Shown here: in pieces, positions 1-64,000 of the stretch
Layout: each line of letters begins with the position of its first letter
How positions within the stretch are numbered: the stretch's first letter is position 1
Source: Desulfosporosinus acidiphilus SJ4
Lineage (GTDB): Bacteria; Bacillota; Desulfitobacteriia; Desulfitobacteriales; Desulfitobacteriaceae
Direction: 5' to 3'
DNA length: 64,000 nucleotides
Assembly (NCBI RefSeq): GCF_000255115.2
Contig: NC_018068.1
Coordinates: 1,397,977-1,461,976 of the forward strand
Position numbers and translations under genes: made by a program
Notes under the pieces: model-generated
Told to the model about the DNA's origin: nothing
Database searches by the model: none
What the model saw: the letters and a program-made list of their open reading frames with translations, nothing else

Positions 1-16
1 AAAGGGGAACGACGAG

Positions 17-502
17 ATGTTAGAAGTCCATGTGATTAAGCGGACGCTCACGGAAATTGTCATTGATCCTTCACACGCAGAGAGGAAAGAATCGGCAGAA
101 TTTCGGCGAAGTAAGGAACGATTGAAAGCCGATGGACATTATAAATGTTGGATATGTGGAACCACAGAAAATCTCCAGGTCCACCATTTTGGAGCTGAGT
201 GGAGCTTAGAAAACGTGACGGATTTTGAAAAGCTCAAGGTGTTTTGTGAAGAATGGGACCCCTATGGTTATGGGCGGCTTCTTAGAAACCTGCCCATAAC
301 AACCGTCGATGATGTTCGAAATATGTTGGTACTCTGTCAGGAACACCATACGGGTGGTTCTAAAGATGGTGCCGCCAACGGAATTCATGAAATAACCTTA
401 CCAGTATGGCTGATTCAGAAATTGGCAAAGCAAGGAGAAGATCCTGTTCCACAAGACGGTGAGTCTGTAGAGAACGTGATTAAGAAGATCACGGATTTAT
501 AA
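17..502 (+). CDS. HNH-type zinc-binding protein (prophage)
   Basis: A 161-residue protein with a CWICG knuckle near residue 45, a VHH motif about ten residues later and LCQEHH near residue 113. This is the Cys-pair plus His arrangement of HNH endonuclease-like domains. The RBS AAAGGGG lies just upstream of the ATG. It sits before an amidase and a holin, so it probably belongs to the end of a prophage whose other genes lie left of the window. A DNA-binding or nicking role is inferred from the fold; no substrate can be named. The family assignment is fairly safe, activity is not. Confidence 0.7.
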   Translation: MLEVHVIKRTLTEIVIDPSHAERKESAEFRRSKERLKADGHYKCWICGTTENLQVHHFGAEWSLENVTDFEKLKVFCEEWDPYGYGRLLRNLPITTVDDVRNMLVLCQEHHTGGSKDGAANGIHEITLPVWLIQKLAKQGEDPVPQDGESVENVIKKITDL

Positions 503-622
503 ATCGTTAGACTTCTAAAGGGAATATCATTATTTAGTCTCCCGAATTAGGGTGGCTTTTTTGTATGCTAAAGAAAGTAATTTGTCAGAAATATATACTG
601 ATAGCTGGCTATAGGAGGTCAA

Positions 623-1396
623 ATGAGCTATTCAATCAAACAAAACTTTATTGCCGGACTACCTAAAGAACCCTATGACAACGGGCATTATGTCGGAGTA
701 GTTGCACACTCGACGGCCAATAACGGCGACTCCGCCGATGGAGAGCGCAATTTCGAATCGACTACTTGGCAAAACGCGTTCGTTCATTTCTTCGTGGACG
801 ACCAGAAAATCCTTCAAGTTGCCGATACCAACTATCTCTGCTATGGAGCTGGCCACACTGCAAACCATTTGGGTTATGTTCAAGTGGAGTTGTGCCAAAC
901 AACAGATCCAGTTAAGTTCAAAGCAGCTTATGAGAAATACGTTTGGTTGCTTGCAAAGCTCCTATATAATAGGAAGCTTCCTGTCGTGGATGGGGTTACT
1001 CTGATGTCCCATGCTCAAGTTTCAGCCAAGTGGCATGAGACGGACCATCAAGATCCGATCGAATATCTAACAAGCCACGGAAAAACATGGGCTGATTTGG
1101 TCGCTGATGTAACGGCTCAATATAACTTGCTGGAGGAGGAAGATAGAGTGTTAAACGTTGCAGTATTACTATTCACGAAGGACGATTTTTGGAGTGGGAA
1201 TGATGTTGCTGCTAAAAATGGAAACTGTGCACTATTTATAAGAGCAGCCAACCAGTCCGTTCCGGCTGAGGCCCAGAGTGCCAAGCAATTAATTGTTGTT
1301 GGTGGGCCAAGCGCCGGGCATCCGAACGAAGTCCTGTTATCTGGCAAGGACAAATATGCGACCGCTGCTGCGGTTGCTAAGTATTTGGGACAATAA
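623..1396 (+). CDS. N-acetylmuramoyl-L-alanine amidase (phage endolysin)
   Basis: A 257-residue endolysin-type protein. Residues 1-165 match the Amidase_2 fold, which cleaves the MurNAc-L-Ala bond of peptidoglycan: an early VAHST motif, a YGAGHTANH segment, VELCQ and a late WHETDHQDP give the expected zinc-binding His residues. Residues 180-257 resemble a cell-wall-binding repeat type 2 unit (VVGGP, LSGKDKYATAAAVA). The RBS AGGAGG precedes the ATG. A holin follows after 16 bases, giving a lysis cassette. There is no signal peptide, consistent with holin-dependent release. Confidence 0.88.
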   Translation: MSYSIKQNFIAGLPKEPYDNGHYVGVVAHSTANNGDSADGERNFESTTWQNAFVHFFVDDQKILQVADTNYLCYGAGHTANHLGYVQVELCQTTDPVKFKAAYEKYVWLLAKLLYNRKLPVVDGVTLMSHAQVSAKWHETDHQDPIEYLTSHGKTWADLVADVTAQYNLLEEEDRVLNVAVLLFTKDDFWSGNDVAAKNGNCALFIRAANQSVPAEAQSAKQLIVVGGPSAGHPNEVLLSGKDKYATAAAVAKYLGQ

Positions 1397-1412
1397 AAAA
1401 GGGGGTATTTTA

Positions 1413-1826
1413 GTGTTAAACTTTATTCTGGCTTCAAAAGTTCTCGTTACCCTGGAGACAGTTCTGGGTTTAATATTAGCGGATTTCATTTTTGGAGTGT
1501 TGCTTTCTCTTAGAAACAGTAATTTTAGTTTCAGTAAACTGCCCCAATTCGTTGAAACGAGCTTGGTTCCTTATATTGGTGGTCTTCTTGTGTTGGCTCT
1601 CTTTTCTAATGTAAACACTGAGCTAGGGACGCTGTTTTTCACGATTGCCGCAACGATTTCAGCGAAATTTCTAGCGGATATTGTAACCAAAGCGGGGCAG
1701 CTGTTTAATGGATTGCAAATTCAGAGTCCGTTGACTGTGGCTAAATCAGATAGCAAACAGGAAACAGTTCCCGTACAAAATGCAGTCCAAACGACGGATA
1801 ATGGTACTGCTGGAGATGCGCAGTAA
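1413..1826 (+). CDS. Phage holin-like membrane protein
   Basis: A 137-residue protein read from the GTG at 1413, which has AAAAAAGGGGG just upstream; the longer frame opening inside the amidase gene lacks an RBS. It has hydrophobic stretches at about residues 5-30, 45-65 and 70-95 and a hydrophilic Gln/Thr/Asn-rich C-tail, the usual shape of a holin. It directly follows the endolysin, so the inferred role is forming membrane lesions that release the amidase. Family assignment rests on topology and position, not on a diagnostic motif. Confidence 0.65.
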   Translation: MLNFILASKVLVTLETVLGLILADFIFGVLLSLRNSNFSFSKLPQFVETSLVPYIGGLLVLALFSNVNTELGTLFFTIAATISAKFLADIVTKAGQLFNGLQIQSPLTVAKSDSKQETVPVQNAVQTTDNGTAGDAQ

Positions 1827-1827
1827 T

Positions 1828-1989
1828 ATGAAAGATGTATGTACTGAGTGTAATAGACAATCCTATTGTATGTATCCGTGCAAATCATGGTTGATTGAAA
1901 ATAAAAAATTTCCAGTGTGTGGAAATAACCTCATTCATGTGGACGGGTGTACTGAGTGTATCACCGGTGATTGGAGTAAGTGCGGATAA
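1828..1989 (+). CDS. Cys-rich 53-aa protein, copy 1
   Basis: A 53-residue protein beginning one base after the holin stop, with GGAG about 12 bases upstream. It contains eight cysteines at positions 5, 8, 14, 18, 31, 41, 44 and 52, including two CxxC pairs, and ends in GCTECITGDWSKCG. A near copy of identical length lies at 5455-5616 and a decayed copy at 4327-4442. The Cys spacing suggests metal (zinc) binding or disulfides. I do not recognise a named family, so the function is unknown. Three copies within 4 kb, one attached to a lysis module, suggest spread with phage-type DNA. Confidence 0.7.
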   Translation: MKDVCTECNRQSYCMYPCKSWLIENKKFPVCGNNLIHVDGCTECITGDWSKCG

Positions 1990-2498
1990 GATAGATGGAT
2001 TGAACCCTCACGGCGACTTGTTTCTCCATTTGCTTTGTTGAGAAGCGATTTATAGATAACTAGGTCAGGAAAATTGCTTGGCAGATGCCACAAAGAAGGG
2101 TTGCCCGGCTTAAAACCGTACAACTCTTCTTATGCTCTGCTCTTTGTTATTTAGTCATCAAATGCTTCACTGACTTTCCACACTCCAGAGACTTACTGAA
2201 AAAATCTTTAAAATACATGAAAAGATTCACTAGGAAATCTAGTAATTAAGAAAAATGTGTGGGATTAATACATGAGACTTGCGGGTCCATTAGATCAGAA
2301 AACCTGTTGGTTAATTTCTATGCAAAATTAACCAACAGGTTTCGGAAGCGATTATCATGCAAAATGCATAATAAAAATTGAAAAGGTGATTTTGGCATAT
2401 AAAATAATGACCTTGTGTACTAATTACTTGTTTAATAAATTGTTAAAATAACTTTAAGCAAATATATTGTGTTCATTAGACGATTTGAGGTGCAATAC
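1990..2498. other. Non-coding stretch after the phage tail genes
   Basis: No convincing gene here. A minus-strand frame of about 62 codons near 1935-2123 has no RBS and overlaps the Cys-rich gene. The stretch contains the long palindrome listed at 2300-2342 and an AT-rich leader before the CheY-like gene. Confidence 0.4.
2300..2342. repeat. Perfect 18-bp inverted repeat with 7-nt loop
   Basis: Left arm 2300-2317 (AAACCTGTTGGTTAATTT) is exactly complementary to 2325-2342, with loop 2318-2324. It is not followed by a U-tract, so it is not a standard terminator on the plus strand. It may be a decayed element end, a processing site or an operator. Confidence 0.75.
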
Positions 2499-2819
2499 TT
2501 GAAGACAGCATTGTGTGTCAATAACTCAGAGTTGATAAGAAAATCTATTAAGAAGCTTCTTGAGAATAGTGGCTTTCGAGTCGTGGGCGAAGCGGATAAT
2601 GGACTGACTGCTATAAAGCTTTACGACGAGCTAAAGCCAGACATTGTAATAATGGATATTGCAATGCCAGAATTAGATGGGATACAAACGCTTAAAAAAA
2701 TCAAAAAAGTAGATAAAGAAGCCAGAATTATTATTATTTCCTCTTCTTCTCATGAGCGGAAAGTACAAGAGGCAATGATAGAAGGTGCTATAGGTTTTAT
2801 TATATGGCCACCTTCTTAA
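2499..2819 (+). CDS. Degenerate CheY-like receiver domain protein
   Basis: Read from TTG 2499, which has GAGG well spaced upstream; this gives 106 residues. The receiver fold is clear: IVIMDIAMPELDG carries the phospho-acceptor Asp at about residue 53. The acidic pocket expected near the N-terminus (DD) is NN at residues 8-9. The conserved Lys of the KP motif is replaced by Trp (IIWPPS), and the protein stops there, so the last beta-alpha unit is absent. Known receivers need the acidic pair for Mg2+ and the Lys for signalling. I infer a dead or pseudo-receiver, possibly a gene in decay. Confidence 0.6.
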   Translation: MKTALCVNNSELIRKSIKKLLENSGFRVVGEADNGLTAIKLYDELKPDIVIMDIAMPELDGIQTLKKIKKVDKEARIIIISSSSHERKVQEAMIEGAIGFIIWPPS

Positions 2820-3264
2820 GAGAAGGATAAATGTAAGGAAGGATAGGGTCAGTTGGAGAGCAACCTGAGCATCTCGATACATTCTGCCAAGGGTAAGGAT
2901 GAGCATATTTTTACCCCGTTTACTATCTTTGTTAACCGAAACGATAAAACTCGGTTGAAGTCCCCATTAAATAACTTAATGCCTCACTTTCTATTCTCTC
3001 CATGAACTATATAGCAAATTCCACGTTTAGAAAAATGAATCTCAGATTGCTCAATATTTCTATAGCTGGGCCAGCTTTTCTTATGTGTCGAAGTTTTTCG
3101 CAAAATCAGAAGGAATATATGGAAATATGTTGAATCCTAAAGAAAGTTATTTAGCTGTTTTAACTATCGGATGACTCTATTGCGCTGTGGAAATCGTCAC
3201 TGGATAGAAGCAATTGACGCATCAAACTACGCAGAAATGTAAATACATGGAGGGTCAACGCCAA
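2820..3264. other. Intergenic region before the GGDEF gene
   Basis: About 445 bases with no supported ORF. I see no clear riboswitch or tRNA. It separates the broken receiver gene from the diguanylate cyclase. Confidence 0.4.
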
Positions 3265-4251
3265 ATGGCCATAGTTATTGTGGATGATACGACTTTTAGC
3301 CTAGAAGTAACTAAAGCCTTACTCGTGTCTGCGGGTTATTCAGATATAATCACAGTCAAATCGGCCAGGGAACTTTATAGCCTAGTCGATGGTTATTCGG
3401 AACTAGGTATCATCGAAATCGATTTAATTCTTATGGATGTCGTAATGCCAGAGGTTGATGGGATCGAGGCCTCCCGGAACATTAAGAATCGAGAATGGCT
3501 AGTAGATGTACCTATAATAATGGTGACAGCTACAACGGAAAAAGATGATTTGCAGAAGGCCTTTTCTGCTGGCGCTATGGACTTTATTAAGAAACCCCTC
3601 GATAAGGTGGAGCTAATAGCCCGTGTGCGTTCAGCATTGAGATTAAAACATGAGATCTATCGACGAAAAGCCCGAGAAGTGGAATTATTAGAGGTTACTC
3701 GCCAATTGAAAGCAGCTAATGAAATGTTGCAAAATCTATCCTATTTAGATGGCTTGACAGGAATTGCTAACCGTCGGCATTTTGATCAAGAACTGTTTCA
3801 AGAGTGTAGGCGAGCCCAGAGGGAAAATACTTCACTATCATTGATTTTACTAGATATTGATTATTTCAAAGCTTTTAATGATACATACGGACACCTTCAA
3901 GGTGATGACTGCCTCAAAACTGTTGCATCTATTCTTAAAAAGACTGTAAAAAGACCTGGGGATTTTCCGGCACGTTATGGAGGGGAGGAGTTTGCCGTTA
4001 TTTTGCCAAGTACTGAAGGCGTAGGAGCTGCCACTATAGCTGAAGAAATAAGGGTAAGTATTGAGATGGCTAGTATTCCAAATATAAATTCTCTTTGTGC
4101 GAATCATATCACAGTCAGCCTTGGGGTTGTAACAAGATTCCCGGGACAAGCTGATACACCGGATGCTATGATTTTGGCGGCTGACCGTGCTCTATACCGT
4201 TCGAAACACGAGGGCCGCAATCGGGTTAGCATGGAACAAATCGACCACTAA
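3265..4251 (+). CDS. Response regulator with GGDEF domain (diguanylate cyclase, PleD-like)
   Basis: A 328-residue protein from ATG 3265, preceded by GGAGGG ten bases upstream. Residues 1-120 form a receiver: acidic VDD near the N-terminus, phospho-Asp about residue 58 in LMDVVMPEVDG, and Lys in FIKKPLD. A short coiled linker (about 125-160) leads to a GGDEF domain with SYLDGLTGIANRR, the intact active site GGEEF at 239-243, and an RxxD inhibitory I-site (RPGD, about 230-233). It should make cyclic di-GMP from two GTP when phosphorylated, with product inhibition. No partner histidine kinase gene is adjacent. Confidence 0.92.
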   Translation: MAIVIVDDTTFSLEVTKALLVSAGYSDIITVKSARELYSLVDGYSELGIIEIDLILMDVVMPEVDGIEASRNIKNREWLVDVPIIMVTATTEKDDLQKAFSAGAMDFIKKPLDKVELIARVRSALRLKHEIYRRKAREVELLEVTRQLKAANEMLQNLSYLDGLTGIANRRHFDQELFQECRRAQRENTSLSLILLDIDYFKAFNDTYGHLQGDDCLKTVASILKKTVKRPGDFPARYGGEEFAVILPSTEGVGAATIAEEIRVSIEMASIPNINSLCANHITVSLGVVTRFPGQADTPDAMILAADRALYRSKHEGRNRVSMEQIDH

Positions 4252-4326
4252 TACAAGCAACATCTAATACGTCATCGGAGGTCACAAAATAAATTAGAAG
4301 GATATTTGTGCAGAGAGTAACCAATA

Positions 4327-4442
4327 TGTACCCCTAGAAGCCTGGATGATTGAAACCAAGAAATGTCTTGTCTTGGAATAAGCTCATTCATGTGGGCGCG
4401 TGCATTGAGTGCATTACAGGTGATTGGTCAAAGTGTGGGTAA
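4327..4442 (+). pseudogene. Decayed copy of the Cys-rich 53-aa gene
   Basis: The last 20 codons read NKLIHVGACIECITGDWSKCG and stop, closely matching the genes at 1828 and 5455. Upstream, WMIETKKC and MYP fragments of the same protein lie in another frame, interrupted by TAG, and the first third is missing. It is therefore a frameshifted, truncated copy. Confidence 0.75.
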
Positions 4443-4536
4443 TTCTTAGACACGGATTACCCCCCCGGCGACAATAGCCGCCAGGGGTCCGGTTTTATGT
4501 CAGTCATGCTCTCTTATGTTTCCATTTACAGCATGA

Positions 4537-5139
4537 TTAATGTATTAAATGTTGAGATTCTTCGAGATCAGGTATAGACTCCATAAATGATGGAGAATTA
4601 TAATCATCTTTTACTTGTCTGGAATGATCAGTCTTAAAATTCGAGTTATTAAAAACTAACGGATCCGCCAGCAAAACCATAACTTGTGAGGAAACTAAAC
4701 CATATACTAAATGGTTCCATAATGCCGAATAATATGTCTTTGTAAATCTGAATTTTTTTAGGATACCAAATTTAATTCCACCTATTAGAGTGCCAAGAGA
4801 AAGCATTGATATGAAAATGCCCTTAACTAAATGATGATCTTTTCCGGTTTTTTTAAGAATATAAAATAAAGGAATTCCCCAAATTGATCCAATTCCAAAA
4901 TGAGCCAATTCACCTAAAATAAAATTCTTCTTTTGTTTTGTTCGATAGGGAGGAACAAACAAAGCGCCTGCTATGTATCCATATAAGGTCTCGGATTTGC
5001 CTGCTTTAAATATAAGTAAATTTGAACTATCCATGAAAATAGTTCCTATCAAACCGCTCAATAAACCAATTGAAATTGAATCTTGTAATTTCTTCAATTC
5101 TTTTATCCTATTAAATAAGAACATTAAAAAATTTGGCAC
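4537..5139 (-). CDS. Integral membrane protein, paralog of the 16865 gene
   Basis: A 200-residue protein starting at GTG 5139 with AAAGGGGG eight bases upstream. It is similar along most of its length to the protein at 16865-17446. Shared blocks include GL(I/V)GT(I/L)FMD near residue 35, LYGxxAG, the stretch KKTGKDH around residue 110, and KKxRFTKTxYSA. Hydrophobic segments near 22-45, 75-98, 112-130 and 145-165 suggest four membrane spans; the C-terminal 35 residues are hydrophilic. The family is not one I can name. It is transcribed opposite to its neighbours and appears monocistronic. Confidence 0.6.
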   Translation of the reverse strand: MPNFLMFLFNRIKELKKLQDSISIGLLSGLIGTIFMDSSNLLIFKAGKSETLYGYIAGALFVPPYRTKQKKNFILGELAHFGIGSIWGIPLFYILKKTGKDHHLVKGIFISMLSLGTLIGGIKFGILKKFRFTKTYYSALWNHLVYGLVSSQVMVLLADPLVFNNSNFKTDHSRQVKDDYNSPSFMESIPDLEESQHLIH

Positions 5140-5454
5140 TTAGTAATCCCCCTTTACTTAATAAGATATTTTACAATTCATATCTTGCCATATCATACTT
5201 ATATTGCTCTCATTTAATCGATATTAAAGGATGTAAATACTTCCATACGGGGCATAGGATATTTTTTGATAGGTATAACTCTCTTGTTCAATTAAATAAG
5301 ATTTATAAGATAACAAATCCACCCTCATCAATTTTTTGTCGATGAGGGTGGATATAGTTTTATGTAAGAAATATTGATATAAAAAAAGAGAACTGATAAA
5401 ATGAGAACATAAGTACGATAATAAACCAAATATATGTACTGAGAGGCGAATGGA

Positions 5455-5616
5455 ATGAGAGATGTCTGTGCTGAGTGTAATAGGGAATCCTATTGCATGG
5501 AACCTTGTGAAGAATGGCTAATTGCCCATGATCAATGCCCAGTTTGCCGGAATAAACTTTTGCATATCGGAGGCTGTACCGAGTGTGTTACGGGTGACTG
5601 GGCGAAGTGTGGTTGA
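5455..5616 (+). CDS. Cys-rich 53-aa protein, copy 2
   Basis: A 53-residue protein too short for most ORF filters. It begins at ATG 5455 after GAGAGGCG and reads MRDVCAECNRESYCMEPC, ending GCTECVTGDWAKCG. It has nine cysteines, all eight of copy 1 plus Cys28 that completes a CPVC pair. Identity in length and Cys positions to 1828-1989 supports both being real genes. Likely a small zinc-binding protein of unknown role. The next gene starts one base after its stop, so the two are probably translated together. Confidence 0.72.
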   Translation: MRDVCAECNRESYCMEPCEEWLIAHDQCPVCRNKLLHIGGCTECVTGDWAKCG

Positions 5617-5617
5617 C

Positions 5618-5836
5618 ATGAAAATAGTCATGAGTCCGATAGAAATGATAGCCTGGTTTGACATTCCAGGAACTCCGCGTCCCATCCGCTTTAGGCATGA
5701 TGGTAATGTGGTTAAGGTTGAGATGATTAAAAGAATATCTGAAGAGAAAATTGCCGGTAATCGGATGAGGATTTATGAGTGTCAAAGCGAAATTCATGGA
5801 CTGATGAGGCAATTTCAGCTTAAGTATGAGTTGTAA
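5618..5836 (+). CDS. Small conserved protein, paralog of the 43798 gene
   Basis: A 72-residue protein starting at ATG 5618. It reads MKIVMSPIEMIAWF then RPIRFRHDGNVVKVEMI, EKIAGNRMRIYECQSEI and QFQLKYEL. The protein at 43798-44061 aligns end to end (PIEM, PIRYR, KLAGNKMIIFRCQS, KYE) and extends with KWFLFKM. The pattern resembles small beta-barrel DUF6504-like proteins found in Firmicutes and Actinobacteria, but that link is from memory and weak. It follows the Cys-rich gene by one base, so the two probably form an operon. Function unknown. Confidence 0.6.
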   Translation: MKIVMSPIEMIAWFDIPGTPRPIRFRHDGNVVKVEMIKRISEEKIAGNRMRIYECQSEIHGLMRQFQLKYEL

Positions 5837-5872
5837 GTGGTTTTTGTATAAGATTTAAATGGGGGTGTAATA

Positions 5873-6148
5873 ATGCCAAAACAAACAGTCGTTTGCTATC
5901 TGTTATCCTTGTTATTCTATGGAATGGGATCGTCAAGAATATCAGTCCTTAATTCTAACGCTTTTACAACTGATGTATTGCTTGCAACCGTCTATTTCGT
6001 TTTAACAATCTGGTTAATAGTGATCGGATCGGCTTATTATTATTTGATGACTAGAAGGAAAAAGGCTAGAAGATTGCGGAGTAGACGGAAAGTTCAAGTG
6101 CTGCAGTTCGAATATGATGTGGATCTGCTTAGAAGGATGACTTCTTAA
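5873..6148 (+). CDS. Small membrane protein with basic C-tail
   Basis: A 91-residue protein with GGGGGTG just upstream of ATG 5873. Two hydrophobic segments (about 5-22 and 34-56) are followed by a strongly basic stretch, RRKKARRLRSRRK, and a short acidic-hydrophobic tail. By the positive-inside rule the C-terminus should be cytoplasmic. It may be cotranscribed with the two genes before it (37-base gap). No family recognised. Confidence 0.55.
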   Translation: MPKQTVVCYLLSLLFYGMGSSRISVLNSNAFTTDVLLATVYFVLTIWLIVIGSAYYYLMTRRKKARRLRSRRKVQVLQFEYDVDLLRRMTS

Positions 6149-6508
6149 AATATCATTATTTAAACCATCAAATCAAGCCATTTTGATCTGATTTGGTTGT
6201 TCCTTTATGCAGTGTATGTTTAGATAACTTGTATAGTACTAATATTAAAGTCAAAAGTTGTTATAAAAAGGATTTGTTATTTTAGTATCGAAACAAGGCT
6301 TCAATTGTCTACCAACAGTAGGATTATGGTAACTTTGGTATTATTATTATTTTTATCTTATATTATTTTCACTATCTATTTCAAATCGATTTCGTCTTAA
6401 TTCATGATATCAACTTTTAAAGGAAGAAATGTGGCATTAATGACGATCATTAAAAAAGGAGATGATATCAAAGAATGATTGTCAAGAATATTAAAGGAGA
6501 GACCGACA
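6149..6508. other. Sigma-factor upstream region with possible 15-aa leader ORF
   Basis: An imperfect AACCA/TGGTT hairpin near 6162-6205 may end transcription of the small membrane protein gene. A 15-codon frame at 6475-6522 (ATG, 13 bases after AAAAAAGGAG) overlaps the sigma start at 6509 and could couple its translation. I see no clear autoregulated ECF promoter. Confidence 0.35.
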
Positions 6509-7096
6509 ATGATTATCCGTGAAAACTTATATGGACTAAATGATCTAGACAATGAAGCCTCTCTTGAAACGGTTATTAAGGATAATGAACCTAAAATTAT
6601 AAACTTAATATACGGAATGACCGGGGATTATCATATCGCCCAGGACTTGGCCCAGGAAACATTTATAAAGGCATTCCAGTCAAGGCAATTGTTCAAAGGC
6701 CAGTCTAAAATCTCGACATGGCTATACCGTATAGCCGTTAATACAACAATTGACTACCAACGCAAGCGATCTGGTCGTAAAGAAAATCCGGCTGAAGAAC
6801 TTGAAACAAAACTAGACGAAACTCAAGACCCGGATCAAAAGTGTCAAAAAACAGCGATGAGAAAGATGCTGTTTAAGGCGATTTCACAGCTACCAAATGA
6901 ACAACGTGAGGTGTACACTTTAAAGGAAATCAATGGATGCTCTACTAAAGAGGTGGCAGAAATCCTTAACATTTCAGTTGAATTGGCGAAGTGGCGGCTG
7001 CACAGAGCCCGGATGCTCCTTCGCAAGTCTTTAACTCAAGGAAATGGTTATGAGAATATGGGTTCGTTTAAATTAACTACGGTTGGAATAGAATAA
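6509..7096 (+). CDS. ECF-type RNA polymerase sigma factor
   Basis: A 195-residue protein from ATG 6509, with AAAGGAGA eight bases upstream; an earlier TTG in frame has no RBS. Region 2 is seen as HIAQDLAQETFIKAFQS and STWLYRIAVNTTIDYQRK (about residues 45-95). Region 4 is LPNEQREVYTLKEINGCSTKEVAEIL then a helix-turn-helix ending KWRLHRARMLLRK (about 125-180). Group 4 (ECF) sigma factors redirect RNA polymerase to stress promoters. No anti-sigma gene is next to it; a DUF1858 protein and a dioxygenase follow closely, hinting at a redox-related regulon. Confidence 0.88.
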   Translation: MIIRENLYGLNDLDNEASLETVIKDNEPKIINLIYGMTGDYHIAQDLAQETFIKAFQSRQLFKGQSKISTWLYRIAVNTTIDYQRKRSGRKENPAEELETKLDETQDPDQKCQKTAMRKMLFKAISQLPNEQREVYTLKEINGCSTKEVAEILNISVELAKWRLHRARMLLRKSLTQGNGYENMGSFKLTTVGIE

Positions 7097-7120
7097 ATTA
7101 TCCATTAGGAGGAAAATCCA

Positions 7121-7339
7121 ATGATTACAGGTCAAATGAAAATTACAGAAATCGTAGAAAAGTATCCGCAGTCCGTCGAAGTCTTTTTAAAACATGGCCT
7201 GCATTGTTTCGGATGCATGGCTGCCCGGTTCGAGAATCTTGAGCAAGGTGCAAGGGCTCATGGTATTGATGTAGCAAAGCTGCTCGAGGATCTCAATAAA
7301 GTGGTTGAACAGGATTATGGTTTGGTAAGAAAAGTTTAA
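7121..7339 (+). CDS. DUF1858 domain protein
   Basis: A 72-residue protein, the whole length being a DUF1858 domain: ITEIVEKYPQSVEVFLKHGLHCFGC with a CxxC-type pair (CFGC) near residue 30, then a helical C-half. Such domains occur alone or near hybrid-cluster proteins and are thought to carry a redox disulfide. AGGAGG precedes the ATG. It lies 24 bases after the sigma factor and 15 before the dioxygenase, so all three are probably one operon. Confidence 0.85.
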   Translation: MITGQMKITEIVEKYPQSVEVFLKHGLHCFGCMAARFENLEQGARAHGIDVAKLLEDLNKVVEQDYGLVRKV

Positions 7340-7354
7340 AACGAGGTGTTGACT

Positions 7355-8125
7355 ATGAATAAGATGCCTGTTGTGTTTGTTGGGCACGGTTCCCCGATGA
7401 ACGCGATTGAGGATAACCAGTTTACACGGAATTGGGTTGAGATTTCCAAGCAGATTCCAAAACCCGAAGCAATTTTAGCGATATCCGGCCATTGGGTGAC
7501 GGATGGAACTCGCATCAATGATGATCCCCATCCGGAAATAGTTCATGACATGTACGGTTTCCCTAGAGAACTGTATGAGGTTGATTACCGGCCAAAAGGG
7601 GCGCCGGAATTAGCCCATTTTACAAAAGATTTGATTTTGGGAAATGTGCAAACTGATAATAGCTGGGGCATTGATCATGGAATATGGTCCATCTTGAAAA
7701 TCATGTATCCCGAAGCGGATATCCCTGTTTATCACATGAGCGTCAGCAGGAATGAGAATCCCGACTATCACTTTAATTTGGGTAACGAGCTAAAACCCCT
7801 ACGAGACAAAGGGATATTGATTTTCGCTAGTGGCAATGTAGTTCATAACCTTGCACATATTAAATGGGATATGAAAGGCGGTTATGACTGGGCCGTTGAA
7901 TTTGATGATTTTATCAAAGAAACAATATCCGAAAAGAAATATAGAAGTGTCATCGATTACCGGCTGGCGGGGGTGTCCGCCAAACTATCGGTACCCACAT
8001 CAGAGCATCTTGATCCGCTGTTTTATATATTGGGTGCTGCGGATGAACATGATCAGCTCTCTATATACAATGATTCCTGTACCGTGGGTTCACTATCTAT
8101 GACAAGTTATCTGCTTAAGGAATGA
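7355..8125 (+). CDS. ygiD: 4,5-DOPA dioxygenase extradiol-like protein (YgiD family)
   Basis: A 256-residue protein from ATG 7355 after GAGGTG; the in-frame GTG nine bases earlier overlaps the RBS. The LigB-superfamily pattern is clear: VFVGHGSPMNAI (first His) near residue 10, AISGHWVTDG near 50, DHGIWSILKIMYP near 110 and ASGNVVHNLAHI near 155, with SEHLDPLFYILGA near the end. These supply the metal-binding His residues. Family members cleave catechol rings with O2 and a divalent metal. In an anaerobe it may have another substrate or an oxygen-defence role. Confidence 0.87.
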   Translation: MNKMPVVFVGHGSPMNAIEDNQFTRNWVEISKQIPKPEAILAISGHWVTDGTRINDDPHPEIVHDMYGFPRELYEVDYRPKGAPELAHFTKDLILGNVQTDNSWGIDHGIWSILKIMYPEADIPVYHMSVSRNENPDYHFNLGNELKPLRDKGILIFASGNVVHNLAHIKWDMKGGYDWAVEFDDFIKETISEKKYRSVIDYRLAGVSAKLSVPTSEHLDPLFYILGAADEHDQLSIYNDSCTVGSLSMTSYLLKE

Positions 8126-8150
8126 ATAGATTAACGACTATGAATCAATC

Positions 8151-8192
8151 ACCTCTTGCTAAAGAATTAATTTCTGTAGCAGGAGGTTTGTT
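8151..8192 (+). terminator. Rho-independent terminator after ygiD
   Basis: ACCTCTTGCTA (8151-8161) pairs with TAGCAGGAGGT (8177-8187) with one T-G pair, followed by TTGTTTT. It ends the sigma-DUF1858-ygiD unit. Confidence 0.75.
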
Positions 8193-8502
8193 TTATCCGT
8201 TAATGATACAAGTATCATGACTGAGCGAGAAGACTAACCTAACTTTCGTTATTCCAGTCCAAAATTAGGGGTCAAAAAACATTTCGACAACCAAATTCCA
8301 ATTATCTCCGAAAAGATTACGTTTTCTTACTCCCTTAACAACTGGATTCTCAAAGTAGCCTGCGTCGCCTAGCTATAAAAATTTAACAAATACTTTTTTT
8401 ATAACTCCCCTATCCTTTTAAAAATCTTTCCGTCTTAATATATGAAAGTAGGTTGGCGCCACCTATTATTTAAAAAACGTTAGTTTTAGAAGGAGCTTAA
8501 AA
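8193..8502. other. Intergenic stretch with possible gene debris
   Basis: No intact ORF. On the minus strand around 8250-8370 a frame reads GYFENPVVKGVRKRNLFG, which looks like protein sequence but is short and unflanked, so it may be a gene remnant. I cannot identify it. Confidence 0.3.
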
Positions 8503-8940
8503 ATGAAAAATAAAATATTCGCTACAGTTGAGTCCAATAGTTTCTTAATTTTGCGTCTTGCATTGGGAATTATCTTTTTCGCTCATGGAGCTCAAAAACT
8601 CCTGGGTTGGTTTGGCGGTTACGGGTGGACAGGCACTATCGGTTTCTTTTCTTCATTGGGTATTCCCGCTGCATTAGGCGGTTTAGCCATATTAACCGAG
8701 TTCTTTGGCGGGATCGCAATTATTCTTGGCTTTTTAACTCGTCCGGCTGCACTTGGGCTTGCCATTGTCAATTTGGTAGCCATAGCAAAAGTCCACGGGG
8801 CTAATGGGTTCTTCTTAAATGGCCCCACTAATTCCGGTATTGAATACGTTTTTGCGCTGTTCATGATTTCCCTCTTCTTGCTAATTAAGGGTGCAGGATT
8901 ACTATCAATTGATAATGCCATTTCAAAGAAACTAAAATAA
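8503..8940 (+). CDS. DoxX family membrane protein
   Basis: A 145-residue protein with four hydrophobic segments. The family signature is clear: LRLALGIIFFAHGAQKLLGWFGG near residue 20, then LAILTEFFGGIAIILGFLTRPAA around 65 and LVAIAKVHGANGF near 95. DoxX proteins are small four-helix membrane proteins linked in some organisms to quinone or thiol redox control. AGAAGGAG precedes the ATG. A double BFD ferredoxin starts 12 bases after the stop, suggesting a membrane redox pair. Confidence 0.88.
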   Translation: MKNKIFATVESNSFLILRLALGIIFFAHGAQKLLGWFGGYGWTGTIGFFSSLGIPAALGGLAILTEFFGGIAIILGFLTRPAALGLAIVNLVAIAKVHGANGFFLNGPTNSGIEYVFALFMISLFLLIKGAGLLSIDNAISKKLK

Positions 8941-8952
8941 CGGAGGATGAAA

Positions 8953-9345
8953 ATGTTAAAATCACTCATTTCAAAAGTATTTTCTAAAGAACAAAGCCAA
9001 GTAGTATGTGGCTGTATGAAAGTCTCTGATCTGGACATTAAGAAGGCGATCAAGAATGGGGCGAGTTCCTTTGAAGAGGTTCAAGCCGTAACGAAAGTCG
9101 GAACCGGTTGCGGAAACTGTGTTGAGGGTAATAAAGTTTTAGTCAATGAGTTATTGTTGAAAAAGAAAATCGCTGAAAACCAAATTGTATGCGGCTGTAA
9201 GAAAGTCACTGCCAAAGATATCGTAAATGCAGTCAAGAATGGCGCCAAATCCTTTGAAGAGGTTCAAACCGTAACAAAGGTCGGAACCGGTTGCGGAAAT
9301 TGCGTTGAAAGCAATAAAGCATTGGTAGCATTACTATTAAAATGA
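8953..9345 (+). CDS. Tandem BFD-like [2Fe-2S] domain protein
   Basis: A 130-residue protein from ATG 8953, chosen over 8947 because GGAGG (8942-8946) would touch the earlier ATG. It holds two near-identical Fer2_BFD domains. Each has CGC followed about 32 residues later by CGNC (VCGCMKV...GTGCGNCVEG and VCGCKKV...GTGCGNCVES), so all eight cluster cysteines are present. BFD domains bind [2Fe-2S] clusters and pass electrons or iron. The two halves are so alike that a recent internal duplication is likely. It is probably cotranscribed with doxX. Confidence 0.9.
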   Translation: MLKSLISKVFSKEQSQVVCGCMKVSDLDIKKAIKNGASSFEEVQAVTKVGTGCGNCVEGNKVLVNELLLKKKIAENQIVCGCKKVTAKDIVNAVKNGAKSFEEVQTVTKVGTGCGNCVESNKALVALLLK

Positions 9346-9380
9346 TTAAAGATCATAGGAAAATTTAAAAAGAAGCTTGA

Positions 9381-9623
9381 ATGATGGATAAACAGGGAAT
9401 CGCTCAAAAATCCCCATCTCTTTAGATCTGAAAAAGAGCGAAACTTATTATTGGTGTACTTGCGGAAAAGTTCTACCCAATCGATCTGCGACGGAGAACA
9501 TCAAGATACTTCTTTTACACTATTGGCATTTACGGAGTAGAGAAAGATGAAAATGCTTATCTCTGTGCTTGCAAGCTAACCAAAAATCCTCCTTATTGTG
9601 ATAGGACACATAAAAATCTTTAA
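9381..9623 (+). pseudogene. CDGSH iron-sulfur domain protein, frameshifted
   Basis: Pieces of one CDGSH-type protein occur in three frames: MMDKQGIAQKSP, then ETYYWCTCGK, then STQSICDGEHQDTSF, then VEKDENAYLCACKLTKNPPYCDRTH. The joined order matches a double CDGSH protein (CxC...C-D-G-x-H). A one-base loss after GGAAAA and at least two further shifts break it. The final frame ends in TAA at 9621. Confidence 0.8.
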
Positions 9624-9733
9624 GCTTTGGTAGTAATTTAATCCCCTTAGAAACACCTATACCCTCCTATTCTAGAAATATCTTCTGGGAATGAGATCAA
9701 ATTTTATTGCTCTATCCCAGACTTTCCGCTTTA

Positions 9734-9773
9734 AAAACACGCGGTGATTCTTTGAGAAACACCGCGTGTTTTT
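9734..9773 (+). terminator. Rho-independent terminator
   Basis: AAACACGCGGTG pairs with CACCGCGTGTTT, followed by more T residues. It lies downstream of the CDGSH remnant. Confidence 0.8.
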
Positions 9774-9914
9774 GTGTGAGGACGAAGTTTCGCAAATACG
9801 AAATTATGTTAATTCTTATACCGTTAAGTAGCTCCAGACACATAGAGGACTTAAATCAGGTCTCTGTTACTAAAACAATTAACTTGCAATCCACCCCGTA
9901 CAAGAGCTATCATG

Positions 9915-9945
9915 TCCTACAACCAATGGTTGTAGGATATTTTTT
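9915..9945 (+). terminator. Hairpin with T-tract before the recombinase pair
   Basis: TCCTACAACC pairs with GGTTGTAGGA around a 3-nt loop and is followed by TATTTTTT. It insulates the recombinase genes from the left. Confidence 0.7.
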
Positions 9946-9985
9946 ACTACCAATATGTTCCCACAAACCTTGCTAGTGAAGGGAG

Positions 9986-11605
9986 TTGAGCAGCATAAAA
10001 AAGATACGTACCATTGATAAAGCGCCAGTCTTCAACAAACCTCTTAATAAACTCAGAGTTTGCGCCTACGTAAGGGTATCAACTAACCAAACCGAGCAGC
10101 AAGAAAGTTTTTCGGCCCAAGTCCAGCATTATACTTCCTATATAAATAGCAATCCTGAATGGATCTTTTCAGGCATTTATAGTGACCAGGGTATATCCGG
10201 TAAGAATGCAGCAAAACGACCAGAGTTTATGCGGATGGTACAGGATGCTGAGAATAGGAAGTTTGACATGATTGTTACTAAATCAATCAGCCGCTTCGCA
10301 AGGAATACAGCTGATTGCTTGGAAACCGTCCGAAAGCTTAAACTTCTTGGGATTGCAGTCCAATTTGAGAAAGAACAAATAAATACTCTAACCGCTGAAA
10401 GCGAACTTATGCTTAGCATTTTGAGCTCAGTAGCCGAGGAGGAATTGGCCTCAATTTCTCAGAACATGCATTGGAGCAACCAACGGCGATTTAAGAAAGG
10501 CAAGTTCTCAGTTAACACAAAACGTTTTCTTGGCTACGATAAAAACCATGATGGAAATCTTGTTATAAACGATGAACAAGCTGCCATAGTGAGACGAATT
10601 TTCAAGGACTATCTTTCGGGCCTTGGAGTTTCTCGAATAGCGAAAGGTCTTGAAGCAGATAGAGTTAAAAATATCTCCGGAAAGATTAAATGGGCCGAAT
10701 CAAGCATTCGAGACATTCTTAAGAACGAAAAGTATTGTGGGGATGCCCACCTTCAAAAAACCATTACAACGGGCCTATATAATAGGAAGAGAAATTCTGG
10801 TGAAGCCCCAATGTACTATGTGAAGGATAGTCATCCGGTCATTATTAGCCGAGAGGATTTTGAAAAGGTTCAGGAATTAATGACGGAGAGGGCTAAATCG
10901 AAGGGCAATATTCAGGGTAACCGAGAGAAATACACAAATCGATATACTTTAACTGGAACTATTGTTTGCGGCCATTGTGGTAACACATTTAAAAGGCATA
11001 TAGACAATTGTGGTACGGTAGCTGAGTCGGTTTGCTGGATTTGCAACACCTATATAATAGGGAGGAAAAATTCTTGTGGAGTAGGGAGGATTAAAGAAGA
11101 GACCATCAAAGGTTTGTTTGTCAGAGTGTTTAATCGGCTTTGTACTGATCGAGCCAAATTGTTAGGAGATTATAAGGCAAAATTGGAACGAGAAAAGTTA
11201 ACTGAGTTAGATAATGAGCGCATCGCCAAGTTGGATGAGGAAATTGAGAAACTCATCAAACAGGAACGAGCGCTCTTTTTAATAGAAGCCAAGGGTTATG
11301 CTGACCACAATCTGGTGAAAAGTGAACACGAGGAATTGGTCAAAACCTTAACCCAAATTCAAACTGAACGATCGGATAGGATAGCTGAAATTAATAAGCG
11401 AGATAATCGAATGGCAAGAACTCTAGAACTTGAAGCTGTGCTTGAGGCACAGGGAGGAAACCTCACAGAATTCAGCGACGATTTGTACCGGAATATGGTT
11501 GAAAAAATAGTAGTCAAGGAACGAACTAAATTAATATTTCACTTAAAAAATGGCCTTGCTTTCGAGGAAACTTACGCCTTGAAGCGAGGTCACGATATTT
11601 TCTAA
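9986..11605 (+). CDS. Large serine recombinase 1 of a tandem pair
   Basis: A 539-residue recombinase starting at TTG 9986 with GAAGGGAG upstream. Resolvase domain: AYVRVST with catalytic Ser32, FSAQ, GISGKNAAKRPEF, and ITKSISRFARNTAD. A recombinase domain follows (about 185-300), then a zinc ribbon (CGHCGNTF and later CWIC), a long coiled coil (about 395-490) and a C-terminal strand-rich tail. Enzymes of this type integrate or excise mobile DNA at att sites. Its stop is 13 bases from the next recombinase, to which it is clearly related. Confidence 0.92.
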   Translation: MSSIKKIRTIDKAPVFNKPLNKLRVCAYVRVSTNQTEQQESFSAQVQHYTSYINSNPEWIFSGIYSDQGISGKNAAKRPEFMRMVQDAENRKFDMIVTKSISRFARNTADCLETVRKLKLLGIAVQFEKEQINTLTAESELMLSILSSVAEEELASISQNMHWSNQRRFKKGKFSVNTKRFLGYDKNHDGNLVINDEQAAIVRRIFKDYLSGLGVSRIAKGLEADRVKNISGKIKWAESSIRDILKNEKYCGDAHLQKTITTGLYNRKRNSGEAPMYYVKDSHPVIISREDFEKVQELMTERAKSKGNIQGNREKYTNRYTLTGTIVCGHCGNTFKRHIDNCGTVAESVCWICNTYIIGRKNSCGVGRIKEETIKGLFVRVFNRLCTDRAKLLGDYKAKLEREKLTELDNERIAKLDEEIEKLIKQERALFLIEAKGYADHNLVKSEHEELVKTLTQIQTERSDRIAEINKRDNRMARTLELEAVLEAQGGNLTEFSDDLYRNMVEKIVVKERTKLIFHLKNGLAFEETYALKRGHDIF

Positions 11606-11618
11606 GGAGGTTTTATTA

Positions 11619-13151
11619 ATGGCAACAGTAACAGTCATTCCAGCAAAACCGATGCAAGAATTGAAAGGTTTAGAGGCTACAGCAAAACTAAGAGTTTGCG
11701 CTTACGCACGGGTTTCCACGGATAATGAAGAGCAATTATCCAGTTATCAGGCGCAGGTTGAGCATTACACCTCATATATTCAGAACAATCCAGCTTGGGA
11801 ATTTGTTGAGATTTTCTCGGATGAAGGAATTAGCGGCACGAACACTAAGAAACGTGAGGGCTTCAACCGCATGATTGATGAGTGTATGGCAGGTAAGATT
11901 GACATGGTCATTACCAAGTCAATTAGCAGATTTGCTCGGAACACTCTGGATACATTGAAGTATGTACGTCAGTTAAAAGAAAAGGGAGTCGCTATTTTCT
12001 TTGAAAAAGAGGTCGTTAATACGTTAGATTCCAAGGGAGAATTTCTAATAACTTTGCTCGGAAGCCTGGCACAAGAAGAGAGTTCCAATTTGTCTCAGAT
12101 TACGAAGATGGGAATTAGTTACAGGTTCCAAGAGGGTAAGGTTTTAGTTAACCACAATAAATTCCTTGGGTACACCAAGGATGAACAGGGCCAGTTAGTT
12201 ATTGTTCCAGAAGAAGCCGAGGTAGTGCGGCGGATTTATCGGGAGTTCTTGGATGGCAAAAGTCCATATAAAATTGCCAGCAATCTTCAAAAGGATGGGT
12301 TAATCACTGGGGCAGGCGGTACAAAGTGGTATGACAGTACGGTCATTGGAATACTCAAGAATGTGAAATATATGGGCGATGCACTGCTCCAGAAAACTTA
12401 CACGGTAGATTTTCTAACGAAAAAGCGAGTAAAAAATACTGGACATGCTGCCCAGTATTATGTCGAGGATAGCCATGAGGCCATTATTAGTAAGGAAGAG
12501 TTTGCTGCGGTGCAGGCGGAGTTTGAGAGGCGGGCAAATATGCGGGGGTATTCCAAGACTGGTAAGAGTAAGTTCACAAGTGATTATGCTTTTTCCGGGA
12601 AGTTGTTCTGCGGGAATTGCGGTTCAAAATTCCGTCGCAGCAAATGGGGAAGCGGTAAGAATCTACAGATTGTCTGGATATGTATTAACCATCAAACAGG
12701 CGGCGATTGTGATATGAAGCCTGTTAAGGAGAAGGCGTTGGAGCAGGCATTTGTGCGGGCAATGAATAGAATTATAGCCAATAAAGAGGCCTATTTAACA
12801 GAAGAAACTACTGGCCCGCAGTTTGACTTTGAGGCTATTGATTCCAAGATAGATGAACTTCAGCAAGAGTTGATTGATGCGGTGCGGAATAACCAGGAAT
12901 ATTCAACTGCTGAAATTGAAAGGTTGCAAGCGCATAAGCAGAGGAGGAAGAACGATGAGGCCGAGAGGGCGTGGAAGGGCCGATTGGTAGAAGATTTCAA
13001 ATCTTATCTAGATGCTAGGGACGGCAAGCCACTGGATAAGTTTGATGGGGATTTGTTTAGGAAGTTGGTTGAGAAGGTTAGGGTAGTGTCGATGGTGGAG
13101 GTGGATTTTGTGTTTAGGACGGTGATGGAGTTGAGAGAGGTTTTGAGCTAA
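11619..13151 (+). CDS. Large serine recombinase 2 of a tandem pair
   Basis: A 510-residue recombinase with AAGGAGG before ATG 11619. Catalytic Ser33 sits in AYARVST; GISGTNTKKREGF and ITKSISRFARNTLD match recombinase 1. The zinc ribbon is CGNCGSKFRRS with VWICINH and a later Cys (about 330-365). The C-terminal half includes a helical insertion rich in Glu and Lys. Tandem large serine recombinases with different specificity or joint action are known from clostridial elements. The matching att sites are not evident here, so the pair may be a stranded remnant of an element. Confidence 0.92.
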   Translation: MATVTVIPAKPMQELKGLEATAKLRVCAYARVSTDNEEQLSSYQAQVEHYTSYIQNNPAWEFVEIFSDEGISGTNTKKREGFNRMIDECMAGKIDMVITKSISRFARNTLDTLKYVRQLKEKGVAIFFEKEVVNTLDSKGEFLITLLGSLAQEESSNLSQITKMGISYRFQEGKVLVNHNKFLGYTKDEQGQLVIVPEEAEVVRRIYREFLDGKSPYKIASNLQKDGLITGAGGTKWYDSTVIGILKNVKYMGDALLQKTYTVDFLTKKRVKNTGHAAQYYVEDSHEAIISKEEFAAVQAEFERRANMRGYSKTGKSKFTSDYAFSGKLFCGNCGSKFRRSKWGSGKNLQIVWICINHQTGGDCDMKPVKEKALEQAFVRAMNRIIANKEAYLTEETTGPQFDFEAIDSKIDELQQELIDAVRNNQEYSTAEIERLQAHKQRRKNDEAERAWKGRLVEDFKSYLDARDGKPLDKFDGDLFRKLVEKVRVVSMVEVDFVFRTVMELREVLS

Positions 13152-13299
13152 AATGATCGACTTTCTAACTAAACTATATATTGGGTAACTTTTGGAGGTG
13201 TTTTTATATAATAAGCCAATATGTACCAGTTACTCATTACCAAGATCAAAAAATCGAAATATAAGTTACTCGTCACCCCCGTCCTGTTTGGAACATATT

Positions 13300-13647
13300 A
13301 TGAAACAAAGGGGGGGCTTCTTGTATACTTCAGACTATCATGTACACTCTTATAATTCTCGCACTTCGTTAACTAATGGGCATATTCACTGCATGGATGG
13401 CATAACCGGAAATGGTATACCCTACAGTTCATCCCATGTTCATTACTACTGCGGTGTAACCACTTTTGATGACGGCCACGTGCATTACTATAGGGGAGCG
13501 ACTGGCCCGGAAATTTATTTACCTGGTGGTGGCCACACCCATGCTTACAGCGGATGTACCACTCATGATTTTGCTCATGCCCATGCTTATAGTGGGCAAA
13601 CTTCAAATGCAGACTTTCCACATCTATTTAATAAAGCCTATAAATAA
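13300..13647 (+). CDS. YmaF-like histidine-rich repeat protein
   Basis: The body of about 110 residues repeats units of the form G-H-x-H-x-Y-x-G-x-T (HVHSYNSRT, GHIHCMDGIT, HVHYYCGVTT, GHVHYYRGAT, GHTHAYSGCTT, AHAHAYSGQT). This is the YmaF family pattern. The start is uncertain: ATG 13300, or TTG 13321 just after AAGGGGGGG; a longer frame from 13192 has less typical sequence. The His pairs suggest metal binding, possibly at the spore or cell surface, but the role is unknown. It sits 148 bases after recombinase 2 and may be cargo. Confidence 0.7.
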   Translation: MKQRGGFLYTSDYHVHSYNSRTSLTNGHIHCMDGITGNGIPYSSSHVHYYCGVTTFDDGHVHYYRGATGPEIYLPGGGHTHAYSGCTTHDFAHAHAYSGQTSNADFPHLFNKAYK

Positions 13648-13702
13648 AAAGCCCGGCTTAATGCCGGTAATACTTATGAACGTTAGACCATTAATTAATT
13701 TT

Positions 13703-13860
13703 GAGCTTTTTCCGGAAAGGTGTTCTGCGGGAATTGCAGAAGCAAGTTCTAGCGTATAAGTGGGGGAAGTGGTAAAAATGTGCAGATCATTGGATATGTA
13801 TTAACCATCTCCTGGGTGGGAATGTAGATCGGAACATGTTACGCGAAATAGGTTACTCCA
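13703..13860 (+). pseudogene. Remnant of a serine recombinase zinc-ribbon region
   Basis: Bases from about 13703 follow recombinase 2 from about 12590: FSGK-FCGNC, a shared GTTCTGCGGGAATTGC, and GGATATGTATTAACCATC are kept, but stop codons and indels break the frame. It is a leftover of another related recombinase gene, not part of the intact one. Confidence 0.75.
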
Positions 13861-13873
13861 AATTTTTAGATTA

Positions 13874-13910
13874 AAGAACCCCGCTCAGAAAAGCTAAACG
13901 GGATTCTTTG
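13874..13910. terminator. Bidirectional hairpin
   Basis: AAAGAACCCCG pairs imperfectly with CGGGATTCTTT. It lies between the recombinase remnant and the convergent lipoprotein gene. Confidence 0.6.
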
Positions 13911-13962
13911 AGAGTGTAAGGTGCTTTGTGTAATTGGTTTTACACGTTAATATTCTTTGTCT

Positions 13963-14391
13963 CTATTCCTTAGTGGATAATTCTTTCAAGGCTTTAGTCA
14001 ATTCTCCATTCAATGTTCCGAGGGTTTGTTTATCCATCGGGCTTGCCTTAGAGCCTGCTATCGTTGGATCGAGATAGTCTTCGATCTTTTTATAGAGATC
14101 AGGATATTTCTGTTTTACATTGTCTTCAAATGGGCTCCAAGCATCTTCTAACTGCGGTCCAGTTTTCTTGACAGTTACTTCATCACCAGAATTAATAGCT
14201 GACTTTAAAGTATCTGTAATACTGAGCATCTTTGTTACTCCTGAATGAATTACCGTTGGTGTTGCTGTTTGATTTGACGATGTTTGAGAGATAGGATTTT
14301 GCGTTGAAGACGATGAGCTATTTGCGCACCCGGCAATGACAGTTAAACCAATAATTAGAGTTGATGCCAATATTAGACGAGTTGATTTCAT
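13963..14391 (-). CDS. Lipoprotein partner of the FTR1 iron permease
   Basis: A 142-residue lipoprotein with signal peptide and lipobox (VIAGC, Cys near residue 22), a Ser/Gln/Thr-rich spacer, then a helical domain. Its motif LEDAWSPFEDNVKQKYPDLY echoes HDMWGQIEDGVKRESGGAY in the N-terminal domain of the FTR1 protein encoded just upstream, so both probably share an EfeO-like helical fold. The start lies 39 bases after the FTR1 stop, so they are likely one operon. I infer an extracellular iron-handling accessory. Family name uncertain. Confidence 0.7.
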   Translation of the reverse strand: MKSTRLILASTLIIGLTVIAGCANSSSSSTQNPISQTSSNQTATPTVIHSGVTKMLSITDTLKSAINSGDEVTVKKTGPQLEDAWSPFEDNVKQKYPDLYKKIEDYLDPTIAGSKASPMDKQTLGTLNGELTKALKELSTKE

Positions 14392-14430
14392 TGATTATTC
14401 CTCCAAAATTTCATGTATTTATTGTATGAA

Positions 14431-15891
14431 CTAATCTCCTAAGGGCTTTAACCGTTTCCAAAGAATCACGAAAAGAGCAATGATAACCAAAGCCAACTGA
14501 GGAATAGCACTCTGCCATGATGGATAAAGAGCTATAAAGTCTAGACTGGGTATACTTGAAGACGTAGTCGAGGGTATTGTACCAGCAAGTTGTAATCCAT
14601 GGATCCCCATTCCAGTGAATTTAATACACAGGTAAAAAACGATGACACTGGATACCATGAAAAAGGGGCGGATCGGCAGCTTTAAGCCTAAGCGAATCAT
14701 TAAATAAGCCAGAGCACTTAGAAATCCAAATCCAAGGACTAAACCAAGCACAAGTTCTCTCATGCTAATCTGATTGACCATACCTATAAAGAATAAGACT
14801 GTTTCTGTTCCTTCTCGAAAGACCGCTAAAAAAGCGAGAAGCCCCAGGGAAACCATTCGTCCAGTATCTAAAGCAGATGTGCTTTTTTGGCGAATGTATT
14901 TTTGCCAATCGGAGGCTTTGGATTGACTATGCAGCCAATAACTCATGTATAGGAGCATAACAGCCGCAAAAATACCAGTCCAGCCATTGATCAGGGCATT
15001 GTTATTACCAAATGCGCCTGAGGAGAATACAAACTTTACGATGATCGCGACCACGATGCTGAGAAGCAGCCCCCCTAAAACGCCAAGCCAAATCCATATG
15101 TTCCCCTTGGATTGCCCCGACTTCTTGACAAATGCCAGTAAAGCAGCAATCACCAAGAGAGCTTCAAGGCCTTCGCGTATTAGAATCATAGCGGCATCCC
15201 AAAAGGTATATCCCGATTTGCTTGCTAGTGGACTTAGGTAATTGATCATCTGATCCAGTAATTGAATTGCACGTTGATAATTTGGTGGATTTGCCGAAAG
15301 CATCGCATTGACAGTGACCATGTCTCTTTCGGAATCGCTATAAACGGCTGCGGATTGAGCAACTACAACGCCTTCCACACTAAGCCAGGAATCTCTTACT
15401 TTTGAAATTGCTTTGAGCGCTGTTTGCTGCTGCTGGTTTTGAGCTTTAAGCTTCGTTTGTTGTAAGAGAACTATGAAATCACTTAGTGAGATATTTTCTT
15501 GTTTAAACTGTTGCCCTTTGGGAAAATCACCATGGATAAATTTAAGATTTACAGTTTTGAGGCCTTGTAAAGCCAGGGTTATGCCTTCTTGTTTCTTTTG
15601 CATAAAAGCGTAATCCACTTGACCCATATTAGATTCAATCTCTTTATACGCCCCTCCGGATTCCCGTTTTACTCCATCTTCGATTTGACCCCACATGTCA
15701 TGGAACTTCTGATAGCTTTGTTTTGCTTCTGATAAGTATCCTTGATCTGCCTCAGACATTGCTTGATCTATAAAGATTTCGGCTTGAGTCATGTTGTTTG
15801 GTGTTTGAGTTGATGCCAATAATGTGATAGGACGAAACGTTGTTACCAGAATCGCTACAATCAATAGTGAAATTTTAATTGCCCGAGTCAT
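14431..15891 (-). CDS. FTR1-family iron permease with extracytoplasmic N-domain
   Basis: A 486-residue protein with signal peptide, a helical extracytoplasmic domain (about 30-220) and a C-terminal FTR1 domain with about seven membrane spans. Both REGLE-type motifs needed for iron passage are present: LIREGLEALLV near residue 240 and VFREGTETVLF near 360. FTR1/EfeU proteins import ferric iron. AAAGGGGG precedes ATG 15891 on the minus strand. A Fur-box-like sequence lies about 28 bases upstream, suggesting repression by iron. Confidence 0.9.
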   Translation of the reverse strand: MTRAIKISLLIVAILVTTFRPITLLASTQTPNNMTQAEIFIDQAMSEADQGYLSEAKQSYQKFHDMWGQIEDGVKRESGGAYKEIESNMGQVDYAFMQKKQEGITLALQGLKTVNLKFIHGDFPKGQQFKQENISLSDFIVLLQQTKLKAQNQQQQTALKAISKVRDSWLSVEGVVVAQSAAVYSDSERDMVTVNAMLSANPPNYQRAIQLLDQMINYLSPLASKSGYTFWDAAMILIREGLEALLVIAALLAFVKKSGQSKGNIWIWLGVLGGLLLSIVVAIIVKFVFSSGAFGNNNALINGWTGIFAAVMLLYMSYWLHSQSKASDWQKYIRQKSTSALDTGRMVSLGLLAFLAVFREGTETVLFFIGMVNQISMRELVLGLVLGFGFLSALAYLMIRLGLKLPIRPFFMVSSVIVFYLCIKFTGMGIHGLQLAGTIPSTTSSSIPSLDFIALYPSWQSAIPQLALVIIALFVILWKRLKPLGD

Positions 15892-15918
15892 TATGTACCC
15901 CCTTTATATAATTGAATA

Positions 15919-15933
15919 TGATAACTGTTCTCA
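15919..15933 (-). promoter_or_regulatory. Fur-box-like 7-1-7 site
   Basis: Plus-strand TGATAACTGTTCTCA matches the 7-1-7 Fur consensus TGATAATnATTATCA at 11 of 14 paired positions. It sits just upstream of the FTR1 start with an AT-rich -10-like TATATAA between. Binding is inferred. Confidence 0.5.
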
Positions 15934-16054
15934 ATTAAAAAGATAACACTTTAATTCTAATTATGTCAATGGTTTTAGTTGGAAATAACTGCATTGAAGT
16001 TCTGCTCATATAAATATTATGTAATGAAACTAAGCAAATTTTGAGGGAATACCT

Positions 16055-16109
16055 TCAATTGAAATGACTCACCCCGAGATATTTCGGTTGGTGAGTCATT
16101 TTAATTGAA
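16055..16109. terminator. Long hairpin between FTR1 and a small gene
   Basis: An approximately 20-bp stem with one mismatch: left arm ends AATGACTCACC, right arm GGTGAGTCATT, with an inner CCGA/TTCGG. It terminates the minus-strand gene at 16118-16252. Confidence 0.8.
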
Positions 16110-16117
16110 AGGACCAA

Positions 16118-16252
16118 TTATTCAGTGGGAATTGCTTTTACGGCAACCATAGCTTTTGCCAACGGACATTCATCAAAATGGTTATCTCCGCAATGGTGAC
16201 AAAGTTCGATAAGAGCCGCAAGAGCCTTTTCCTTTTTAGCAGCATCAAACAT
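16118..16252 (-). CDS. 44-aa CxxC-type small protein
   Basis: A 44-residue protein on the minus strand with GGGGGG upstream of its ATG. The middle reads ELCHHCGDNHFDECPLAKAM: a CxxC pair, nearby His residues and a third Cys, likely to bind one metal ion. The flanks are helical and Ala/Lys-rich. It ends eight bases before a strong terminator. No family recognised, but the RBS, terminator and residue pattern support a real gene. Confidence 0.6.
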   Translation of the reverse strand: MFDAAKKEKALAALIELCHHCGDNHFDECPLAKAMVAVKAIPTE

Positions 16253-16338
16253 TTAAAATCCCCCCCTCACTACGACTTCATCTATTTGACGGAGCAGAGA
16301 GGGAAAAGATAGTCATCGTTAGCAATTTTTTTTACTCA

Positions 16339-16536
16339 ATGCCTTTGGCAGTAAGAGAAAATGTTCCTGTGGTACCATATTGGTTTTTAGATGAAAGGAT
16401 TTTCCTTAATAATGACCTTGCTTTGTGTAATCGCCATTTAAAGTGTGACTTAGTCCAAGGCTACTATTTCTATAAACCTATGACTGACAACGAGATAGAA
16501 AGCATTTTAATTGAAATGGCAACATTAAATACTTGA
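16339..16536 (+). pseudogene. C-terminal remnant of an EAL-domain protein
   Basis: The last 30 codons, KCDLVQGYYFYKPMTDNEIESIL, match the end of EAL (cyclic di-GMP phosphodiesterase) domains, where QGYYFxKP is typical. The preceding residues do not continue the EAL pattern and no RBS is seen, so this looks like a truncated, rearranged leftover. Confidence 0.55.
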
Positions 16537-16599
16537 TGCAAAATCGGCCTCATCAAATATACCTGGGTGAAAGCGTATGAGTAAGGTAATCTAAGAAGA

Positions 16600-16633
16600 A
16601 AACGGCTAAGGGATTTGAACCTCTTGGCCGTTT
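16600..16633 (+). terminator. Hairpin with T-rich tail
   Basis: AAACGGC pairs with GCCGTTT, with inner complementarity, followed by GATTTTTG. It lies in the 328-base gap before the membrane protein gene; nothing else is seen in that gap. Confidence 0.6.
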
Positions 16634-16864
16634 GATTTTTGAGGAAAAGACTAGTATTAAAGATTAACTCTAGGCCTCCTAGGTTATAGGTGTAGCTCTG
16701 TTCTTGCAAAGAATTTTGAAGTCACACGTAACATTATAATTAGAGTTTGTCTTATTATGTAGGAGTATGAAGTATATAATTTCTTTTGATTGTGGCATAT
16801 AGTACCAAAATAAAATATTAACCGAAGGAAATGCTAATTAGAAATATTATAGGGAGGTTAAGAG

Positions 16865-17446
16865 ATGACGTTCTTCAAAACAAAAGATTCAGTCGTTACT
16901 GGGCTTCTTGGAGGGCTTGTAGGGACTCTTTTTATGGATATAACAAATGCAGTGATCTACAAGGCGGGGGGGACCGAGAAACTTTATGGCCATTTAGCAG
17001 GTCAATTTTTTGTAAGCCCATTAAGGACAAATCAACGAAAAAATTATGTTTTAGGTGAACTATTACATTTTTCGGTTGGGTCTGTTTTCGGATTGCCTAC
17101 AATGTATATGCTTAAAAAGACTGGTAAGGATCATTATTTGTCCAAAGGTTTGGTCACTTCCATGTTGACATGGGGGCTTCTTTATACGGGTGGACAAAAG
17201 ATTGGCCTATTTAAAAAGCTTCGTTTTACGAAGACTCATTATTCTGCAGCTTTTAACAATGTTATTTACGGTTTGGTTTCAGCTAAGACCATGGTGAGTC
17301 TTGCGGACCCAACTATGTTTCATGATAAAAAACAATCAGTAAATATTACCATCAATACATCCCAAAATAGAGATGACATAAAATTGCTTCAGTATCAGCC
17401 ATCGGATGACCCAACTAAGACTTATATGGTTAATTTGCAAAATTAA
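16865..17446 (+). CDS. Integral membrane protein, paralog of the 4537 gene
   Basis: A 193-residue protein with AGGGAGG before ATG 16865. It aligns with the minus-strand protein at 4537-5139 through GGLVGTLFMD, LYGHLAG, KKTGKDH and KKLRFTKTHYSA. About four membrane segments lie in residues 12-170, followed by a polar tail that differs between the two. It is followed after 28 bases by a flavoprotein and probably cotranscribed with it, so a membrane redox function is possible. No family recognised. Confidence 0.6.
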   Translation: MTFFKTKDSVVTGLLGGLVGTLFMDITNAVIYKAGGTEKLYGHLAGQFFVSPLRTNQRKNYVLGELLHFSVGSVFGLPTMYMLKKTGKDHYLSKGLVTSMLTWGLLYTGGQKIGLFKKLRFTKTHYSAAFNNVIYGLVSAKTMVSLADPTMFHDKKQSVNITINTSQNRDDIKLLQYQPSDDPTKTYMVNLQN

Positions 17447-17474
17447 ACGAAAGAGAAATTTGGAGGATATGACA

Positions 17475-18587
17475 TTGAAAGTTGCTATAATGGGAGCTGG
17501 TCTATCTGGATTGGCTTGTGCGATAACATTAGAAAAAAACGGAATATATCCGACCATTTTCGAGAAAAGAAGTCAGGTCGGAGATCGATTTGTTAACGGT
17601 GAAGCATTTTTACCTGCTTTGAATAGACCCATCAATGATTGTTATGCTTTTTTAGCAGAAGAACATGGCATATACTTACAACCATTAAGCAATATAAAAA
17701 AGATTAGTCTATTTTCCGAAAATAACCAAGCTTCCTTGCATGGTCATTTAGGCTTTTTAAATGTACGGGGAAGAGATTATGACTCCTTAGAATGTCAATT
17801 ATCTAGGCAAGTTAAGTCGGAAATAATATTTAACTCGGAATATACATACGAAAACTTACTACAAGATTACACACATATTGTTGTAGTCACTGGTGATGCG
17901 GCTTACACCGCGAAAATTCAGGATTTTCAACAAGAATTAACAGTCACTCTAAGAGGGGTTACGGTCGAAGGGAAATTTGATAATCGCCATGTAGGAATTT
18001 GGCTCAATTATTCTTTGGCCCCTCAAGGGTACGGTTATTTACTCCCTTTTTCCGAGAAGGAAGCCACTATTACTTTAGGATATCCTGATTATACTCATAA
18101 TCAAAGTTTGGATATAGATTCCCTTTGGTCCCAATTTTTTGTAAGAGTATGTAAAGATTATAAACAGGAATTCAGAGTAACTGATAAGTTTGAAGTGACT
18201 CGATATATTATGGGGATTTGTCATAATCCCCGGATCGGTAATACTTTTTTTGCTGGTAATTGTTTTGGAGCCATGATGCCTGCATTTGGATTTGGACAAC
18301 TTCCTGCAATACTCTCTGGAATTTATGTGGCTAAGGATTTGTGTGGACTTGGTCATTACGAAGAACTTGTAAAACCTTTAAGACAGAGCTATAAGAATTC
18401 TCTAGCAATTCGTCGGGTTTTGGAAAGCTTTGATAACCATAAGCTGGACACTTTGGTTAAAGTAATCAATTCAGAGGTAGCAAACAAATTAATCGACAGC
18501 TCGAGAATTAATCTTCTTAAGATGTTAGGGTTTTTGTTACGACCTTATTTAATCACGGGTGCTCGAAATAACCTCCAAAAGAAATAG
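17475..18587 (+). CDS. FAD-dependent oxidoreductase (geranylgeranyl-reductase-like)
   Basis: A 370-residue protein. TTG 17475 is preferred because GGAGG (17462-17466) is eight bases upstream; ATG 17469 would be only two bases away. The N-terminus MKVAIMGAGLSGLACAITL is a Rossmann GxGxxG dinucleotide site with a following acidic residue (IFEKR). A second FAD contact region is FFAGNCFGAMMPAFGFG near residue 260. The layout matches NAD(P)/FAD oxidoreductases of the geranylgeranyl reductase type. The substrate cannot be told. Confidence 0.75.
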   Translation: MKVAIMGAGLSGLACAITLEKNGIYPTIFEKRSQVGDRFVNGEAFLPALNRPINDCYAFLAEEHGIYLQPLSNIKKISLFSENNQASLHGHLGFLNVRGRDYDSLECQLSRQVKSEIIFNSEYTYENLLQDYTHIVVVTGDAAYTAKIQDFQQELTVTLRGVTVEGKFDNRHVGIWLNYSLAPQGYGYLLPFSEKEATITLGYPDYTHNQSLDIDSLWSQFFVRVCKDYKQEFRVTDKFEVTRYIMGICHNPRIGNTFFAGNCFGAMMPAFGFGQLPAILSGIYVAKDLCGLGHYEELVKPLRQSYKNSLAIRRVLESFDNHKLDTLVKVINSEVANKLIDSSRINLLKMLGFLLRPYLITGARNNLQKK

Positions 18588-18784
18588 GTAAAGGCAATAT
18601 GTGTTTTCTAAACCGACAAATCGCACACCCGAGGCACGTCGAGACCGTGACTAGTTTGAGAAAACAGACACTCTGAAGGCCGCTCCACAGGCGGCTTCTA
18701 AAATAGGGGTTTAAATTGTATAGTAACCAAACTAAGCTCCCCTTGAGACTGTTATTGATTTTGAAAACAGTTAGAGCTTAGAAT

Positions 18785-18825
18785 AGCCAGATTGTTCCAT
18801 ATTTTATGGATGGTCTGGCTTTTTG
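18785..18825 (+). terminator. Rho-independent terminator
   Basis: AGCCAGA pairs with TCTGGCT across an AT-rich inner stem and is followed by TTTTT. It ends the flavoprotein operon after some distance. Confidence 0.7.
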
Positions 18826-18870
18826 CTCTTAATGTATTAATTTGACGATTTTAAAGGAGATAAAGGGAGA

Positions 18871-18954
18871 ATGTGGAAAATATATATTATCAATCCGGAA
18901 CCTACTATGGCAAAATGTATTATTAGGAGATTCAATATAATTAAATCAGTATGA
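18871..18954 (+). CDS. Possible 27-aa small ORF
   Basis: ATG 18871 follows AAAGGAGATAAAGGGAGA, a strong ribosome-binding stretch, and encodes 27 residues beginning MWKIYIINPEPTM. It could be a small protein or the truncated start of a lost gene. No homology recognised. Confidence 0.3.
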   Translation: MWKIYIINPEPTMAKCIIRRFNIIKSV

Positions 18955-19029
18955 GTACAGAGAAGGTGTTAATAATGGGAGTAACCCTACATTGATACCA
19001 ATTCACTAACCAGGAGCGTAGGGGAACGG

Positions 19030-19338
19030 TTGATTATAAAAGGACTAAACCTTGAGAATATTTATTTCGCCCACTTTGGGAAAGCAAAAGGGGCATCTGA
19101 AATTCTTGCCCTTAACATTGAATTGCTAGAGGCATATGAATCTATCGGTCAACGAGTTTTGGCTTCAGGTGGTACTACTAAAGAACTTAAGGAATCTTTG
19201 TTGGAACTATTCAAGGGTGAATTGGCTAATTCCAGGGTTAAAGATCGTCGACAGTCATTGTTAAAATTTTTTGGGTTGGATATGGACCTTAACTCACAGG
19301 GAATTTATTATTATTTTAATAATCTCAAAAAAAACTAA
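19030..19338 (+). pseudogene. C-terminal fragment of an MBL-fold hydrolase-like gene
   Basis: 102 codons beginning LNLENIYFAHFGKAKG, which fits the segment after the last metal-binding His of metallo-beta-lactamase-fold proteins, followed by the usual helical tail. The catalytic N-terminal two thirds are missing. The stop TAA lies inside the left inverted repeat of the adjacent IS element, so the 3' end was probably also cut by the insertion. Confidence 0.55.
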
Positions 19339-20911
19339 TTGAGTTAGTTTCATAATTCATACCCCTTGATATAAGCGGGCTTTTTACCCGTAAAAAAAGG
19401 AGTACCTCCCCAAAATCTCGAAAGTGTAAGTGACCAAACAAACACCGAGAGGTTGAAAGGAGAACTCCCAATGTTTAGTATTCGCCAAGAACGTCTATTT
19501 TCCTTGGAAGAAATCTTAGAAATGTCACCGAAAGAATCGTATCCGCTTCTATTGGAACCGCTGAATATTACTCCTTTGTTGAGAGTGGTTTCAAAAAGGG
19601 CATTTTTGGGAGCTCCAACCACGCTTAACTATTCAGCCATGATCTATTCTTTATTCATTCGAGTGATCGAACGAATTCCTACGATCAAAGATTTACGAAA
19701 ACGATTAAAAAACAGCTTGGAATTCCGTTTCGACTGCGGCTTTACGATGGCTGATGCAGTTCCTAGCGAGTCCTCTTATACTCGAATGATTCAAAAAATC
19801 AAGGGTTCTTCTGCTTTGGAAAAAATTCAAAATGAACTAGTCTCTCAGGCGTTTCAAGAAGGCTTCATCGATGGGGATGTTATAGCCATCGATGCTACTC
19901 ATATTGAAGCGAGAGACCGTAAACCTGAGAAAAAGAAAGACGAAGAGATTCCGGTCAAGCAAACCTCCAAAAAACGCGGACGAAAACCCAAATCGGAACG
20001 GGAGAAATGGCTCAAAGAACAACAGGAACTGGAAGAGAATCGACCCCTCTTTGAGAAGAAAATTGAAGCTCAACTTCCTCTTGATTTCAAGACGATCGAA
20101 CAGCAAATCCCGCAAGATCCTCACTGGGGAATTAAGAAAAACTCCGAGGGCAAAAACGTCTTTTGGTTCGGGTTCAAAGGTCATCTTCTCGTGGACTGTA
20201 AAAGCCAATACATTTTAAAGTCCTTACTTTCCTCGGGAAATGTCAATGATGGCAAAATGGCGATTCCTCTACTCAAGGCTCTTCATGAACTTCACCCCCA
20301 GCTGAAGCCTTCCTATTCGCTTTTGGATGCTGGTTACGATTACAGCTCAATTTACCAACAAGCAAAAGCCATGGGGTCAAGGGCCCTGATTGATTACAAT
20401 CCACGCAATGAACAACTACCTGAAGACAAGGACAAATACTTTTGCCCTAAGTGTCAAGAAGGTCATTCCTACCGATATGATAGCTATGATTCCCGATACG
20501 ACACGTTGAAATATACTCAACCCAAGGAGTGCAAAGAGTGTCCTCTGAAAGAAAACAACCAGTGTCAAAAGGTATTCAAGGTTAAGGTTTCCTCAGACCC
20601 CAGAAAATACACCGTTCCAGCCAGAGGAAGTGGGCGCTACTTTGAACTCTATAAACAGAGAACAGCCGTAGAACGTGTTAATGCTTATCTCAAAGAGTAC
20701 TTTCAGTTAAACAACATTCGACATCGAGGAAACGTAGCCAAAGTCGATTTCGAGTTTTCTATCCTGACCTATACCCTCTGCAAATTAGCCGTAGACCGAT
20801 TGAACAAGTTCAAACGTATAGCTGCAGCATAAATCTTCAAAAAATGTTACTAACGAAATTCTGAAGGTCTGAGCTTTAACAATTAAACATTATGAAATTG
20901 ACTCAATTAAT
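19334..20911 (+). mobile_element. IS1182-family insertion sequence
   Basis: About 1.58 kb. Left end 19334-19357 and right end 20888-20911 are imperfect inverted repeats matching at 20 of 24 bases (core TAATTGAGT and TTTCATAAT). It encloses one intact transposase. No clear target duplication was found. Two decayed 3' pieces of related transposases lie at 45608 and 62398. Confidence 0.75.
19471..20832 (+). CDS. IS1182-family transposase
   Basis: A 453-residue DDE transposase from ATG 19471 after AAAGGAG. The N-terminal part (about 60-130) is the DUF772-like domain (IPTIKDLRKRL, ESSYTRMIQKI). Catalytic residues are probably the Asp in VIAIDATHIEARD near 142, the Asp in SLLDAGYDYSS near 285 and the Glu in RTAVERVNAYLKEYF near 410. 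A Lys/Glu-rich insertion (about 150-200) separates the first two. A CPKCQEG...CKECP cysteine region lies between. The gene looks intact and the element may be active. Confidence 0.9.
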   Translation: MFSIRQERLFSLEEILEMSPKESYPLLLEPLNITPLLRVVSKRAFLGAPTTLNYSAMIYSLFIRVIERIPTIKDLRKRLKNSLEFRFDCGFTMADAVPSESSYTRMIQKIKGSSALEKIQNELVSQAFQEGFIDGDVIAIDATHIEARDRKPEKKKDEEIPVKQTSKKRGRKPKSEREKWLKEQQELEENRPLFEKKIEAQLPLDFKTIEQQIPQDPHWGIKKNSEGKNVFWFGFKGHLLVDCKSQYILKSLLSSGNVNDGKMAIPLLKALHELHPQLKPSYSLLDAGYDYSSIYQQAKAMGSRALIDYNPRNEQLPEDKDKYFCPKCQEGHSYRYDSYDSRYDTLKYTQPKECKECPLKENNQCQKVFKVKVSSDPRKYTVPARGSGRYFELYKQRTAVERVNAYLKEYFQLNNIRHRGNVAKVDFEFSILTYTLCKLAVDRLNKFKRIAAA

Positions 20912-21065
20912 AACTAATTACCACCGCCCCTTCCCCAAGTTCAAGAAGCCGCCTGGTATAAATGTAAGCTGGGGGTAGGGCTGAGGTGGGTCTTCTAGCT
21001 GGAAGGCATTTGGGTTTGGGGTTCGTAAGGAGTGAATGTTTTGATAGAAAAGAGGGATTTAGTTG

Positions 21066-21839
21066 ATGAAGAGAATTTTATTATCTATTGTACTTTCACT
21101 TCTGTTTAGTCAAATTTTAATCGGTTGTGGTCAAAAAGTTGAACAACAAGCCCCAACAAACATACTTAAATCGGTACAAAGCATGAAATCACAGAGTAAT
21201 AACCATACCCAAATAGTTCAGGCCACTGTCGGAATTACTACGAACATAGCAATTCCCGACCTTAAGAATATAAAAAATACAAAGTATCCAGATATAGTTG
21301 CTGAGGTGGGGGACACAAAAATAACGGGTTTGCAGCTAACGAGGGGAGTAGCAATTAAGCAGAATGCCTTTGTTAACAATATCAAAATGCCACAGGATGA
21401 ATCTTTCTACGAAAAAATAGCATTGGGTCTTCTTGTAAAAAATGCGTTAATTGATACTGAGGTAATGCGCCAAGGATTGCAGGTAACTCCAGACGAGGCT
21501 AGATCGTATTTGGAACAACAGAAAAAATCTATGGATTCACTACCAGAAAGCGACCCTGCGAAAGAAGCGTATACAAAAACAATAAATGACAATGGTTTTA
21601 GTACTTCCACGGATTACATCGATTCTCCCGAAACGATAAAATTTACGCAAATTCTTTTAGGAAGAGTGAAACTTAGAAACTTAGTTTTACACTCGATTCC
21701 AGCCGGGCAGAATGAGGCTTATAAGGCATGGCAAGATTATACGGATAAGCTGATTAATCAAGGCAATTACAAAATATTTATCCCTGTTGATATAAAGGGT
21801 TACCAACAATTAGAGGAGAAAGCCGCCCAAGGAAAATAG
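21066..21839 (+). CDS. SurA_N-like lipoprotein, paralog 1 of 3
   Basis: A 257-residue lipoprotein: signal peptide with lipobox LIGC (Cys near 21), a Gln/Asn-rich spacer, then VAEVGDTKITGLQLT, the strand that opens SurA/PrsA N-terminal chaperone domains, and a helical body with ALGLLVKNALIDTEV and VTPDEARSYLEQQKK. The PPIase domain is absent. It closely matches the protein at 44560-45327 (VAEVGDYKITGLQLT, LPxSDPAKEAY, DIKGYQQLE at the end) and more distantly 45857-46669. An extracytoplasmic folding helper is inferred. Confidence 0.75.
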   Translation: MKRILLSIVLSLLFSQILIGCGQKVEQQAPTNILKSVQSMKSQSNNHTQIVQATVGITTNIAIPDLKNIKNTKYPDIVAEVGDTKITGLQLTRGVAIKQNAFVNNIKMPQDESFYEKIALGLLVKNALIDTEVMRQGLQVTPDEARSYLEQQKKSMDSLPESDPAKEAYTKTINDNGFSTSTDYIDSPETIKFTQILLGRVKLRNLVLHSIPAGQNEAYKAWQDYTDKLINQGNYKIFIPVDIKGYQQLEEKAAQGK

Positions 21840-21870
21840 AGAAAGTTATATTACGCCGCCTTGCGCCCCG

Positions 21871-22345
21871 CTAACCTCAAGAAGAAATAGCCGCCACTAA
21901 TAAAGCCTAGCCAGCAGAGTCAACCCACCGAACTCCTTCAATCCCGCAGGATGGATGTCCTTACCAAAGTTATGACTGTTGTGACCGATTGAATCAAATA
22001 AAAGTACCGACGTTAATTTTGCATGGAGAAAAAGATAAGATTGCTCCTCTAGCTCTTGCAGAAGAGATGCACACGGGAATAACAGGCTCGAAAATATCTC
22101 TATTTAAGGGTGGTCATTATTTTTTTATGTTAGAAAGTAAAAAATTCACCGATAGCGTAATAGAGTTTTTGGATAACTTTAATGTAGCATGCCCCATTGA
22201 ATATTGATATGAACAATCTTCCGCCTTAATCTCCGACTAATACATCGATACTAAATCCCCACGCTCGTTGCGCTTTGCTAAGTTCAAGAAGAAAGCCTAG
22301 CCAGCAGTTAAGTAGCGAGTCAATTCCCCACCCACTTTCTCAAAG
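21871..22345. repeat. Two copies of a GC-richer intergenic repeat
   Basis: TCAAGAAGAAA and AAGCCTAGCCAGCAG followed by GAGTCAA and C-rich sequence occur near 21877-21932 and again near 22283-22345. A partial third (AAGTTCAAGAAGCCGCC) lies near 20938. They flank the hydrolase fragment and look like a decayed dispersed repeat. Confidence 0.5.
21962..22207 (+). pseudogene. Alpha/beta hydrolase C-terminal fragment
   Basis: The frame reads YDCCDRLNQIKVPTLILHGE then KDKIAPLALAEEM and KGGHYFFMLES, ending FTDSVIEFLDNF. This is the last third of an alpha/beta hydrolase: the acid loop (GEKD) and the catalytic His (GGHYF) are visible. The nucleophile-bearing N-terminal part is missing, so it is a truncated gene. 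Confidence 0.7.
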
Positions 22346-22481
22346 AAGGCCACTTTCGAAGGTTGGTTGGGCGGGTTGAGGGTGAAAGGGATATTGGTTG
22401 ACTTGATGTGTGGGTTGATGGTTGGTGGAAAAGTATGAATAAAGGGCATTACTAATTAAAATTTAAACGAAGGTTTTTAAT

Positions 22482-22610
22482 GTTATAGTTATAGAAAAAC
22501 TGAAAGTAGAAGATATCCCGGAGTTATTGGAACTGTATAATACTGTATAATACTCTTATTCCATTTGAAGCTTCCTTAAAAAAATCACTTGAAACATATA
22601 ATGAACCTGG
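22482..22610 (+). pseudogene. GNAT acetyltransferase 5' fragment with 10-bp duplication
   Basis: The frame VIVIEKLKVEDIPELLELYN is the start of a GNAT protein. CTGTATAATA occurs twice in tandem; removing one copy restores ELYNTLIPFEASLKKSLETY. Without it the frame hits TAA. The rest of the gene and a usable start codon are missing. Confidence 0.65.
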
Positions 22611-22935
22611 TGGCTGAGGGATGCGGCACATGGGAGCCTTAAAAAGACGGTAGTTTTCAAGGTCTATTTAGAATGGTTGGGTTAATTGATAGAGGTTGAC
22701 TAAGATGAGATTTATTTATTTACCGGAGCGCTTTGCGTTTCCGGTTTTGAAATTTTTGAATTATTTATGCAGGAAATACTGGATAATGGTGGAATTACTT
22801 TTAATAAGGGTATTTCGATATCCAATTGTTTTATATTAACTTATTTGGGTATTTTCTATGTGCATCCTTTTTTTATTTTAGGTTACCCTATTTAGAGGTT
22901 ATCATTTTATCTAAGGATAAGGAGGGCTCCAAATT
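22611..22935. other. Decayed region
   Basis: No intact gene. Short protein-like stretches appear around 22724-22835 (one frame reads EIFELFMQEILDNGGITFNK) but cannot be assigned. Confidence 0.3.
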
Positions 22936-23034
22936 ATGGGTAACAATAATGATCAAGACACTGGAAATGGTCCGGGAAAAGGACAAAGTAAAGGGGCTGG
23001 ACCACGAAAAGGAAAAGCAAAAGGAAAAGGGTAA
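22936..23034 (+). CDS. 32-aa Gly/Lys-rich basic peptide
   Basis: ATG 22936 follows GGAGGG by nine bases and encodes 32 residues beginning MGNNNDQDTGNGPGKGQSKG and ending GKAKGKG, followed after 79 bases by a clear terminator. The composition (Gly, Lys, Asn) predicts a disordered basic peptide, perhaps a small spore or nucleic-acid-associated protein. No family recognised. Confidence 0.5.
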   Translation: MGNNNDQDTGNGPGKGQSKGAGPRKGKAKGKG

Positions 23035-23113
23035 CTACAGATCGTCGAACAAGGGCCGAAAAGAAATACCAAAAGTAACAATAATTAACATGGTGACTAA
23101 CGTTTGACACATG

Positions 23114-23142
23114 ATGCTCTAGAAACATTCTAGGGCATTTTT
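23114..23142 (+). terminator. Rho-independent terminator
   Basis: ATGCTCTAGAA pairs with TTCTAGGGCAT around ACA, followed by TTTTT. It follows the 32-aa peptide gene. A second hairpin (GACGC/GCGTC with a T-run) lies near 23180. Confidence 0.75.
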
Positions 23143-23295
23143 CGATAAGCACGAAGTAAACTGGATCATTAGTTAGTTGACGCTGAAATAGGCGTCTTTT
23201 TTGTAATTAAAGAAGGAAGTCTAATCACAAATGAAGAACTGTACTCTGGTAGATTTAGGTATTGTTTAAACAGAAGAGTTGAAAGGAGTCATTTA

Positions 23296-23739
23296 ATGAG
23301 ATCAGATAAAGCAGTCGATTGCTTTTTATCGGGATTTAATTGCGCTCAAGCTGTATTTTCTACATACTCTGATGACTTAGGATTAACAACGGAAATGGCA
23401 AAAAAGATTGCCAGTAGCTTTGGGGCCGGTATGGGATATATTGGAGAAACATGCGGTGCTGTAACCGGAGCCTTTATGCTGATTGGGTTGAAATTTGGAA
23501 AAGTCAATGTAGAAGATAATGAGGCAAAAGCTAAAACTTATGATCTAGTCCAAGAGTTTACGAGAAGATTTACATCTATTAATGGTGGAGTAAAGTGTAA
23601 AGAGTTACTAGGCTTTGACCTTTCTATTCCGGAGGATCTTAATGTAGTAAAAGAAAAGCAGCTTTTCGATATACTTTGTCCCAAATTTGTTAAGAATTCG
23701 TCTGAAATAATCGAAGAATTATTAGAGATACCAGATTAA
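23296..23739 (+). CDS. C_GCAxxG_C_C family redox protein
   Basis: A 147-residue protein with AAAGGAG before ATG 23296. It shows the family's cysteine pattern: FNCAQAV near residue 20, ETCGAVTGAF near 55 (the GCAxxG-type box), CKELLGFD near 100 and a late CPKFV. Members often neighbour flavodoxins or oxidoreductases and may bind a metal or cluster. The gene stands alone between small genes. Length is normal for the family. Confidence 0.85.
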   Translation: MRSDKAVDCFLSGFNCAQAVFSTYSDDLGLTTEMAKKIASSFGAGMGYIGETCGAVTGAFMLIGLKFGKVNVEDNEAKAKTYDLVQEFTRRFTSINGGVKCKELLGFDLSIPEDLNVVKEKQLFDILCPKFVKNSSEIIEELLEIPD

Positions 23740-23779
23740 TGTTGGTAATGGTAGTTACCGAGTTTTAAGGAGGCAATCC

Positions 23780-24412
23780 ATGATTAGCAAGAGACAATTA
23801 ATTGAACTTTACAAATATGACGAATGGGCAAACTTTAAGTTGTTGGATATTATAAGTCAGCTAAACAATGAGGAGTTTATTCAAGACTAATCAAGTAGCT
23901 TTAACTCAATTAGAGATACAATGGTACATATTTTAGGTGCGGAAGAACTCTGGCTGTCACGGTGGATGAGGGAACAAGGCCGAACCTTATTAAACTCAGA
24001 CGATTTTCCTAATAATGATTCACTCGTCAAACGATTGGGGGATTTTGGGAAACTGATTAATTATTTTTTAGATTCTCTTACTGAAGATGAGTTAGTAAAA
24101 GAAATAGGTTATAAGTATCTAAAAGGAATACCATATTCTTTAGAATTGTGGAAGCAAATGCTCCATCTTATTAATCGCATGGGGGCGGTAGAAGGCAATT
24201 TGATACCAGGTTATTTCCTCAGCCATAATGCTTTACATTATTATAAATTCGGCGGAGTTGCCTTTCTCTGTGTTACTAATATATTTGGCAAAGAAGTACC
24301 AGTCGAGCATAATAAGAGTACTTTGGGCGACGAATATTATTATTGGATTAGTTGTTGTTTCAAATATCATTATGTGTTTTATCCAACAGTATCAGATGTG
24401 AAGGAGAAATAA
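23780..24412 (+). pseudogene. DinB-family gene with in-frame stop and altered 3' end
   Basis: From ATG 23780 (AGGAGG upstream) the frame gives MISKRQLIELYKYDEWAN and stops at TAA 23888, then continues in the same frame as SIRDTMVHILGAEELWLSRW, the metal-site helix of DinB/YfiT proteins. Further on LWKQMLHLINRM should lead to a second His helix but the sequence after it is unlike the family. I read this as a nonsense-mutated gene with a replaced C-terminus. Confidence 0.7.
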
Positions 24413-24414
24413 TT

Positions 24415-24741
24415 GTGGCCAACGCAATATTGCTATTTGTTCTTGCAGGTTTTGCCGAAATTGGGGGAGGATACTTAATATGGCTTTGGCTTAGGGAAGC
24501 AAAACCATTGTGGTATGGACTTTTGGGAGGAATAATTTTAGTCATTTATGGCATCATACCTACATTGCAAAAGTTCCCAAATTTCGGTAGAGTTTATGCT
24601 GCCTATGGAGGGATCTTTATATTTTTAGCAGTATTATGGGGTTGGGGCATTGATAAGAAATTACCTGATCAGTGGGATTGGATAGGAACAGTAATTTGTT
24701 TAGTTGGTGTATCAATTATGCTTTGGGCACCACGTCATTAA
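24415..24741 (+). CDS. YnfA/UPF0060 family membrane protein
   Basis: A 108-residue protein from GTG 24415, with AAGGAG seven bases upstream. Four hydrophobic helices cover nearly the whole chain. FAEIGGGYLIWLWLRE, GRVYAAYGGIFI and the terminal WDWIGTVICLVGVSIMLWAP are typical of UPF0060. The family is related to small multidrug resistance transporters but has no firm substrate. It overlaps the end of the broken DinB gene region. Confidence 0.88.
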   Translation: MANAILLFVLAGFAEIGGGYLIWLWLREAKPLWYGLLGGIILVIYGIIPTLQKFPNFGRVYAAYGGIFIFLAVLWGWGIDKKLPDQWDWIGTVICLVGVSIMLWAPRH

Positions 24742-24809
24742 ATATAATTTGACTCAGCTTAATTGCGCGTACAAATTCAGGTAGGTATTAGATATGAAGG
24801 AGCAACGAA

Positions 24810-24950
24810 TTGGAATACATAGTCACAAGATGGGCAGATAGTCTGGCAACTGCAACTCAACAGGCGACTATAACTGTGACTATTAATGCGGAGACAAGTC
24901 GGATACGACTATTTAATATACAAATCTTTTCGGATCATGTATGGTTTTAA
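24810..24950 (+). CDS. 46-aa hypothetical protein
   Basis: TTG 24810 follows GAAGGAG by seven bases and opens a 46-codon frame (MEYIVTRWADSLATATQQ...FSDHVWF). The Thr/Ile-rich middle suggests beta structure. It may be a small gene or a remnant; no homology recognised. Confidence 0.35.
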   Translation: MEYIVTRWADSLATATQQATITVTINAETSRIRLFNIQIFSDHVWF

Positions 24951-24994
24951 GCTACATGATTATGCAAAGAACAAAGGAATATCGGATCCAATGT

Positions 24995-25024
24995 AAAAAG
25001 CCTAGGCATTTACCTAGGCAAAAA
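24995..25024 (-). terminator. Terminator for the minus-strand hydrophobic peptide gene
   Basis: A perfect GCCTAGG/CCTAGGC stem flanked by A5 on the left and A5 on the right, so a U-tract follows the stem on either strand. It sits directly after the stop of the 25028-25126 gene. Confidence 0.8.
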
Positions 25025-25027
25025 CCA

Positions 25028-25126
25028 TTAAGCTGCTGCAGAGGCTGCGACCAATCTCAATAATGCGACCAAAAAGCCTAAGAATCCTAAGAATCCTAAT
25101 AGCCCATAAATCCAAAAAATAGGCAT
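25028..25126 (-). CDS. 32-aa hydrophobic peptide
   Basis: Minus-strand ATG 25126 has an unusually strong SD, GGAGGAGGTG, at good spacing. The peptide is MPIFWIYGLLGFLGFLGFLV followed by ALLRLVAASAAA. A GFL triplet is repeated three times within one membrane-spanning helix, with a single Arg. A perfect terminator follows at once, so this is a stand-alone expression unit. It resembles small type I toxins or sporulation peptides in shape only. Confidence 0.6.
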   Translation of the reverse strand: MPIFWIYGLLGFLGFLGFLVALLRLVAASAAA

Positions 25127-25368
25127 TCCCGTTCACCTCCTCCTCATTTAGAGTCCCCATAAGAATTAGAAGCTTCTTGATGTATACTATTCAGCATGTC
25201 CCTTTGGTGTTCATAGGTTAATGTTAGCCCGCCCATCCCCAGATTCGGGAAGGGCGTCACTTTTCTTGGTAAAGTGGTACCGAGGTGAATTGAAGGATGT
25301 GCTGGGTGGGATGCATTAAATTCGCGTGGAAACGAGAGCCTGATAAACCCCAATACTGGAGGAACATC

Positions 25369-25730
25369 ATGGCAGTTAGCGAAGGTTACAAAGAATATGT
25401 AGTAGACCAACTTGGAAAATTAGGTTATGTTACGGTCAAAAAGATGTTTGGCGGTGCTGGCATTTATTATGATGGTTTGATTTTTGGAATACTAGTCGAT
25501 GACATTCTATATTTTAAAGTTGATTAGTCAGATTATCAAATGGCAGGAATGAAACCATTCAAACCATTTGATGACAAACCCATGGTAATGCCATATTATG
25601 AGGTTCCCGTTGATATTTGGAAAACAGAGAACAGTTAGCGGAATGGGCCGTGAAAGCTTTATTGGTATCTAGAAATAATCCCACTAAGCCTAAGAAGCGC
25701 AAAAGGGGAAAGGCTCTGATTATTGGCTAA
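25369..25730 (+). pseudogene. TfoX N-terminal domain gene, nonsense plus frameshift
   Basis: ATG 25369 begins MAVSEGYKEYVVDQLGKLG, then VKKMFGGAGIYYDG and DDILYFKVD, a TfoX_N domain. TAG at 25525 interrupts it. The same frame resumes with MAGMKPFKPFDDKPMVMPYY, and after a shift near 25632 another frame gives EQLAEWAVKALLVSRN to TAA 25730. Two lesions make it a pseudogene. Confidence 0.8.
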
Positions 25731-25931
25731 AATAGTCAGCCTATCCTACGCCATCCCTCCCTTTTCCTTAACATGTTGGAATTAAGAATGTAATTGAGTT
25801 AATCTTTCACATTGATAGCTTAACAAGTCAAGCTGGGAGATTCCTGAGAATGACATGGGACTTATGTCCTATTTTTATTTCATAAAACGATAAATGAATA
25901 GGTCGAGCTCCATCCAAATAGCTGGAACATA

Positions 25932-26948
25932 TCAAAGGGATTTTATAAAGCTATTCTGGAAATTATTAATTGAACTCTTAAAAGTGTTTGAAAAGTCTGT
26001 GTTCACATTTTTGGTCTTAAGATTTTGTATAAAGGCTTTATAAGTGGATGTACCATAATTTTTTACAAGTTGTTCGACGGCCATGAAATCTTCATATTCA
26101 ACATTGTATTGGGCATTGAGAATATCATTTTCCGAAGCAGACAAAGGCAGAAGAGATCCATTTTTTGCAGCGTTTCTTACATCGGTTTCATAATAGGCCA
26201 TTTCTAAAGATGTTTTTTGGGAGTTAACTTTTTGCATAGCCATGAGCCCAATACGCCAAGCAGTCCCTTCGTTGATCCAAGTTGGCAGCTCATTACCATA
26301 ACCTTGACTTGCCGCACATGCATGGAAAAGCTCGTGACTGAGGACATTCGCTAGGTCACTCTTGTCCTGTAGATTATATAATGGAATCCAAATTGAGGTA
26401 TCGACAGTTAATCCTCCGGTATCTTCAACGATGGATTGTATGGAGCTCGAATCAACCCCGGCTTTTCTTAGGGAGTTAGCATAGGTCCTAGGTGATGAAA
26501 ATAAGGCAATTTGAATGTTTTTAGCTGGGGATAAACCAACAACAGTATTGAGTGTTGGTAAAGAAATAGTTTTAATAATTTGATTTGCCATAGTTAGACG
26601 TGAAGTTGACACTCCCGTATCACCGGCACTAATGTAGATGTTTGATGCGACAATTTGACTTGTCACATTTTTAGTAGAAGGTAAATTCTGTATCTTTTTT
26701 GCGATACGCTCTATCTGTCGATGTCTAATTATAAGACGATTTCTGTTTCGTGAGGTGGAATTATAGGCTGAGTTATTGCTCTGTTGGTTATTTTGGGTTG
26801 TGATCGGAGCTGACTGAGTTCCTTTCCAGAGCGTTTCAAGGGAGCTTAGAGAAGGAAGGTTACCATGAAATATGGATGAGGTGATAAGCACTATGGAAGT
26901 TGCTATGATTTGAATGAATTTCAATATACTATTAACTACACTGATCAT
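25932..26948 (-). CDS. Membrane-anchored zinc metalloprotease-like protein (gluzincin)
   Basis: A 338-residue protein with one N-terminal membrane anchor (about 8-28), a Gln/Ser/Asn-rich linker, and a peptidase_MA-like domain. The motif HELFH is at residues 205-209, and LPTWINEGTAW about 20 residues later supplies the third ligand Glu. The active-site set therefore looks intact and should face outside the cell. It is flanked by long gaps, so probably monocistronic. The substrate is unknown. Confidence 0.75.
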   Translation of the reverse strand: MISVVNSILKFIQIIATSIVLITSSIFHGNLPSLSSLETLWKGTQSAPITTQNNQQSNNSAYNSTSRNRNRLIIRHRQIERIAKKIQNLPSTKNVTSQIVASNIYISAGDTGVSTSRLTMANQIIKTISLPTLNTVVGLSPAKNIQIALFSSPRTYANSLRKAGVDSSSIQSIVEDTGGLTVDTSIWIPLYNLQDKSDLANVLSHELFHACAASQGYGNELPTWINEGTAWRIGLMAMQKVNSQKTSLEMAYYETDVRNAAKNGSLLPLSASENDILNAQYNVEYEDFMAVEQLVKNYGTSTYKAFIQNLKTKNVNTDFSNTFKSSINNFQNSFIKSL

Positions 26949-27534
26949 GCTTTACTCCTTTTCAAGAAGAATGAGTTTCTGTATCCATATCATTAATGTT
27001 GTGCATGAAAAAATGAAGATGTTGTTTTTTTCATGGCTAGAGTCATAACAGATGACTGGAGAAAATCAGCAAGCCAAAACACGTAAACCGAAGGGTAAAT
27101 AATCAGGCCAGCATATCCCAAGCTTTCATAATGCATCTGTATATTGAGCCGTTTCAGACACTCGTAGTCGATTATGAGAATATAAGGCCAAATAATATGA
27201 GATTTTTACTGTGCTGAAAAGATTATATTATTCTTAGCTTAAAATTTGCTGAGAACAAAATGGCAAAGATCACAGAAGAATGGTTATTGCTGCAAATATA
27301 TTAATTGGCTTCAGCTTATAAAGTACTGAGGCCGCTTTTTTAATAACAAACAAATACTCCCACCATTGTTGATGAGAGTTAAAAGAAGGTAAAAGGTTCG
27401 CCAATTAACCCCTATGCCTAAGAGCCTTTCAAAATTCCTACAAATAATTGAAAAGCCGCCCCACAGCAAGGGCGGCTTAATAGAATATCACATTCGAATA
27501 AATCTGGTTATAGGAAGGATGGCAGCCGTTGAAC
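26949..27534. other. Intergenic stretch without genes
   Basis: No ORF with RBS is seen. The only feature recognised is the terminator at 27453-27478 for the YjcZ-type genes. Confidence 0.4.
27453..27478 (-). terminator. Terminator after YjcZ-type genes
   Basis: AAGCCGCCC pairs with GGGCGGCTT; on the minus strand the stem is followed by TTCAATTATTT. It is about 57 bases downstream of the stop at 27535. Confidence 0.65.
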
Positions 27535-27705
27535 TTAGAAAATCACGCCTAAAGCGATAAGAATCAAAATAGCAATAGCGATAATTCCTACGCCGACCCC
27601 AGCCCCAACACCAGTCACAGGAGCTACGGGACGAGGACAACATGCTCCACCCAATCCGTAACCTGCTGCACCACTATAACCCATACCATAGGCCATTCCG
27701 TACAT
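27535..27705 (-). CDS. YjcZ-type small sporulation protein
   Basis: A 56-residue protein on the minus strand with GGAGG before ATG 27705. The N-half is Gly/Tyr-rich (MYGMAYGMGYSGAAGYGLGG) with CC, then a Val/Gly/Ile-rich helix ending ILILIALGVIF. This matches the YjcZ/YhcZ group of tiny hydrophobic proteins seen in spore formers. A related gene lies 21 bases upstream. Probably a spore-coat or membrane peptide; role unproven. Confidence 0.65.
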   Translation of the reverse strand: MYGMAYGMGYSGAAGYGLGGACCPRPVAPVTGVGAGVGVGIIAIAILILIALGVIF

Positions 27706-27725
27706 CAATTTTCCTCCTTCCTTAA

Positions 27726-27848
27726 TTAAAATACGATACCCATTGCAATAAGCAGAAGAATAATTACAACAACTACACCGATTCCCGCGCCAAATCCAAC
27801 ACCTGTTCCACAAGCAGCGCCATCGACGCCAACTCCGCCAAATGCCAT
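27726..27848 (-). CDS. YjcZ-type small sporulation protein
   Basis: A 40-residue protein, minus-strand ATG 27848 after AAAGGAGG. The sequence begins MAFGGVGVDGAACGTGVGFG and ends in a Val/Ile/Leu helix terminating AMGIVF, like the adjacent gene (ALGVIF). The pair look like tandem duplicates under one promoter. Confidence 0.62.
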   Translation of the reverse strand: MAFGGVGVDGAACGTGVGFGAGIGVVVVIILLLIAMGIVF

Positions 27849-27980
27849 TGACTTTTCCTCCTTTATTTAGAGATAGCACATAATATGTTCGGATTGGAAT
27901 ATATGGAACAATATGGGTGCGGAAATGCAATACAGATTAATACCTGTATTTCTAATACTATAAGAAACATAAATTTTGAA

Positions 27981-28109
27981 TCAATGTTTTAATAAAACAT
28001 ATAATCCCACTCCCATAAGGATTAACCCTTCTAGTCTAGGAAGTAATGAATTTACTAGGCTAATAAATTGAGTACTCTCTATAGTTGAATCTTCAACCCT
28101 CTTATACAT
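27981..28109 (-). CDS. 42-aa small protein with C-terminal hydrophobic helix
   Basis: Minus-strand ATG 28109 follows AAGGAG by about ten bases. The frame (MYKRVEDSTIESTQFISLVN...GLILMGVGLYVLLKH) is polar at first and ends in a membrane-like helix. It precedes the YjcZ-type genes on the same strand. No family recognised. Confidence 0.45.
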   Translation of the reverse strand: MYKRVEDSTIESTQFISLVNSLLPRLEGLILMGVGLYVLLKH

Positions 28110-28216
28110 AAGTAATCGCTCCTTGGACTAAACAAAAAGATTTTGAAGAATATTTAATGTCAAGCAGGAGGGATAGTTCCACTCCTGCTTTCTTCCGGAA
28201 TGAAACAGAATAATCG

Positions 28217-28873
28217 TCAGTTCATTATTTGATGGATGCCTACCAATATAAGTAGAATTGCTGAAATTGTAGTCGCTCTTTCGCCAAATCTTTCAGAAGC
28301 AAATTTAAGTCCAAGTATTGCACAGAGACCAGTGCATAAGAAGGAGAACAATCCGGACACAGTTGCCATCGTCAAAATGTTAAGTTTTGTTATACCAGCG
28401 CTAAACCCGCCTGCTAAATTGTTAAGGGATAAAGCTATCCCCAGAATTATTGATTCTGAAAGACTTATCGACTTTGAATTATCCAGATCGGCTTCCTCAG
28501 GGTTGCGTAACACGCGAAGCAAATGATTATCTGAAAATTGATCGATCGTTTGATCAGTTTGGTGTTGCTGACTAAATACATATACAGCTTCGGGAGCTTT
28601 CGTAAAAAACTGTTGGGCTAAAACATAAATCCCAAGACTAATAAGAACTAGCATACTAATTAATTGACATGTAAACGGGGTAAGCCAGTGTGAAATCAAA
28701 TGTCCAAAGAGGCCCCCTCCTAGAGCCAATACGAAGCCCATTAACGCGATAATCGTATTGGAGGTCAATGGAATTCCAACTTTCCTTACACCATAAGCAA
28801 TACCTACTCCGGCGTTATCAATATTGGATGCGATTCCGATTGCACAGATAAGTAACAAGTTATTTAATGCCAC
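28217..28873 (-). CDS. ytaF: Sporulation membrane protein YtaF
   Basis: About 218 residues; GTG 28873 is preferred since GAGGAG is eight bases upstream, whereas GTG 28882 overlaps it. Six hydrophobic segments in two related halves: GIASNIDNAGVGIAYGVRK near the N-terminus and GIALSLNNLAGGFSAG near 150, the MntP/YtaF-type duplicated motif with Asp/Asn in the membrane. A polar loop (about 95-130) joins the halves. YtaF is a conserved sporulation gene; relatives export Mn2+. It appears monocistronic. Confidence 0.85.
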   Translation of the reverse strand: MALNNLLLICAIGIASNIDNAGVGIAYGVRKVGIPLTSNTIIALMGFVLALGGGLFGHLISHWLTPFTCQLISMLVLISLGIYVLAQQFFTKAPEAVYVFSQQHQTDQTIDQFSDNHLLRVLRNPEEADLDNSKSISLSESIILGIALSLNNLAGGFSAGITKLNILTMATVSGLFSFLCTGLCAILGLKFASERFGERATTISAILLILVGIHQIMN

Positions 28874-29098
28874 TTGAACCACTCCTCAATTTAATATGCT
28901 TCATCTTATTAATGTCTTTGAGGAGTTGCGCAAGTACTATAGCCTTTACGCAATCGTGGTAAACAATTCCAGTTTCGTAATTGGTAAATGTAGTATTATT
29001 TCCGGAATAGAGTAGAATTTAAATGTTTTTGTCATCCACCATGTAATTTAAACTTCATGAAGATTTCATAGATTGTTCAAGATTTACACAATGAACAG

Positions 29099-29107
29099 TG
29101 CTATAAT
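29099..29107 (+). promoter_or_regulatory. Extended -10 promoter for pspA
   Basis: TGCTATAAT is a TGn-extended -10 located about 84 bases upstream of the pspA start. No good -35 lies at 17 bp, consistent with extended -10 use. Confidence 0.5.
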
Positions 29108-29190
29108 GCTTACGATGAAGTTAGAGTTGAATTTAGAGTTTGAACGAGAGATTTTTTGGTTTTTAATGATTGAAAGGAGATTGGAAGCTA

Positions 29191-29877
29191 ATGGGGTTGT
29201 TTAGTAAGCTAAAGGATCTATTTCAAGCAAATACAATGGATCTTATATCTAAGGCCGAAGATCCAGAAAAAATGTTAAATCTTTATGTCGAACGTGCGAC
29301 AGAGGAAGTTCACAATTTTCAAATTCAAGTTAACCGTGCTCTAGCGAATAAGATTCAACTTGAGGAGCGCATTGAAGGCTTGAATAAGGAAATTAAAGTG
29401 CGTAGCGAACAAGCTGCACTTGCTGTCCAGCAGGGTAAGGATGATCTGGCTAGGACTGCTCTAACGTATAAAAACCATGCTGAGTCCAACAAGAGAGATT
29501 ATGAGTCTCAACTTGCCGAACAGGCTAAATCAGTTGAAGATCTTCAGGATAATCTCCATGTGCTTACGGAGAAACTGGAAAAGGCAAAGATAGAGCGTAA
29601 TAACTTGGTTATGCGTCAAAGACGGGCAGAAACTATGAAAAGGGCAAATGAAGCTGTATCCGGACTGTCTACCCGTGACCCGTTGGGAGATTTTGACCGG
29701 ATGAAAGGTCGGGTTGAACGCATAGAGGCGGAGGCCAAGGTGTCCGGAACAATGGTTAACTCATATACAATTGAAGACCAATTTGCGGAATTAGAAACGA
29801 GCAAAGTTAATTCTGAGATTGAGGATGAGTTGGCTCAACTTAAAGCAGGAAATAAAATTGAGTTAAATAAGAATTAG
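29191..29877 (+). CDS. pspA: Phage shock protein A family (PspA/IM30)
   Basis: A 228-residue, almost wholly coiled-coil protein from ATG 29191 (AAAGGAG upstream). It starts MGLFSKLKDLFQANTMDLIS, has EDPEKMLNLYVE, and the central RQRRAETMKRANEAVSGLS, all PspA/IM30 hallmarks. Such proteins polymerise on stressed membranes (an ESCRT-III relative). No pspF or pspC is nearby; the next gene encodes a membrane Tim44-like protein, which may act with it. Confidence 0.9.
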   Translation: MGLFSKLKDLFQANTMDLISKAEDPEKMLNLYVERATEEVHNFQIQVNRALANKIQLEERIEGLNKEIKVRSEQAALAVQQGKDDLARTALTYKNHAESNKRDYESQLAEQAKSVEDLQDNLHVLTEKLEKAKIERNNLVMRQRRAETMKRANEAVSGLSTRDPLGDFDRMKGRVERIEAEAKVSGTMVNSYTIEDQFAELETSKVNSEIEDELAQLKAGNKIELNKN

Positions 29878-29923
29878 GTCTATTAAAACTACAATAGATA
29901 ATCATAACAAGTTTTCTAAAGAG

Positions 29924-30880
29924 ATGCTTAGGATTGGTGATTTGCATGAATTCTTGGTCAAACGTATATTGGTCATTCTAACGACTACTCTCGTTATCTT
30001 GGGAAGTCAAGTTTCACTGGTCTTAGCCCGTGGCGGCGGCGGTCTGGGCGGAAGCTTAGGTGATAGCATGGGAGGAAGTTTTAGTGGCGGGTCTTTTTCT
30101 GGGAGCGGCTATTTGGGAGGCGGAGGACTCGGCGGGTTCTTTCCGATTCCTTTCTTCTTCGGTGGCTATGGAGGATCGGGGGGAATATTTTTTCTCGTTA
30201 TTCTGTATATGGCGTAGCGATTCTACAATGCAAGTCAAGATAGAGGAAGGTGGGGTCGTAATGATCGTTTCCCATCGATGACAAGATTCAGATCTATGAA
30301 TAACGATGGCTCCTCAAGGGAGACACCTTTAGATTTAAATGGTCGGCCGATTTCAAATTCGGGAAGTCTTCAGCGCTTTGGTAAAGCGATAAACTATACA
30401 CGCGAGAATATGAACTATTTAGCAGAAACATTTCCTCGTTGGGATCGGGATTTTCTTATCGGAAGGGTTCGTCAGATTTTCTTTTGGCTGCAAGATGGCT
30501 GGAGTCGACAGGATCTCATGCCTGCGGAAGAGTATCTAATAAATACTCTGAACGATAAATACCAGGCAGATCTTCAAGCCATGAAAGTTCGCGGAGAGCG
30601 GAATATAATCAAGGAACCTATTTTAAACACCTGGGATATTGAGTTTATCCATAGTCATTTAGATGAAGAATCACAGTATTTTATTGCCATGGTTTCTGCG
30701 AGTTTAATTGATTATACAGTAGATAACTCAGGAAAACTGATATCCGGAAACGATAATCACAGACTTTACTTTACAGAATTTTGGAAGTTTGTCTGGCGGG
30801 ATGAGAAGTGGTTATTGGCAAGTATTTATCAGGAAGACGCATTAGAAATAGCTAAAATTGCTCGCGGAATAGAAGATTAG
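29924..30880 (+). pseudogene. Tim44-like membrane protein with in-frame TAG
   Basis: The first part (29924-30217) encodes a signal/anchor, a Gly-rich stretch (RGGGGLGGSLGDSMGG) and a membrane helix, then TAG at 30215. The same frame continues without another stop for 221 codons to 30880, with RDFLIGRVRQIFFWLQDGW and a late FTEFWKFVWRDEKWLLASIY, a Tim44-like domain. The full reading matches bacterial Tim44-like proteins in architecture. It is either a recent nonsense mutation or a read-through codon. The exact start is uncertain (ATG 29924 or TTG 29942). Confidence 0.7.
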
Positions 30881-30914
30881 CAATGTTTACAGTTTAGGCA
30901 AAGCTAAAATAATT

Positions 30915-30954
30915 AAAGAGTCTGTTTTCTGATTGTTTAGGAAACAGGCTCTTT
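30915..30954. terminator. Bidirectional terminator
   Basis: AAAGAG...CTGTTT pairs with AAACAG...CTCTTT. It lies between convergent genes. Confidence 0.75.
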
Positions 30955-30972
30955 GTATTAGCGATTAATTAT

Positions 30973-31713
30973 TTAGGGATCAGCAAAAAAGACAATCCCC
31001 ATTGTAAAGATATATATAAAGAAAAGAACTTCGAGAGTTACTAGAATTCTTGAGGCATTACTGATTGGCGAGAAGTCTCCCATGCTTGCGGTAGCAAAGG
31101 TTGTTATACTAAAATAGACAAACGTAAATAATTCTGAGACGATATCATTCCCGAAATGATCCCCTGTAAAACTTCCAGGAACCATGTGATATTCAAGGTC
31201 ATAAGCAGCTGCAAAATAAATCAATAAAAGACCGATGGCCGAACCAACCGGAACAAATGATGTAAGAATATGCCCATCTGTGGCTGTCAACACCCGATAC
31301 ACGTAGTATGATACACCCGCAGTTGCGATTATTGAATAAAGAACAACTACAGCTGACCCGACCGGAGTATCCTGGCGTTCAGGGTATCCTTCAGAAGAAC
31401 TTCCTTTATCAGAACTCTCTTCATTAGAACTCCCATTATCGTTCTCATCCTTCCATTGCTTGTGGTTTCCCATAAGCAGCAACAGGATCGCTGCTCCAGC
31501 CCCAACTGCGGCTGGCAATAAAGGCCAAATATCAGCGGCCGCAATATCTCGTTCCGTAGGTCTTTCAGACTCTTGGTCAGGTTTTAGGAAAGGTTTAGTA
31601 GAATTGATAGTTCCCTTCCCCTCCTCGGCAAGAGGTGAAATTACTGGGCGCCGATGTGGCGGATACCAAATATGCGGAGGGTTTTGACCCTTCAAATTTT
31701 CCCGCTGACCCAT
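30973..31713 (-). CDS. Two-pore-domain-like ion channel protein
   Basis: A 246-residue protein from ATG 31713 (GGAGGTG upstream). A proline-rich polar N-region and one membrane helix (about 65-82) precede an acidic Ser/Glu-rich loop, then helices near 115-135 and 150-170 and an Ion_trans_2 pore unit. The pore reads FVYFSITTFATASMGDFSP, where potassium channels have TTxTTVGYGD; the GYG of the filter is SMG here. A cation channel with altered selectivity is inferred. Confidence 0.7.
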   Translation of the reverse strand: MGQRENLKGQNPPHIWYPPHRRPVISPLAEEGKGTINSTKPFLKPDQESERPTERDIAAADIWPLLPAAVGAGAAILLLLMGNHKQWKDENDNGSSNEESSDKGSSSEGYPERQDTPVGSAVVVLYSIIATAGVSYYVYRVLTATDGHILTSFVPVGSAIGLLLIYFAAAYDLEYHMVPGSFTGDHFGNDIVSELFTFVYFSITTFATASMGDFSPISNASRILVTLEVLFFIYIFTMGIVFFADP

Positions 31714-31980
31714 TCGTGCACCTCCTTTTACTCCCATATTATTCCATAGAATCAATTGTGTGTTTATGGAAGACAAAAAAGGACCACTTGCTTAGATATT
31801 TGTATCTATTATCGAACTAACTTTGAAATATAAAAGTTTTAAGTTTGGGCTATAATATTTCCGAATTTCTATATCCGTTAGCAATGACGGTAATTCTTGT
31901 CTTATTTACTTCCTAACCCTTTTAACCTTCAGGATGGTTGGACTTTTTGTTACAAAATTTCTGAGTAAGGCTTAAAATAG

Positions 31981-32913
31981 CTACCCAGTTGGACACAAAT
32001 CAATGCACAAGGAACATTGATGTTGATGGTCATGCTTACTGTGGAAACAGCTGCTACACGGACAATCTTCAAATTGAATCGTTGTATGTTCTATTCCAAA
32101 TTGTTCATAACTCGTATGTTGAATATTGTGTAATAGATTGGCCATTTGCTCTTTGCTTAAATCCTTAACCCAAACATGAGCTGTCATGGCAATGACTTCT
32201 TGAGAAATCGCCCAAACGTGAATATCAGTGATACCTCGGATGCCATCAATATTTAACATCGTTTTTCGGAGCTCATCAATGGAGATATGTTTGGGAACGG
32301 ATTCCAAAAAGATATGTATACATTCTTTTGTCATTTTAACGGCGCTCCTTAAGATGAGGCCTCCGAGGATAGCACTTAATAACGTATCGATCCTTGACCA
32401 GTCCGTGAAATAAATGATTACCCCGCCAATTAATACTCCTAAATCCGCGAGGGCATCCCCGGCAAAATGAAGGAAGGCACTTTTTACATTTAAGTTTTGA
32501 GTATTTTGCCTTAGATTAAGTACGATCAGAAGATTAACGATCATCCCGACAATAGCCACGAAGATCATCCCTTTGGGTTCAACTGCGACAGGGTTAAGAA
32601 AACGATCGACCGCCTTATAAAATATAAATACTGAAATGGTTATAAGAGATATATTATTGACTAACGCCGAGAGCACACCATAGCGATAGTAGCCGTAGGT
32701 ATTTTTGCAGTCTGCTTTTTTGGCTGCAATTTTTAGTCCCCACCAACTAATGATTAAAGCTGCAAAATCAGTAATAAGGTGCCATGAATCACTAAGAAGC
32801 GCGAGACTTTTGGTAACATAGGCTAGAGTTAATTTCGCTGTCAGTATAAGTCCAACAAGGAAAATAGAAATGAAGATCTTCTTTTGACTTTGGTAAATAC
32901 TTAGGTCTGACAT
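31981..32913 (-). CDS. Cation diffusion facilitator metal exporter
   Basis: A 310-residue protein from ATG 32913 (GGGAGG upstream). Six membrane helices carry the CDF metal site: SDSWHLITD in helix 2 and HFAGDALADLG in helix 5 (HxxxD pairs). The cytoplasmic C-domain follows (HVWAIS, MTAHVWV). The tail is unusual, Cys/His-rich: CPCSSCFHSKHDHQHQCSLC, suggesting metal sensing or delivery. CDF proteins export Zn2+, Co2+ or Mn2+. It lies next to a truncated Nramp importer, so this was a metal-homeostasis locus. Confidence 0.9.
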   Translation of the reverse strand: MSDLSIYQSQKKIFISIFLVGLILTAKLTLAYVTKSLALLSDSWHLITDFAALIISWWGLKIAAKKADCKNTYGYYRYGVLSALVNNISLITISVFIFYKAVDRFLNPVAVEPKGMIFVAIVGMIVNLLIVLNLRQNTQNLNVKSAFLHFAGDALADLGVLIGGVIIYFTDWSRIDTLLSAILGGLILRSAVKMTKECIHIFLESVPKHISIDELRKTMLNIDGIRGITDIHVWAISQEVIAMTAHVWVKDLSKEQMANLLHNIQHTSYEQFGIEHTTIQFEDCPCSSCFHSKHDHQHQCSLCIDLCPTG

Positions 32914-32995
32914 TGTTATACCTCCCATCAATTTTTGGTTCAACAAAACCGGGAGTAACCCCGGCTTTGTGTTGCCGCTTTATTTCCTGCTGTTA

Positions 32996-33655
32996 TTAGC
33001 CGGTAAACGTTAAGTAAAGAAGAATCGCATTGAGTGAAATGATTAGACTTACAATAACAACACCGACCATGTTTGTTAATCTTCGATTAGCCATTATGCC
33101 CATAATATCTCGTCGTTTCGTGATAAGAAGCAGGGGAATAATCGCTGCGGGAAGAGCGAAACTTAAGGTAACTTGGCTCATAATCAAGATTTTCATGGGG
33201 TTGAAGCCTAGCCACAAGAGTACAATTGCTGGAATCATGGTAATGGCCCGTCGAATATTAATGGGTATATCGAGGCCAATGAATCCTTTTAACATACACT
33301 CCCCAGCCATTGCGCCAACAGTGGAAGACGAAAGTCCCGAGGCGAGCAACGCCATCCCAAACGCTCCACTGGATAAATTCCCAAGCAAAGGAGCCAAAGA
33401 TTTATGCGCCTGTTCGATCGAGTCAACGGGTCCTTGGTTAAAAAAAACGGCTGCTGCTACCACCACCATGGCTGCATTGACCAGAAAGGCGATGTTCATT
33501 GCGAAAACGATATCAAAACGCTCCATTCGAAAGTGTTTTTTGGCTTCTTCCAAATCATCCGATGTGCGTCTCGCCCTTGTTAAGTCTGAATGCAAATAGA
33601 TCACATGGGGCATAACAATAGCTCCTACAAAAATACGTATAACTAGAACTGATAA
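32996..33655 (-). pseudogene. mntH: Nramp (mntH) 3' half, cut by element insertion
   Basis: The reading from GAIVMPHVIYLHSDL to the end gives TM6 through TM11 of an Nramp Mn2+/Fe2+ importer, including the conserved MPH. TM1-5, with the DPGN metal motif, are missing. Homology runs back only to about 33655 and then gives way to sequence next to a serine recombinase. The gene was most likely interrupted by integration of the element to its right. Confidence 0.8.
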
Positions 33656-33746
33656 TTAAATCTAATATAGCTAACCGCAAATCCAACTCTACAGAGATTT
33701 TTTTTGATGAATTATTCTCATGAGGTCTTATGACTGGCAAACTAAT

Positions 33747-35291
33747 TCAATTGACTCCGAATGTAATATGTGTTCTTATTTCGGCGCCAAAAGTGGCCCC
33801 AACATTCCGTGTATCCATTCTTTGGGCTTGAATTTCTTTAACAACACTTGTAATAACGTGACGTCGTAATTTAGGATCTTCTGTGTCCGCTAAGAGTGCA
33901 AGCTCATTTAGCTTATTTAAAAAGTTTTCAGATGCTGACGGTAGAAGATTATTTTCTAATTCTTTTTCAAGTTGCAACCGTTGAACTTTTATTTCGGCTA
34001 AAGAGTTCTTAATTTCTGTCAACTGTTTCTCGGCCATGTTCAGATCTATAAGATCTTGCCGGAAAAGAAGTGTAACTTTGTCGCGTTCCTGAAGAAGTTT
34101 ATCTTCCTTATTTTTAAGCCTTATTCCAGCCTCTTGAAGCCCAATCGTGTCATTTGATTTATTAGTTTTGCTTAATTCTTCGGACATTATGGAAGGATTC
34201 TTAAGCATGTTCGATATATATTGCCATATGCTTTCATCTAGGTCTTTAGCAGGGATTTGACGGGCTGGGCATTTATTTGTTTCGCCAAGATGGCTTTTAC
34301 CACTCATTGCTCTGCCTGTCTTACAAGCGTAATATTGTTTTCTTCTTGATCCACTGTGTACGGATCGCATATGCTGCCCACAGAGCGGACAAACGATAAG
34401 ATTTCGGCATAAGTATTGATAATCAAAAGGTTGCTTGGTAATGCGTTTATTAAGTTGCAATTGTCTTTGTGCGGCTTCCCAGATCTCACGGGTTATAATT
34501 GGAGGAATGGGCACTGCAATCCACTCTGAGGGTTTTCGAGTGCCTCTCTTAAACTTGTTTTGACCAATCTTTGTTTTATATTCTTTATTAACCCAATGTA
34601 TACCCGCATATGTTTCACGTGTGATAATGTCATGAACTGTCCCAATATTCCAACTGTTTATATCAGTCCTGGTTGGATACTGTAACTGAGCTAGACGTGT
34701 TGCAATAGCTCTAATGCCTAGATGATCCTCTACTACCCAGGAAAATATCTGCCGGATCATTTTTGCCTCATCGTCGTTAATCGTATAAACGGACCTTTCG
34801 GCATCCCAGTTATATCCATAAGGATGATTGTTTTTAATTACTTTGCCTGATAGAGCCTTTCCTCTCTTGCCACGTTGCATTCTCTCTCTAATTTTTTCGC
34901 GTTCATAAGCGCTGACAGCTCCTTGGATACTATAAAATAGTTTTCCTTCCGGAGTATTTTGCCATTCGAAATTAACAAAATGAAGCTGGGCACCACTACT
35001 TTCTATTTCATCTGTAATTAAAAGTTGGTGGGTGAGATTACGAGCCAGCCGATCTGGATCATAGACGATAACAGCTCCGAAACGTTTTTCTCGTAAAGCA
35101 TTTCGGAGCTCATCTAATGCTGGACGCTCTAAATAAGCACCAGAATAGCCATCTTCAATAAATTCTTCAACACTTAAGACGTTGGGAATTTCATGAGCTT
35201 TCTTTCGACATTCGGTAAGTTGAGTTTCGATGCTATATCCTTTTTCTGCTTGCTGATCAGTTGACACGCGAACATATATAGCAACAATCAA
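33747..35291 (-). CDS. Large serine recombinase (element integrase)
   Basis: A 514-residue recombinase. TTG 35291 is preferred (AGGAG seven bases upstream) over GTG 35300. Catalytic Ser10 lies in IYVRVST; GYSGAYLERPAL and VIVYDPDRLARN follow. The recombinase domain covers about 155-270, the zinc ribbon CPLCGQHM...YYAC about 305-330, then a coiled coil and a C-terminal strand region. It is distinct from the tandem pair at 10 kb. Its 3' end points at the broken mntH gene, the usual position of an integrase beside its att site. Confidence 0.92.
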   Translation of the reverse strand: MIVAIYVRVSTDQQAEKGYSIETQLTECRKKAHEIPNVLSVEEFIEDGYSGAYLERPALDELRNALREKRFGAVIVYDPDRLARNLTHQLLITDEIESSGAQLHFVNFEWQNTPEGKLFYSIQGAVSAYEREKIRERMQRGKRGKALSGKVIKNNHPYGYNWDAERSVYTINDDEAKMIRQIFSWVVEDHLGIRAIATRLAQLQYPTRTDINSWNIGTVHDIITRETYAGIHWVNKEYKTKIGQNKFKRGTRKPSEWIAVPIPPIITREIWEAAQRQLQLNKRITKQPFDYQYLCRNLIVCPLCGQHMRSVHSGSRRKQYYACKTGRAMSGKSHLGETNKCPARQIPAKDLDESIWQYISNMLKNPSIMSEELSKTNKSNDTIGLQEAGIRLKNKEDKLLQERDKVTLLFRQDLIDLNMAEKQLTEIKNSLAEIKVQRLQLEKELENNLLPSASENFLNKLNELALLADTEDPKLRRHVITSVVKEIQAQRMDTRNVGATFGAEIRTHITFGVN

Positions 35292-35362
35292 ACCAATCAC
35301 TCCTAATTTTGGATAGGCCTTGTAAATAAGCCCCCACGCATAGGATTTATGGGGGTGAGACT

Positions 35363-35512
35363 ATGGCTAAAGCAAACATCACCATTAAAAGTAACTGGGA
35401 TCAACTCACTAAAGAGCACCAGGAATATCTATGCCGTATATACTCTCAGATATTGATCAAATCTCTTTGGGACAAAATTAATAAGGAAAGAGGACTAAAA
35501 AAGACGACTTAA
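35363..35512 (+). CDS. 49-aa phage-type protein, paralog of the 37051 gene
   Basis: ATG 35363 after GGGGGTG gives 49 residues: MAKANITIKSNWDQLTKEHQ... with a helical middle and Lys-rich end. It matches the 50-aa protein at 37051 (TITSNWNQLNREQQ). The RBS lies in a CCCCCA/TGGGGG hairpin (35331-35356), so translation may be controlled. Function unknown. Confidence 0.55.
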   Translation: MAKANITIKSNWDQLTKEHQEYLCRIYSQILIKSLWDKINKERGLKKTT

Positions 35513-35538
35513 TTTTTGTTCGTATCTAAAAGCAGATT

Positions 35539-36045
35539 TTAACTGATTTTTATATTACTATGTACCATAGCGGTCTTGAATAAATCCCTACCTTTGAATT
35601 TTAACTCTGTGTCTCCAAAACGTATTTTGAAGAATTCGAGTTTTCGATACATAAACCATTCGGTCACGCTAAAATAATCGGCTAAATCAAAGCAATTATG
35701 GTTGCCGTCTTCAAGCGCCTTTACAAATTCATTATCGGGGATCAGAAAGTCCGTAGCCCAACGTGCTGCTTTCAGTTCATCTTGTGACTCCATAGTTTTA
35801 AGATTAGCAGAAGTGTGTGCTATTAGGAGATTCGTTCGAGCAGCAGTATAAAAGTGACCTATCTCTTCTGCTAATACGCATCTATGTAACCGATGTAAGG
35901 AATGAAGGTGTTGGTCGAGAATAATTAAGGGGCCTATTCTATTATCATAAAGATAAAGACCGTGTATTCGTTCAGGTGCGCGGGAAAGATCTTCATATCG
36001 CACTTTAATATTTTCTTTTTCTATAATGTTCCAAAGTCTTTCCAT
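35539..36045 (-). CDS. ImmA/IrrE-like metallopeptidase-type protein
   Basis: A 168-residue protein from ATG 36045 (GAGGAAAA upstream). The motif CVLAEEIGHFYT takes the place of the HExxH zinc site; the first His is Glu, a variant I recall from other clostridial phages. DELKAARWATDFLIPDNEF follows, as in ImmA proteins. In ICEBs1-type elements ImmA cleaves the repressor ImmR to trigger induction. It lies 69 bases downstream of the cI-like repressor on the same strand, supporting that role. Confidence 0.75.
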   Translation of the reverse strand: MERLWNIIEKENIKVRYEDLSRAPERIHGLYLYDNRIGPLIILDQHLHSLHRLHRCVLAEEIGHFYTAARTNLLIAHTSANLKTMESQDELKAARWATDFLIPDNEFVKALEDGNHNCFDLADYFSVTEWFMYRKLEFFKIRFGDTELKFKGRDLFKTAMVHSNIKIS

Positions 36046-36114
36046 GCAGTTTTCCTCGCTCGAAATATGTCTCATAATGTCGTATATCTCGATAAATATT
36101 GAAACTACCTTCCC

Positions 36115-36489
36115 TTATCGGTTGGTAGTTTCATTTTTTCGCATCTTTTGTAGCTCTTCTTTGAGGACGTTTTTAATTATCGATCTAAGTTCAAGTGAAG
36201 GTTCTCGTCCATACTCACCTTCTTTATTTGCAGCAAGAATAAAATCAAATTCGTCCTCATCTTCGCTTTTCGTCTGCTCTACTGACTTTCGTTGATCGGA
36301 GAACCCAACGAGATAGTCGATGGTGCAATTAAAAAATTTAGCAATATTCTTAAGGGATTCAATATCAGGAGAACGCTTACCAGTTTTCCATTGACTAATA
36401 GTAGAATCAGCCATATTCAGATGCTCAGCTAAAACTGATTGCTGAATACCCTTTTCAGTTAATAATAGCTCAAGCCTCTGCCCAAACAT
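36115..36489 (-). CDS. cI/ImmR-like XRE repressor
   Basis: A 124-residue protein with GGAGGGG before ATG 36489. Residues 8-60 form an HTH: LTEKGIQQSVLAEHLNMADS then TISQWKTGKRSPD, followed by FNCTIDYLVGFSD. The C-half is acidic and helical. It is divergent from the Cro-like gene at 36652, with palindromic operators between. It likely holds the element in the integrated state. Confidence 0.85.
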   Translation of the reverse strand: MFGQRLELLLTEKGIQQSVLAEHLNMADSTISQWKTGKRSPDIESLKNIAKFFNCTIDYLVGFSDQRKSVEQTKSEDEDEFDFILAANKEGEYGREPSLELRSIIKNVLKEELQKMRKNETTNR

Positions 36490-36518
36490 TGCAACCCCTC
36501 CAATTACTTGTTTAAACT

Positions 36519-36622
36519 ATTATATCACAATTTGTGAAATGGAAACCGAAGTTCACAAAATGACAAGAATGTATTGACATTTAACGAAGTGTGAAATATA
36601 CTCAATTTAACACATCGTGAAA
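36519..36622. promoter_or_regulatory. Divergent control region with operators and two promoters
   Basis: Rightward promoter: TTGACA (36574-36579), 17 bp, TATACT (36597-36602). Leftward: extended -10 TGATATAAT (minus strand, about 36519-36527). Operators: perfect TCACAATTTGTGA at 36525-36537, half-sites TTCACA at 36552 and TGTGAA at 36590, and ACACATCGTGAA near 36610. The operators overlap both promoters, as expected for a lysogeny switch. Confidence 0.75.
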
Positions 36623-36651
36623 TTGTTAATATTCTTAGGGGAGGTGTTTAA

Positions 36652-36840
36652 ATGCATATCTTAGAACAAATTCGAATGGATAATGATTTATCTAAAGAGT
36701 CAATAATGAAAAGGCTCGAAATTGGCAGCAGCTACTACTCAATGCTTGTAAATGGTAAAAGAGACATTTCAAAGTCCTTAGCAATTAAGATTTGCAAAGA
36801 ATACGGGTTATCACTTGAGGAAGTTTTTTTTTCTAATTGA
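36652..36840 (+). CDS. Cro-like XRE regulator
   Basis: A 62-residue protein after GGGGAGG. The HTH spans residues 8-45: LSKESIMKRLEIGSSYYSML with NGKRDISKSLAIKICKEYG, then LSLEEVFF. It is read from the strong rightward promoter and followed at once by a perfect operator. Size and position fit a Cro-type counter-repressor. Confidence 0.8.
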   Translation: MHILEQIRMDNDLSKESIMKRLEIGSSYYSMLVNGKRDISKSLAIKICKEYGLSLEEVFFSN

Positions 36841-36841
36841 T

Positions 36842-36856
36842 TTCACATAATGTGAA
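36842..36856. promoter_or_regulatory. Perfect 15-bp operator TTCACATAATGTGAA
   Basis: An exact palindrome one base after the cro-like stop codon. It uses the same TTCACA half-site as those between the two regulators, so it is probably an additional repressor site. Confidence 0.65.
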
Positions 36857-36873
36857 GTAAATGGGATTCTCTG

Positions 36874-36903
36874 AGGTATCACAAGGGAAGTGTGATGCCT
36901 TTC
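36874..36903 (+). terminator. Terminator after the cro-like gene
   Basis: AGGTATCACA pairs with TGTGATGCCT (one G-U) and TTC follows. Confidence 0.55.
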
Positions 36904-37050
36904 TTAGAAACAATTTAAATAAAGAAATTAGTCTATTTGAGGGCTTGTTTGAAAGAATGGGTAATTTCGGAATTAAATGTATGTACCGGAATAACTGGTA
37001 CGTGTTTATAAGGTTTTTAACCCATAGAAAATTAACCTGAGGTGATTACT

Positions 37051-37203
37051 ATGGCGGCGGTTGTCACAATAACAAGTAATTGGAACCAACTTAATCGGGA
37101 ACAGCAATCATCCCTTAAAACTTTGTATGCTCGTATTTTGGCTAAAGCTATGCTTACTGGTTGTAATAATTATTCAAAAGAAAAGATAGCCGCAAGTAAT
37201 TAG
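37051..37203 (+). CDS. 50-aa phage-type protein, paralog of the 35363 gene
   Basis: ATG 37051 follows GAGGTG and encodes 50 residues beginning MAAVVTITSNWNQLNREQQS. It shares length, the TI-SNWxQL core and a helical middle with the 35363 protein, so the pair flanking the switch are paralogs. Function unknown. Confidence 0.55.
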   Translation: MAAVVTITSNWNQLNREQQSSLKTLYARILAKAMLTGCNNYSKEKIAASN

Positions 37204-37548
37204 AATTATAACACTATTTTATCTCGGAAGATTCCTTCTATCTGTAATTCAAAGGTTTGTCATGTATAAGTCGATATCGAGATTCATTAATCTTTATTAT
37301 CAATTCTACAAAATCGCACTTCTCTAGAAAAAGGTCATTTTCCCCAATTTCTCAGACTTAAATTAATCATTTGAAAAAGAAATTATTTTCAAGAATGCAT
37401 GCTAATTACTATCATATCATGGCTACATTTTCTATTAGTTTATCTGCTTTAAAGATATTTTACATCAAGGCTTGGGTAGAATGGAAGATTCTTTTCTAGC
37501 TATTTACTTAAAGAGTAACACTCTACATATGGAAAGGGGGAAGGAGAG
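37204..37548. other. Gap before the early operon
   Basis: No ORF is supported. The AT-rich sequence upstream of 37549 probably holds the promoter of the early genes, but I cannot pick out hexamers with confidence. Confidence 0.35.
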
Positions 37549-38163
37549 ATGCAACCCGAAATTTTATCTCAACATGCATCTGGGCTTGATGAATTGGAAA
37601 TCGCGATTAACTACTTGCGGCAATGCCAAAGCGACTTGAAAAGGCAGCCGTACGATCTGCAAAGAGCGCAGCTTATAAAAGAATGGCTTATTGATTTATA
37701 TATTCTCCGTAAACATCATCCAGAATATAAGCCAGATCTAGAAAAACGCGTGCATTACCAGAATACTAATGATGAAATCCTTCTTAGTGATCCCGAACTT
37801 ATTAATGTTAAGGCTAAAATAGAGTTCTTGGATCCGTTCGAGATGAAGGACGAATGGCATGAATCGGCGATGGTTCGGGAACTTATGGATGGACTCACGA
37901 TTATGGAATATGAGGCAGTTACCATGTGCTGGCTCAATGGTTTAGGTCCGACCGAGGCGGCTCAGTACATGGGCTGCAGCGCGCGGAACATATCCACATA
38001 TTTAATCAGAGCTCGTACAAAGATGGTTGCCAAGTATCTTAATTCGTCGCAAATGGTTCTCTCGGGTTTTGACGTTCCACCGACCGTCCGCAGTCATCAC
38101 CATAAGAAAAGTCCTTTACAGTTAAATATGGCTAAAAAGCAAGCACAATTGACCTTGTTTTAA
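37549..38163 (+). CDS. Phage sigma-70 region 4-like regulator
   Basis: A 204-residue protein after GGGGGAAGGAG. The C-terminal half has LTIMEYEAVTMCWLNGLGPT then EAAQYMGCSARNISTYLIRA, a sigma region 4/LuxR-type HTH. The N-half (about 1-110) is helical and lacks a sigma region 2. Such proteins (ArpU/RinA-like or sigma-like) activate later operons in Firmicute phages. It opens a run of plus-strand genes reaching 44.3 kb. Confidence 0.7.
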   Translation: MQPEILSQHASGLDELEIAINYLRQCQSDLKRQPYDLQRAQLIKEWLIDLYILRKHHPEYKPDLEKRVHYQNTNDEILLSDPELINVKAKIEFLDPFEMKDEWHESAMVRELMDGLTIMEYEAVTMCWLNGLGPTEAAQYMGCSARNISTYLIRARTKMVAKYLNSSQMVLSGFDVPPTVRSHHHKKSPLQLNMAKKQAQLTLF

Positions 38164-38185
38164 CAACGAGAAAGGAGGATTGAAA

Positions 38186-39011
38186 ATGCTTTTGCTCATT
38201 GATGCTAACAACCTGCTTGCGCGATCTTTTTACGGGAGACACCCTTTATATGATGCGAAAGGTCTGCCTATCCATGCTGTTTCCGGTCTCGTGAACTGGG
38301 TGCTTAGATTTCATCATGCGTATAAGCCGACCATGATGGCTGCTTGCTGGGATTATGATGCTCCAACCTTTCGCTGTCAGCTTTACCCGGCCTATAAGGC
38401 TACTCGAAAGCCAACACCACGGGAACTCTCTGAACAAATTCCTCGAGCAAAAAAAGCCCTGGAAAATTTAAGTATTACTCAGTTAGAAGTCAGCGGTTAT
38501 GAGGCAGACGATGTCATAGGGACATTGGCCTCAAAATCCAAGGAATTTGTACGGATCGTTTTCGGGGACAGAGATCTCTTTCAGATAATCAGTCGGAACG
38601 TGCTGGTGGATTATCTAAGGCCCAGAAAACAACCTCAGACGTTAACTTACTTTAGTCACGAAGAAATCTACGGAATCGATCCCGGTCAGTGGGTTGATTA
38701 TAAAGCCTTGGTGGGTGATCGGGCCGACAATATTCCCGGAGTTCCAAGCATTGGAGAAAAAACAGTGTGGCCGATTCTAAAACAAGGGCTGTCCTTAAAA
38801 GACCTCTTACAGTATCTGGATATTTTTTTTAGGCATTAAAGCTACAAGAAAACTCGTGGAGTTTAAAGACCAGGCTTTATTAAGTTGGAAATTAGCAAAA
38901 ATTGATTGCGATGTACCACTGGAACAACCTCAGGCCTCGGCCGTTGATTTTCAGTCACTGTTGTCACGAAGGACCTTACACGCTTTGAAGCTGGACAGCA
39001 AAATAGCCTGA
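38186..39011 (+). pseudogene. 5'-3' exonuclease (FEN/T5-type) with poly-T frameshift
   Basis: ATG 38186 (AAAGGAGG upstream) opens LLIDANNLLARSFYG. GYEADDVIGTLA, FGDRDLFQI and VGDRADNIPGVPSIGEKT follow, which are the metal-binding Asp residues and helix-3-turn-helix of FEN-type nucleases. A run of eight T at 38823-38830 puts the frame into an early TAA (38837). Reading seven T restores IFLGIKATRKLVEFKDQALL to TGA 39011 and a normal length of about 274 residues. Either a slippage mutation or a slippage-expressed gene. Confidence 0.8.
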
Positions 39012-39166
39012 GAGGCAAGAATCGGCATTAATTCAATACGAGATAGACGAAAGTGCTAAAGGGACCTGAATGAGGTATGGAATATCTTAATAAATTTCGG
39101 GTTGCTTTGAATCGAACAGACGCCGAACTACACCAACGAAAAGATGTTTGAAAAGGAGGCGTCATA

Positions 39167-39496
39167 ATGTGTAACGAATGTGATTCTTTTCTACTGGACT
39201 GCGGCTCTCCGACGTGCCTCACCGGTGATGAAATTCCGGAAAAACAATGGCTGAGTCATAAGGGGAAACGTTTGCCTCAACCCAAAAAGGTGGAAGGATT
39301 CGAAAAACTCACCACCGAGCAACAAGAACTCTTTACAGCGTTTCTGGACCGCTTTTACAGAGGCTGGGAATTTCCCGAGGAGCATTGCCCTGTGAATGTT
39401 GCTGCTACATGGGATGAAGGCAGTGGAAACTATCTGAGAGTAGATTTCAAAGATGGAATGTGGTTGCACGTTAAGGACCCAAGGACTTGGTATTAA
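39167..39496 (+). CDS. Hypothetical phage protein
   Basis: A 109-residue protein after AAAGGAGG. The N-terminus is Cys-rich (MCNECDSFLLDCGSPTCLTG), followed by a charged helical centre and a strand-rich end (YLRVDFKDGMWLHVKD). The cysteines may bind zinc. No family recognised. It lies in the early operon between the exonuclease and other small genes. Confidence 0.55.
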   Translation: MCNECDSFLLDCGSPTCLTGDEIPEKQWLSHKGKRLPQPKKVEGFEKLTTEQQELFTAFLDRFYRGWEFPEEHCPVNVAATWDEGSGNYLRVDFKDGMWLHVKDPRTWY

Positions 39497-39527
39497 GCTA
39501 GATTGATCCAAGAAAGGCTGTGTCGAT

Positions 39528-39755
39528 GTGAACGTAAAACGGGAAGACGTAATTCAGTCCATCAGTAAAATCAGAGATTCGAAGGGTTCACCGAAATTAA
39601 AGGATCTTGAAGCCCTCAGGATTGTCATGACATTAACTCCGGAATGTCGAGAATGTACTCGCAATGCCTATCATTATGGTCAATGTACGGGTCGAACCAG
39701 TAAAACACCATGTCTAATATTTGAGCAGCGAAGAGCTAGCACACCTGCGATGTAA
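39528..39755 (+). CDS. Small Cys-containing phage protein
   Basis: A 75-residue protein from GTG 39528 (AAAGG upstream). The N-half is a helix-rich VKREDVIQSISKIRD; the C-half has ECRECTRNAYHYGQC and a final Cys, suggesting a zinc knuckle. Function unknown. Confidence 0.5.
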   Translation: MNVKREDVIQSISKIRDSKGSPKLKDLEALRIVMTLTPECRECTRNAYHYGQCTGRTSKTPCLIFEQRRASTPAM

Positions 39756-39816
39756 GGTAAATGAACAATCGGCAACCATTCATAGAGCCTTAACTCATAC
39801 TTGGAGAGTGAGTAAC

Positions 39817-40230
39817 ATGTTGAATTTCCAAAAGGAAATAGAACGGATCCTCCATCAGGTTGGTGATTACGATTCCTTTATGACTGATGACCAATTTTCA
39901 AGGTGCTATCGGATTTCGGAGACCGTTTTAGAGATAAACAAACAAACGAATGACATCGTGATAATTTTTTTAGAGGACCGATTTGAGTTTCAGACGCTTC
40001 TTTATAACCCGGCCTGGTATCCAACCCAAGTTGTCAAAGGCAACAAGGTGATCCCTATCGTCATTACTTATGAAAATGGCCGTGCCCATAGTGCCCGTAA
40101 CTGGTGCATCTTTCGAGAAACCTCAGAGGGCGTTGCCAGAATGTTGATGAGTGCTGTGCCACAAGGTTTGGCTCATAACTCAAGATGGGTGACGAAAGAG
40201 ATCGCATTTGAACAAATGGCGTTATGGTGA
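39817..40230 (+). CDS. Hypothetical phage protein
   Basis: A 137-residue protein from ATG 39817, with TTGGAGAG nine bases upstream; a longer frame opening at 39721 overlaps the previous gene and lacks an RBS. It has an alternating helix and strand pattern (NDIVIIFLEDRFEFQTLLYN, VIPIVITYENGR). No motif identifies it. Confidence 0.5.
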   Translation: MLNFQKEIERILHQVGDYDSFMTDDQFSRCYRISETVLEINKQTNDIVIIFLEDRFEFQTLLYNPAWYPTQVVKGNKVIPIVITYENGRAHSARNWCIFRETSEGVARMLMSAVPQGLAHNSRWVTKEIAFEQMALW

Positions 40231-40599
40231 TCCCCACGGGTTCAGGGATTATTCCGGGCGTGGAGGCAAAGATCGCAAGGCGTGAGGAGGTACAAGGGAC
40301 AATACTTGTGATGGCGGATGTTAGTGGATTGAACTCGGCCTCTCATGTAATTGTACGTAAAATACAGCTCTAGGTCATAGCTTCATAACGACCTATAACG
40401 CGGTAAAAGAGCTTGTCGCTTAGTTGATACTCTATCCTGAGAGGAATACTGAACCTAAGCGAGTTGCCATCATAAATCAACGATTTGACTGAGAAAGTAA
40501 GTTCTTTGAAGTCAAATTAGGACAAGCTCATCGTTTAACTTTGGTTGAAATTATTCCTGCGAATACATAAAGCTTTTACATAAGAGGGGGGAGAAGGAC
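40231..40599. other. Gap within the early operon
   Basis: No intact ORF. A short frame (MADVSGLNSASHVIV) after GAGGAGG near 40290 suggests a lost gene. The end holds the RBS of the replication protein. Confidence 0.35.
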
Positions 40600-41664
40600 A
40601 TGGGAACTTCTAGCAGCAATCAGATGCATCGGACAAGAATCTTTACTCTAAATGAACTTTCCCTCAGATTATCGCCGGCGTTAGCGGACGAGATCGGTTT
40701 AAACGAATCCATACTACTGCTTCAACTGGAATATTGGATCCACATAACGGACCACGATATCGAAGGCAAACGTTGGACCTACCAAAGTGTAAGAGATATG
40801 CAAGATAAGGCCTTTACCTTTTGGAGTGTTTCGACAGTGGCCAGAACAGTGAAGAGTCTTCTTGATAAAAAACTGATTATCGAAGGTAATTACAACAAAG
40901 ACCCTTATGACAAAACCCGCTGGTTTGCCCTGAATCACAAAGAATTGTCGAAGCTCAGGAGTATCATGATTAAAGAATATAATGGAAATAGGAGTGAGAC
41001 ACCCCTGTCTCAAAATGACACACCCCTTCAGCTACACGATAAAATTCCCCTAAGTCAAAATGAGACACCCTTGTGTCATGATGAGACAACCCTGATCCAA
41101 AATGACACAACCCTGTTTCAAAATGACACGACAATACCACAGATTACTCCACAGATTACCCCAGAGATGACTCTAAAGAACGTTATTGATGTTGATGATG
41201 ATGTTGATATTCGCACGCGTCAAAACGATATTCGTCAGGCAGAGCCCCTTGAGCGTAACGGAAAGAGTACTTCGCCACCCCTGCAACCTGGTAAGGTGAC
41301 GGGGCTGAAAGCGATTGAATTTGCCGAGATAAACCTTAAACGTGAGCTCTCTGAGTTTGAGCGCGAAATACTTAGAGACTGGTGTGCTAAATTCCGTGCG
41401 AACCCGAATTGTCACGATCCCGAGGCGGTGGTGATCGCCGGATTAAAACGCTGTGTTATCAAGCACGACCTTTCCAGTTTGATTGCTTACTTAAACAGGG
41501 TTCTTGAAAACTACGAGTTCCATAATATTACGACGGTTGAACAAGTTAATCGCTTGAATCAAAACCGAAAGAATCCCCAAAATCCTGTTAAAAATAAAAG
41601 TGACACTGTCCTAAAAAAGTCGGGCAGCGTTATAACGGGCAAATATGAACCATTTTACTTGTGA
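40600..41664 (+). CDS. DnaD-like phage replication protein with repeat linker
   Basis: A 354-residue protein after GAGGGGGGAG. Residues 15-125 form a winged-helix domain (LSLRLSPALADEIGLNESIL, RWTYQSVRDMQ, SVSTVARTVKSLLDKKLI), usual for phage replication initiators of the DnaD/DnaB type. Residues 138-182 are a linker of about seven-residue units such as TPLSQND, TPLCHDE, TTLIQND and TTLFQND. The C-domain (about 245-310) is helical. It probably binds the replication origin and recruits the helicase; no helicase loader is seen beside it. Confidence 0.75.
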   Translation: MGTSSSNQMHRTRIFTLNELSLRLSPALADEIGLNESILLLQLEYWIHITDHDIEGKRWTYQSVRDMQDKAFTFWSVSTVARTVKSLLDKKLIIEGNYNKDPYDKTRWFALNHKELSKLRSIMIKEYNGNRSETPLSQNDTPLQLHDKIPLSQNETPLCHDETTLIQNDTTLFQNDTTIPQITPQITPEMTLKNVIDVDDDVDIRTRQNDIRQAEPLERNGKSTSPPLQPGKVTGLKAIEFAEINLKRELSEFEREILRDWCAKFRANPNCHDPEAVVIAGLKRCVIKHDLSSLIAYLNRVLENYEFHNITTVEQVNRLNQNRKNPQNPVKNKSDTVLKKSGSVITGKYEPFYL

Positions 41665-41684
41665 CTAGGAGAGAGGTTGAAACG

Positions 41685-41891
41685 ATGGGTAAAAAAGCCA
41701 AAGCTAGATATACCAACGTTATGCTTCCGGTAAAACAACAACAATGCGTTCATTGTCAAAGCCGGGCAGTAAGAAGTATTGGCGCAAGCCATTATTTCTG
41801 CGCGGATTGCTGTATGGAGTTTACAATTTGCGGAGACAACGTGACTATGTACACAATCAGTGCGGATGGTGGGCTGTCGAGAATAAGTTAA
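41685..41891 (+). CDS. Zinc-ribbon small protein
   Basis: A 68-residue protein from ATG 41685 (AGGAGAGAGG upstream). It has CVHC near residue 25 and CADCC near 44, a four-Cys zinc ribbon, preceded by a basic MGKKAKARYTN. It follows the replication protein closely and probably binds nucleic acid. Confidence 0.6.
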   Translation: MGKKAKARYTNVMLPVKQQQCVHCQSRAVRSIGASHYFCADCCMEFTICGDNVTMYTISADGGLSRIS

Positions 41892-41916
41892 GGGTTCTTG
41901 AAAGAGGGGGAGCCGA

Positions 41917-41997
41917 ATGATCCATGTTCTAATCGTCATTGGCCTTTGGATGGCCCTGGCCGGCACAATAACATGGGCTCAAGAAGAGAGGGGTTAG
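41917..41997 (+). CDS. 26-aa single-span membrane peptide
   Basis: ATG 41917 after GAGGGGGAG gives 26 residues, MIHVLIVIGLWMALAGTITW then AQEERG: one membrane helix with a short charged tail. The next small ORF starts two bases after the stop, so they are coupled. Confidence 0.45.
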   Translation: MIHVLIVIGLWMALAGTITWAQEERG

Positions 41998-41999
41998 CA

Positions 42000-42116
42000 T
42001 GAAAACGTTAGGTTCCGTGGGTACCCGCAGCCTATTGTTTGGAGTTCATCAGTTTTTATGGCATCCTTTGACGGTTTGGTTAGTCTGGCTCGTGCTTGGG
42101 CGAGTGGTGAGCTAAA
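42000..42116 (+). CDS. Truncated phage protein (VGTRSLLFGVHQF type)
   Basis: 38 codons, MKTLGSVGTRSLLFGVHQFL then WHPLTVWLVWLVLG. I recall this opening from longer small proteins of clostridial phages, where the sequence goes on past residue 35; here it stops, so the gene is likely truncated by a frameshift or fused out of frame with the next ORF. Confidence 0.45.
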
Positions 42117-42351
42117 GGAATATCGAACCTCAGCGGAACAAACCGGCTTTATCAACATAAATCAAAGTCATCATCGATGGTTTAAACAGCTGAGAGCCCA
42201 TATGATAAACCAAGCCTACGAGGAAGTAAGAAAACAACGTTCACTAAAATCTAAGCTGCTGGAGATGACGTGGACATACAATCTGTACCAGGCCGATAAA
42301 AACCTCTTGCAATGCTCCAAAAACAGAGCGATGAATTATATATACTCGTAG
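42058..42351 (+). CDS. Hypothetical phage protein overlapping the previous ORF
   Basis: A 97-codon frame that overlaps the previous ORF and has no RBS at its first ATG. The sequence (SLARAWASGELKEYRTSAEQ, SHHRWFKQLRAHM) is helical and charged. It may be translated by coupling or be the 3' part of a frameshifted gene. Confidence 0.4.
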   Translation: MASFDGLVSLARAWASGELKEYRTSAEQTGFININQSHHRWFKQLRAHMINQAYEEVRKQRSLKSKLLEMTWTYNLYQADKNLLQCSKNRAMNYIYS

Positions 42352-42377
42352 AGCATAGGGCATAGGAGGATGATTAA

Positions 42378-42605
42378 GTGGACGACAGAGAATCTGTTGA
42401 AGAGACATTAAGAGGCCTGTTAGATAAGGCAATCGACAGGATGAAGATGATCGGAGCAAGAGGCCCTAAGGCAGAGATCGCCAACATCAGAGAGATCAAA
42501 ACAATTCGAGATACGTATATGGAATTGGTACGATTGTGGGGAATGGAAGAAGGGTGGATAGTATCCTTTCAGGAGATTGATGAAGCATTCGGGCTGAAAT
42601 CCTAA
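42378..42605 (+). CDS. Small helical phage protein
   Basis: A 75-residue protein from GTG 42378 with AGGAGG eight bases upstream. It is charged and helical (DDRESVEETLRGLLDKAIDR, IREIKTIRDTYMELVRLWG). No family recognised. Confidence 0.5.
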   Translation: MDDRESVEETLRGLLDKAIDRMKMIGARGPKAEIANIREIKTIRDTYMELVRLWGMEEGWIVSFQEIDEAFGLKS

Positions 42606-42634
42606 CCATGAAAAGATAAAGGGAGAAGATATCG

Positions 42635-42823
42635 ATGGCTATAGCTCATCAAGCGGTAACAGCAATGACCAAGAAAAACAGGAAAGTCCAAACCATCGAT
42701 GGAGCAACATTTGAGTTACTCTCCACCTTCCATCATGACGTGACAAACGAACTTATGGCGCGGGTCATCGATGAAAACGGCAAAGCATGGATATTCTACG
42801 CGATAGAACTTAAGGTAAGATAA
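42635..42823 (+). CDS. Small phage protein
   Basis: A 62-residue protein after AAAGGGAG. The pattern is a basic start then beta strands (VQTIDGATFELLSTF, ELMARVIDENGKAWIFYAIE), perhaps a small beta-barrel. A terminator follows at 42864. Confidence 0.5.
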   Translation: MAIAHQAVTAMTKKNRKVQTIDGATFELLSTFHHDVTNELMARVIDENGKAWIFYAIELKVR

Positions 42824-42863
42824 CGTGTTCTGAAATGAAATATGGTTGTACTCTAAGTAAATT

Positions 42864-42887
42864 GCACCTCAAAATTGGGGTGCTTTT
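42864..42887 (+). terminator. Terminator ending the early operon
   Basis: GCACCTC pairs with GGGGTGC and TTTT follows. It separates the early operon from the SOS-controlled methylase gene. Confidence 0.8.
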
Positions 42888-42889
42888 GC

Positions 42890-42958
42890 TTGCATATGGG
42901 TTGTGAAGTTGATAAAATAGATACAGAACATACGTTCAAATACAGTAAACATACGTTC
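42890..42958 (+). promoter_or_regulatory. Promoter with tandem LexA (SOS) boxes
   Basis: -35 TTGCAT (42890-42895), 17 bp, -10 TAAAAT (42913-42918). Directly downstream lie GAACATACGTTC (42926-42937), a full match to the Gram-positive LexA core GAAC-N4-GTTC, and AAACATACGTTC (42947-42958), one mismatch. LexA bound here would block transcription until DNA damage. Confidence 0.75.
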
Positions 42959-42984
42959 TAAAAATTGCATGAGGAGTGAGGATA

Positions 42985-43785
42985 ATGAATAGTCCGATAA
43001 AATGGATGGGTGGAAAATTTCGCTTACGAAATAGAATCCTAGAGATGTTGCCCCAAGATCATCTTTGTTATGTTGAAGTATTCGGCGGGGCGGGATGGGT
43101 ACTCTTCGCAAAATCCCTCTCTAAGATAGAAGTCCTGAATGATGTCAATGGTGAACTTATTAACTTTTTTAAAGTTGTACGTGACAAAACGCAGGAGTTT
43201 ATACGAGCGTTTGAATATCTTTTGGTCTCCAGGCAGATTTTCGAAGACTATAAAAGGGCAAACCCGCAAGAATTAGATGATATAGAACGGGCCGTTCGAT
43301 TCTATTATTTAGTACATTTTAGCTTTGGGGCAAGAATGCAAAGTTTTATCATTAGTCCTACCGGAGCTAAACTTGTCCTTAAGACCTTGGAACAAGAAAT
43401 AAAACAGACCAGAGCGCGGCTATTAAATACGATCATTGAAAATAGGGATTTTGAGAAGTTGATTTTAAGTTATGATCGGCCCAGCACCTTGTTTTACTGT
43501 GATCCTCCGTATTACGGGTTGACGGGATATAGTTCCCAGGGGAGTGAGGCATTCACGGTAGAAGATCATATAAGGCTTAGAGATACTTTATCTTGTCTCC
43601 AAGGACGATACTTACTAAGCATTAATGACCACCCAGACATTAGGGAGTTGTATAGTGGGTTCAATATCGAAGAAGTGAGTCTTCGCTATTCTATTTCTCG
43701 AAAGGACAAGAGTTCCCTAAAAAACGAATTACTCATATCGAATTATCAAACTTACGATATGACAAATAGTCAAATAGCTGCTTAA
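42985..43785 (+). CDS. DNA adenine methylase (D12 class, Dam-like)
   Basis: A 266-residue protein from ATG 42985 (GAGGAGTGAGG upstream). Motifs: SPIKWMGGKFRLR, FGGAGWVLFAK (SAM loop, FxGxG), EVLNDVNGELINFF, and the catalytic DPPY in FYCDPPYYG near residue 172; LLSINDHPDIREL follows. These enzymes methylate N6 of adenine, often at GATC. No cognate endonuclease is nearby, so it is an orphan phage-type methylase, here under apparent SOS control. Confidence 0.9.
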   Translation: MNSPIKWMGGKFRLRNRILEMLPQDHLCYVEVFGGAGWVLFAKSLSKIEVLNDVNGELINFFKVVRDKTQEFIRAFEYLLVSRQIFEDYKRANPQELDDIERAVRFYYLVHFSFGARMQSFIISPTGAKLVLKTLEQEIKQTRARLLNTIIENRDFEKLILSYDRPSTLFYCDPPYYGLTGYSSQGSEAFTVEDHIRLRDTLSCLQGRYLLSINDHPDIRELYSGFNIEEVSLRYSISRKDKSSLKNELLISNYQTYDMTNSQIAA

Positions 43786-43797
43786 AGGTGATTAACT

Positions 43798-44061
43798 ATG
43801 AAAATTCTCATGCGGCCTATTGAAATGCTTTCCTGGTTCACGAAAGAGGGTGTGATAAATCCAATAAGGTATAGGATCACAACTGAACAGAGTGAGCCGA
43901 TTGTTGTTAAGGTTGATAAGGTTATTCTACGGACTGAGGAAAAATTGGCCGGAAATAAGATGATTATTTTTCGTTGCCAAAGTGTTATCAATGGTTTGCA
44001 GAAAATTTATGAAGTTAAGTACGAAATAAGCACTTGCAAGTGGTTCTTATTTAAGATGTAA
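43798..44061 (+). CDS. Small conserved protein, paralog of the 5618 gene
   Basis: An 87-residue protein starting 12 bases after the methylase stop with AAAGGTG upstream. It reads MKILMRPIEMLSWFTKEGV, PIRYRITTE, EKLAGNKMIIFRCQSVINGL and YEVKYEI with KWFLFKM at the end; the 5618 protein is the same but shorter. A small beta fold is likely. Being in the SOS unit with the methylase suggests a DNA-related role, but function is unknown. Confidence 0.62.
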   Translation: MKILMRPIEMLSWFTKEGVINPIRYRITTEQSEPIVVKVDKVILRTEEKLAGNKMIIFRCQSVINGLQKIYEVKYEISTCKWFLFKM

Positions 44062-44093
44062 TCACGGTCTAGTAGAAAGCGAGGCTGGTTTAA

Positions 44094-44288
44094 ATGAAAA
44101 ATCTAAAATGCCCAAGTTGCGGAAAGGCTCGCACGGCGGCCGAATTGGATGCTGAAAACGCCAGATACTACGGCGATGGTTGTAAACCCATCAGCGAGGA
44201 CTATGGAAAAAGGTTCTGGTTGTATCGATGTCCGATTTGCGGGTATGCAGCTACCGGGAAAGATCTAAAAGAATACAATAAAAAATAG
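44094..44288 (+). CDS. Zinc-ribbon small protein
   Basis: A 64-residue protein with CPSCG near residue 6 and CPICGYAATG near 47, a clear four-Cys zinc ribbon, joined by a helical middle (TAAELDAENARYYG). It ends the SOS-controlled unit and the recognisable part of the element. About 270 bases without genes follow. Confidence 0.6.
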   Translation: MKNLKCPSCGKARTAAELDAENARYYGDGCKPISEDYGKRFWLYRCPICGYAATGKDLKEYNKK

Positions 44289-44559
44289 GTCCAAAAGGTA
44301 AATATAGTTGTCGATGTACTAAAACCACTCTAATCCTTTATGGATAAGTGTTTGAGATTTAGAAAATGTACTAAAAAAAGCATTAACAAAGAATGTTAAG
44401 TGTGTTTTTTGTATGCAATTGGTTAAAATGTGTTTGGCAAATAACAACCGGATGGGTAATCCTGTAATAATGAAGATAAAGGAAAATTGCTCCTAGGCCA
44501 CTGGCAAGGCATACCAATTAAGGCGCTCCGGTTGTCTCCAGTAAATCAGCAGAGAAATA

Positions 44560-45327
44560 TTATCTATTTAAAGCAACCTGCGCTTCCAATTGTTGATAAC
44601 CTTTTATATCAATAGGTAATAAGATTTTGAAGTTACCTTGATCTAATAGCTTTTCCGTATAATCATCCCAAGCCTTTGATGCCTCGTTCTGATCTTGTGA
44701 AATCGACTGTAATACAGCGTTTTTAAGTTTGGCCCTACCTAGTATCGTTTGAGTCATATTGATTACATTTTGTGAATTAATATATTCGGATACATTATCA
44801 AACCCATTGATCTTTATATCTTTTAAATAAGCCTCTTTAGCAGGGTCGCTATCTGGTAGTGAGGTCATCGATTTTTCCTGTTGCTCTAGATATGCTTTAG
44901 CTTCCTCCACTGTTACCGTTAATCCTTGCTTCTTCACTTCATTATCAATTAGGGCGTTTTTTACTAATAATCCAAGTGCAACTTTTTCATAAAATGCTTC
45001 GCTCTGGGGCTTTTTAATATTATTAATATAATCATTTCTCTTTAAAGCAATTTCCTTAGTTAATTGTAACCCTGTGATTTTATAATCCCCGACCTCTGCA
45101 ACTATCTCGGGAAACTTAGTATTTCTTAAATTATTTATATCTGCCATATTTGGACTTGAAGTATTCCCGACAGTACCCTGAACTACCTGAAAGTGATCAC
45201 CTTTCTGAACTGGTATTTGAACCTGTGTTTGATTAACTTGTGCTTCTTCAACTTTTTTTTGATTACAGCCAAACAGAAATAACGATAACGAGAGTATTCC
45301 AAGAAAAATTATCTTTCTACGAAACAT
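44560..45327 (-). CDS. SurA_N-like lipoprotein, paralog 2 of 3
   Basis: A 255-residue lipoprotein with signal peptide and lipobox (LFGC near residue 21), then a chaperone-like domain: VAEVGDYKITGLQLTKEIAL, ALGLLVKNALIDNEV, VTVEEAKAYLEQQEKSM, and the end DIKGYQQLEAQV. It is about half identical to the protein at 21066. There is no PPIase domain. It lies downstream of another SurA_N-like gene on the same strand, separated by an IS remnant, and probably assists folding of exported proteins. Confidence 0.75.
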   Translation of the reverse strand: MFRRKIIFLGILSLSLFLFGCNQKKVEEAQVNQTQVQIPVQKGDHFQVVQGTVGNTSSPNMADINNLRNTKFPEIVAEVGDYKITGLQLTKEIALKRNDYINNIKKPQSEAFYEKVALGLLVKNALIDNEVKKQGLTVTVEEAKAYLEQQEKSMTSLPDSDPAKEAYLKDIKINGFDNVSEYINSQNVINMTQTILGRAKLKNAVLQSISQDQNEASKAWDDYTEKLLDQGNFKILLPIDIKGYQQLEAQVALNR

Positions 45328-45607
45328 GATAATCCTCCTATCTTTTTATTATATGGACAAAAAATAGAAACAATATATAGAATTATTTCAATAATATTGG
45401 AAATAATATTTATTTTCAAGCTAGAAACCTGTACTTTATTGGTGCCATAATATTCTTAAGAGAACATCGTGATATCAAGCCCCTTATGAAGTTTTATTCG
45501 AATCCTGCAGTCAATTGGTCTATATTATTCTCAATATATGCTTCTCATTCTTCAAGGGCTTAAGGAAGAGGTCTGAATTAATCAAATCTAATCAGTGATT
45601 ACGATAG
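45328..45607. other. AT-rich gap upstream of the lipoprotein gene
   Basis: Promoter region for the 44560-45327 gene and left flank of the IS remnant. No ORF supported. Confidence 0.35.
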
Positions 45608-45855
45608 AAAATGCGTAGATCGAGACCGATTGAGGTAGAAAGTGTCTTTGGATATGCCAAATATTATTTTGGTGTCCGTTTTATCCTCAATGGATTAGAA
45701 AAGGTAATGTTAAACTACAATGGATTGCACTGTATCGCGCCCACATTATGAGAAAACTGGTTATTGTCTCGGGAAGGACATTTCCGGTTAAACTTTTGAA
45801 TTGAATATTTTCTATGGAGTCGCGAGAAACTTGAGTTTCTGGACGACTCCTTTTT
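45608..45855 (+). pseudogene. IS1182-type transposase 3' remnant and end hairpin
   Basis: The frame RPIEVESVFGYAKYYFGVRF then LNGLEKV matches the C-terminus of IS1182-like transposases (VEGVFG...G...F...RG...V), and HIMRKL continues it after a shift. A GGAGTCG/CGACTCC hairpin (45816-45850) follows. A related remnant is at 62398. Not the same subgroup as the intact IS at 19.3 kb. Confidence 0.65.
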
Positions 45856-45856
45856 C

Positions 45857-46669
45857 CTAATTGATAGAATGAATATTGACGTTTACAAATAAATTGTAGT
45901 TATTTCCATCTATCAACTTTTGGGTAAAATTGGTCCAATAGGCTGATTGTCTTTGCTGATATAAGCTAATTTTAACTTTTTGTTTTATCTCATCACTAAT
46001 TGAAGAATTATTTTTTATACCATGGGCGGCTAAGTAAGAGTCAACTTCATTATCAGTAGGGGGTAAAATTTCCTTGACAACTTGCTTTTCCAACTTAGCG
46101 CTATTTAAGTGTTCCTGATAAAATCCTATTATAATTGGGTCTGTTTCATACTGGTTCGGACTTGAATAACCCATCTCTTTTATCATTTCAAGAAACTGCT
46201 TTTTATAAATATTATTGTTGTCTAAGTTCATTAAATATTGGACCGACTTTGTTGCTGCCGTTGCAGCGTCTTCCTCAGAGGTTGTAATTCCTCTGACTTG
46301 TACTTCGTGGTTTATAAGCGCTCGCCTTACTAATTGTTGCAAAGCTATTTGTTCATACTGAGTATCAGCTTTTGGTTTATTCGATCTTTCATAATCCCTT
46401 TTAATTAAAGCAATTCGAGAAGTTAGTTGCGCTCCAGAAATTTCTTCTGAATAAATTTTAGCCACAACATTTGGATATTTTGTGTTAGTTACTTTAGGGG
46501 GCAAGATCGTAGAATCAGTATTTGTAACAGCACGACCGGAAGGAGTTAATGTAATACTTGTAGAACCTGAATTTGAAGGATTAGTTTCGGCTGATACAAC
46601 AGTAGTCATTCCTAATAGCATTGTTAATGCAAATGCTATAGTCAAGATTTTAATATGTTTCTTATGCAT
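45857..46669 (-). CDS. Exported SurA_N-like protein, paralog 3 of 3
   Basis: A 270-residue protein with a signal peptide ending VVSAETN. The body has VVAKIYSEEISGAQLTSRIA, ALQQLVRRALINHEV, and the closing NYNLFVNVNIHSIN, a diverged version of the two lipoproteins at 21066 and 44560. It has no lipobox, so is secreted or wall-bound. It starts 26 bases after the stop of the secreted 172-aa protein, so the two are likely cotranscribed and it may be that protein's folding helper. Confidence 0.68.
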   Translation of the reverse strand: MHKKHIKILTIAFALTMLLGMTTVVSAETNPSNSGSTSITLTPSGRAVTNTDSTILPPKVTNTKYPNVVAKIYSEEISGAQLTSRIALIKRDYERSNKPKADTQYEQIALQQLVRRALINHEVQVRGITTSEEDAATAATKSVQYLMNLDNNNIYKKQFLEMIKEMGYSSPNQYETDPIIIGFYQEHLNSAKLEKQVVKEILPPTDNEVDSYLAAHGIKNNSSISDEIKQKVKISLYQQRQSAYWTNFTQKLIDGNNYNLFVNVNIHSIN

Positions 46670-46695
46670 TATTTCACCTCATTCTAATAAATATT

Positions 46696-47214
46696 TTAAT
46701 TGTGTGAAGTCCAATCGTAATATATATCTTGGCTATTGGGGCTGTAACCGTCGCTGTAAAAGTTTACATGACCTTCTGTATAAACTGATGCTGTATTGTA
46801 CTCTGCCCAAGGATTTGAGTACCCTTCATCATAAAGCTGACCAGATGAATGCAATGTCCACGATTGAGGCGTTGAAATGCGATAAGTATTTGAATAATTG
46901 TAAGTAACGTCAGGGGTTACTGTTACATCAGCATTATCTGGATTATAATCTACCTCTCCCCCTAAGTATAATGTACCTAAATAGGCTTCCCCATATGGAG
47001 TACCGTCCCAACATTCCTGCCAACAACCATTGACTGAAAGCGGATATGTAACCCCGTATGAGGATCCGTCTGGAGCATCAAAATACTCAGTAAACGAGAT
47101 TGGAATTTGTTGGCCATTAATGTTATAATCCCACATACTTGTGGCATATACAGGACTAACGGATAAGATTAAGATAACTAACGATAGGAACGCAAATGAT
47201 AGAAATTTTTTCAT
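46696..47214 (-). CDS. Secreted aromatic-rich 172-aa protein
   Basis: A 172-residue protein with a clear signal peptide (about 24 residues, ending PVYA). The mature part is rich in Tyr, Trp, Asn, Ser and Asp, predicted all-beta, with a CWQEC pair near residue 63 and no membrane anchor. No family recognised. It lies between the 51-aa peptide gene and a SurA_N-like gene, all on the minus strand and downstream of the 37-bp element. It may be an exoprotein of the peptide-signalling locus. Confidence 0.6.
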   Translation of the reverse strand: MKKFLSFAFLSLVILILSVSPVYATSMWDYNINGQQIPISFTEYFDAPDGSSYGVTYPLSVNGCWQECWDGTPYGEAYLGTLYLGGEVDYNPDNADVTVTPDVTYNYSNTYRISTPQSWTLHSSGQLYDEGYSNPWAEYNTASVYTEGHVNFYSDGYSPNSQDIYYDWTSHN

Positions 47215-47306
47215 TTAAATATTTTACCTCCTCATCTTTTTTGCGTTTAAAAAGCCTTTCGTTGGGATACTTATTAAAGATTATCCAAGACTAAGGGGTC
47301 CATTAA

Positions 47307-47462
47307 TTAAGCCTGAATTGGATCTATATTGGGACGGTAGATGGTATTTTGTGTTAAAGTTGTCTGAGAGTAACCAGATTTATGGGTGTTCAAATTTGGA
47401 GCAAACTGTAAAGTCAGAATTAAACAGCTACAGGACAAAATACATAAAAGAACTTTTTTCAT
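47307..47462 (-). CDS. 51-aa exported peptide, candidate pheromone precursor
   Basis: ATG 47462 (minus strand) has GGAGGG at good spacing; earlier in-frame ATGs do not. The peptide begins MKKVLLCILSCSCLILTLQF, a signal sequence, and ends TIYRPNIDPIQA. Short length, signal peptide and proximity to an RRNPP-type regulator match NprX/PapR-type pheromone precursors, where the C-terminal few residues are the signal. It is first in a minus-strand operon downstream of one copy of the 37-bp element. The pheromone role is inferred. Confidence 0.6.
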   Translation of the reverse strand: MKKVLLCILSCSCLILTLQFAPNLNTHKSGYSQTTLTQNTIYRPNIDPIQA

Positions 47463-47533
47463 TCCAATCCCTCCTTCCTTTTTGTAATATAACAAAACCA
47501 AGTAAATATTAGGGTGAAAATAAAACATCCTAT

Positions 47534-47570
47534 TTTGTCGAAGATTTCTGAGTTGACAAAAAACGACAAA
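47534..47570 (-). promoter_or_regulatory. 37-bp element, copy 1 (peptide operon)
   Basis: On the minus strand it starts TTTGTCGTTTTTTGTC and ends CTTCGACAAA with an 11-bp variable middle, then ATAG. The arms TTTGTCG and CGACAAA form a dyad. It lies about 71 bp upstream of the 51-aa peptide ATG. Copy 2 at 49260 is identical in both outer blocks and has the same orientation relative to the gene it precedes. Confidence 0.8.
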
Positions 47571-47631
47571 CATTAGGATTGTTTAAAAGTGATATGTTTC
47601 AAACTTAATGATCGGATTGGATGACTGAACT

Positions 47632-47760
47632 CACAAAACGAGATGTCAGAATGGCGAGACGCCTAGAACTTAAAACGCTGTTCGAGGCACAGTGCGGCAA
47701 AAAATAAGTTGGTATTTGAATTGCAGTCAAAAAGGGTCATCGAGAGGAATTTAGAAAAGG
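47632..47760 (+). pseudogene. Serine recombinase C-terminal remnant
   Basis: ELTKRDVRMARRLELKTLFE then AQCG matches INKRDNRMARTLELEAVLEA in recombinase 1 (near 11390-11460), also at the DNA level. It is followed by a stop and broken sequence. This is a short leftover of another recombinase gene, lying between the peptide gene and the regulator. Confidence 0.7.
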
Positions 47761-47868
47761 TTTTGTTTGGGCGATGAAGTAAGTGATCGAGTATATCGAT
47801 CAGCCTTTCTGTGTATACAAAGGTCTGCTTTTATGTACAACAGCAGTTGATGGGGAGGAAAATTGATT

Positions 47869-49185
47869 ATGCAAAAAACAATAAAGGCCACAGCATTAAA
47901 GGCTTATTTAAAAAGAAACAATATACTCCCATCATCTTTAGCTATGAGATGCCACATTAGTGAGAACTATATGAGTAATATTCTAAATGCTAAACGTACA
48001 AATCCCCGATTACCGATACTTGTTCGTATGGCGGCAGAACTTGACTTACCATTGCATACTGTTCAGGAACTCCTTCGTACTTCCTACGATTCGTTGATCC
48101 CAGAAAAGGTATTATTGGAAAGTGTTGCCGAAAATCATTTGCTTGCCTATTTACAACAAATTCTGGATGCCTCGGAGCTGAATGATTTTTCAATGCTTTC
48201 CCATCTCCAGAAGGTAATTTCTTCCGATATCCCTGACTCGACCCATTTAAAAAGATATTATTTATACTGGTATGACGCTTATAATTTAACTTCTCAAAAC
48301 AAATTTGAATTAGCTATCCAATTGTTCCTCGAAGCGTCAAAATTTGTTCCAAAACATGAAATTGAAAAACGTTTTAAAGGAAAGGTGCTTTTGGGGTTAG
48401 GTGCAGCTTATACTGCTAGAGGAAAGTATCAACAAGGTCTAAAGGCTTTTCGCAAGAGCCTATTTTTATGGTCTGACGGGTATCAAGCAGCTCGAGTATA
48501 TATGAACCTTGGTACGGTCTATAGAAGACTTACTAAATATAAGCTTTCGGTTAGTGCATATGAGAAAGCTTATGAATTTGGAACAGTGGCCATTAAACTC
48601 TATTCTATTGTTGGTTTGATCCAGGTTGCACTTGATAATGAAGATTATAAAACAGCAAGGAAATGGGTCATTAGAGGATTTAGACAGGCAAAAACTTTGG
48701 AATCACCGCGTGGTAAATGCGACCTCTATTGCAATATTGCTGAGTATTATTCTGCTATTGGAAAACTTAACCTCTCTAAAGGCTTTTATCAGAGGGCTAT
48801 TCAGGTTGCTATTATTTCTGGGGATTTCCGGACAAAACAATGGGCTGAGCTAGAACTTGCTAAGCTCTTTTTAAGACAAGGCAAGGAGATAGAATTTGAA
48901 ACTTTAATGCAGACTCTGGAATTAGAATTATCAGGTACTGAGGATGTTCTCTTGGTTGCTAGACATTTAAATATTATGGGCAAGAAGTATTTTGAACAAA
49001 GTGAATATACTCTCGTGATTTCTATTACTAGAAAAGCCTACATACTATTAAAATCTCTCTCCCCTTCTATTTCTACGGAACTTCAAGAGAGTTGCCGTTT
49101 ACTTAGTGAGGTGTATTCGGCTTTAAAAGAACCAAAAGCCGCGGAATTCTACCGTAACGAAATAAAAAGACATAAACTAAAATAA
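47869..49185 (+). CDS. RRNPP-type (NprR/PlcR-like) HTH-TPR regulator
   Basis: A 438-residue protein from ATG 47869 (GGGGAGG ten bases upstream). Residues 8-65 form an XRE HTH (LKAYLKRNNILPSSLAMRCH, ENYMSNILNAKRTNP). From about residue 120 to the end it is all helical with TPR units, for example GKVLLGLGAAYTARGKYQQG, ARVYMNLGTVYRRLTKYKLS and LYCNIAEYYSAIGKLNLSKG. The length is close to NprR. In this superfamily imported peptides bind the TPR domain and switch DNA binding. Copies of one dyad element flank the gene. Confidence 0.8.
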   Translation: MQKTIKATALKAYLKRNNILPSSLAMRCHISENYMSNILNAKRTNPRLPILVRMAAELDLPLHTVQELLRTSYDSLIPEKVLLESVAENHLLAYLQQILDASELNDFSMLSHLQKVISSDIPDSTHLKRYYLYWYDAYNLTSQNKFELAIQLFLEASKFVPKHEIEKRFKGKVLLGLGAAYTARGKYQQGLKAFRKSLFLWSDGYQAARVYMNLGTVYRRLTKYKLSVSAYEKAYEFGTVAIKLYSIVGLIQVALDNEDYKTARKWVIRGFRQAKTLESPRGKCDLYCNIAEYYSAIGKLNLSKGFYQRAIQVAIISGDFRTKQWAELELAKLFLRQGKEIEFETLMQTLELELSGTEDVLLVARHLNIMGKKYFEQSEYTLVISITRKAYILLKSLSPSISTELQESCRLLSEVYSALKEPKAAEFYRNEIKRHKLK

Positions 49186-49228
49186 AAACAAGAAAGGATT
49201 CTGAAAGGTTCGGATTTTTCCTTGCTAT

Positions 49229-49262
49229 AAAACACATGGTGACATATTTAACCATGTGTTTT
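49229..49262 (+). terminator. Terminator of the RRNPP regulator gene
   Basis: AAAACACATGGT pairs perfectly with ACCATGTGTTTT, and GTCGTTTTTT follows. Its T-rich tail merges into the 37-bp element. Confidence 0.75.
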
Positions 49263-49308
49263 GTCGTTTTTTGTCTCTCCTGAGAACTTCGACAAATTAG
49301 TATATAAT
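49260..49308 (+). promoter_or_regulatory. 37-bp element, copy 2, with promoter (radical SAM operon)
   Basis: Element 49260-49296 has the same outer blocks as copy 1 (16 and 10 bases identical). A -10 TATAAT lies at 49303-49308; CTGAGA at 49280-49285, inside the variable middle, would be a -35 at 17 bp. The dyad arms TTTGTCG/CGACAAA bracket the -35, a sensible place for a regulator to act. Confidence 0.75.
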
Positions 49309-49374
49309 GCATCATCTCAAATTCTTTATTGATTTTGTTAACATAAGCACTAAAGAAAATTGAGAGAGGAAAGG

Positions 49375-49446
49375 ATGAGAACAAGTTTTTTTGGTTCATG
49401 CATTTATATTGGGCAATCCTTTTGTTATACATTTAGCCTGCTATAA
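49375..49446 (+). CDS. Candidate 23-aa hydrophobic peptide
   Basis: ATG 49375 follows GAGAGAGGAAAGG and encodes MRTSFFGSCIYIGQSFCYTF plus SLL. It is the first ORF after the copy 2 promoter. Size and hydrophobicity recall SHP-type pheromones or a RiPP precursor core with two Cys. Being so short, chance cannot be excluded. Confidence 0.4.
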   Translation: MRTSFFGSCIYIGQSFCYTFSLL

Positions 49447-49509
49447 GCCAAAGCTAATTCAGGTTATTCTCTAAATAATGATCTGATTCAAAATCGAAAA
49501 TATTTGAAA

Positions 49510-49611
49510 ATGAAGTTATTAAAAATAGTATCGCGATGGGTGCCAGATCCTACCCTTGTAATGGAAGAAGTTAAAAAACGAATAAGTCGAATGAATGAAG
49601 CATTGAAGTAA
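49510..49611 (+). CDS. Candidate 33-aa ORF
   Basis: ATG 49510 opens 33 codons (MKLLKIVSRWVPDPTLVMEE then VKKRISRMNEALK), a basic amphipathic sequence. The RBS is weak (TTTGAAA). It lies between the copy 2 promoter and the radical SAM gene. It may be a small protein of this operon or a remnant. Confidence 0.35.
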   Translation: MKLLKIVSRWVPDPTLVMEEVKKRISRMNEALK

Positions 49612-49821
49612 TCCGAGGTAGGGTCACAGTCAAGCGAATCCCAGAAAAAAAACTCTCGTTTAAGGATCTAAATATTATCTTATTTTCAAAATCGTTCCTT
49701 AAGGTGCAGAAACCTTATATTCCGTAGATTGTATGCTTATTAAATGTATGTATTAAATCAACTCGTAGCATTTCAGTTTTGATTTTTTGTTTTGACCATA
49801 GTGAAAGGAATAGAGCTTATT

Positions 49822-52122
49822 ATGAAAACACTTTTAGTTTTTCCGCCAGGATGGCATCCAAATGGGCCTTATCTTGCCTTACCCATACTTAAGTCTTTCC
49901 TCAAAAATGAGAGAGGAATTTCAGCTGATATCAGAGATCTTAATATTGAATATTTTGATCATATTTTTTCAAAAAACTATATCAAGCAATGCTATGACAA
50001 AATTAAAGCTGAAAACAGGATGAATGATATTTTGAAATTGGTCAGGGAATCTACTCTTTTAATTGAAAAGGCAAAGGAAATAAGTAAATCTCAGAAATTT
50101 TTTAACAGCAATGACAGAAAATTTGCTGTTAATACAATTGCAAATGCATTATATGTAATTAATGAGGCTTTTGAAGGACAAGATCTGAGTTTCAAAAATA
50201 TCGACTTGTATCATAGTAGGTACTCATCCGAAGAAGTAATGAAATCCACAGTAGATAAGCGCCATAATCCTTATATTAATTTTTATGAAAAGGGTATTAT
50301 TCAAGAAATTAACTTGCTTAAGTATAAATTTGTTGGAATCTCAATTAGTGGAAACTCACAAATAATTCCTGCCATTACACTTGCTAGATTAATTAAAAAA
50401 CTTTGCCCATCTGTTACTCATATTTCACTAGGTGGAAATTATATCACGCGAATGGCTTTACGATTCGGAGAAACACATCCATTTTTTGAATTTGTAGATT
50501 CAATATTAGTTTATGATGGAGAAATCTCAATTGGAGATCTTATCGAATCTGTTAAAGATAATAAAACATTCGAAAACATTAATAACCTATATTTTGTTCA
50601 TAAAACATCAAATTTAATAATTAAAAATACGATAGTTGAGACTGACTATATCAATATTTATACACCAGATTTTGATGGCTTCCCACTTGATAAGTACTTC
50701 GTTCCAGAGTTAATTCTACCAATATATAGTTCAAGAAGCTGTTTTTCTAATTGTGCTTTTTGCACAGTTCCAAAAGCAACATCTGGAAAGTATCGGAGTT
50801 TTAAAGTAGATAAAGTTTTCAGTATTATGAGGGAATTAAAGGCAAAGTACGGTGTTAGCATATTTTGTTTTGTTGATGAAACTTTAAACCTTAAAAACAT
50901 GGAAAAACTATGCCAAATGATAATCAATGAACAGGAAGAAATCTATTGGTACGGCGAAACTCGTTTTTCTCCCAATATATCAGAATTGCTATGCGAAAAA
51001 TTGTATAAAGGAGGATGTAGGCAAATTCAATTCGGGTTGGAATCGTATTGCCAAAGGGTTCTTGATAAGATGAAAAAGAATGTCAAGATTGAATGGATTG
51101 AGCCCTCAATTCGTAATTTATATAAAGCACATATCCCTGTTCATTTGTTCTTTTTTACCGGCTTCCCTACAGAAACTTCTGAAGAAGCTTTAACGACGTA
51201 CGCTTTCACTCGCAGAATGCTTGCAGAATCTCGTGAAGAATATCATGTACCCACATCAACGTATGGCTTTGGCCAATTTGGTTTAGAGATTGGTTCTGAT
51301 GTTTGGTTTAATCCAGGTGATTATTTTGTTGAGGTTAAGCCTGTTTCTGGTTTGCAAGATTTAAAGTTGAATGTTGATTACACTGCAAAAGTTGGTTTGA
51401 CACAAGAACAAAGCGAATTACTCGTTAATAAGCAGAAGGGAAATTATCCAATCTTTTCAAGACTTGCGTTCCCACTGCCAAAAGAAGTTGTTCTATCTGA
51501 AAAAGTAAGTGTAATGGATGCAATCTATAAAACGTCTTCAACTGAAGATTATTATAAAGTGAAGTATAGCCACAACTATATTAATAGTCTGGAACATTGT
51601 CATATCGAACTTACTGAACACACTTACATTGTCGAAATAGGCAACAATATCATTTTTTACAATGTTCCAAATAGAAAAACATATAGTGCGCCAATTGCCC
51701 AAATTTCAATGTCAGATATGATACGAAATGGAGAAACAATTTCGGCAATGAAGAATAAATGGTCAGAAGAAGATATTAATTCATACGTTTCTGATTTAGT
51801 GTATTATGGCTTAATCAAAATTCGTGAATCGGCAGAGCCTTATACAGACACAATTGATGAGCATAGGATTGGAATAGTAGAAGATGTCATGTGGGATTAT
51901 GATGACCAATTCGATATGTATATCTGTATGAATCCTCATTCGAATAGTCTAGTGAGGTTAAGTAAGGTTTCTAAAACATTGTTAAGCCTATTTGCAGATT
52001 CTAAACATCTTTCGGAGATTGTTTTAGTACTTCAAGACAATAATATTCGTATTTCTGAAAGTGCAATAAGATTATTAGTTACTAAATGCCTCAAGGAAGA
52101 AATTCTATATCTTATAAAGTAG
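49822..52122 (+). CDS. B12-binding-type radical SAM protein with PqqD/RRE-like C-terminus
   Basis: A 766-residue protein from about ATG 49822. An N-terminal extension leads to a B12-binding-like Rossmann part (about 165-260: FVGISISGNSQIIPAITLAR, ISLGGNYITRM), though no DxHxxG cobalamin motif is seen. The radical SAM domain has CFSNCAFC with cluster Cys307, 311 and 314, then YWYGETRFSP and QFGLES. Two C-terminal segments (about 585-665 and 690-766) resemble PqqD/RRE peptide-binding folds. Together these suggest modification of a ribosomal peptide. It lies under the regulated promoter at 49303. Confidence 0.72.
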   Translation: MKTLLVFPPGWHPNGPYLALPILKSFLKNERGISADIRDLNIEYFDHIFSKNYIKQCYDKIKAENRMNDILKLVRESTLLIEKAKEISKSQKFFNSNDRKFAVNTIANALYVINEAFEGQDLSFKNIDLYHSRYSSEEVMKSTVDKRHNPYINFYEKGIIQEINLLKYKFVGISISGNSQIIPAITLARLIKKLCPSVTHISLGGNYITRMALRFGETHPFFEFVDSILVYDGEISIGDLIESVKDNKTFENINNLYFVHKTSNLIIKNTIVETDYINIYTPDFDGFPLDKYFVPELILPIYSSRSCFSNCAFCTVPKATSGKYRSFKVDKVFSIMRELKAKYGVSIFCFVDETLNLKNMEKLCQMIINEQEEIYWYGETRFSPNISELLCEKLYKGGCRQIQFGLESYCQRVLDKMKKNVKIEWIEPSIRNLYKAHIPVHLFFFTGFPTETSEEALTTYAFTRRMLAESREEYHVPTSTYGFGQFGLEIGSDVWFNPGDYFVEVKPVSGLQDLKLNVDYTAKVGLTQEQSELLVNKQKGNYPIFSRLAFPLPKEVVLSEKVSVMDAIYKTSSTEDYYKVKYSHNYINSLEHCHIELTEHTYIVEIGNNIIFYNVPNRKTYSAPIAQISMSDMIRNGETISAMKNKWSEEDINSYVSDLVYYGLIKIRESAEPYTDTIDEHRIGIVEDVMWDYDDQFDMYICMNPHSNSLVRLSKVSKTLLSLFADSKHLSEIVLVLQDNNIRISESAIRLLVTKCLKEEILYLIK

Positions 52123-52275
52123 CTTATTGTTATAGGTGTAGACTTTTCCTTTTCGTGCAAATGCTTAAGAGGAGAAGTTCTATATATATTACTCAATAAA
52201 CCTACGTTTTATTAGGGTTTATCGAGTTTGCCAATTGGCACAACGCAAATATCTAATCGAAAGGAGGAATTAGGT

Positions 52276-52377
52276 TTGAGTAAAGAAATACTGAAACAAC
52301 TCCAAGAAGAAGCTTTAACCAAGGAAGTCACGGCAGAAGTGTTCGACACATGTTCCAACTCCACTCAGTATGTGTAG
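52276..52377 (+). CDS. 33-aa ORF, candidate RiPP precursor
   Basis: TTG 52276 has an excellent SD, AAAGGAGGAATTAGG. The peptide has an acidic helical leader, MSKEILKQLQEEALTKEVTA, and a C-terminal part EVFDTCSNSTQYV with one Cys. It follows the radical SAM gene by 153 bases and precedes a terminator, so may be in the same transcript. Leader-plus-core form fits a substrate of the radical SAM enzyme; this is inference. It could also be a truncated remnant. Confidence 0.45.
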   Translation: MSKEILKQLQEEALTKEVTAEVFDTCSNSTQYV

Positions 52378-52462
52378 TGACACCAATTGTTTACCAAACT
52401 GAACAATATTCTACAATTAATTTACTTAGAGTGATTAATGCGGAGTGGTAAACAGGATTCTG

Positions 52463-52509
52463 AGCAGAATACATTGACTCGAAAAGGTTAATGTATTCTG
52501 CTTCTTCTT
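52463..52509 (+). terminator. Terminator of the radical SAM operon
   Basis: AGCAGAATACATT (52463-52475) pairs perfectly with AATGTATTCTGCT (52490-52502), followed by TCTTCTTG. Confidence 0.75.
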
Positions 52510-52838
52510 GTTTGAATTTAGAATAATTCGAATTGAATTAAACCTAATTGGGTAAAAATTCTTTCTTTGTTAGACTTTCACGTACTATTTCGGGATAAAA
52601 ATGACAAGGTTCATCCATCTTGTAAGGAAAGGTTAAGACCACGTTTTTATTAAAGAGGCTTATTCAATCTGCCCTTTTCCTTAGGGAGAAAGGCCTAATC
52701 TTTAAATTCCAGGCAGACGCAATGACATCTAAATACCGGGTGTCGGGGCATGCGTGTTGGATCATTTGTCTGAGGATGCGTGATGATGCTTCTCTGAGCA
52801 AAGACAAAAACGGTGCAGGAGTGGAAATACGCAGAAAC
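52510..52838. other. Intergenic stretch without supported genes
   Basis: About 330 bases between the terminator and the ArsR promoter. No ORF with RBS is seen. Confidence 0.35.
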
Positions 52839-52891
52839 TTGACAACAATACTAATTAGATTAAAATCTAATTAGATAGTGATCTAATTAGT
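52839..52891 (+). promoter_or_regulatory. Promoter with triple CTAATTAGAT operator
   Basis: -35 TTGACA (52839-52844), 16 bp, -10 TAAAAT (52861-52866). CTAATTAG cores occur at 52851, 52867 and 52883, forming overlapping palindromes across and beyond the -10. This is the usual layout for autoregulation by an ArsR-type repressor. Confidence 0.7.
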
Positions 52892-52972
52892 TGTTCATAG
52901 AATTATTCTTGGTGATTCTTATACTGAAAATAGGGTGTTGTCAGGGGTTGTAGAAAAAGGAGTGATAAACCA

Positions 52973-53581
52973 TTGCAACTAAATCGAATTATTAATTTTC
53001 ACAAGGCATTATCTGACCCTACACGTATTCGTATTCTGGCAATTTTGGCGAAGGAGCCTCACCATGGTCAGGCCCTTGCTGAACGCCTTGGAATAACCCC
53101 TTCGACGATTACTCACCACATGGCAAGACTTCGCGATGCAGGTCTTGTGAAAACTAGACGAGAGAAGAATACGATTTATTTTTCTTTGGAGGAAATGACA
53201 TTACAACAGGATGCTCAGGCAACGGTAAATGTCATCCTTGAACCAGCAAACAATAGGGTCATGAAAATTGAATGGGAGGCAAGCATTTTAGATAGTCTGG
53301 AAAAAGAACGTGATGGTGTTCTCAGGAATTTCTTTACACCTGATGGTAAACTGAAACAAATTCCTGTTCAGCATAAGAAAAAACGATTTGTTTTGGAACG
53401 GATGTTAGAAGGATTAGTGGTAGGGCGAAAGTATTCGGAAAAAGAGATTAACGAGCACATTAAAACCTTTTATCCTGATTACGCAACCATTCGGCGCGAG
53501 TTCATTATCTACCGATATATGTACCGAGACAATGGGATCTATGAAATGAATCCTCCAGAACTATGGAAAAGAGAGGATTAA
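52973..53581 (+). CDS. ArsR-family regulator with DUF2087 domain
   Basis: A 202-residue protein from TTG 52973 (AAAAAGGAG upstream). Residues 5-75 form a winged helix (HKALSDPTRIRILAILAKEP, ITPSTITHHMARLRDAGLVK). The C-terminal part from about 130 is DUF2087: KLKQIPVQHKKKRFVLERML, YSEKEINEHIKTFYPDYATI, FIIYRYMYRDNGIYEMNP. No metal-binding Cys box, so probably not a metal sensor. Its gene overlaps nearly with an MFS transporter (4-base gap), which it likely controls from the repeated operator upstream. Confidence 0.85.
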   Translation: MQLNRIINFHKALSDPTRIRILAILAKEPHHGQALAERLGITPSTITHHMARLRDAGLVKTRREKNTIYFSLEEMTLQQDAQATVNVILEPANNRVMKIEWEASILDSLEKERDGVLRNFFTPDGKLKQIPVQHKKKRFVLERMLEGLVVGRKYSEKEINEHIKTFYPDYATIRREFIIYRYMYRDNGIYEMNPPELWKRED

Positions 53582-53585
53582 GACA

Positions 53586-54881
53586 GTGTGGGGAAAAGTG
53601 GGTTTAATCCGTGACAATATATTATTCCGACGCATAATTTACGCGGCGTTTGTCAGTTCATTGGGAGATTGGTTTAATAGTATTGCTGTCATAACGTTAG
53701 TTCTAACTCTAACTCATTCTTCTCTTGCTGTGGGAGTGACCTTGGCGATGCGCGTGATTCCATACCTCATCGCGGGTCCGATCGGGGGGGTTCTAAGTGA
53801 CCGATTGCGTAGGACACAGGTGATGATTGCTTGTGACCTTATTCGCTCCGTTTTGGCCCTCGGTTTTTTATTTGTTTTGCGTATGGAAGATATATGGCTT
53901 CTCTATGTATTAAGCACTACTCTCGTATTCTTTTCAGCTTTTTATGGTCCTGCCCGCTCGGCCTATCTTTCGAGCATAGTTAAGAAAGAAAATATCGGCA
54001 TTGCCAGTTCTATTACGACTGGGCTTAATGGCATTGCCATGATTTTGGGATTTAGCTTGGCTGGAATTACTATTGCGGAGTTTGGCGTTTCGATTGCCTT
54101 TGTGTTCAATGCGTTCTCCTTTATCTTTTCAGCTTTCTTTCTTGTAAAAGGCGCTCGTAGTGAATTTGCTCAATATAGGGATTCCGTTATGCCTATCGCT
54201 AAGAGTAAAAATGCAAATGTTGATGTTACGAAGCTAATCGTCAGTTATTGGGCATCCTTTAAAATCGGTGTATACGGAATTACTCGGAATAAACCTGTTG
54301 CATTCGTTGTTTATCTCTTCATGGGTGGGGCGATCGGAGGGGGGGCCATCAATGTTTTAATTTCTGTCATGGTGGATCAGGTGTTTGGTGGAGGGAGCAA
54401 GGGGTTAGGGCTTCTGTATGCTTCGTTGGGGGCCGGAACCATAGTGGGTAGTTTTACAACAGAGCGTTTGTTTAAAGGGAACCATAAACGAATGCAAGCA
54501 ACTGTGGGCTTAACCTTAGTCCTTGAAGCATTGTTTCAGATCTTTTTTGTCAATAGTCCGAACCTTAGTGGAGCGATGCTTGGGCTCATAGGCGTAGGCT
54601 ATGCAAGTGCGTTAAGTAATGCGATGGAACTGACGATTATCGCTTCCTTAACGCCAAATGAGATACAGGGAAGAGTTTTTTCTGTATCCGAAACACTGAA
54701 AGCAACCCTTCTTGGGATATCCATGATGCTCGTTGGGTTGTTAACGAGTAGGGTTGCTCCTCAACATGTAGGTGATTTAGGAGCAATAATAATTTTTTGT
54801 TCTGGTCTACTCTATACTTTGATGTATAAATCGTATAAACGTAAAGATGTTGAAGTTATTCAGGGTTCTAATAAGATTTGA
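53586..54881 (+). CDS. MFS transporter (MFS_3-like exporter)
   Basis: A 431-residue protein from GTG 53586 (GAGAGGA upstream). Twelve hydrophobic segments; the motif A region reads GPIGGVLSDRLRRTQVMI near residue 62, as in drug exporters of the enterobactin/macrolide type (MFS_3). The preceding ArsR-DUF2087 gene is almost contiguous, making a regulator-exporter pair. Substrate unknown; it could export a product of the radical SAM locus 1.5 kb upstream or an unrelated compound. Confidence 0.85.
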   Translation: MWGKVGLIRDNILFRRIIYAAFVSSLGDWFNSIAVITLVLTLTHSSLAVGVTLAMRVIPYLIAGPIGGVLSDRLRRTQVMIACDLIRSVLALGFLFVLRMEDIWLLYVLSTTLVFFSAFYGPARSAYLSSIVKKENIGIASSITTGLNGIAMILGFSLAGITIAEFGVSIAFVFNAFSFIFSAFFLVKGARSEFAQYRDSVMPIAKSKNANVDVTKLIVSYWASFKIGVYGITRNKPVAFVVYLFMGGAIGGGAINVLISVMVDQVFGGGSKGLGLLYASLGAGTIVGSFTTERLFKGNHKRMQATVGLTLVLEALFQIFFVNSPNLSGAMLGLIGVGYASALSNAMELTIIASLTPNEIQGRVFSVSETLKATLLGISMMLVGLLTSRVAPQHVGDLGAIIIFCSGLLYTLMYKSYKRKDVEVIQGSNKI

Positions 54882-55118
54882 GGGAAATAAAGATATGGAT
54901 GGTCTTTGATCTATAAGCAAACTTTACTGGTCGTTGATAGAAGCTTAGCAAAATTTATTTTTTGCGACCACTGACTAATCTATTTATGTTGGTTTGACAT
55001 AATTCCCTTTCCGAATTTTGTTGGCAATATATAGAGAAGAGATTAGGAAATGGTCACAGTAATTATGTAATATTTGAAGGAAAACAATAAACAATTTAAA
55101 ATTAAGGAGACTGTATTT
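54882..55118. other. Intergenic gap
   Basis: AT-rich; no gene. It holds the upstream region of the methyltransferase-like gene; a TTG at 55074 in frame lacks a good RBS. Confidence 0.35.
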
Positions 55119-55778
55119 GTGCAAAATGATATTAAGGTAATCGAACGCTGCATAACTCAAAGGGGAGAACTACAATTACAAAAACGTAATCAAGATTATG
55201 AAATAATAAGCAATGGAGTATTCTTAATGTCAACGTACAATGGTGATTCTGAACGGAAATTGGTTTCCATGGCTTTAAAATTCTCATCCAATCCACAAAA
55301 AGTTTTAGTTGCGGGTTTAGGTGTAGGTTATTCTCTTCAAGAAATGCTTGATGAAACTGAAGTTAAAGAAGTTGTAGTACTTGAACTTGAGGCAAAGATC
55401 ATTGAATGGAATTATAATTATTTTTCTCCACTAATGGGTAATTATTTAAAGGATTCTCGGATTCGGATTATACAACAGGACTTACTGACCTGGCTAGATT
55501 CTGCCGAAGACAAATTTGATACCGTTTGTATAGATATTGATAATGGTCCTGAGTGGACTGTTATGGAATCTAATTGCCGTTTATACACTGAAAAAGGTCT
55601 ATATTCACTTTCTAAGATTCTTAATCCATATGGAGTAGTTTCATTTTGGAGTTCTTCGTCATCAGTAAATTTTCATAATCGCTTAAAGCAATACTTTTGT
55701 AATGTAAAGGAATATCAAGTTCAAAGTATGCGTGGGGCCCCAGACTACATTTATCTCGGGCAAAATTATAAACGATAA
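55119..55778 (+). CDS. Spermidine-synthase-like SAM-dependent methyltransferase
   Basis: A 219-residue protein; GTG 55119 is chosen because AAGGAG lies nine bases upstream. It has a Rossmann core: VLVAGLGVGYSLQEMLDETE (motif I), VVVLELEAKIIEWNY (acidic loop), DSRIRIIQQDLLTWL and DTVCIDIDNGPEW, in the order found in spermidine synthases. The aminopropyltransferase acid D-T-D pattern is partly replaced by DIDNGPEW. It may be a methyltransferase or a polyamine enzyme. The substrate is unknown. Confidence 0.7.
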   Translation: MQNDIKVIERCITQRGELQLQKRNQDYEIISNGVFLMSTYNGDSERKLVSMALKFSSNPQKVLVAGLGVGYSLQEMLDETEVKEVVVLELEAKIIEWNYNYFSPLMGNYLKDSRIRIIQQDLLTWLDSAEDKFDTVCIDIDNGPEWTVMESNCRLYTEKGLYSLSKILNPYGVVSFWSSSSSVNFHNRLKQYFCNVKEYQVQSMRGAPDYIYLGQNYKR

Positions 55779-55850
55779 TCACTAATCAATAATCAAAAAG
55801 TGGATGCGGGAATGTTAATAGAAAAATACAGTGTAACCTTGAATTGGAAT

Positions 55851-55951
55851 TAGGTCGTAGAATATTGTATTCTAAGACGCAAAGTGGTATAGTTATGTCG
55901 TAGAATAATAAAAAAGGACTCTGAAAAAGGGCAGTTTTATATGTCGTAGAA
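55851..55951 (+). repeat. Three direct repeats of TATGTCGTAGAA before a tyrosine recombinase
   Basis: Copies at 55851-55862 (TAGGTCGTAGAA), 55894-55905 and 55940-55951 (both TATGTCGTAGAA), spaced 43 and 46 bp, with a weaker match near 55975. Regular spacing in front of the integrase gene suggests recombinase arm-binding or regulatory sites. Confidence 0.7.
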
Positions 55952-55989
55952 CACAAAGAACTTTATGAGAGAAGGCCATAGAAGATAAT

Positions 55990-56871
55990 ATGACAGATTA
56001 TATTGAGAGGTTTTTAGATAATTGTAATGTCTCTGAGGCATCCATAAAAAGCTATAATTATGTGCTCCGGCGATTTCAAAAATGGGTGGAAGGGACAACG
56101 GGTGATCCTTTTTCTCCTGAACAATTAAGTAAAATGCTTATTGAAGACTATAAGCAATCCATAAGGGAAAAGTCCCCAACCTACATCACTAAGAATCTAG
56201 TCGTCATAAAGATGTTTACGTTATGGGCGTACGATAAACAAATGATTGATTATGATCCGGCTCATTCGATCAAGTTTCCGGAACAAGTGGATCCAGGCCC
56301 AAAATGGTTAAGTCCTGGAGAGAGAAAGAAACTGATCAATTATCTTTATCGCGGAGACGTGGATCGTCGGATTATTCTCTTGGTCGTTTTAAGTCTTTCG
56401 GCGGGATTAAGAGCCGAAGAGGTTACGGAAATCAAGAATGAACATATAAAGGCTATGGCTACGAAGGGAACTCTTGAAGTGTTTGGAAAAGGTGATAAAC
56501 GAAGAATCGTTCCTTTAAATAAGAATGTCATTGAGGCTATCCGGAATTACTGGCAGGACTATCCGGACCGGCGCAAGGGATATCTATTTACGAACTTAAG
56601 GAAAGGCACAAAATTAACGACCCGTGCCATTCAATATATCATGCAGGATCTTCAGGAAATCCTTAAGTTCGAAGAACCCTTGACGTATCACCGGTTAAGA
56701 CACACTTGTTTTAAAAAGATGGCGGATGACGGAGAACCCCTTGATCGTATTGCCCGAATTGCCGGGCATATGAAGAAAAATGGACGCCCAAACCTTGACA
56801 CAACGGTGATTTACACAAAGCCCAATCTTGATGATCTACAAGAGGTCGTTCGCAGGCAGGAGTGGGATTGA
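55990..56871 (+). CDS. Tyrosine recombinase (XerC/D-like integrase)
   Basis: A 293-residue protein. Residues 1-85 form the core-binding SAM-like domain (NVSEASIKSYNYVLRRFQKW). The catalytic domain has Arg in LSAGLRAEEV near 139, Lys in VFGKGDKRRIVPL, HRLRHT near 237, GHMKKNGRPN with the second His, and the nucleophile Tyr in TTVIYTKPN near 276. All catalytic residues are present. The regular direct repeats just upstream may be its sites. No adjacent excisionase is visible. Confidence 0.9.
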   Translation: MTDYIERFLDNCNVSEASIKSYNYVLRRFQKWVEGTTGDPFSPEQLSKMLIEDYKQSIREKSPTYITKNLVVIKMFTLWAYDKQMIDYDPAHSIKFPEQVDPGPKWLSPGERKKLINYLYRGDVDRRIILLVVLSLSAGLRAEEVTEIKNEHIKAMATKGTLEVFGKGDKRRIVPLNKNVIEAIRNYWQDYPDRRKGYLFTNLRKGTKLTTRAIQYIMQDLQEILKFEEPLTYHRLRHTCFKKMADDGEPLDRIARIAGHMKKNGRPNLDTTVIYTKPNLDDLQEVVRRQEWD

Positions 56872-57016
56872 TAAAAAATAGTTCGTTTAATAATGTAGAG
56901 ACTATTATTTCAGCAAAAATACTTAGCACGAATAAGCAAGAGAATGTCTTTTGAATGGCTTATAATGTTTTTTAAAGCTATGAATTCTGGAACCAAGAAG
57001 GGAGTCCTAAAAGTTT

Positions 57017-57709
57017 ATGAGGTATGAGAATCTTCCGGAGTTTATCCGTTATCACGTTGAAAAATCTGAGTTGCCGCCGGAGATCCCGGATGTCGTGTCA
57101 TACGATAAGGACTTACGTGAATGGCATAACAGCAAAGTTTCAATGAAATGTCACTCACTAACCTTATACTATCCATTCAATGGAGGTTACATCGCAGAGC
57201 TTTTAATTTGGGAGTTCCCTTTAGGTGATGGTGAAAATCTTAAAGATACTACGAGGTGTGAAATTAAGTCGATCATTTCCAGTAAGCGGATTGCTGAATT
57301 ATTTAACTTAAGCTCTAGGTTTTCAGACGATGTCTTAAAAAATCGAGAGTATCGACCGAAATTATACTTTACCGATCCCCAGCACGAAGAACTATTTAAG
57401 AAGTATCGTGAAAAATTTCCAGACCGATGGGACTATCATGCGCTCATTTACATACTGACATCCTCACAAGGGATGCGTGAGGTCATTCTAATTGATGACG
57501 AAGGTCCGGATTGGGAGGTAATGGACCAACGTGCGCAGAGCTTAGGATCACAACACCAAAAGCTCTATGAGTTTTCAAAAAATATTATCGGCCGAAGTGA
57601 TAGTTTTGACTTTGGAAAAGCAGTATTTATCTGGCCTCAAGATATATGGCCGATAGTTAATGAGGCCATCCAGATCTGTCGCGGTAAAGGGAAGACATAT
57701 GGAAAATAA
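57017..57709 (+). CDS. Hypothetical protein near the tyrosine recombinase
   Basis: A 230-residue soluble protein from ATG 57017 with GGGAG upstream. It has mixed helix and strand with no transmembrane segment, and several aromatic and acidic patches (VILIDDEGPDWEVMDQRAQS, AVFIWPQDIWPIVNEA). No family recognised. It may be cargo of the element carrying the recombinase. Confidence 0.5.
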   Translation: MRYENLPEFIRYHVEKSELPPEIPDVVSYDKDLREWHNSKVSMKCHSLTLYYPFNGGYIAELLIWEFPLGDGENLKDTTRCEIKSIISSKRIAELFNLSSRFSDDVLKNREYRPKLYFTDPQHEELFKKYREKFPDRWDYHALIYILTSSQGMREVILIDDEGPDWEVMDQRAQSLGSQHQKLYEFSKNIIGRSDSFDFGKAVFIWPQDIWPIVNEAIQICRGKGKTYGK

Positions 57710-57780
57710 GAATTACTTAAAAACGTATACAAAAGCTTTCTTCAAGAGAAAAGATAAATCTTTTGAAAGGGGGCATAAGA

Positions 57781-58215
57781 ATTACGAGTATTGAAACCAA
57801 GCTCCTACATCGTTTGGAGCATTTAGACGAAGGACAAAAAAACGAGTTGTTAGAGTTTGCGGATGGATTAATAAAGAGTAAGGGGCTGCCGCCAGTCCAA
57901 GATGTTTTAAGCCTAGAAGATATTAAGAATACCATTGTACCTTATTGTACGGAGTACCCTATCAGAAAAATAGGTATTTTTGGGTCTTATGCTAGGGGCG
58001 AGGCAGATGAGGAAAGCGATATTGATTTGGTCATAGAATTTGACGGTGAAATAGGGCTATTGGCATTTTCGGGACTTAAAGCTCGTTTAGAAACCTCGCT
58101 GAAAAGAAAGGTCGATTTGGCAGAGCCTGTAACGATGTTTGAACGTATCCGGACCAATATGGAGAAGGAGGTTATTGTAATCTATGAAAAAAACAATAAC
58201 GATACTTGTTCATAG
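57781..58215 (+). CDS. MNT-type nucleotidyltransferase (antitoxin of an MNT-HEPN pair)
   Basis: About 144 residues. The core FGSYARGEADEESDIDLVIE has the GSxxxGxxxxxSDxD signature of minimal nucleotidyltransferases, with both metal-binding Asp residues. An N-terminal helical part (LLHRLEHLDEGQKNELLEF) precedes it. The start is odd: AAAGGGGG sits seven bases before ATT 57781, where a methionine would be expected, while TTG 57763 has no RBS. MNT proteins AMPylate and neutralise HEPN RNases; here the HEPN gene downstream is broken. Confidence 0.75.
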   Translation: MTSIETKLLHRLEHLDEGQKNELLEFADGLIKSKGLPPVQDVLSLEDIKNTIVPYCTEYPIRKIGIFGSYARGEADEESDIDLVIEFDGEIGLLAFSGLKARLETSLKRKVDLAEPVTMFERIRTNMEKEVIVIYEKNNNDTCS

Positions 58216-58459
58216 AAATGGCATTAAATGAAATTAACGATATTGCATCGTATTGCGCGGGCGTCTCAGAGGAAAGATTCAAAACCAAAAGCTTTATTCC
58301 TTACGATCTAGAATATTGGTAATTACTGTTCTAAAATTTCCAATGAAATCAAAAGGGCTAATAAGCCACATTGACTGGATAAATATAAGGGGCTTGTGTA
58401 ATGTCATCGCTGATAAATACGGCAAAGTCCCAATGTCTCGGGTTTGGTCAATAGTTTAG
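58183..58459 (+). pseudogene. HEPN toxin gene, frameshifted and with lost catalytic residues
   Basis: Fragments EMALNEINDIASYCAGVSEE and NYCSKISNEIKRANK lie in different frames. The last one is HIDWINIRGLCNVIADKYGK then VPMSRVW. In active HEPN toxins this region is GLRNxxxH; here Arg is Cys and His is Asp. The toxin is therefore doubly dead: shifted and missing its RNase motif. Confidence 0.75.
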
Positions 58460-58564
58460 AATGATCTGTCGCAAATGGGATATAACCTTAGAGTATTTTG
58501 ACAACGAGAGGTTGATTTTGTGGGAATGTTCTTTAGTAATCAGTGAAAGGTTGGTGTATGAACC

Positions 58565-59503
58565 ATGAAACTGAAAAAAACTAAGTTAGTTGGATTTATT
58601 GGAGTAATAGCCGTAACCGTACAGATGTTCCTTCTTCCAACGTCGGCCAAAGCCGCAGATAGCTCACATTATGAAATGAAGGGATGGAAAATGGGTGTAG
58701 TTGGTAACACTGCAAGTATTAATTTCGGTTTCATCGGTAGCGATGGCGCATCATTAGTATCGACACAACCCATTCCCTTATCGATGGTTGCGGGTCATGA
58801 AAACGATCCTTCTTGGACGGGTTATGATTCTGCTGCACCTATTTTAGCTTATATCAAACAATATGGAATTAATAGCAATATAATAGAAAGCATGAATGCT
58901 ACTTGCTATGATCCTTCGATATTCCAATCGCTTGCAGCACAAGGAGTGAATTTAAGTCAACTAGGCGGCCCAAATGCTCCTCCAGGAAGCACTCCTCCAG
59001 CTGATCTTGTGGGTAAGGCGAACTATGGTAGCAATATAGGTAAGGTTCTAGTAGGCGTTGGAGTTCCTGCTCCGGATCTATCGGGTTTTTTGGGAACTGC
59101 AAGTAAAAGCACTAGTACGAGCAAAGCCTCTTCTCCCCTGAAGGTGACGGCGACGACAAATCCAACTCCCACAGCCCCAGCACCTATTCCTTCATCATCT
59201 TCTACAGCTTCAGTTCAGAATGCAACACCAAAACAAGCGACATCGACTCCTAAAGTTACTACTAATCTAAATCCGGTTCCTCAAGCTCAAGAGACAGCTG
59301 CAGCATCAAAGACGGATCCACAAAGAACGGATCCGCCGATTATGGCCCTGCAGGATAAAACTCAGACTAAGATTGAGTCGCCATCAGCCCAAAATAGCCA
59401 ATCAAAGAAAACTCCATGGGCAATGTATGCTGAAATTGGTGGGTCTGGGATTTTAGCGCTAGGATTGATCACCTTTGTAAAGCTTAAATATTTTAAAGCA
59501 TAA
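58565..59503 (+). CDS. Exported protein with Ser/Thr/Pro linker and C-terminal anchor
   Basis: A 312-residue protein with a signal peptide ending AKAADS, a globular part (about 35-180) with WKMGVVGNTASINFGFIG and one Cys, a long Ser/Thr/Pro/Gln-rich linker (about 185-285) and a C-terminal membrane helix followed by KLKYFKA. The layout is that of a surface protein tethered to the membrane. No family recognised. A terminator follows and then another large secreted protein, so the two may act together. Confidence 0.65.
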   Translation: MKLKKTKLVGFIGVIAVTVQMFLLPTSAKAADSSHYEMKGWKMGVVGNTASINFGFIGSDGASLVSTQPIPLSMVAGHENDPSWTGYDSAAPILAYIKQYGINSNIIESMNATCYDPSIFQSLAAQGVNLSQLGGPNAPPGSTPPADLVGKANYGSNIGKVLVGVGVPAPDLSGFLGTASKSTSTSKASSPLKVTATTNPTPTAPAPIPSSSSTASVQNATPKQATSTPKVTTNLNPVPQAQETAAASKTDPQRTDPPIMALQDKTQTKIESPSAQNSQSKKTPWAMYAEIGGSGILALGLITFVKLKYFKA

Positions 59504-59517
59504 AGATTTCCACGGAA

Positions 59518-59550
59518 GAGCCTGGTGCAAAATTGCACCGGGCTCTTTTT
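59518..59550 (+). terminator. Rho-independent terminator
   Basis: GAGCCTGGTGCAA pairs with TTGCACCGGGCTC (one mismatch) and TTTTT follows. Confidence 0.85.
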
Positions 59551-59599
59551 GTGGGAAGAATCCTTTTAAATATTAAAGATAGTTTGAAAGGGGATGGCT

Positions 59600-62020
59600 A
59601 TGGTTAAAAAGCTTGTTAGTTTAATCCTATGTCTAATGTTATTATTCCCAACCGCTACCATGGCCGCGAATAACCTTACGTGGGATACAAACTATTCGCG
59701 GACTAGGGCAACCGAAGACGGAATGAGCCAGCTTTACAACGAAACTCCGATAGCGGTTTCAATCGGAGATGCTTTAGGAACTTGGTTATATAGCTATTCC
59801 ACGCCCATTGCTTACGGAAACACTTTATATCAATATGCTTGGAATACTGATTCGAATATGGGCTATTTAGTTGCAGTCGATATTTCAAAAACAAACCCTC
59901 AAAGTGCTGCGGATTTTCATGTGCTATGGGCAGCCAAATTTAGCGCCACCTCTGGAGAACGCATTGACGGAAGTCCTGGGCCATCAATTTCACCAGATGG
60001 AAACTATATGAGCATTGCTGTAGGGGAATATCTGTACACTTGGCCGATGAATGTTGGTGGATCACCAAATGTACCTGATAGTAGCGGAATGATGAAGAAC
60101 TATTCAAAGTATACGATCACTGGAAACCCATCTCAAGACACTAATCTTATTGCAATGAGTCCGGCAATAACTGAGCAGTCCTATACGTGGCAAGGCACAG
60201 ATATTAATACTTTAGAACCAACAACTTTTAGTGTTCCTGTAACATGTGCCGGTTCGTGGAATGGTGGTTTTACAGTTGCTCCGTTGTATGTTCCGTCAAA
60301 TATTGATCCACTTTCAGTCATTCCAGGTGGTTTTACAACAACGTCTGTTAATCCATCCTGGGCTGGCGAAATTTTCACGTCATCTCCTGCCATTCAAAGT
60401 GATGGCTACGGAGATATTCTCTTTGGTGTTGACGGAGGGTACCCAGTACTCTTCGTATTTCATCCATCCAGCAAGACAGTCGGTTATACAGGTGGAGGAA
60501 ACATTAAATATGGCATTGCCAGCGCGCCGGTTATTGATTCAGACACTGGAAACATCTATGTCCCGGATAAAATGGGAAACATTTATTGTTTCAACAACAA
60601 TGGAAATTACATGGCGCAGAATAATTCACTCTATAACGGGAACCTCATCATATCAAACCTTGCGGTCGATTCTAACTATATTTATGCTGTTAAATCCGGC
60701 TATAGTGAGGTCCATGCGATTGATAAATACACAATGACCGATGAAGGGACCGTATTTTCTGGAGCAACGGGCTTCATCGATCCCAGCGTTGTGATTAATC
60801 CGTCGACGAAGACAAGTATGGTGGCCGTCAATGACGCAAATGGATATGTTCATATATCAGCCTATAATAGCTCCTCTGGCGGGGTATTTATGGGCTCTGG
60901 TGGCTTATCTACCTCAGCGAAGGGGTATGCCCCCCCGCCGTATGTATCGGTGCTCATGGATGCCGGACCCAATCAGCTAATTGCGTCATGGACGAACGAT
61001 GCGGTTGCCGGAGGGGAAAATGGTGCCCTGGAATTTTGGGTACCGCAGGTGAGTCAATTAACAGCTACCGTAAATCCGGAAAAAAATCAGCCGAACGCCA
61101 CAGCAACGCTGAATGTTGATACCACCATTGATAACACTATGAGTGATGTAGTGGCTCAATTGCCTGATGCCAATGGGAATCCAGTCCCCATCACTCAAGC
61201 GACAGAAATGAATTATATTTCTAAATCGCCGGGAGAGAATGGAACAACGATTTATCACTGGCAGCTGCCGTTCCAAGTGGGATCCAATCCGGGAACCTAC
61301 AGTGTTCCTGTCGAGTTGCGTTTTACTTCGCCAGGCTCAACGGCAGCCCCTATTGATTCAAGTGCCTCCTATGATGTCCTGAAACCACCGGGAGGGATCG
61401 TGAGCGATAACGGGGCCACCCTTACCCTCGGCAGCTATGCCTTGCCGGAAAATCGTCTGAAACCGGGAGAATCCTTTAAAGCCTGGCCGAGAAGTCAATT
61501 ATCGATGCAGCACCCATCCGGGACCACCTATTTGGGCGATACGATTCTCGCGGATCTGACCGTAGCAACGCCAAAGTTGCCCGACCCCTTAGATATTCTT
61601 GTGTCAGCATATCTAACGTCTGCCACGGTTACCAGACCGGAAGGGTATGCTCAAGACTCCCAATGGCTCTCTCATACGATTCAAGACCCGATGACGATAA
61701 CGGCTCCCCTTACAGCTACCTTACAATTTGAAGAAACTTGGGGAGGCTGGCAGCCTGGAAAATATCTGGCAGAAACCCCGTCCTGGGCTTACAGAGCTCC
61801 AACGCTTCAAGTCCCGGATGCTCCCGTTAATATTGGGGTGGATTACGTTGTTCATGTCGTTTATCAATATCCGGTCTGGGTCTGTAGCGACAAAGCTTGC
61901 TGGGTTGTCTATCAGACAGCGGAAATGGATGTGCCAGGAACGGCGGTCGTTCCCATTCAGGTTTACGGTACAGATTTTGTAGTGGTACCCGTAATTTCAG
62001 GAAGCAGTTATACTTACTGA
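59600..62020 (+). CDS. Large secreted beta-propeller-like protein
   Basis: An 806-residue protein from ATG 59600 (GAAAGGGG upstream). Signal peptide ends TMAANN. Residues about 50-470 contain PQQ-like beta-propeller blades: DGSPGPSISPDGNYMSIAVG, IFTSSPAIQSDGYGDILFG, SAPVIDSDTGNIYVPDKMGN and LAVDSNYIYAVKSG. The C-terminal half is strand-rich with no recognised enzyme motif and a few Cys (CSDKACWVVY). Secreted propellers often bind ligands or surfaces. It follows the anchored protein and is a likely partner. Confidence 0.7.
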   Translation: MVKKLVSLILCLMLLFPTATMAANNLTWDTNYSRTRATEDGMSQLYNETPIAVSIGDALGTWLYSYSTPIAYGNTLYQYAWNTDSNMGYLVAVDISKTNPQSAADFHVLWAAKFSATSGERIDGSPGPSISPDGNYMSIAVGEYLYTWPMNVGGSPNVPDSSGMMKNYSKYTITGNPSQDTNLIAMSPAITEQSYTWQGTDINTLEPTTFSVPVTCAGSWNGGFTVAPLYVPSNIDPLSVIPGGFTTTSVNPSWAGEIFTSSPAIQSDGYGDILFGVDGGYPVLFVFHPSSKTVGYTGGGNIKYGIASAPVIDSDTGNIYVPDKMGNIYCFNNNGNYMAQNNSLYNGNLIISNLAVDSNYIYAVKSGYSEVHAIDKYTMTDEGTVFSGATGFIDPSVVINPSTKTSMVAVNDANGYVHISAYNSSSGGVFMGSGGLSTSAKGYAPPPYVSVLMDAGPNQLIASWTNDAVAGGENGALEFWVPQVSQLTATVNPEKNQPNATATLNVDTTIDNTMSDVVAQLPDANGNPVPITQATEMNYISKSPGENGTTIYHWQLPFQVGSNPGTYSVPVELRFTSPGSTAAPIDSSASYDVLKPPGGIVSDNGATLTLGSYALPENRLKPGESFKAWPRSQLSMQHPSGTTYLGDTILADLTVATPKLPDPLDILVSAYLTSATVTRPEGYAQDSQWLSHTIQDPMTITAPLTATLQFEETWGGWQPGKYLAETPSWAYRAPTLQVPDAPVNIGVDYVVHVVYQYPVWVCSDKACWVVYQTAEMDVPGTAVVPIQVYGTDFVVVPVISGSSYTY

Positions 62021-62127
62021 TTCCGTGCTTGCCGATAATGTCGGTCCTATTGAAGTAAGGGTAAGAGAACTTGTCTAGAAGCTGAAAAAGTCATTGTCTT
62101 AAAATAATTGCTAAAGAGGGAATAAGG

Positions 62128-62400
62128 ATGGACTACATACGTGAGATTATCCCTGGCCGAGAACAGTTTGAATTAGTTAACCTTGCGCTGCCTTTATGGC
62201 TTGCCAAATATCATTTCTGGCTAATAATCTTGGGTGCTGGAGGATTTACAAGGTACAATGCTTTTGAAGTTTCATTAGGCATAGAAAAGAAAAAAAGCAT
62301 CACTATTGCCAAAGCTATTTCGGCTACAGGTTTTATAGTTTTTACCTTCGGGGTTGTTGGATGGGTAACGTTTCCAGTGTATCAATATTTATTGAGCAAG
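62128..62400 (+). pseudogene. Truncated small membrane protein
   Basis: ATG 62128 after GAGGGAATAAGG encodes about 90 residues with two hydrophobic helices (LPLWLAKYHFWLIILGAGGF; SATGFIVFTFGVVGWVTF). The frame then runs into an IS1182 remnant and continues as nonsense to 62517, so the original 3' end is lost. Confidence 0.55.
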
Positions 62401-62618
62401 ACCTATAGAGGTGGAAAGTGTCTTTGGAGATATCAAAGGCAACTTTGGTGTGCGACGATTTATCCTAAAGGGATTGGAAAAGGTCAAGGGGATTACATTG
62501 TATTGCCCATAACATGAGAAAACTGACTGTCGTCTTAGGATAGACGGTCAGTCAGTTTAGCCTTCCCCATTCGAAACCTATTGAGGGGCTGTGAGAAACT
62601 AAGTTTCAACACAGCCCC
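62398..62618 (+). pseudogene. IS1182-type transposase 3' remnant with end hairpins
   Basis: The frame PIEVESVFGDIKGNFGVRRF then ILKGLEKVK is the transposase C-terminus, with HNMRKL in a shifted frame. Hairpin AACTGACTG...CAGTCAGTT (about 62520-62558) and GGGGCTGTG/CACAGCCCC (62585-62618) follow, like the remnant at 45.6 kb. Confidence 0.65.
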
Positions 62619-62639
62619 GTGTAAAAAGGGGATCATTTA

Positions 62640-62830
62640 TTAGTGGCCCCAAAAAGAACGAATCGTTGCTATACCCCTAGTACTCATACCCCTTGTTGGG
62701 GATACGTTGTGTTGTTTAGCTAGTTTTTCATAAGCGTATATCAAAGGGTCATTTTGGCCTTTTGATTCTTCACTTTTTCTATCTCCACCTCGCTTGTTTT
62801 TTTCACGACTGACAGCAAAACGGGGTATCA
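62640..62830 (-). other. Protein-like minus-strand fragment
   Basis: A frame reading REKNKRGGDRKSEESKGQND then PLIYAYEKLAKQHNVSPTRG and ending GIATIRSFWGH. It has no ATG or RBS, so it is a gene fragment at best. Not identified. Confidence 0.3.
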
Positions 62831-62866
62831 GCAGTTAAATTATTTTGAATAAGCAATGGCAAAAAT

Positions 62867-62905
62867 GAAACCGCCTTTCTCACAACGAGATTGGCGGTTT
62901 CTTAT
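62867..62905 (+). terminator. Hairpin with TTATTATT tail
   Basis: GAAACCGCC pairs with GGCGGTTTC. The rest of 62906-63166 is AT-rich promoter-like sequence with no gene. Confidence 0.65.
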
Positions 62906-63166
62906 TATTTATGCGATGTGTATTCGTGAACCTATAAGGGGATCGAAAGAAAGTGTTTTCTGTGGTGATTTTGAAAATATCTCACATGGAATTAAAAGGT
63001 AAATGTACATTTATATCGAAGATACCATTATGATTATTATTTTAGAAAGAAAGGAGATTTTGTTTAAATTCAAGTATTATTATATTGGGCTGTTAATCAT
63101 TTACCTTGGATTCTAGGTTACCTCGGCGTAAGTGTAAACACTACTAACTGACTCAAGGAGGAAACG

Positions 63167-64000
63167 ATGGCAACTTTAAAGTATGGCTCATTGTATGCAA
63201 TTCAGAATGGGTACGGAAATTGGAATGGTGGTTATCTTGATACTCGCGGTTACAGCAACACTGGAAATATGCTGGCTGTATCCACAGCAATCGTCTGGAA
63301 TCGGGATCAAAACAGCGGCATATGGAAAATTCTCTCTGCATCAGGCAAAAATACTGGTGATCCCGTTTGTGCCGGAGATTCGGTCTATTTGCAAAATCAG
63401 TACCCGGCAAATCCCTCAGTTCTGGGAGGATATCTGGATACGCGTTGCGGTGGCTGTCAGGGTAACTTTCTATGCGTTTCGACAGCTGAAACTGAAAAAA
63501 GAGACGGCCTAAGCGGAACTTGGTTAATCATAACCTCGAATCTGACCGGACAACCGGTGGAAGAAAGCGACGATCTGTGGCTTCAGAATGAATACGGTTA
63601 CGACGGTGGGTTTTTGGACACCCGCTGTCCAGATTCCGACAATCTGCTCTGCGTATCAACCAGTGCCACAAAAGAACGGGATTCCAATAGCACCCACTGG
63701 CGCTTCGTTAATGCTAAAGAGAGCGCAACAATCGACAATGTCAAATCGGTTTTTAGCAACTTGGGCAAACAATCATTCTGCCATACATATCATAAAGAAG
63801 ACTACCTTCCTGGTCTTATTGAGTCGCACTTCAAAGCAGTTGCCGCCTTCGGCCATAAGCTTATCTTCACATACACGAATATCGATATAACAGTGGGTGA
63901 TGGAATATACATGATTGGTGACTACCATCCCTGCGATGAAACAGATAATATCCCTAAAGTCTTTAAAACCGACCATCCCGGATGGGGTCATCCCTGTGGG
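63167..64000 (+). CDS. Protein with three GGYLDTR repeats, cut by window end
   Basis: ATG 63167 after CAAGGAGG opens a frame of 278 codons with no stop before the window ends. Three units of about 50-65 residues share QN-Y...GG(Y/F)LDTR, then L(A/C)VST and RD..S..W: NGGYLDTRGYSNTGNMLAVS, LGGYLDTRCGGCQGNFLCVS and DGGFLDTRCPDSDNLLCVST. This looks like a beta-trefoil or lectin-like module. A different domain starts near residue 185 (KQSFCHTYHKEDYLPG). There is no signal peptide. Confidence 0.65.
   Translation, partial: MATLKYGSLYAIQNGYGNWNGGYLDTRGYSNTGNMLAVSTAIVWNRDQNSGIWKILSASGKNTGDPVCAGDSVYLQNQYPANPSVLGGYLDTRCGGCQGNFLCVSTAETEKRDGLSGTWLIITSNLTGQPVEESDDLWLQNEYGYDGGFLDTRCPDSDNLLCVSTSATKERDSNSTHWRFVNAKESATIDNVKSVFSNLGKQSFCHTYHKEDYLPGLIESHFKAVAAFGHKLIFTYTNIDITVGDGIYMIGDYHPCDETDNIPKVFKTDHPGWGHPCG

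Follow-up and report, generated by a model that had tools for sequence, protein, structure and literature searches.

What reads the 37-bp dyad element that stands, in two copies of opposite orientation, on either side of a TPR regulator gene of Desulfosporosinus acidiphilus SJ4, and does a single regulator govern both of the gene units that these copies precede? The locus was studied within a stretch of 64,000 nucleotides (the window) and compared with related genomes. The reading that we favor, and consider probable, is that the regulator and a small exported propeptide form a new RRNPP-type receptor/pheromone subfamily, that the element is its operator, and that the whole is a peptide quorum-sensing cassette. 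The features concerned are as follows.

44560-45327, minus strand: SurA_N-like lipoprotein, 255 aa (profile); membership of the unit uncertain
45857-46669, minus strand: SurA_N-like exported protein, 270 aa (profile); probably in the same transcription unit as the propeptide gene
46696-47214, minus strand: secreted-type protein, 172 aa, the next gene after the propeptide gene; no family over cut-off
47307-47462, minus strand: propeptide gene; its 51-aa product has a hydrophobic leader, ends in RPNIDPIQA and is proposed to be a pheromone precursor (sequence and relatives)
47534-47570, minus strand: element copy 1, proposed as an operator; the propeptide ATG follows 71 nt downstream
47869-49185, plus strand: RRNPP-type receptor/regulator, 438 aa, HTH and nine TPR pairs (domain profiles, AF2, PDB profile and fold comparison)
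49227-49264, plus strand: hairpin (-17.4 kcal/mol) that follows the regulator gene; its T-tract overlaps the 5' half of element copy 2
49260-49296, plus strand: element copy 2, lying 3' of the regulator gene as the CEB3 element does; the ATG at 49375 follows after 78 nt and the radical SAM gene after 525 nt
49375-49446, plus strand: ORF of 23 codons downstream of copy 2, in the position that the propeptide takes in relatives; its similarity to the propeptide is not significant
49822-52122, plus strand: radical SAM protein of 766 aa, whose highest-scoring models are PhpK and RiPP C-methyltransferase
52276-52377, plus strand: 33-aa ORF MSKEILKQLQEEALTKEVTAEVFDTCSNSTQYV with a TTG start and a strong RBS, AAGGAGG, behind the radical SAM gene; no NCBIfam match

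The regulator and its relatives

The length of the regulator (438 aa) lies inside the 250-500 aa range of RRNPP receptors. Domain profiles gave TPR_12 at 5.5e-16 and HTH_3 at 18.9 bits, below the cut-off of 23, and no NCBIfam model reached its cut-off. An AlphaFold (AF2) model built from 8 sequences (pLDDT 89.2) showed the HTH helices within residues 9-70 and nine TPR helix pairs. When PDB sequences were searched by profile, NprR (4gpk, 9.3e-6) and the HTH of SinR were matched, together with many designed and eukaryotic TPR proteins; in the fold comparison, apo NprR scored Z 23.7 over 323 residues and Rap Z 23.6. The eukaryotic TPR protein LGN scored Z 25.4, as high as NprR and Rap, which counts against our reading; the fold alone therefore does not settle the family of the regulator. 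Placement near the NprR subfamily, from profile (E 9.3e-6) and fold (Z 23.7), is tentative. The preliminary description had called the protein an RRNPP-type regulator, a view supported by its length, TPRs, HTH and fold, by the adjacent leader-bearing propeptide and by a C-terminal code common to the relatives; to the NprR-like length noted there, the 4gpk match and the fold score add an NprR-like profile and fold.

With the own genome counted, the regulator was matched in 7 of 45 genomes of the family (1e-5), 5 of 73 of the order (1e-20) and 5 of 82 of the class (1e-30). Full-length or near-full-length relatives, 29-55% identical, numbered four in Peptococcaceae bacterium CEB3 (G002), one in Acididesulfobacillus acetoxydans (G001) and two in G007 (the own genome being G000), and fragments only were seen in G039, at a second place in G001 and on C57 of CEB3. 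The 28 further genomes of the genus to which the window belongs gave no relative at 1e-20, and none was found in viral contigs or in plasmids (E<=1e-10). Scanning genome contigs with the single regulator protein as query returned no relative; with the alignment as query, five true relatives were recovered (four in CEB3, one in A. acetoxydans), and five weak TPR matches in unrelated phyla were dropped. Weak matches in G032, G038, G039 (C91) and a second one in G000 were also dropped. These proteins of 420-422 aa have a TPR-like start and, by eye, no HTH, and each adjoins a divergent, membrane-protein-like ORF of 84-87 aa without a DPI end. The proposed subfamily would range over four genomes of one bacterial family, with a fragment in a fifth, and this patchy spread suggests horizontal transfer. 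Beside the truncated receptor fragment in G039 lies an AgrB-like ORF (L007:38-538, by eye), which we take to be such from its motif.

The element and its location

The two copies were identical at all 26 specified bases (0 mismatches), confirming the coordinates and orientations first reported for them. A search of the whole genome (4,991,181 bp, three contigs), which had been proposed as a check, found only these two at up to three mismatches and no third copy; 100 dinucleotide shuffles gave none at the same tolerance. The looser dyad TTTGTCGN{4,26}CGACAAA also matched the genome at the window's two sites only, so that the element is not scattered over many unrelated loci of its own genome. 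When the copies were aligned, the boxes were identical at 26 of 26 bases, the middle at 4 of 11 and the flanks at 73 of 122 (60%). Besides a dyad, the site can be read as three boxes, one facing two direct boxes 10 bp apart: on one strand the box TTTGTCGAA comes first, and 16-17 bp on begins a pair of boxes in the opposite direction, with the same 10-bp spacing. The inner box of copy 2 is reduced to TGTC and is absent from the listing of the core-box search. The hairpin at 49227-49264 is absent from two terminator scans, whose loop limit it exceeds, and promoter scans gave background level, so no transcription start is claimed.

In CEB3 the dyad occurs twice, just 3' of regulators L010 and L014. 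The L010 locus (L018:7940-9883) is a decayed cassette with an early-stopped regulator, no propeptide left, an intact dyad and an N-terminally truncated ORF of the geobacillin-26 family (39.6 bits, cut-off 40); in Alicyclobacillus, one protein of this family is a bacteriocin, according to the available text of PMC13176240. The number of dyads was not informative. The other 43 genomes held 26 (0-5 each), and the reversed pattern, an imperfect control in that reversal turns CG into GC, was matched 8 times in G000, twice in G002 and about 140 times in those 43. Reversed dyads are not rarer than real ones, so the number shows no enrichment and only the location is telling. Three observations count against our reading: G001 and G007 have one dyad each, at a great distance from the regulators of these genomes; the three-box site of CEB3 points the opposite way, relative to the downstream gene, from that of the window; and a tandem-box site on C22 of CEB3 (L071:6755-6810) has no evident gene of the system adjoining. 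Of the 45 genomes, only G002 has the tandem form TGTCGNNNTTTGTCGAA, which occurs there twice, once at the L010 site; the copies in the window do not fit this pattern, and the search tests the CEB3 form only. More distant relatives are without the dyad: L006 and L015 have one TTCGACT each, L011 has TTCGACA inside an inverted repeat and L005 has none. L004 retains just the pair of direct boxes. The site is thus seen within the clade of 52-55% identity and not beyond it.

All four dyads of the own genome and CEB3 lie at such regulators and the boxes are constrained, which supports the assignment of the element as the likely operator of the regulator. The earlier proposal that the element is the regulator's site is supported in this way; the binding itself is putative.

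Spo0A as an alternative reader of the element

The preliminary description had not considered that the element could be a cluster of Spo0A boxes, through which phosphorylated Spo0A would switch both units while the TPR regulator acts elsewhere. The available text of PMC3485338 gives the core Spo0A box as TGTCGAA. At both copies TTCGACA is a perfect core box in inverted form, and two further partial boxes at the site are 10 bp apart. Tandem Spo0A boxes have this 10-bp spacing. At copy 1, a weak -10-like TAATAT (by eye) lies 29 nt behind CGACA, near the spacing of spoIIGA promoters. However, the spoIIGA promoters of 6/6 genomes had CGACA 26-27 nt before TATAAT, whereas the same pattern gave 13 nt at copy 2, 39 and 49 nt at C37, and 6 and 16 nt at C41_a (where the stretch stops short of a TATAAT that lies beyond it); the pattern was absent from copy 1 and C41_b. 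Further, all four dyads of G000 and G002 lie at this regulator, although spoIIE- and spoIIGA-like genes are present in 6/6 tested genomes (located in these six by matches below curated cut-offs). The restriction of the CEB3 tandem form to 1 of 45 genomes also speaks against Spo0A, but that pattern does not match the window copies. The spacing and location results lower, and do not remove, the standing of Spo0A as the reader of the element, the chief rival reading, which we consider rather unlikely.

The propeptide and its C-terminal code

The receptor and propeptide genes of the window are divergent neighbors 406 bp apart, with only ORFs of <50 aa between them. The propeptide leader has two positive charges and then a 12-residue stretch with a mean hydropathy of 2.86; Sec export is putative. 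In three other genomes, 6/7 of the full-length or near-full-length relatives have a small leader-bearing ORF 83-152 bp behind them on the same strand, with a basic start, a hydrophobic stretch and a length of 32-53 aa; these sizes and the 51 aa of the window propeptide fall within the 10-100 aa of the RRNPP criterion. [I/M]DPI stands near the end in five of these six ORFs, the ends being NIDPIEGG, NIDPIEA, IDPIKLIHFFG, MDPIKLIHFFA and LIDPIQAAVLH; the exception is LMDGIDCG.

Among 193 RBS-preceded ORFs of 25-80 aa, drawn from 230,008 bp (the window and ten loci chosen for the regulator), [ILM]DPI occurred within the last 12 residues in six, and all six adjoin a regulator. Three things limit this count: the choice of loci, an RBS list compiled when two of the six were already known, and the close orthology of L021 and L025. 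The score of similarity to the window propeptide was reached by 0/500 shuffles for L004, L014, L011 and L006 and by 9/500 for L015; the L005 peptide, which reads MDGID, was no more similar than shuffles (437/500). The codon pattern NIDPI[QE] was found at four places in the 45 genomes, three of them these propeptides; the match in G022 was rejected as a propeptide and sits inside a longer frame. The reversed pattern gave nine matches against four forward, so here too only the location is telling. The code varies along with the receptor, with NIDPI in the 52-55% clade, whereas two relatives of 29% identity have [IM]DPIK.

The small exported ORF could instead be a secreted effector or bacteriocin, in which case the regulator would not sense a peptide. 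One gene behind a relative does belong to a bacteriocin family. The combination of a leader, a variable middle and a conserved C-terminal code, and the variation of that code along with the receptor, point away from an effector and make it quite improbable; we retain the ORF as the proposed pheromone precursor.

The second copy of the element

Homology between the copies continues into their flanks (local score 78, against a maximum of 47 for a control of just under 200 random stretches of the window), and the copies may for that reason stem from duplication of a promoter; the part downstream of the element alone scored 38, below the highest control (47). We read the pair as a duplicated promoter whose boxes would have been kept by selection. 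The 23-codon ORF at 49375 was considered as a decayed second propeptide and rejected, as 209/2000 shuffles reached its score. That the copies are a promoter duplication read by another factor, or by none at copy 2, would fit the homology in the flanks and the short ORF without demonstrable propeptide similarity, but is very improbable in view of the boxes (26/26 identical, against 4/11 in the middle and 60% in the flanks) and of the dyads behind regulators of another genus.

Flanking genes

No minus-strand terminator-like site is among the five listed for 44300-53000. Membership of the unit is uncertain for the lipoprotein gene at 44560-45327 because it follows a 529-bp gap and has a promoter-like site of its own. 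The window has three SurA-like exported proteins, at 21063-21839 (by eye only), 44560-45327 and 45857-46669, the first two of which look closely similar. On the other side, the models matched by the radical SAM protein scored far below their cut-offs (PhpK 123 bits, cut-off 600; RiPP C-methyltransferase 109 bits, cut-off 282), and the 81 further class genomes searched held no relative at E<=1e-60. The C-terminal part of the protein had no match over cut-off, and the predicted structure of this part (pLDDT 31) was of no use. An 18-pair terminator-like hairpin lies at 52462-52503 behind the 33-aa ORF, which by its sequence is a possible, if speculative, RiPP precursor.

On C37 of CEB3, the propeptide is followed by genes for a secreted-type protein of 129 aa and an ABC ATPase and by ORFs that look, by eye, like membrane proteins; the 129-aa protein was expected to be lactococcin-972-like and gave no match over cut-off. 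On C41 of CEB3, a B12 radical SAM gene nearest to ApyD (6.2e-73, 246 bits, cut-off 750) lies about 3.9 kb behind the propeptide. This ApyD-like gene (L019:957-2739) is apparently split into two ORFs. The genes after the propeptide at L021, L024 and L025 are of other kinds, and a common antimicrobial theme of the cargo is suggestive only.

A tyrosine recombinase (Phage_integrase, 3.7e-20) and three ORFs resembling serine recombinases (by eye) were noted in the window at 9986-13151, 33747-35300 and 55990-56871; with the phage-like genes at 36-44 kb (by eye) they make up a mobile neighborhood.

Proposed mechanism and significance

The propeptide encoded at 47307-47462 would leave the cell, be cut down to a short C-terminal peptide with the IDPI code, and re-enter in this form. 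The nine-TPR regulator would bind this peptide and act through its HTH on the three-box element. Copy 1, before the propeptide and secreted-protein unit, would allow feedback of either sign; copy 2 lies behind the regulator and now precedes the radical SAM gene. That one regulator controls both units, as first proposed for the locus, is plausible; for the radical SAM side comparative support is absent, no relative of that gene being found in the other genomes of the class (81 genomes, E<=1e-60). A bolder version, which we offer as speculation and hold to be unlikely, is that a separate RRNPP subfamily with an [ILM]DPI pheromone code uses an operator that imitates paired Spo0A boxes; receptor and Spo0A would compete for the sites or share them, coupling peptide signaling, antimicrobial or RiPP cargo and sporulation.

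Our preferred reading provides the Desulfosporosinus group with a receptor, a pheromone and an operator that can each be put to the test. To our knowledge, operators are known for few RRNPP regulators, and the code and the site together would allow further members to be predicted. Acidophilic sulfate reducers are useful against acid mine drainage, and density-controlled secretion in them is therefore of practical interest.

Comparison with known systems

In the literature searched, no paper mentions both RRNPP and Desulfosporosinus; the supplementary tables of RRNPP_detector may list the pair. Five criteria for an RRNPP system are given in the available text of PMC10075063, together with a program default of -60 to 400 bp for the distance between the genes. 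The locus agrees with four of the five (receptor length, TPRs, propeptide size and adjacency), and Sec export is represented by a predicted leader. At 406 bp, the window pair is just outside this default range of the published program, as its available text gives it.

The pair resembles NprR/NprX in its HTH and nine TPR pairs, in profile (9.3e-6) and fold (Z 23.7 over 323 residues) and in the adjacent leader-bearing propeptide. It differs in that identity in the fold alignment is 15%, in that the propeptide gene is divergent and 406 bp away, and in its peptide code, IDPI, from which the NprX peptide differs. We know of no operator that can be named as like that of the window. Spo0A boxes share with it an identical core, TGTCGAA, in inverted orientation; they are unlike it in that the site here is a dyad with a 10-bp pair, and its distance to the -10, where a -10 was found, is not that of spoIIGA promoters. 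Rap/Phr is similar in its TPR fold (Z 23.6) and in its small exported propeptide, which is what Phr is. Unlike Rap, which has lost the DNA-binding HTH according to the available text of PMC12700828, the window regulator has one. The QssR systems of Clostridium saccharoperbutylacetonicum, an anaerobe that forms spores, couple RRNPP regulators with propeptides, as presented in the available text of PMC7206700, and by this description they are like the present pair; the available text of PMC12700828 places QssR in clan B with NprR. Set beside these systems, the pair from D. acidiphilus is a new member, and probably a new subfamily, of the known RRNPP kind.
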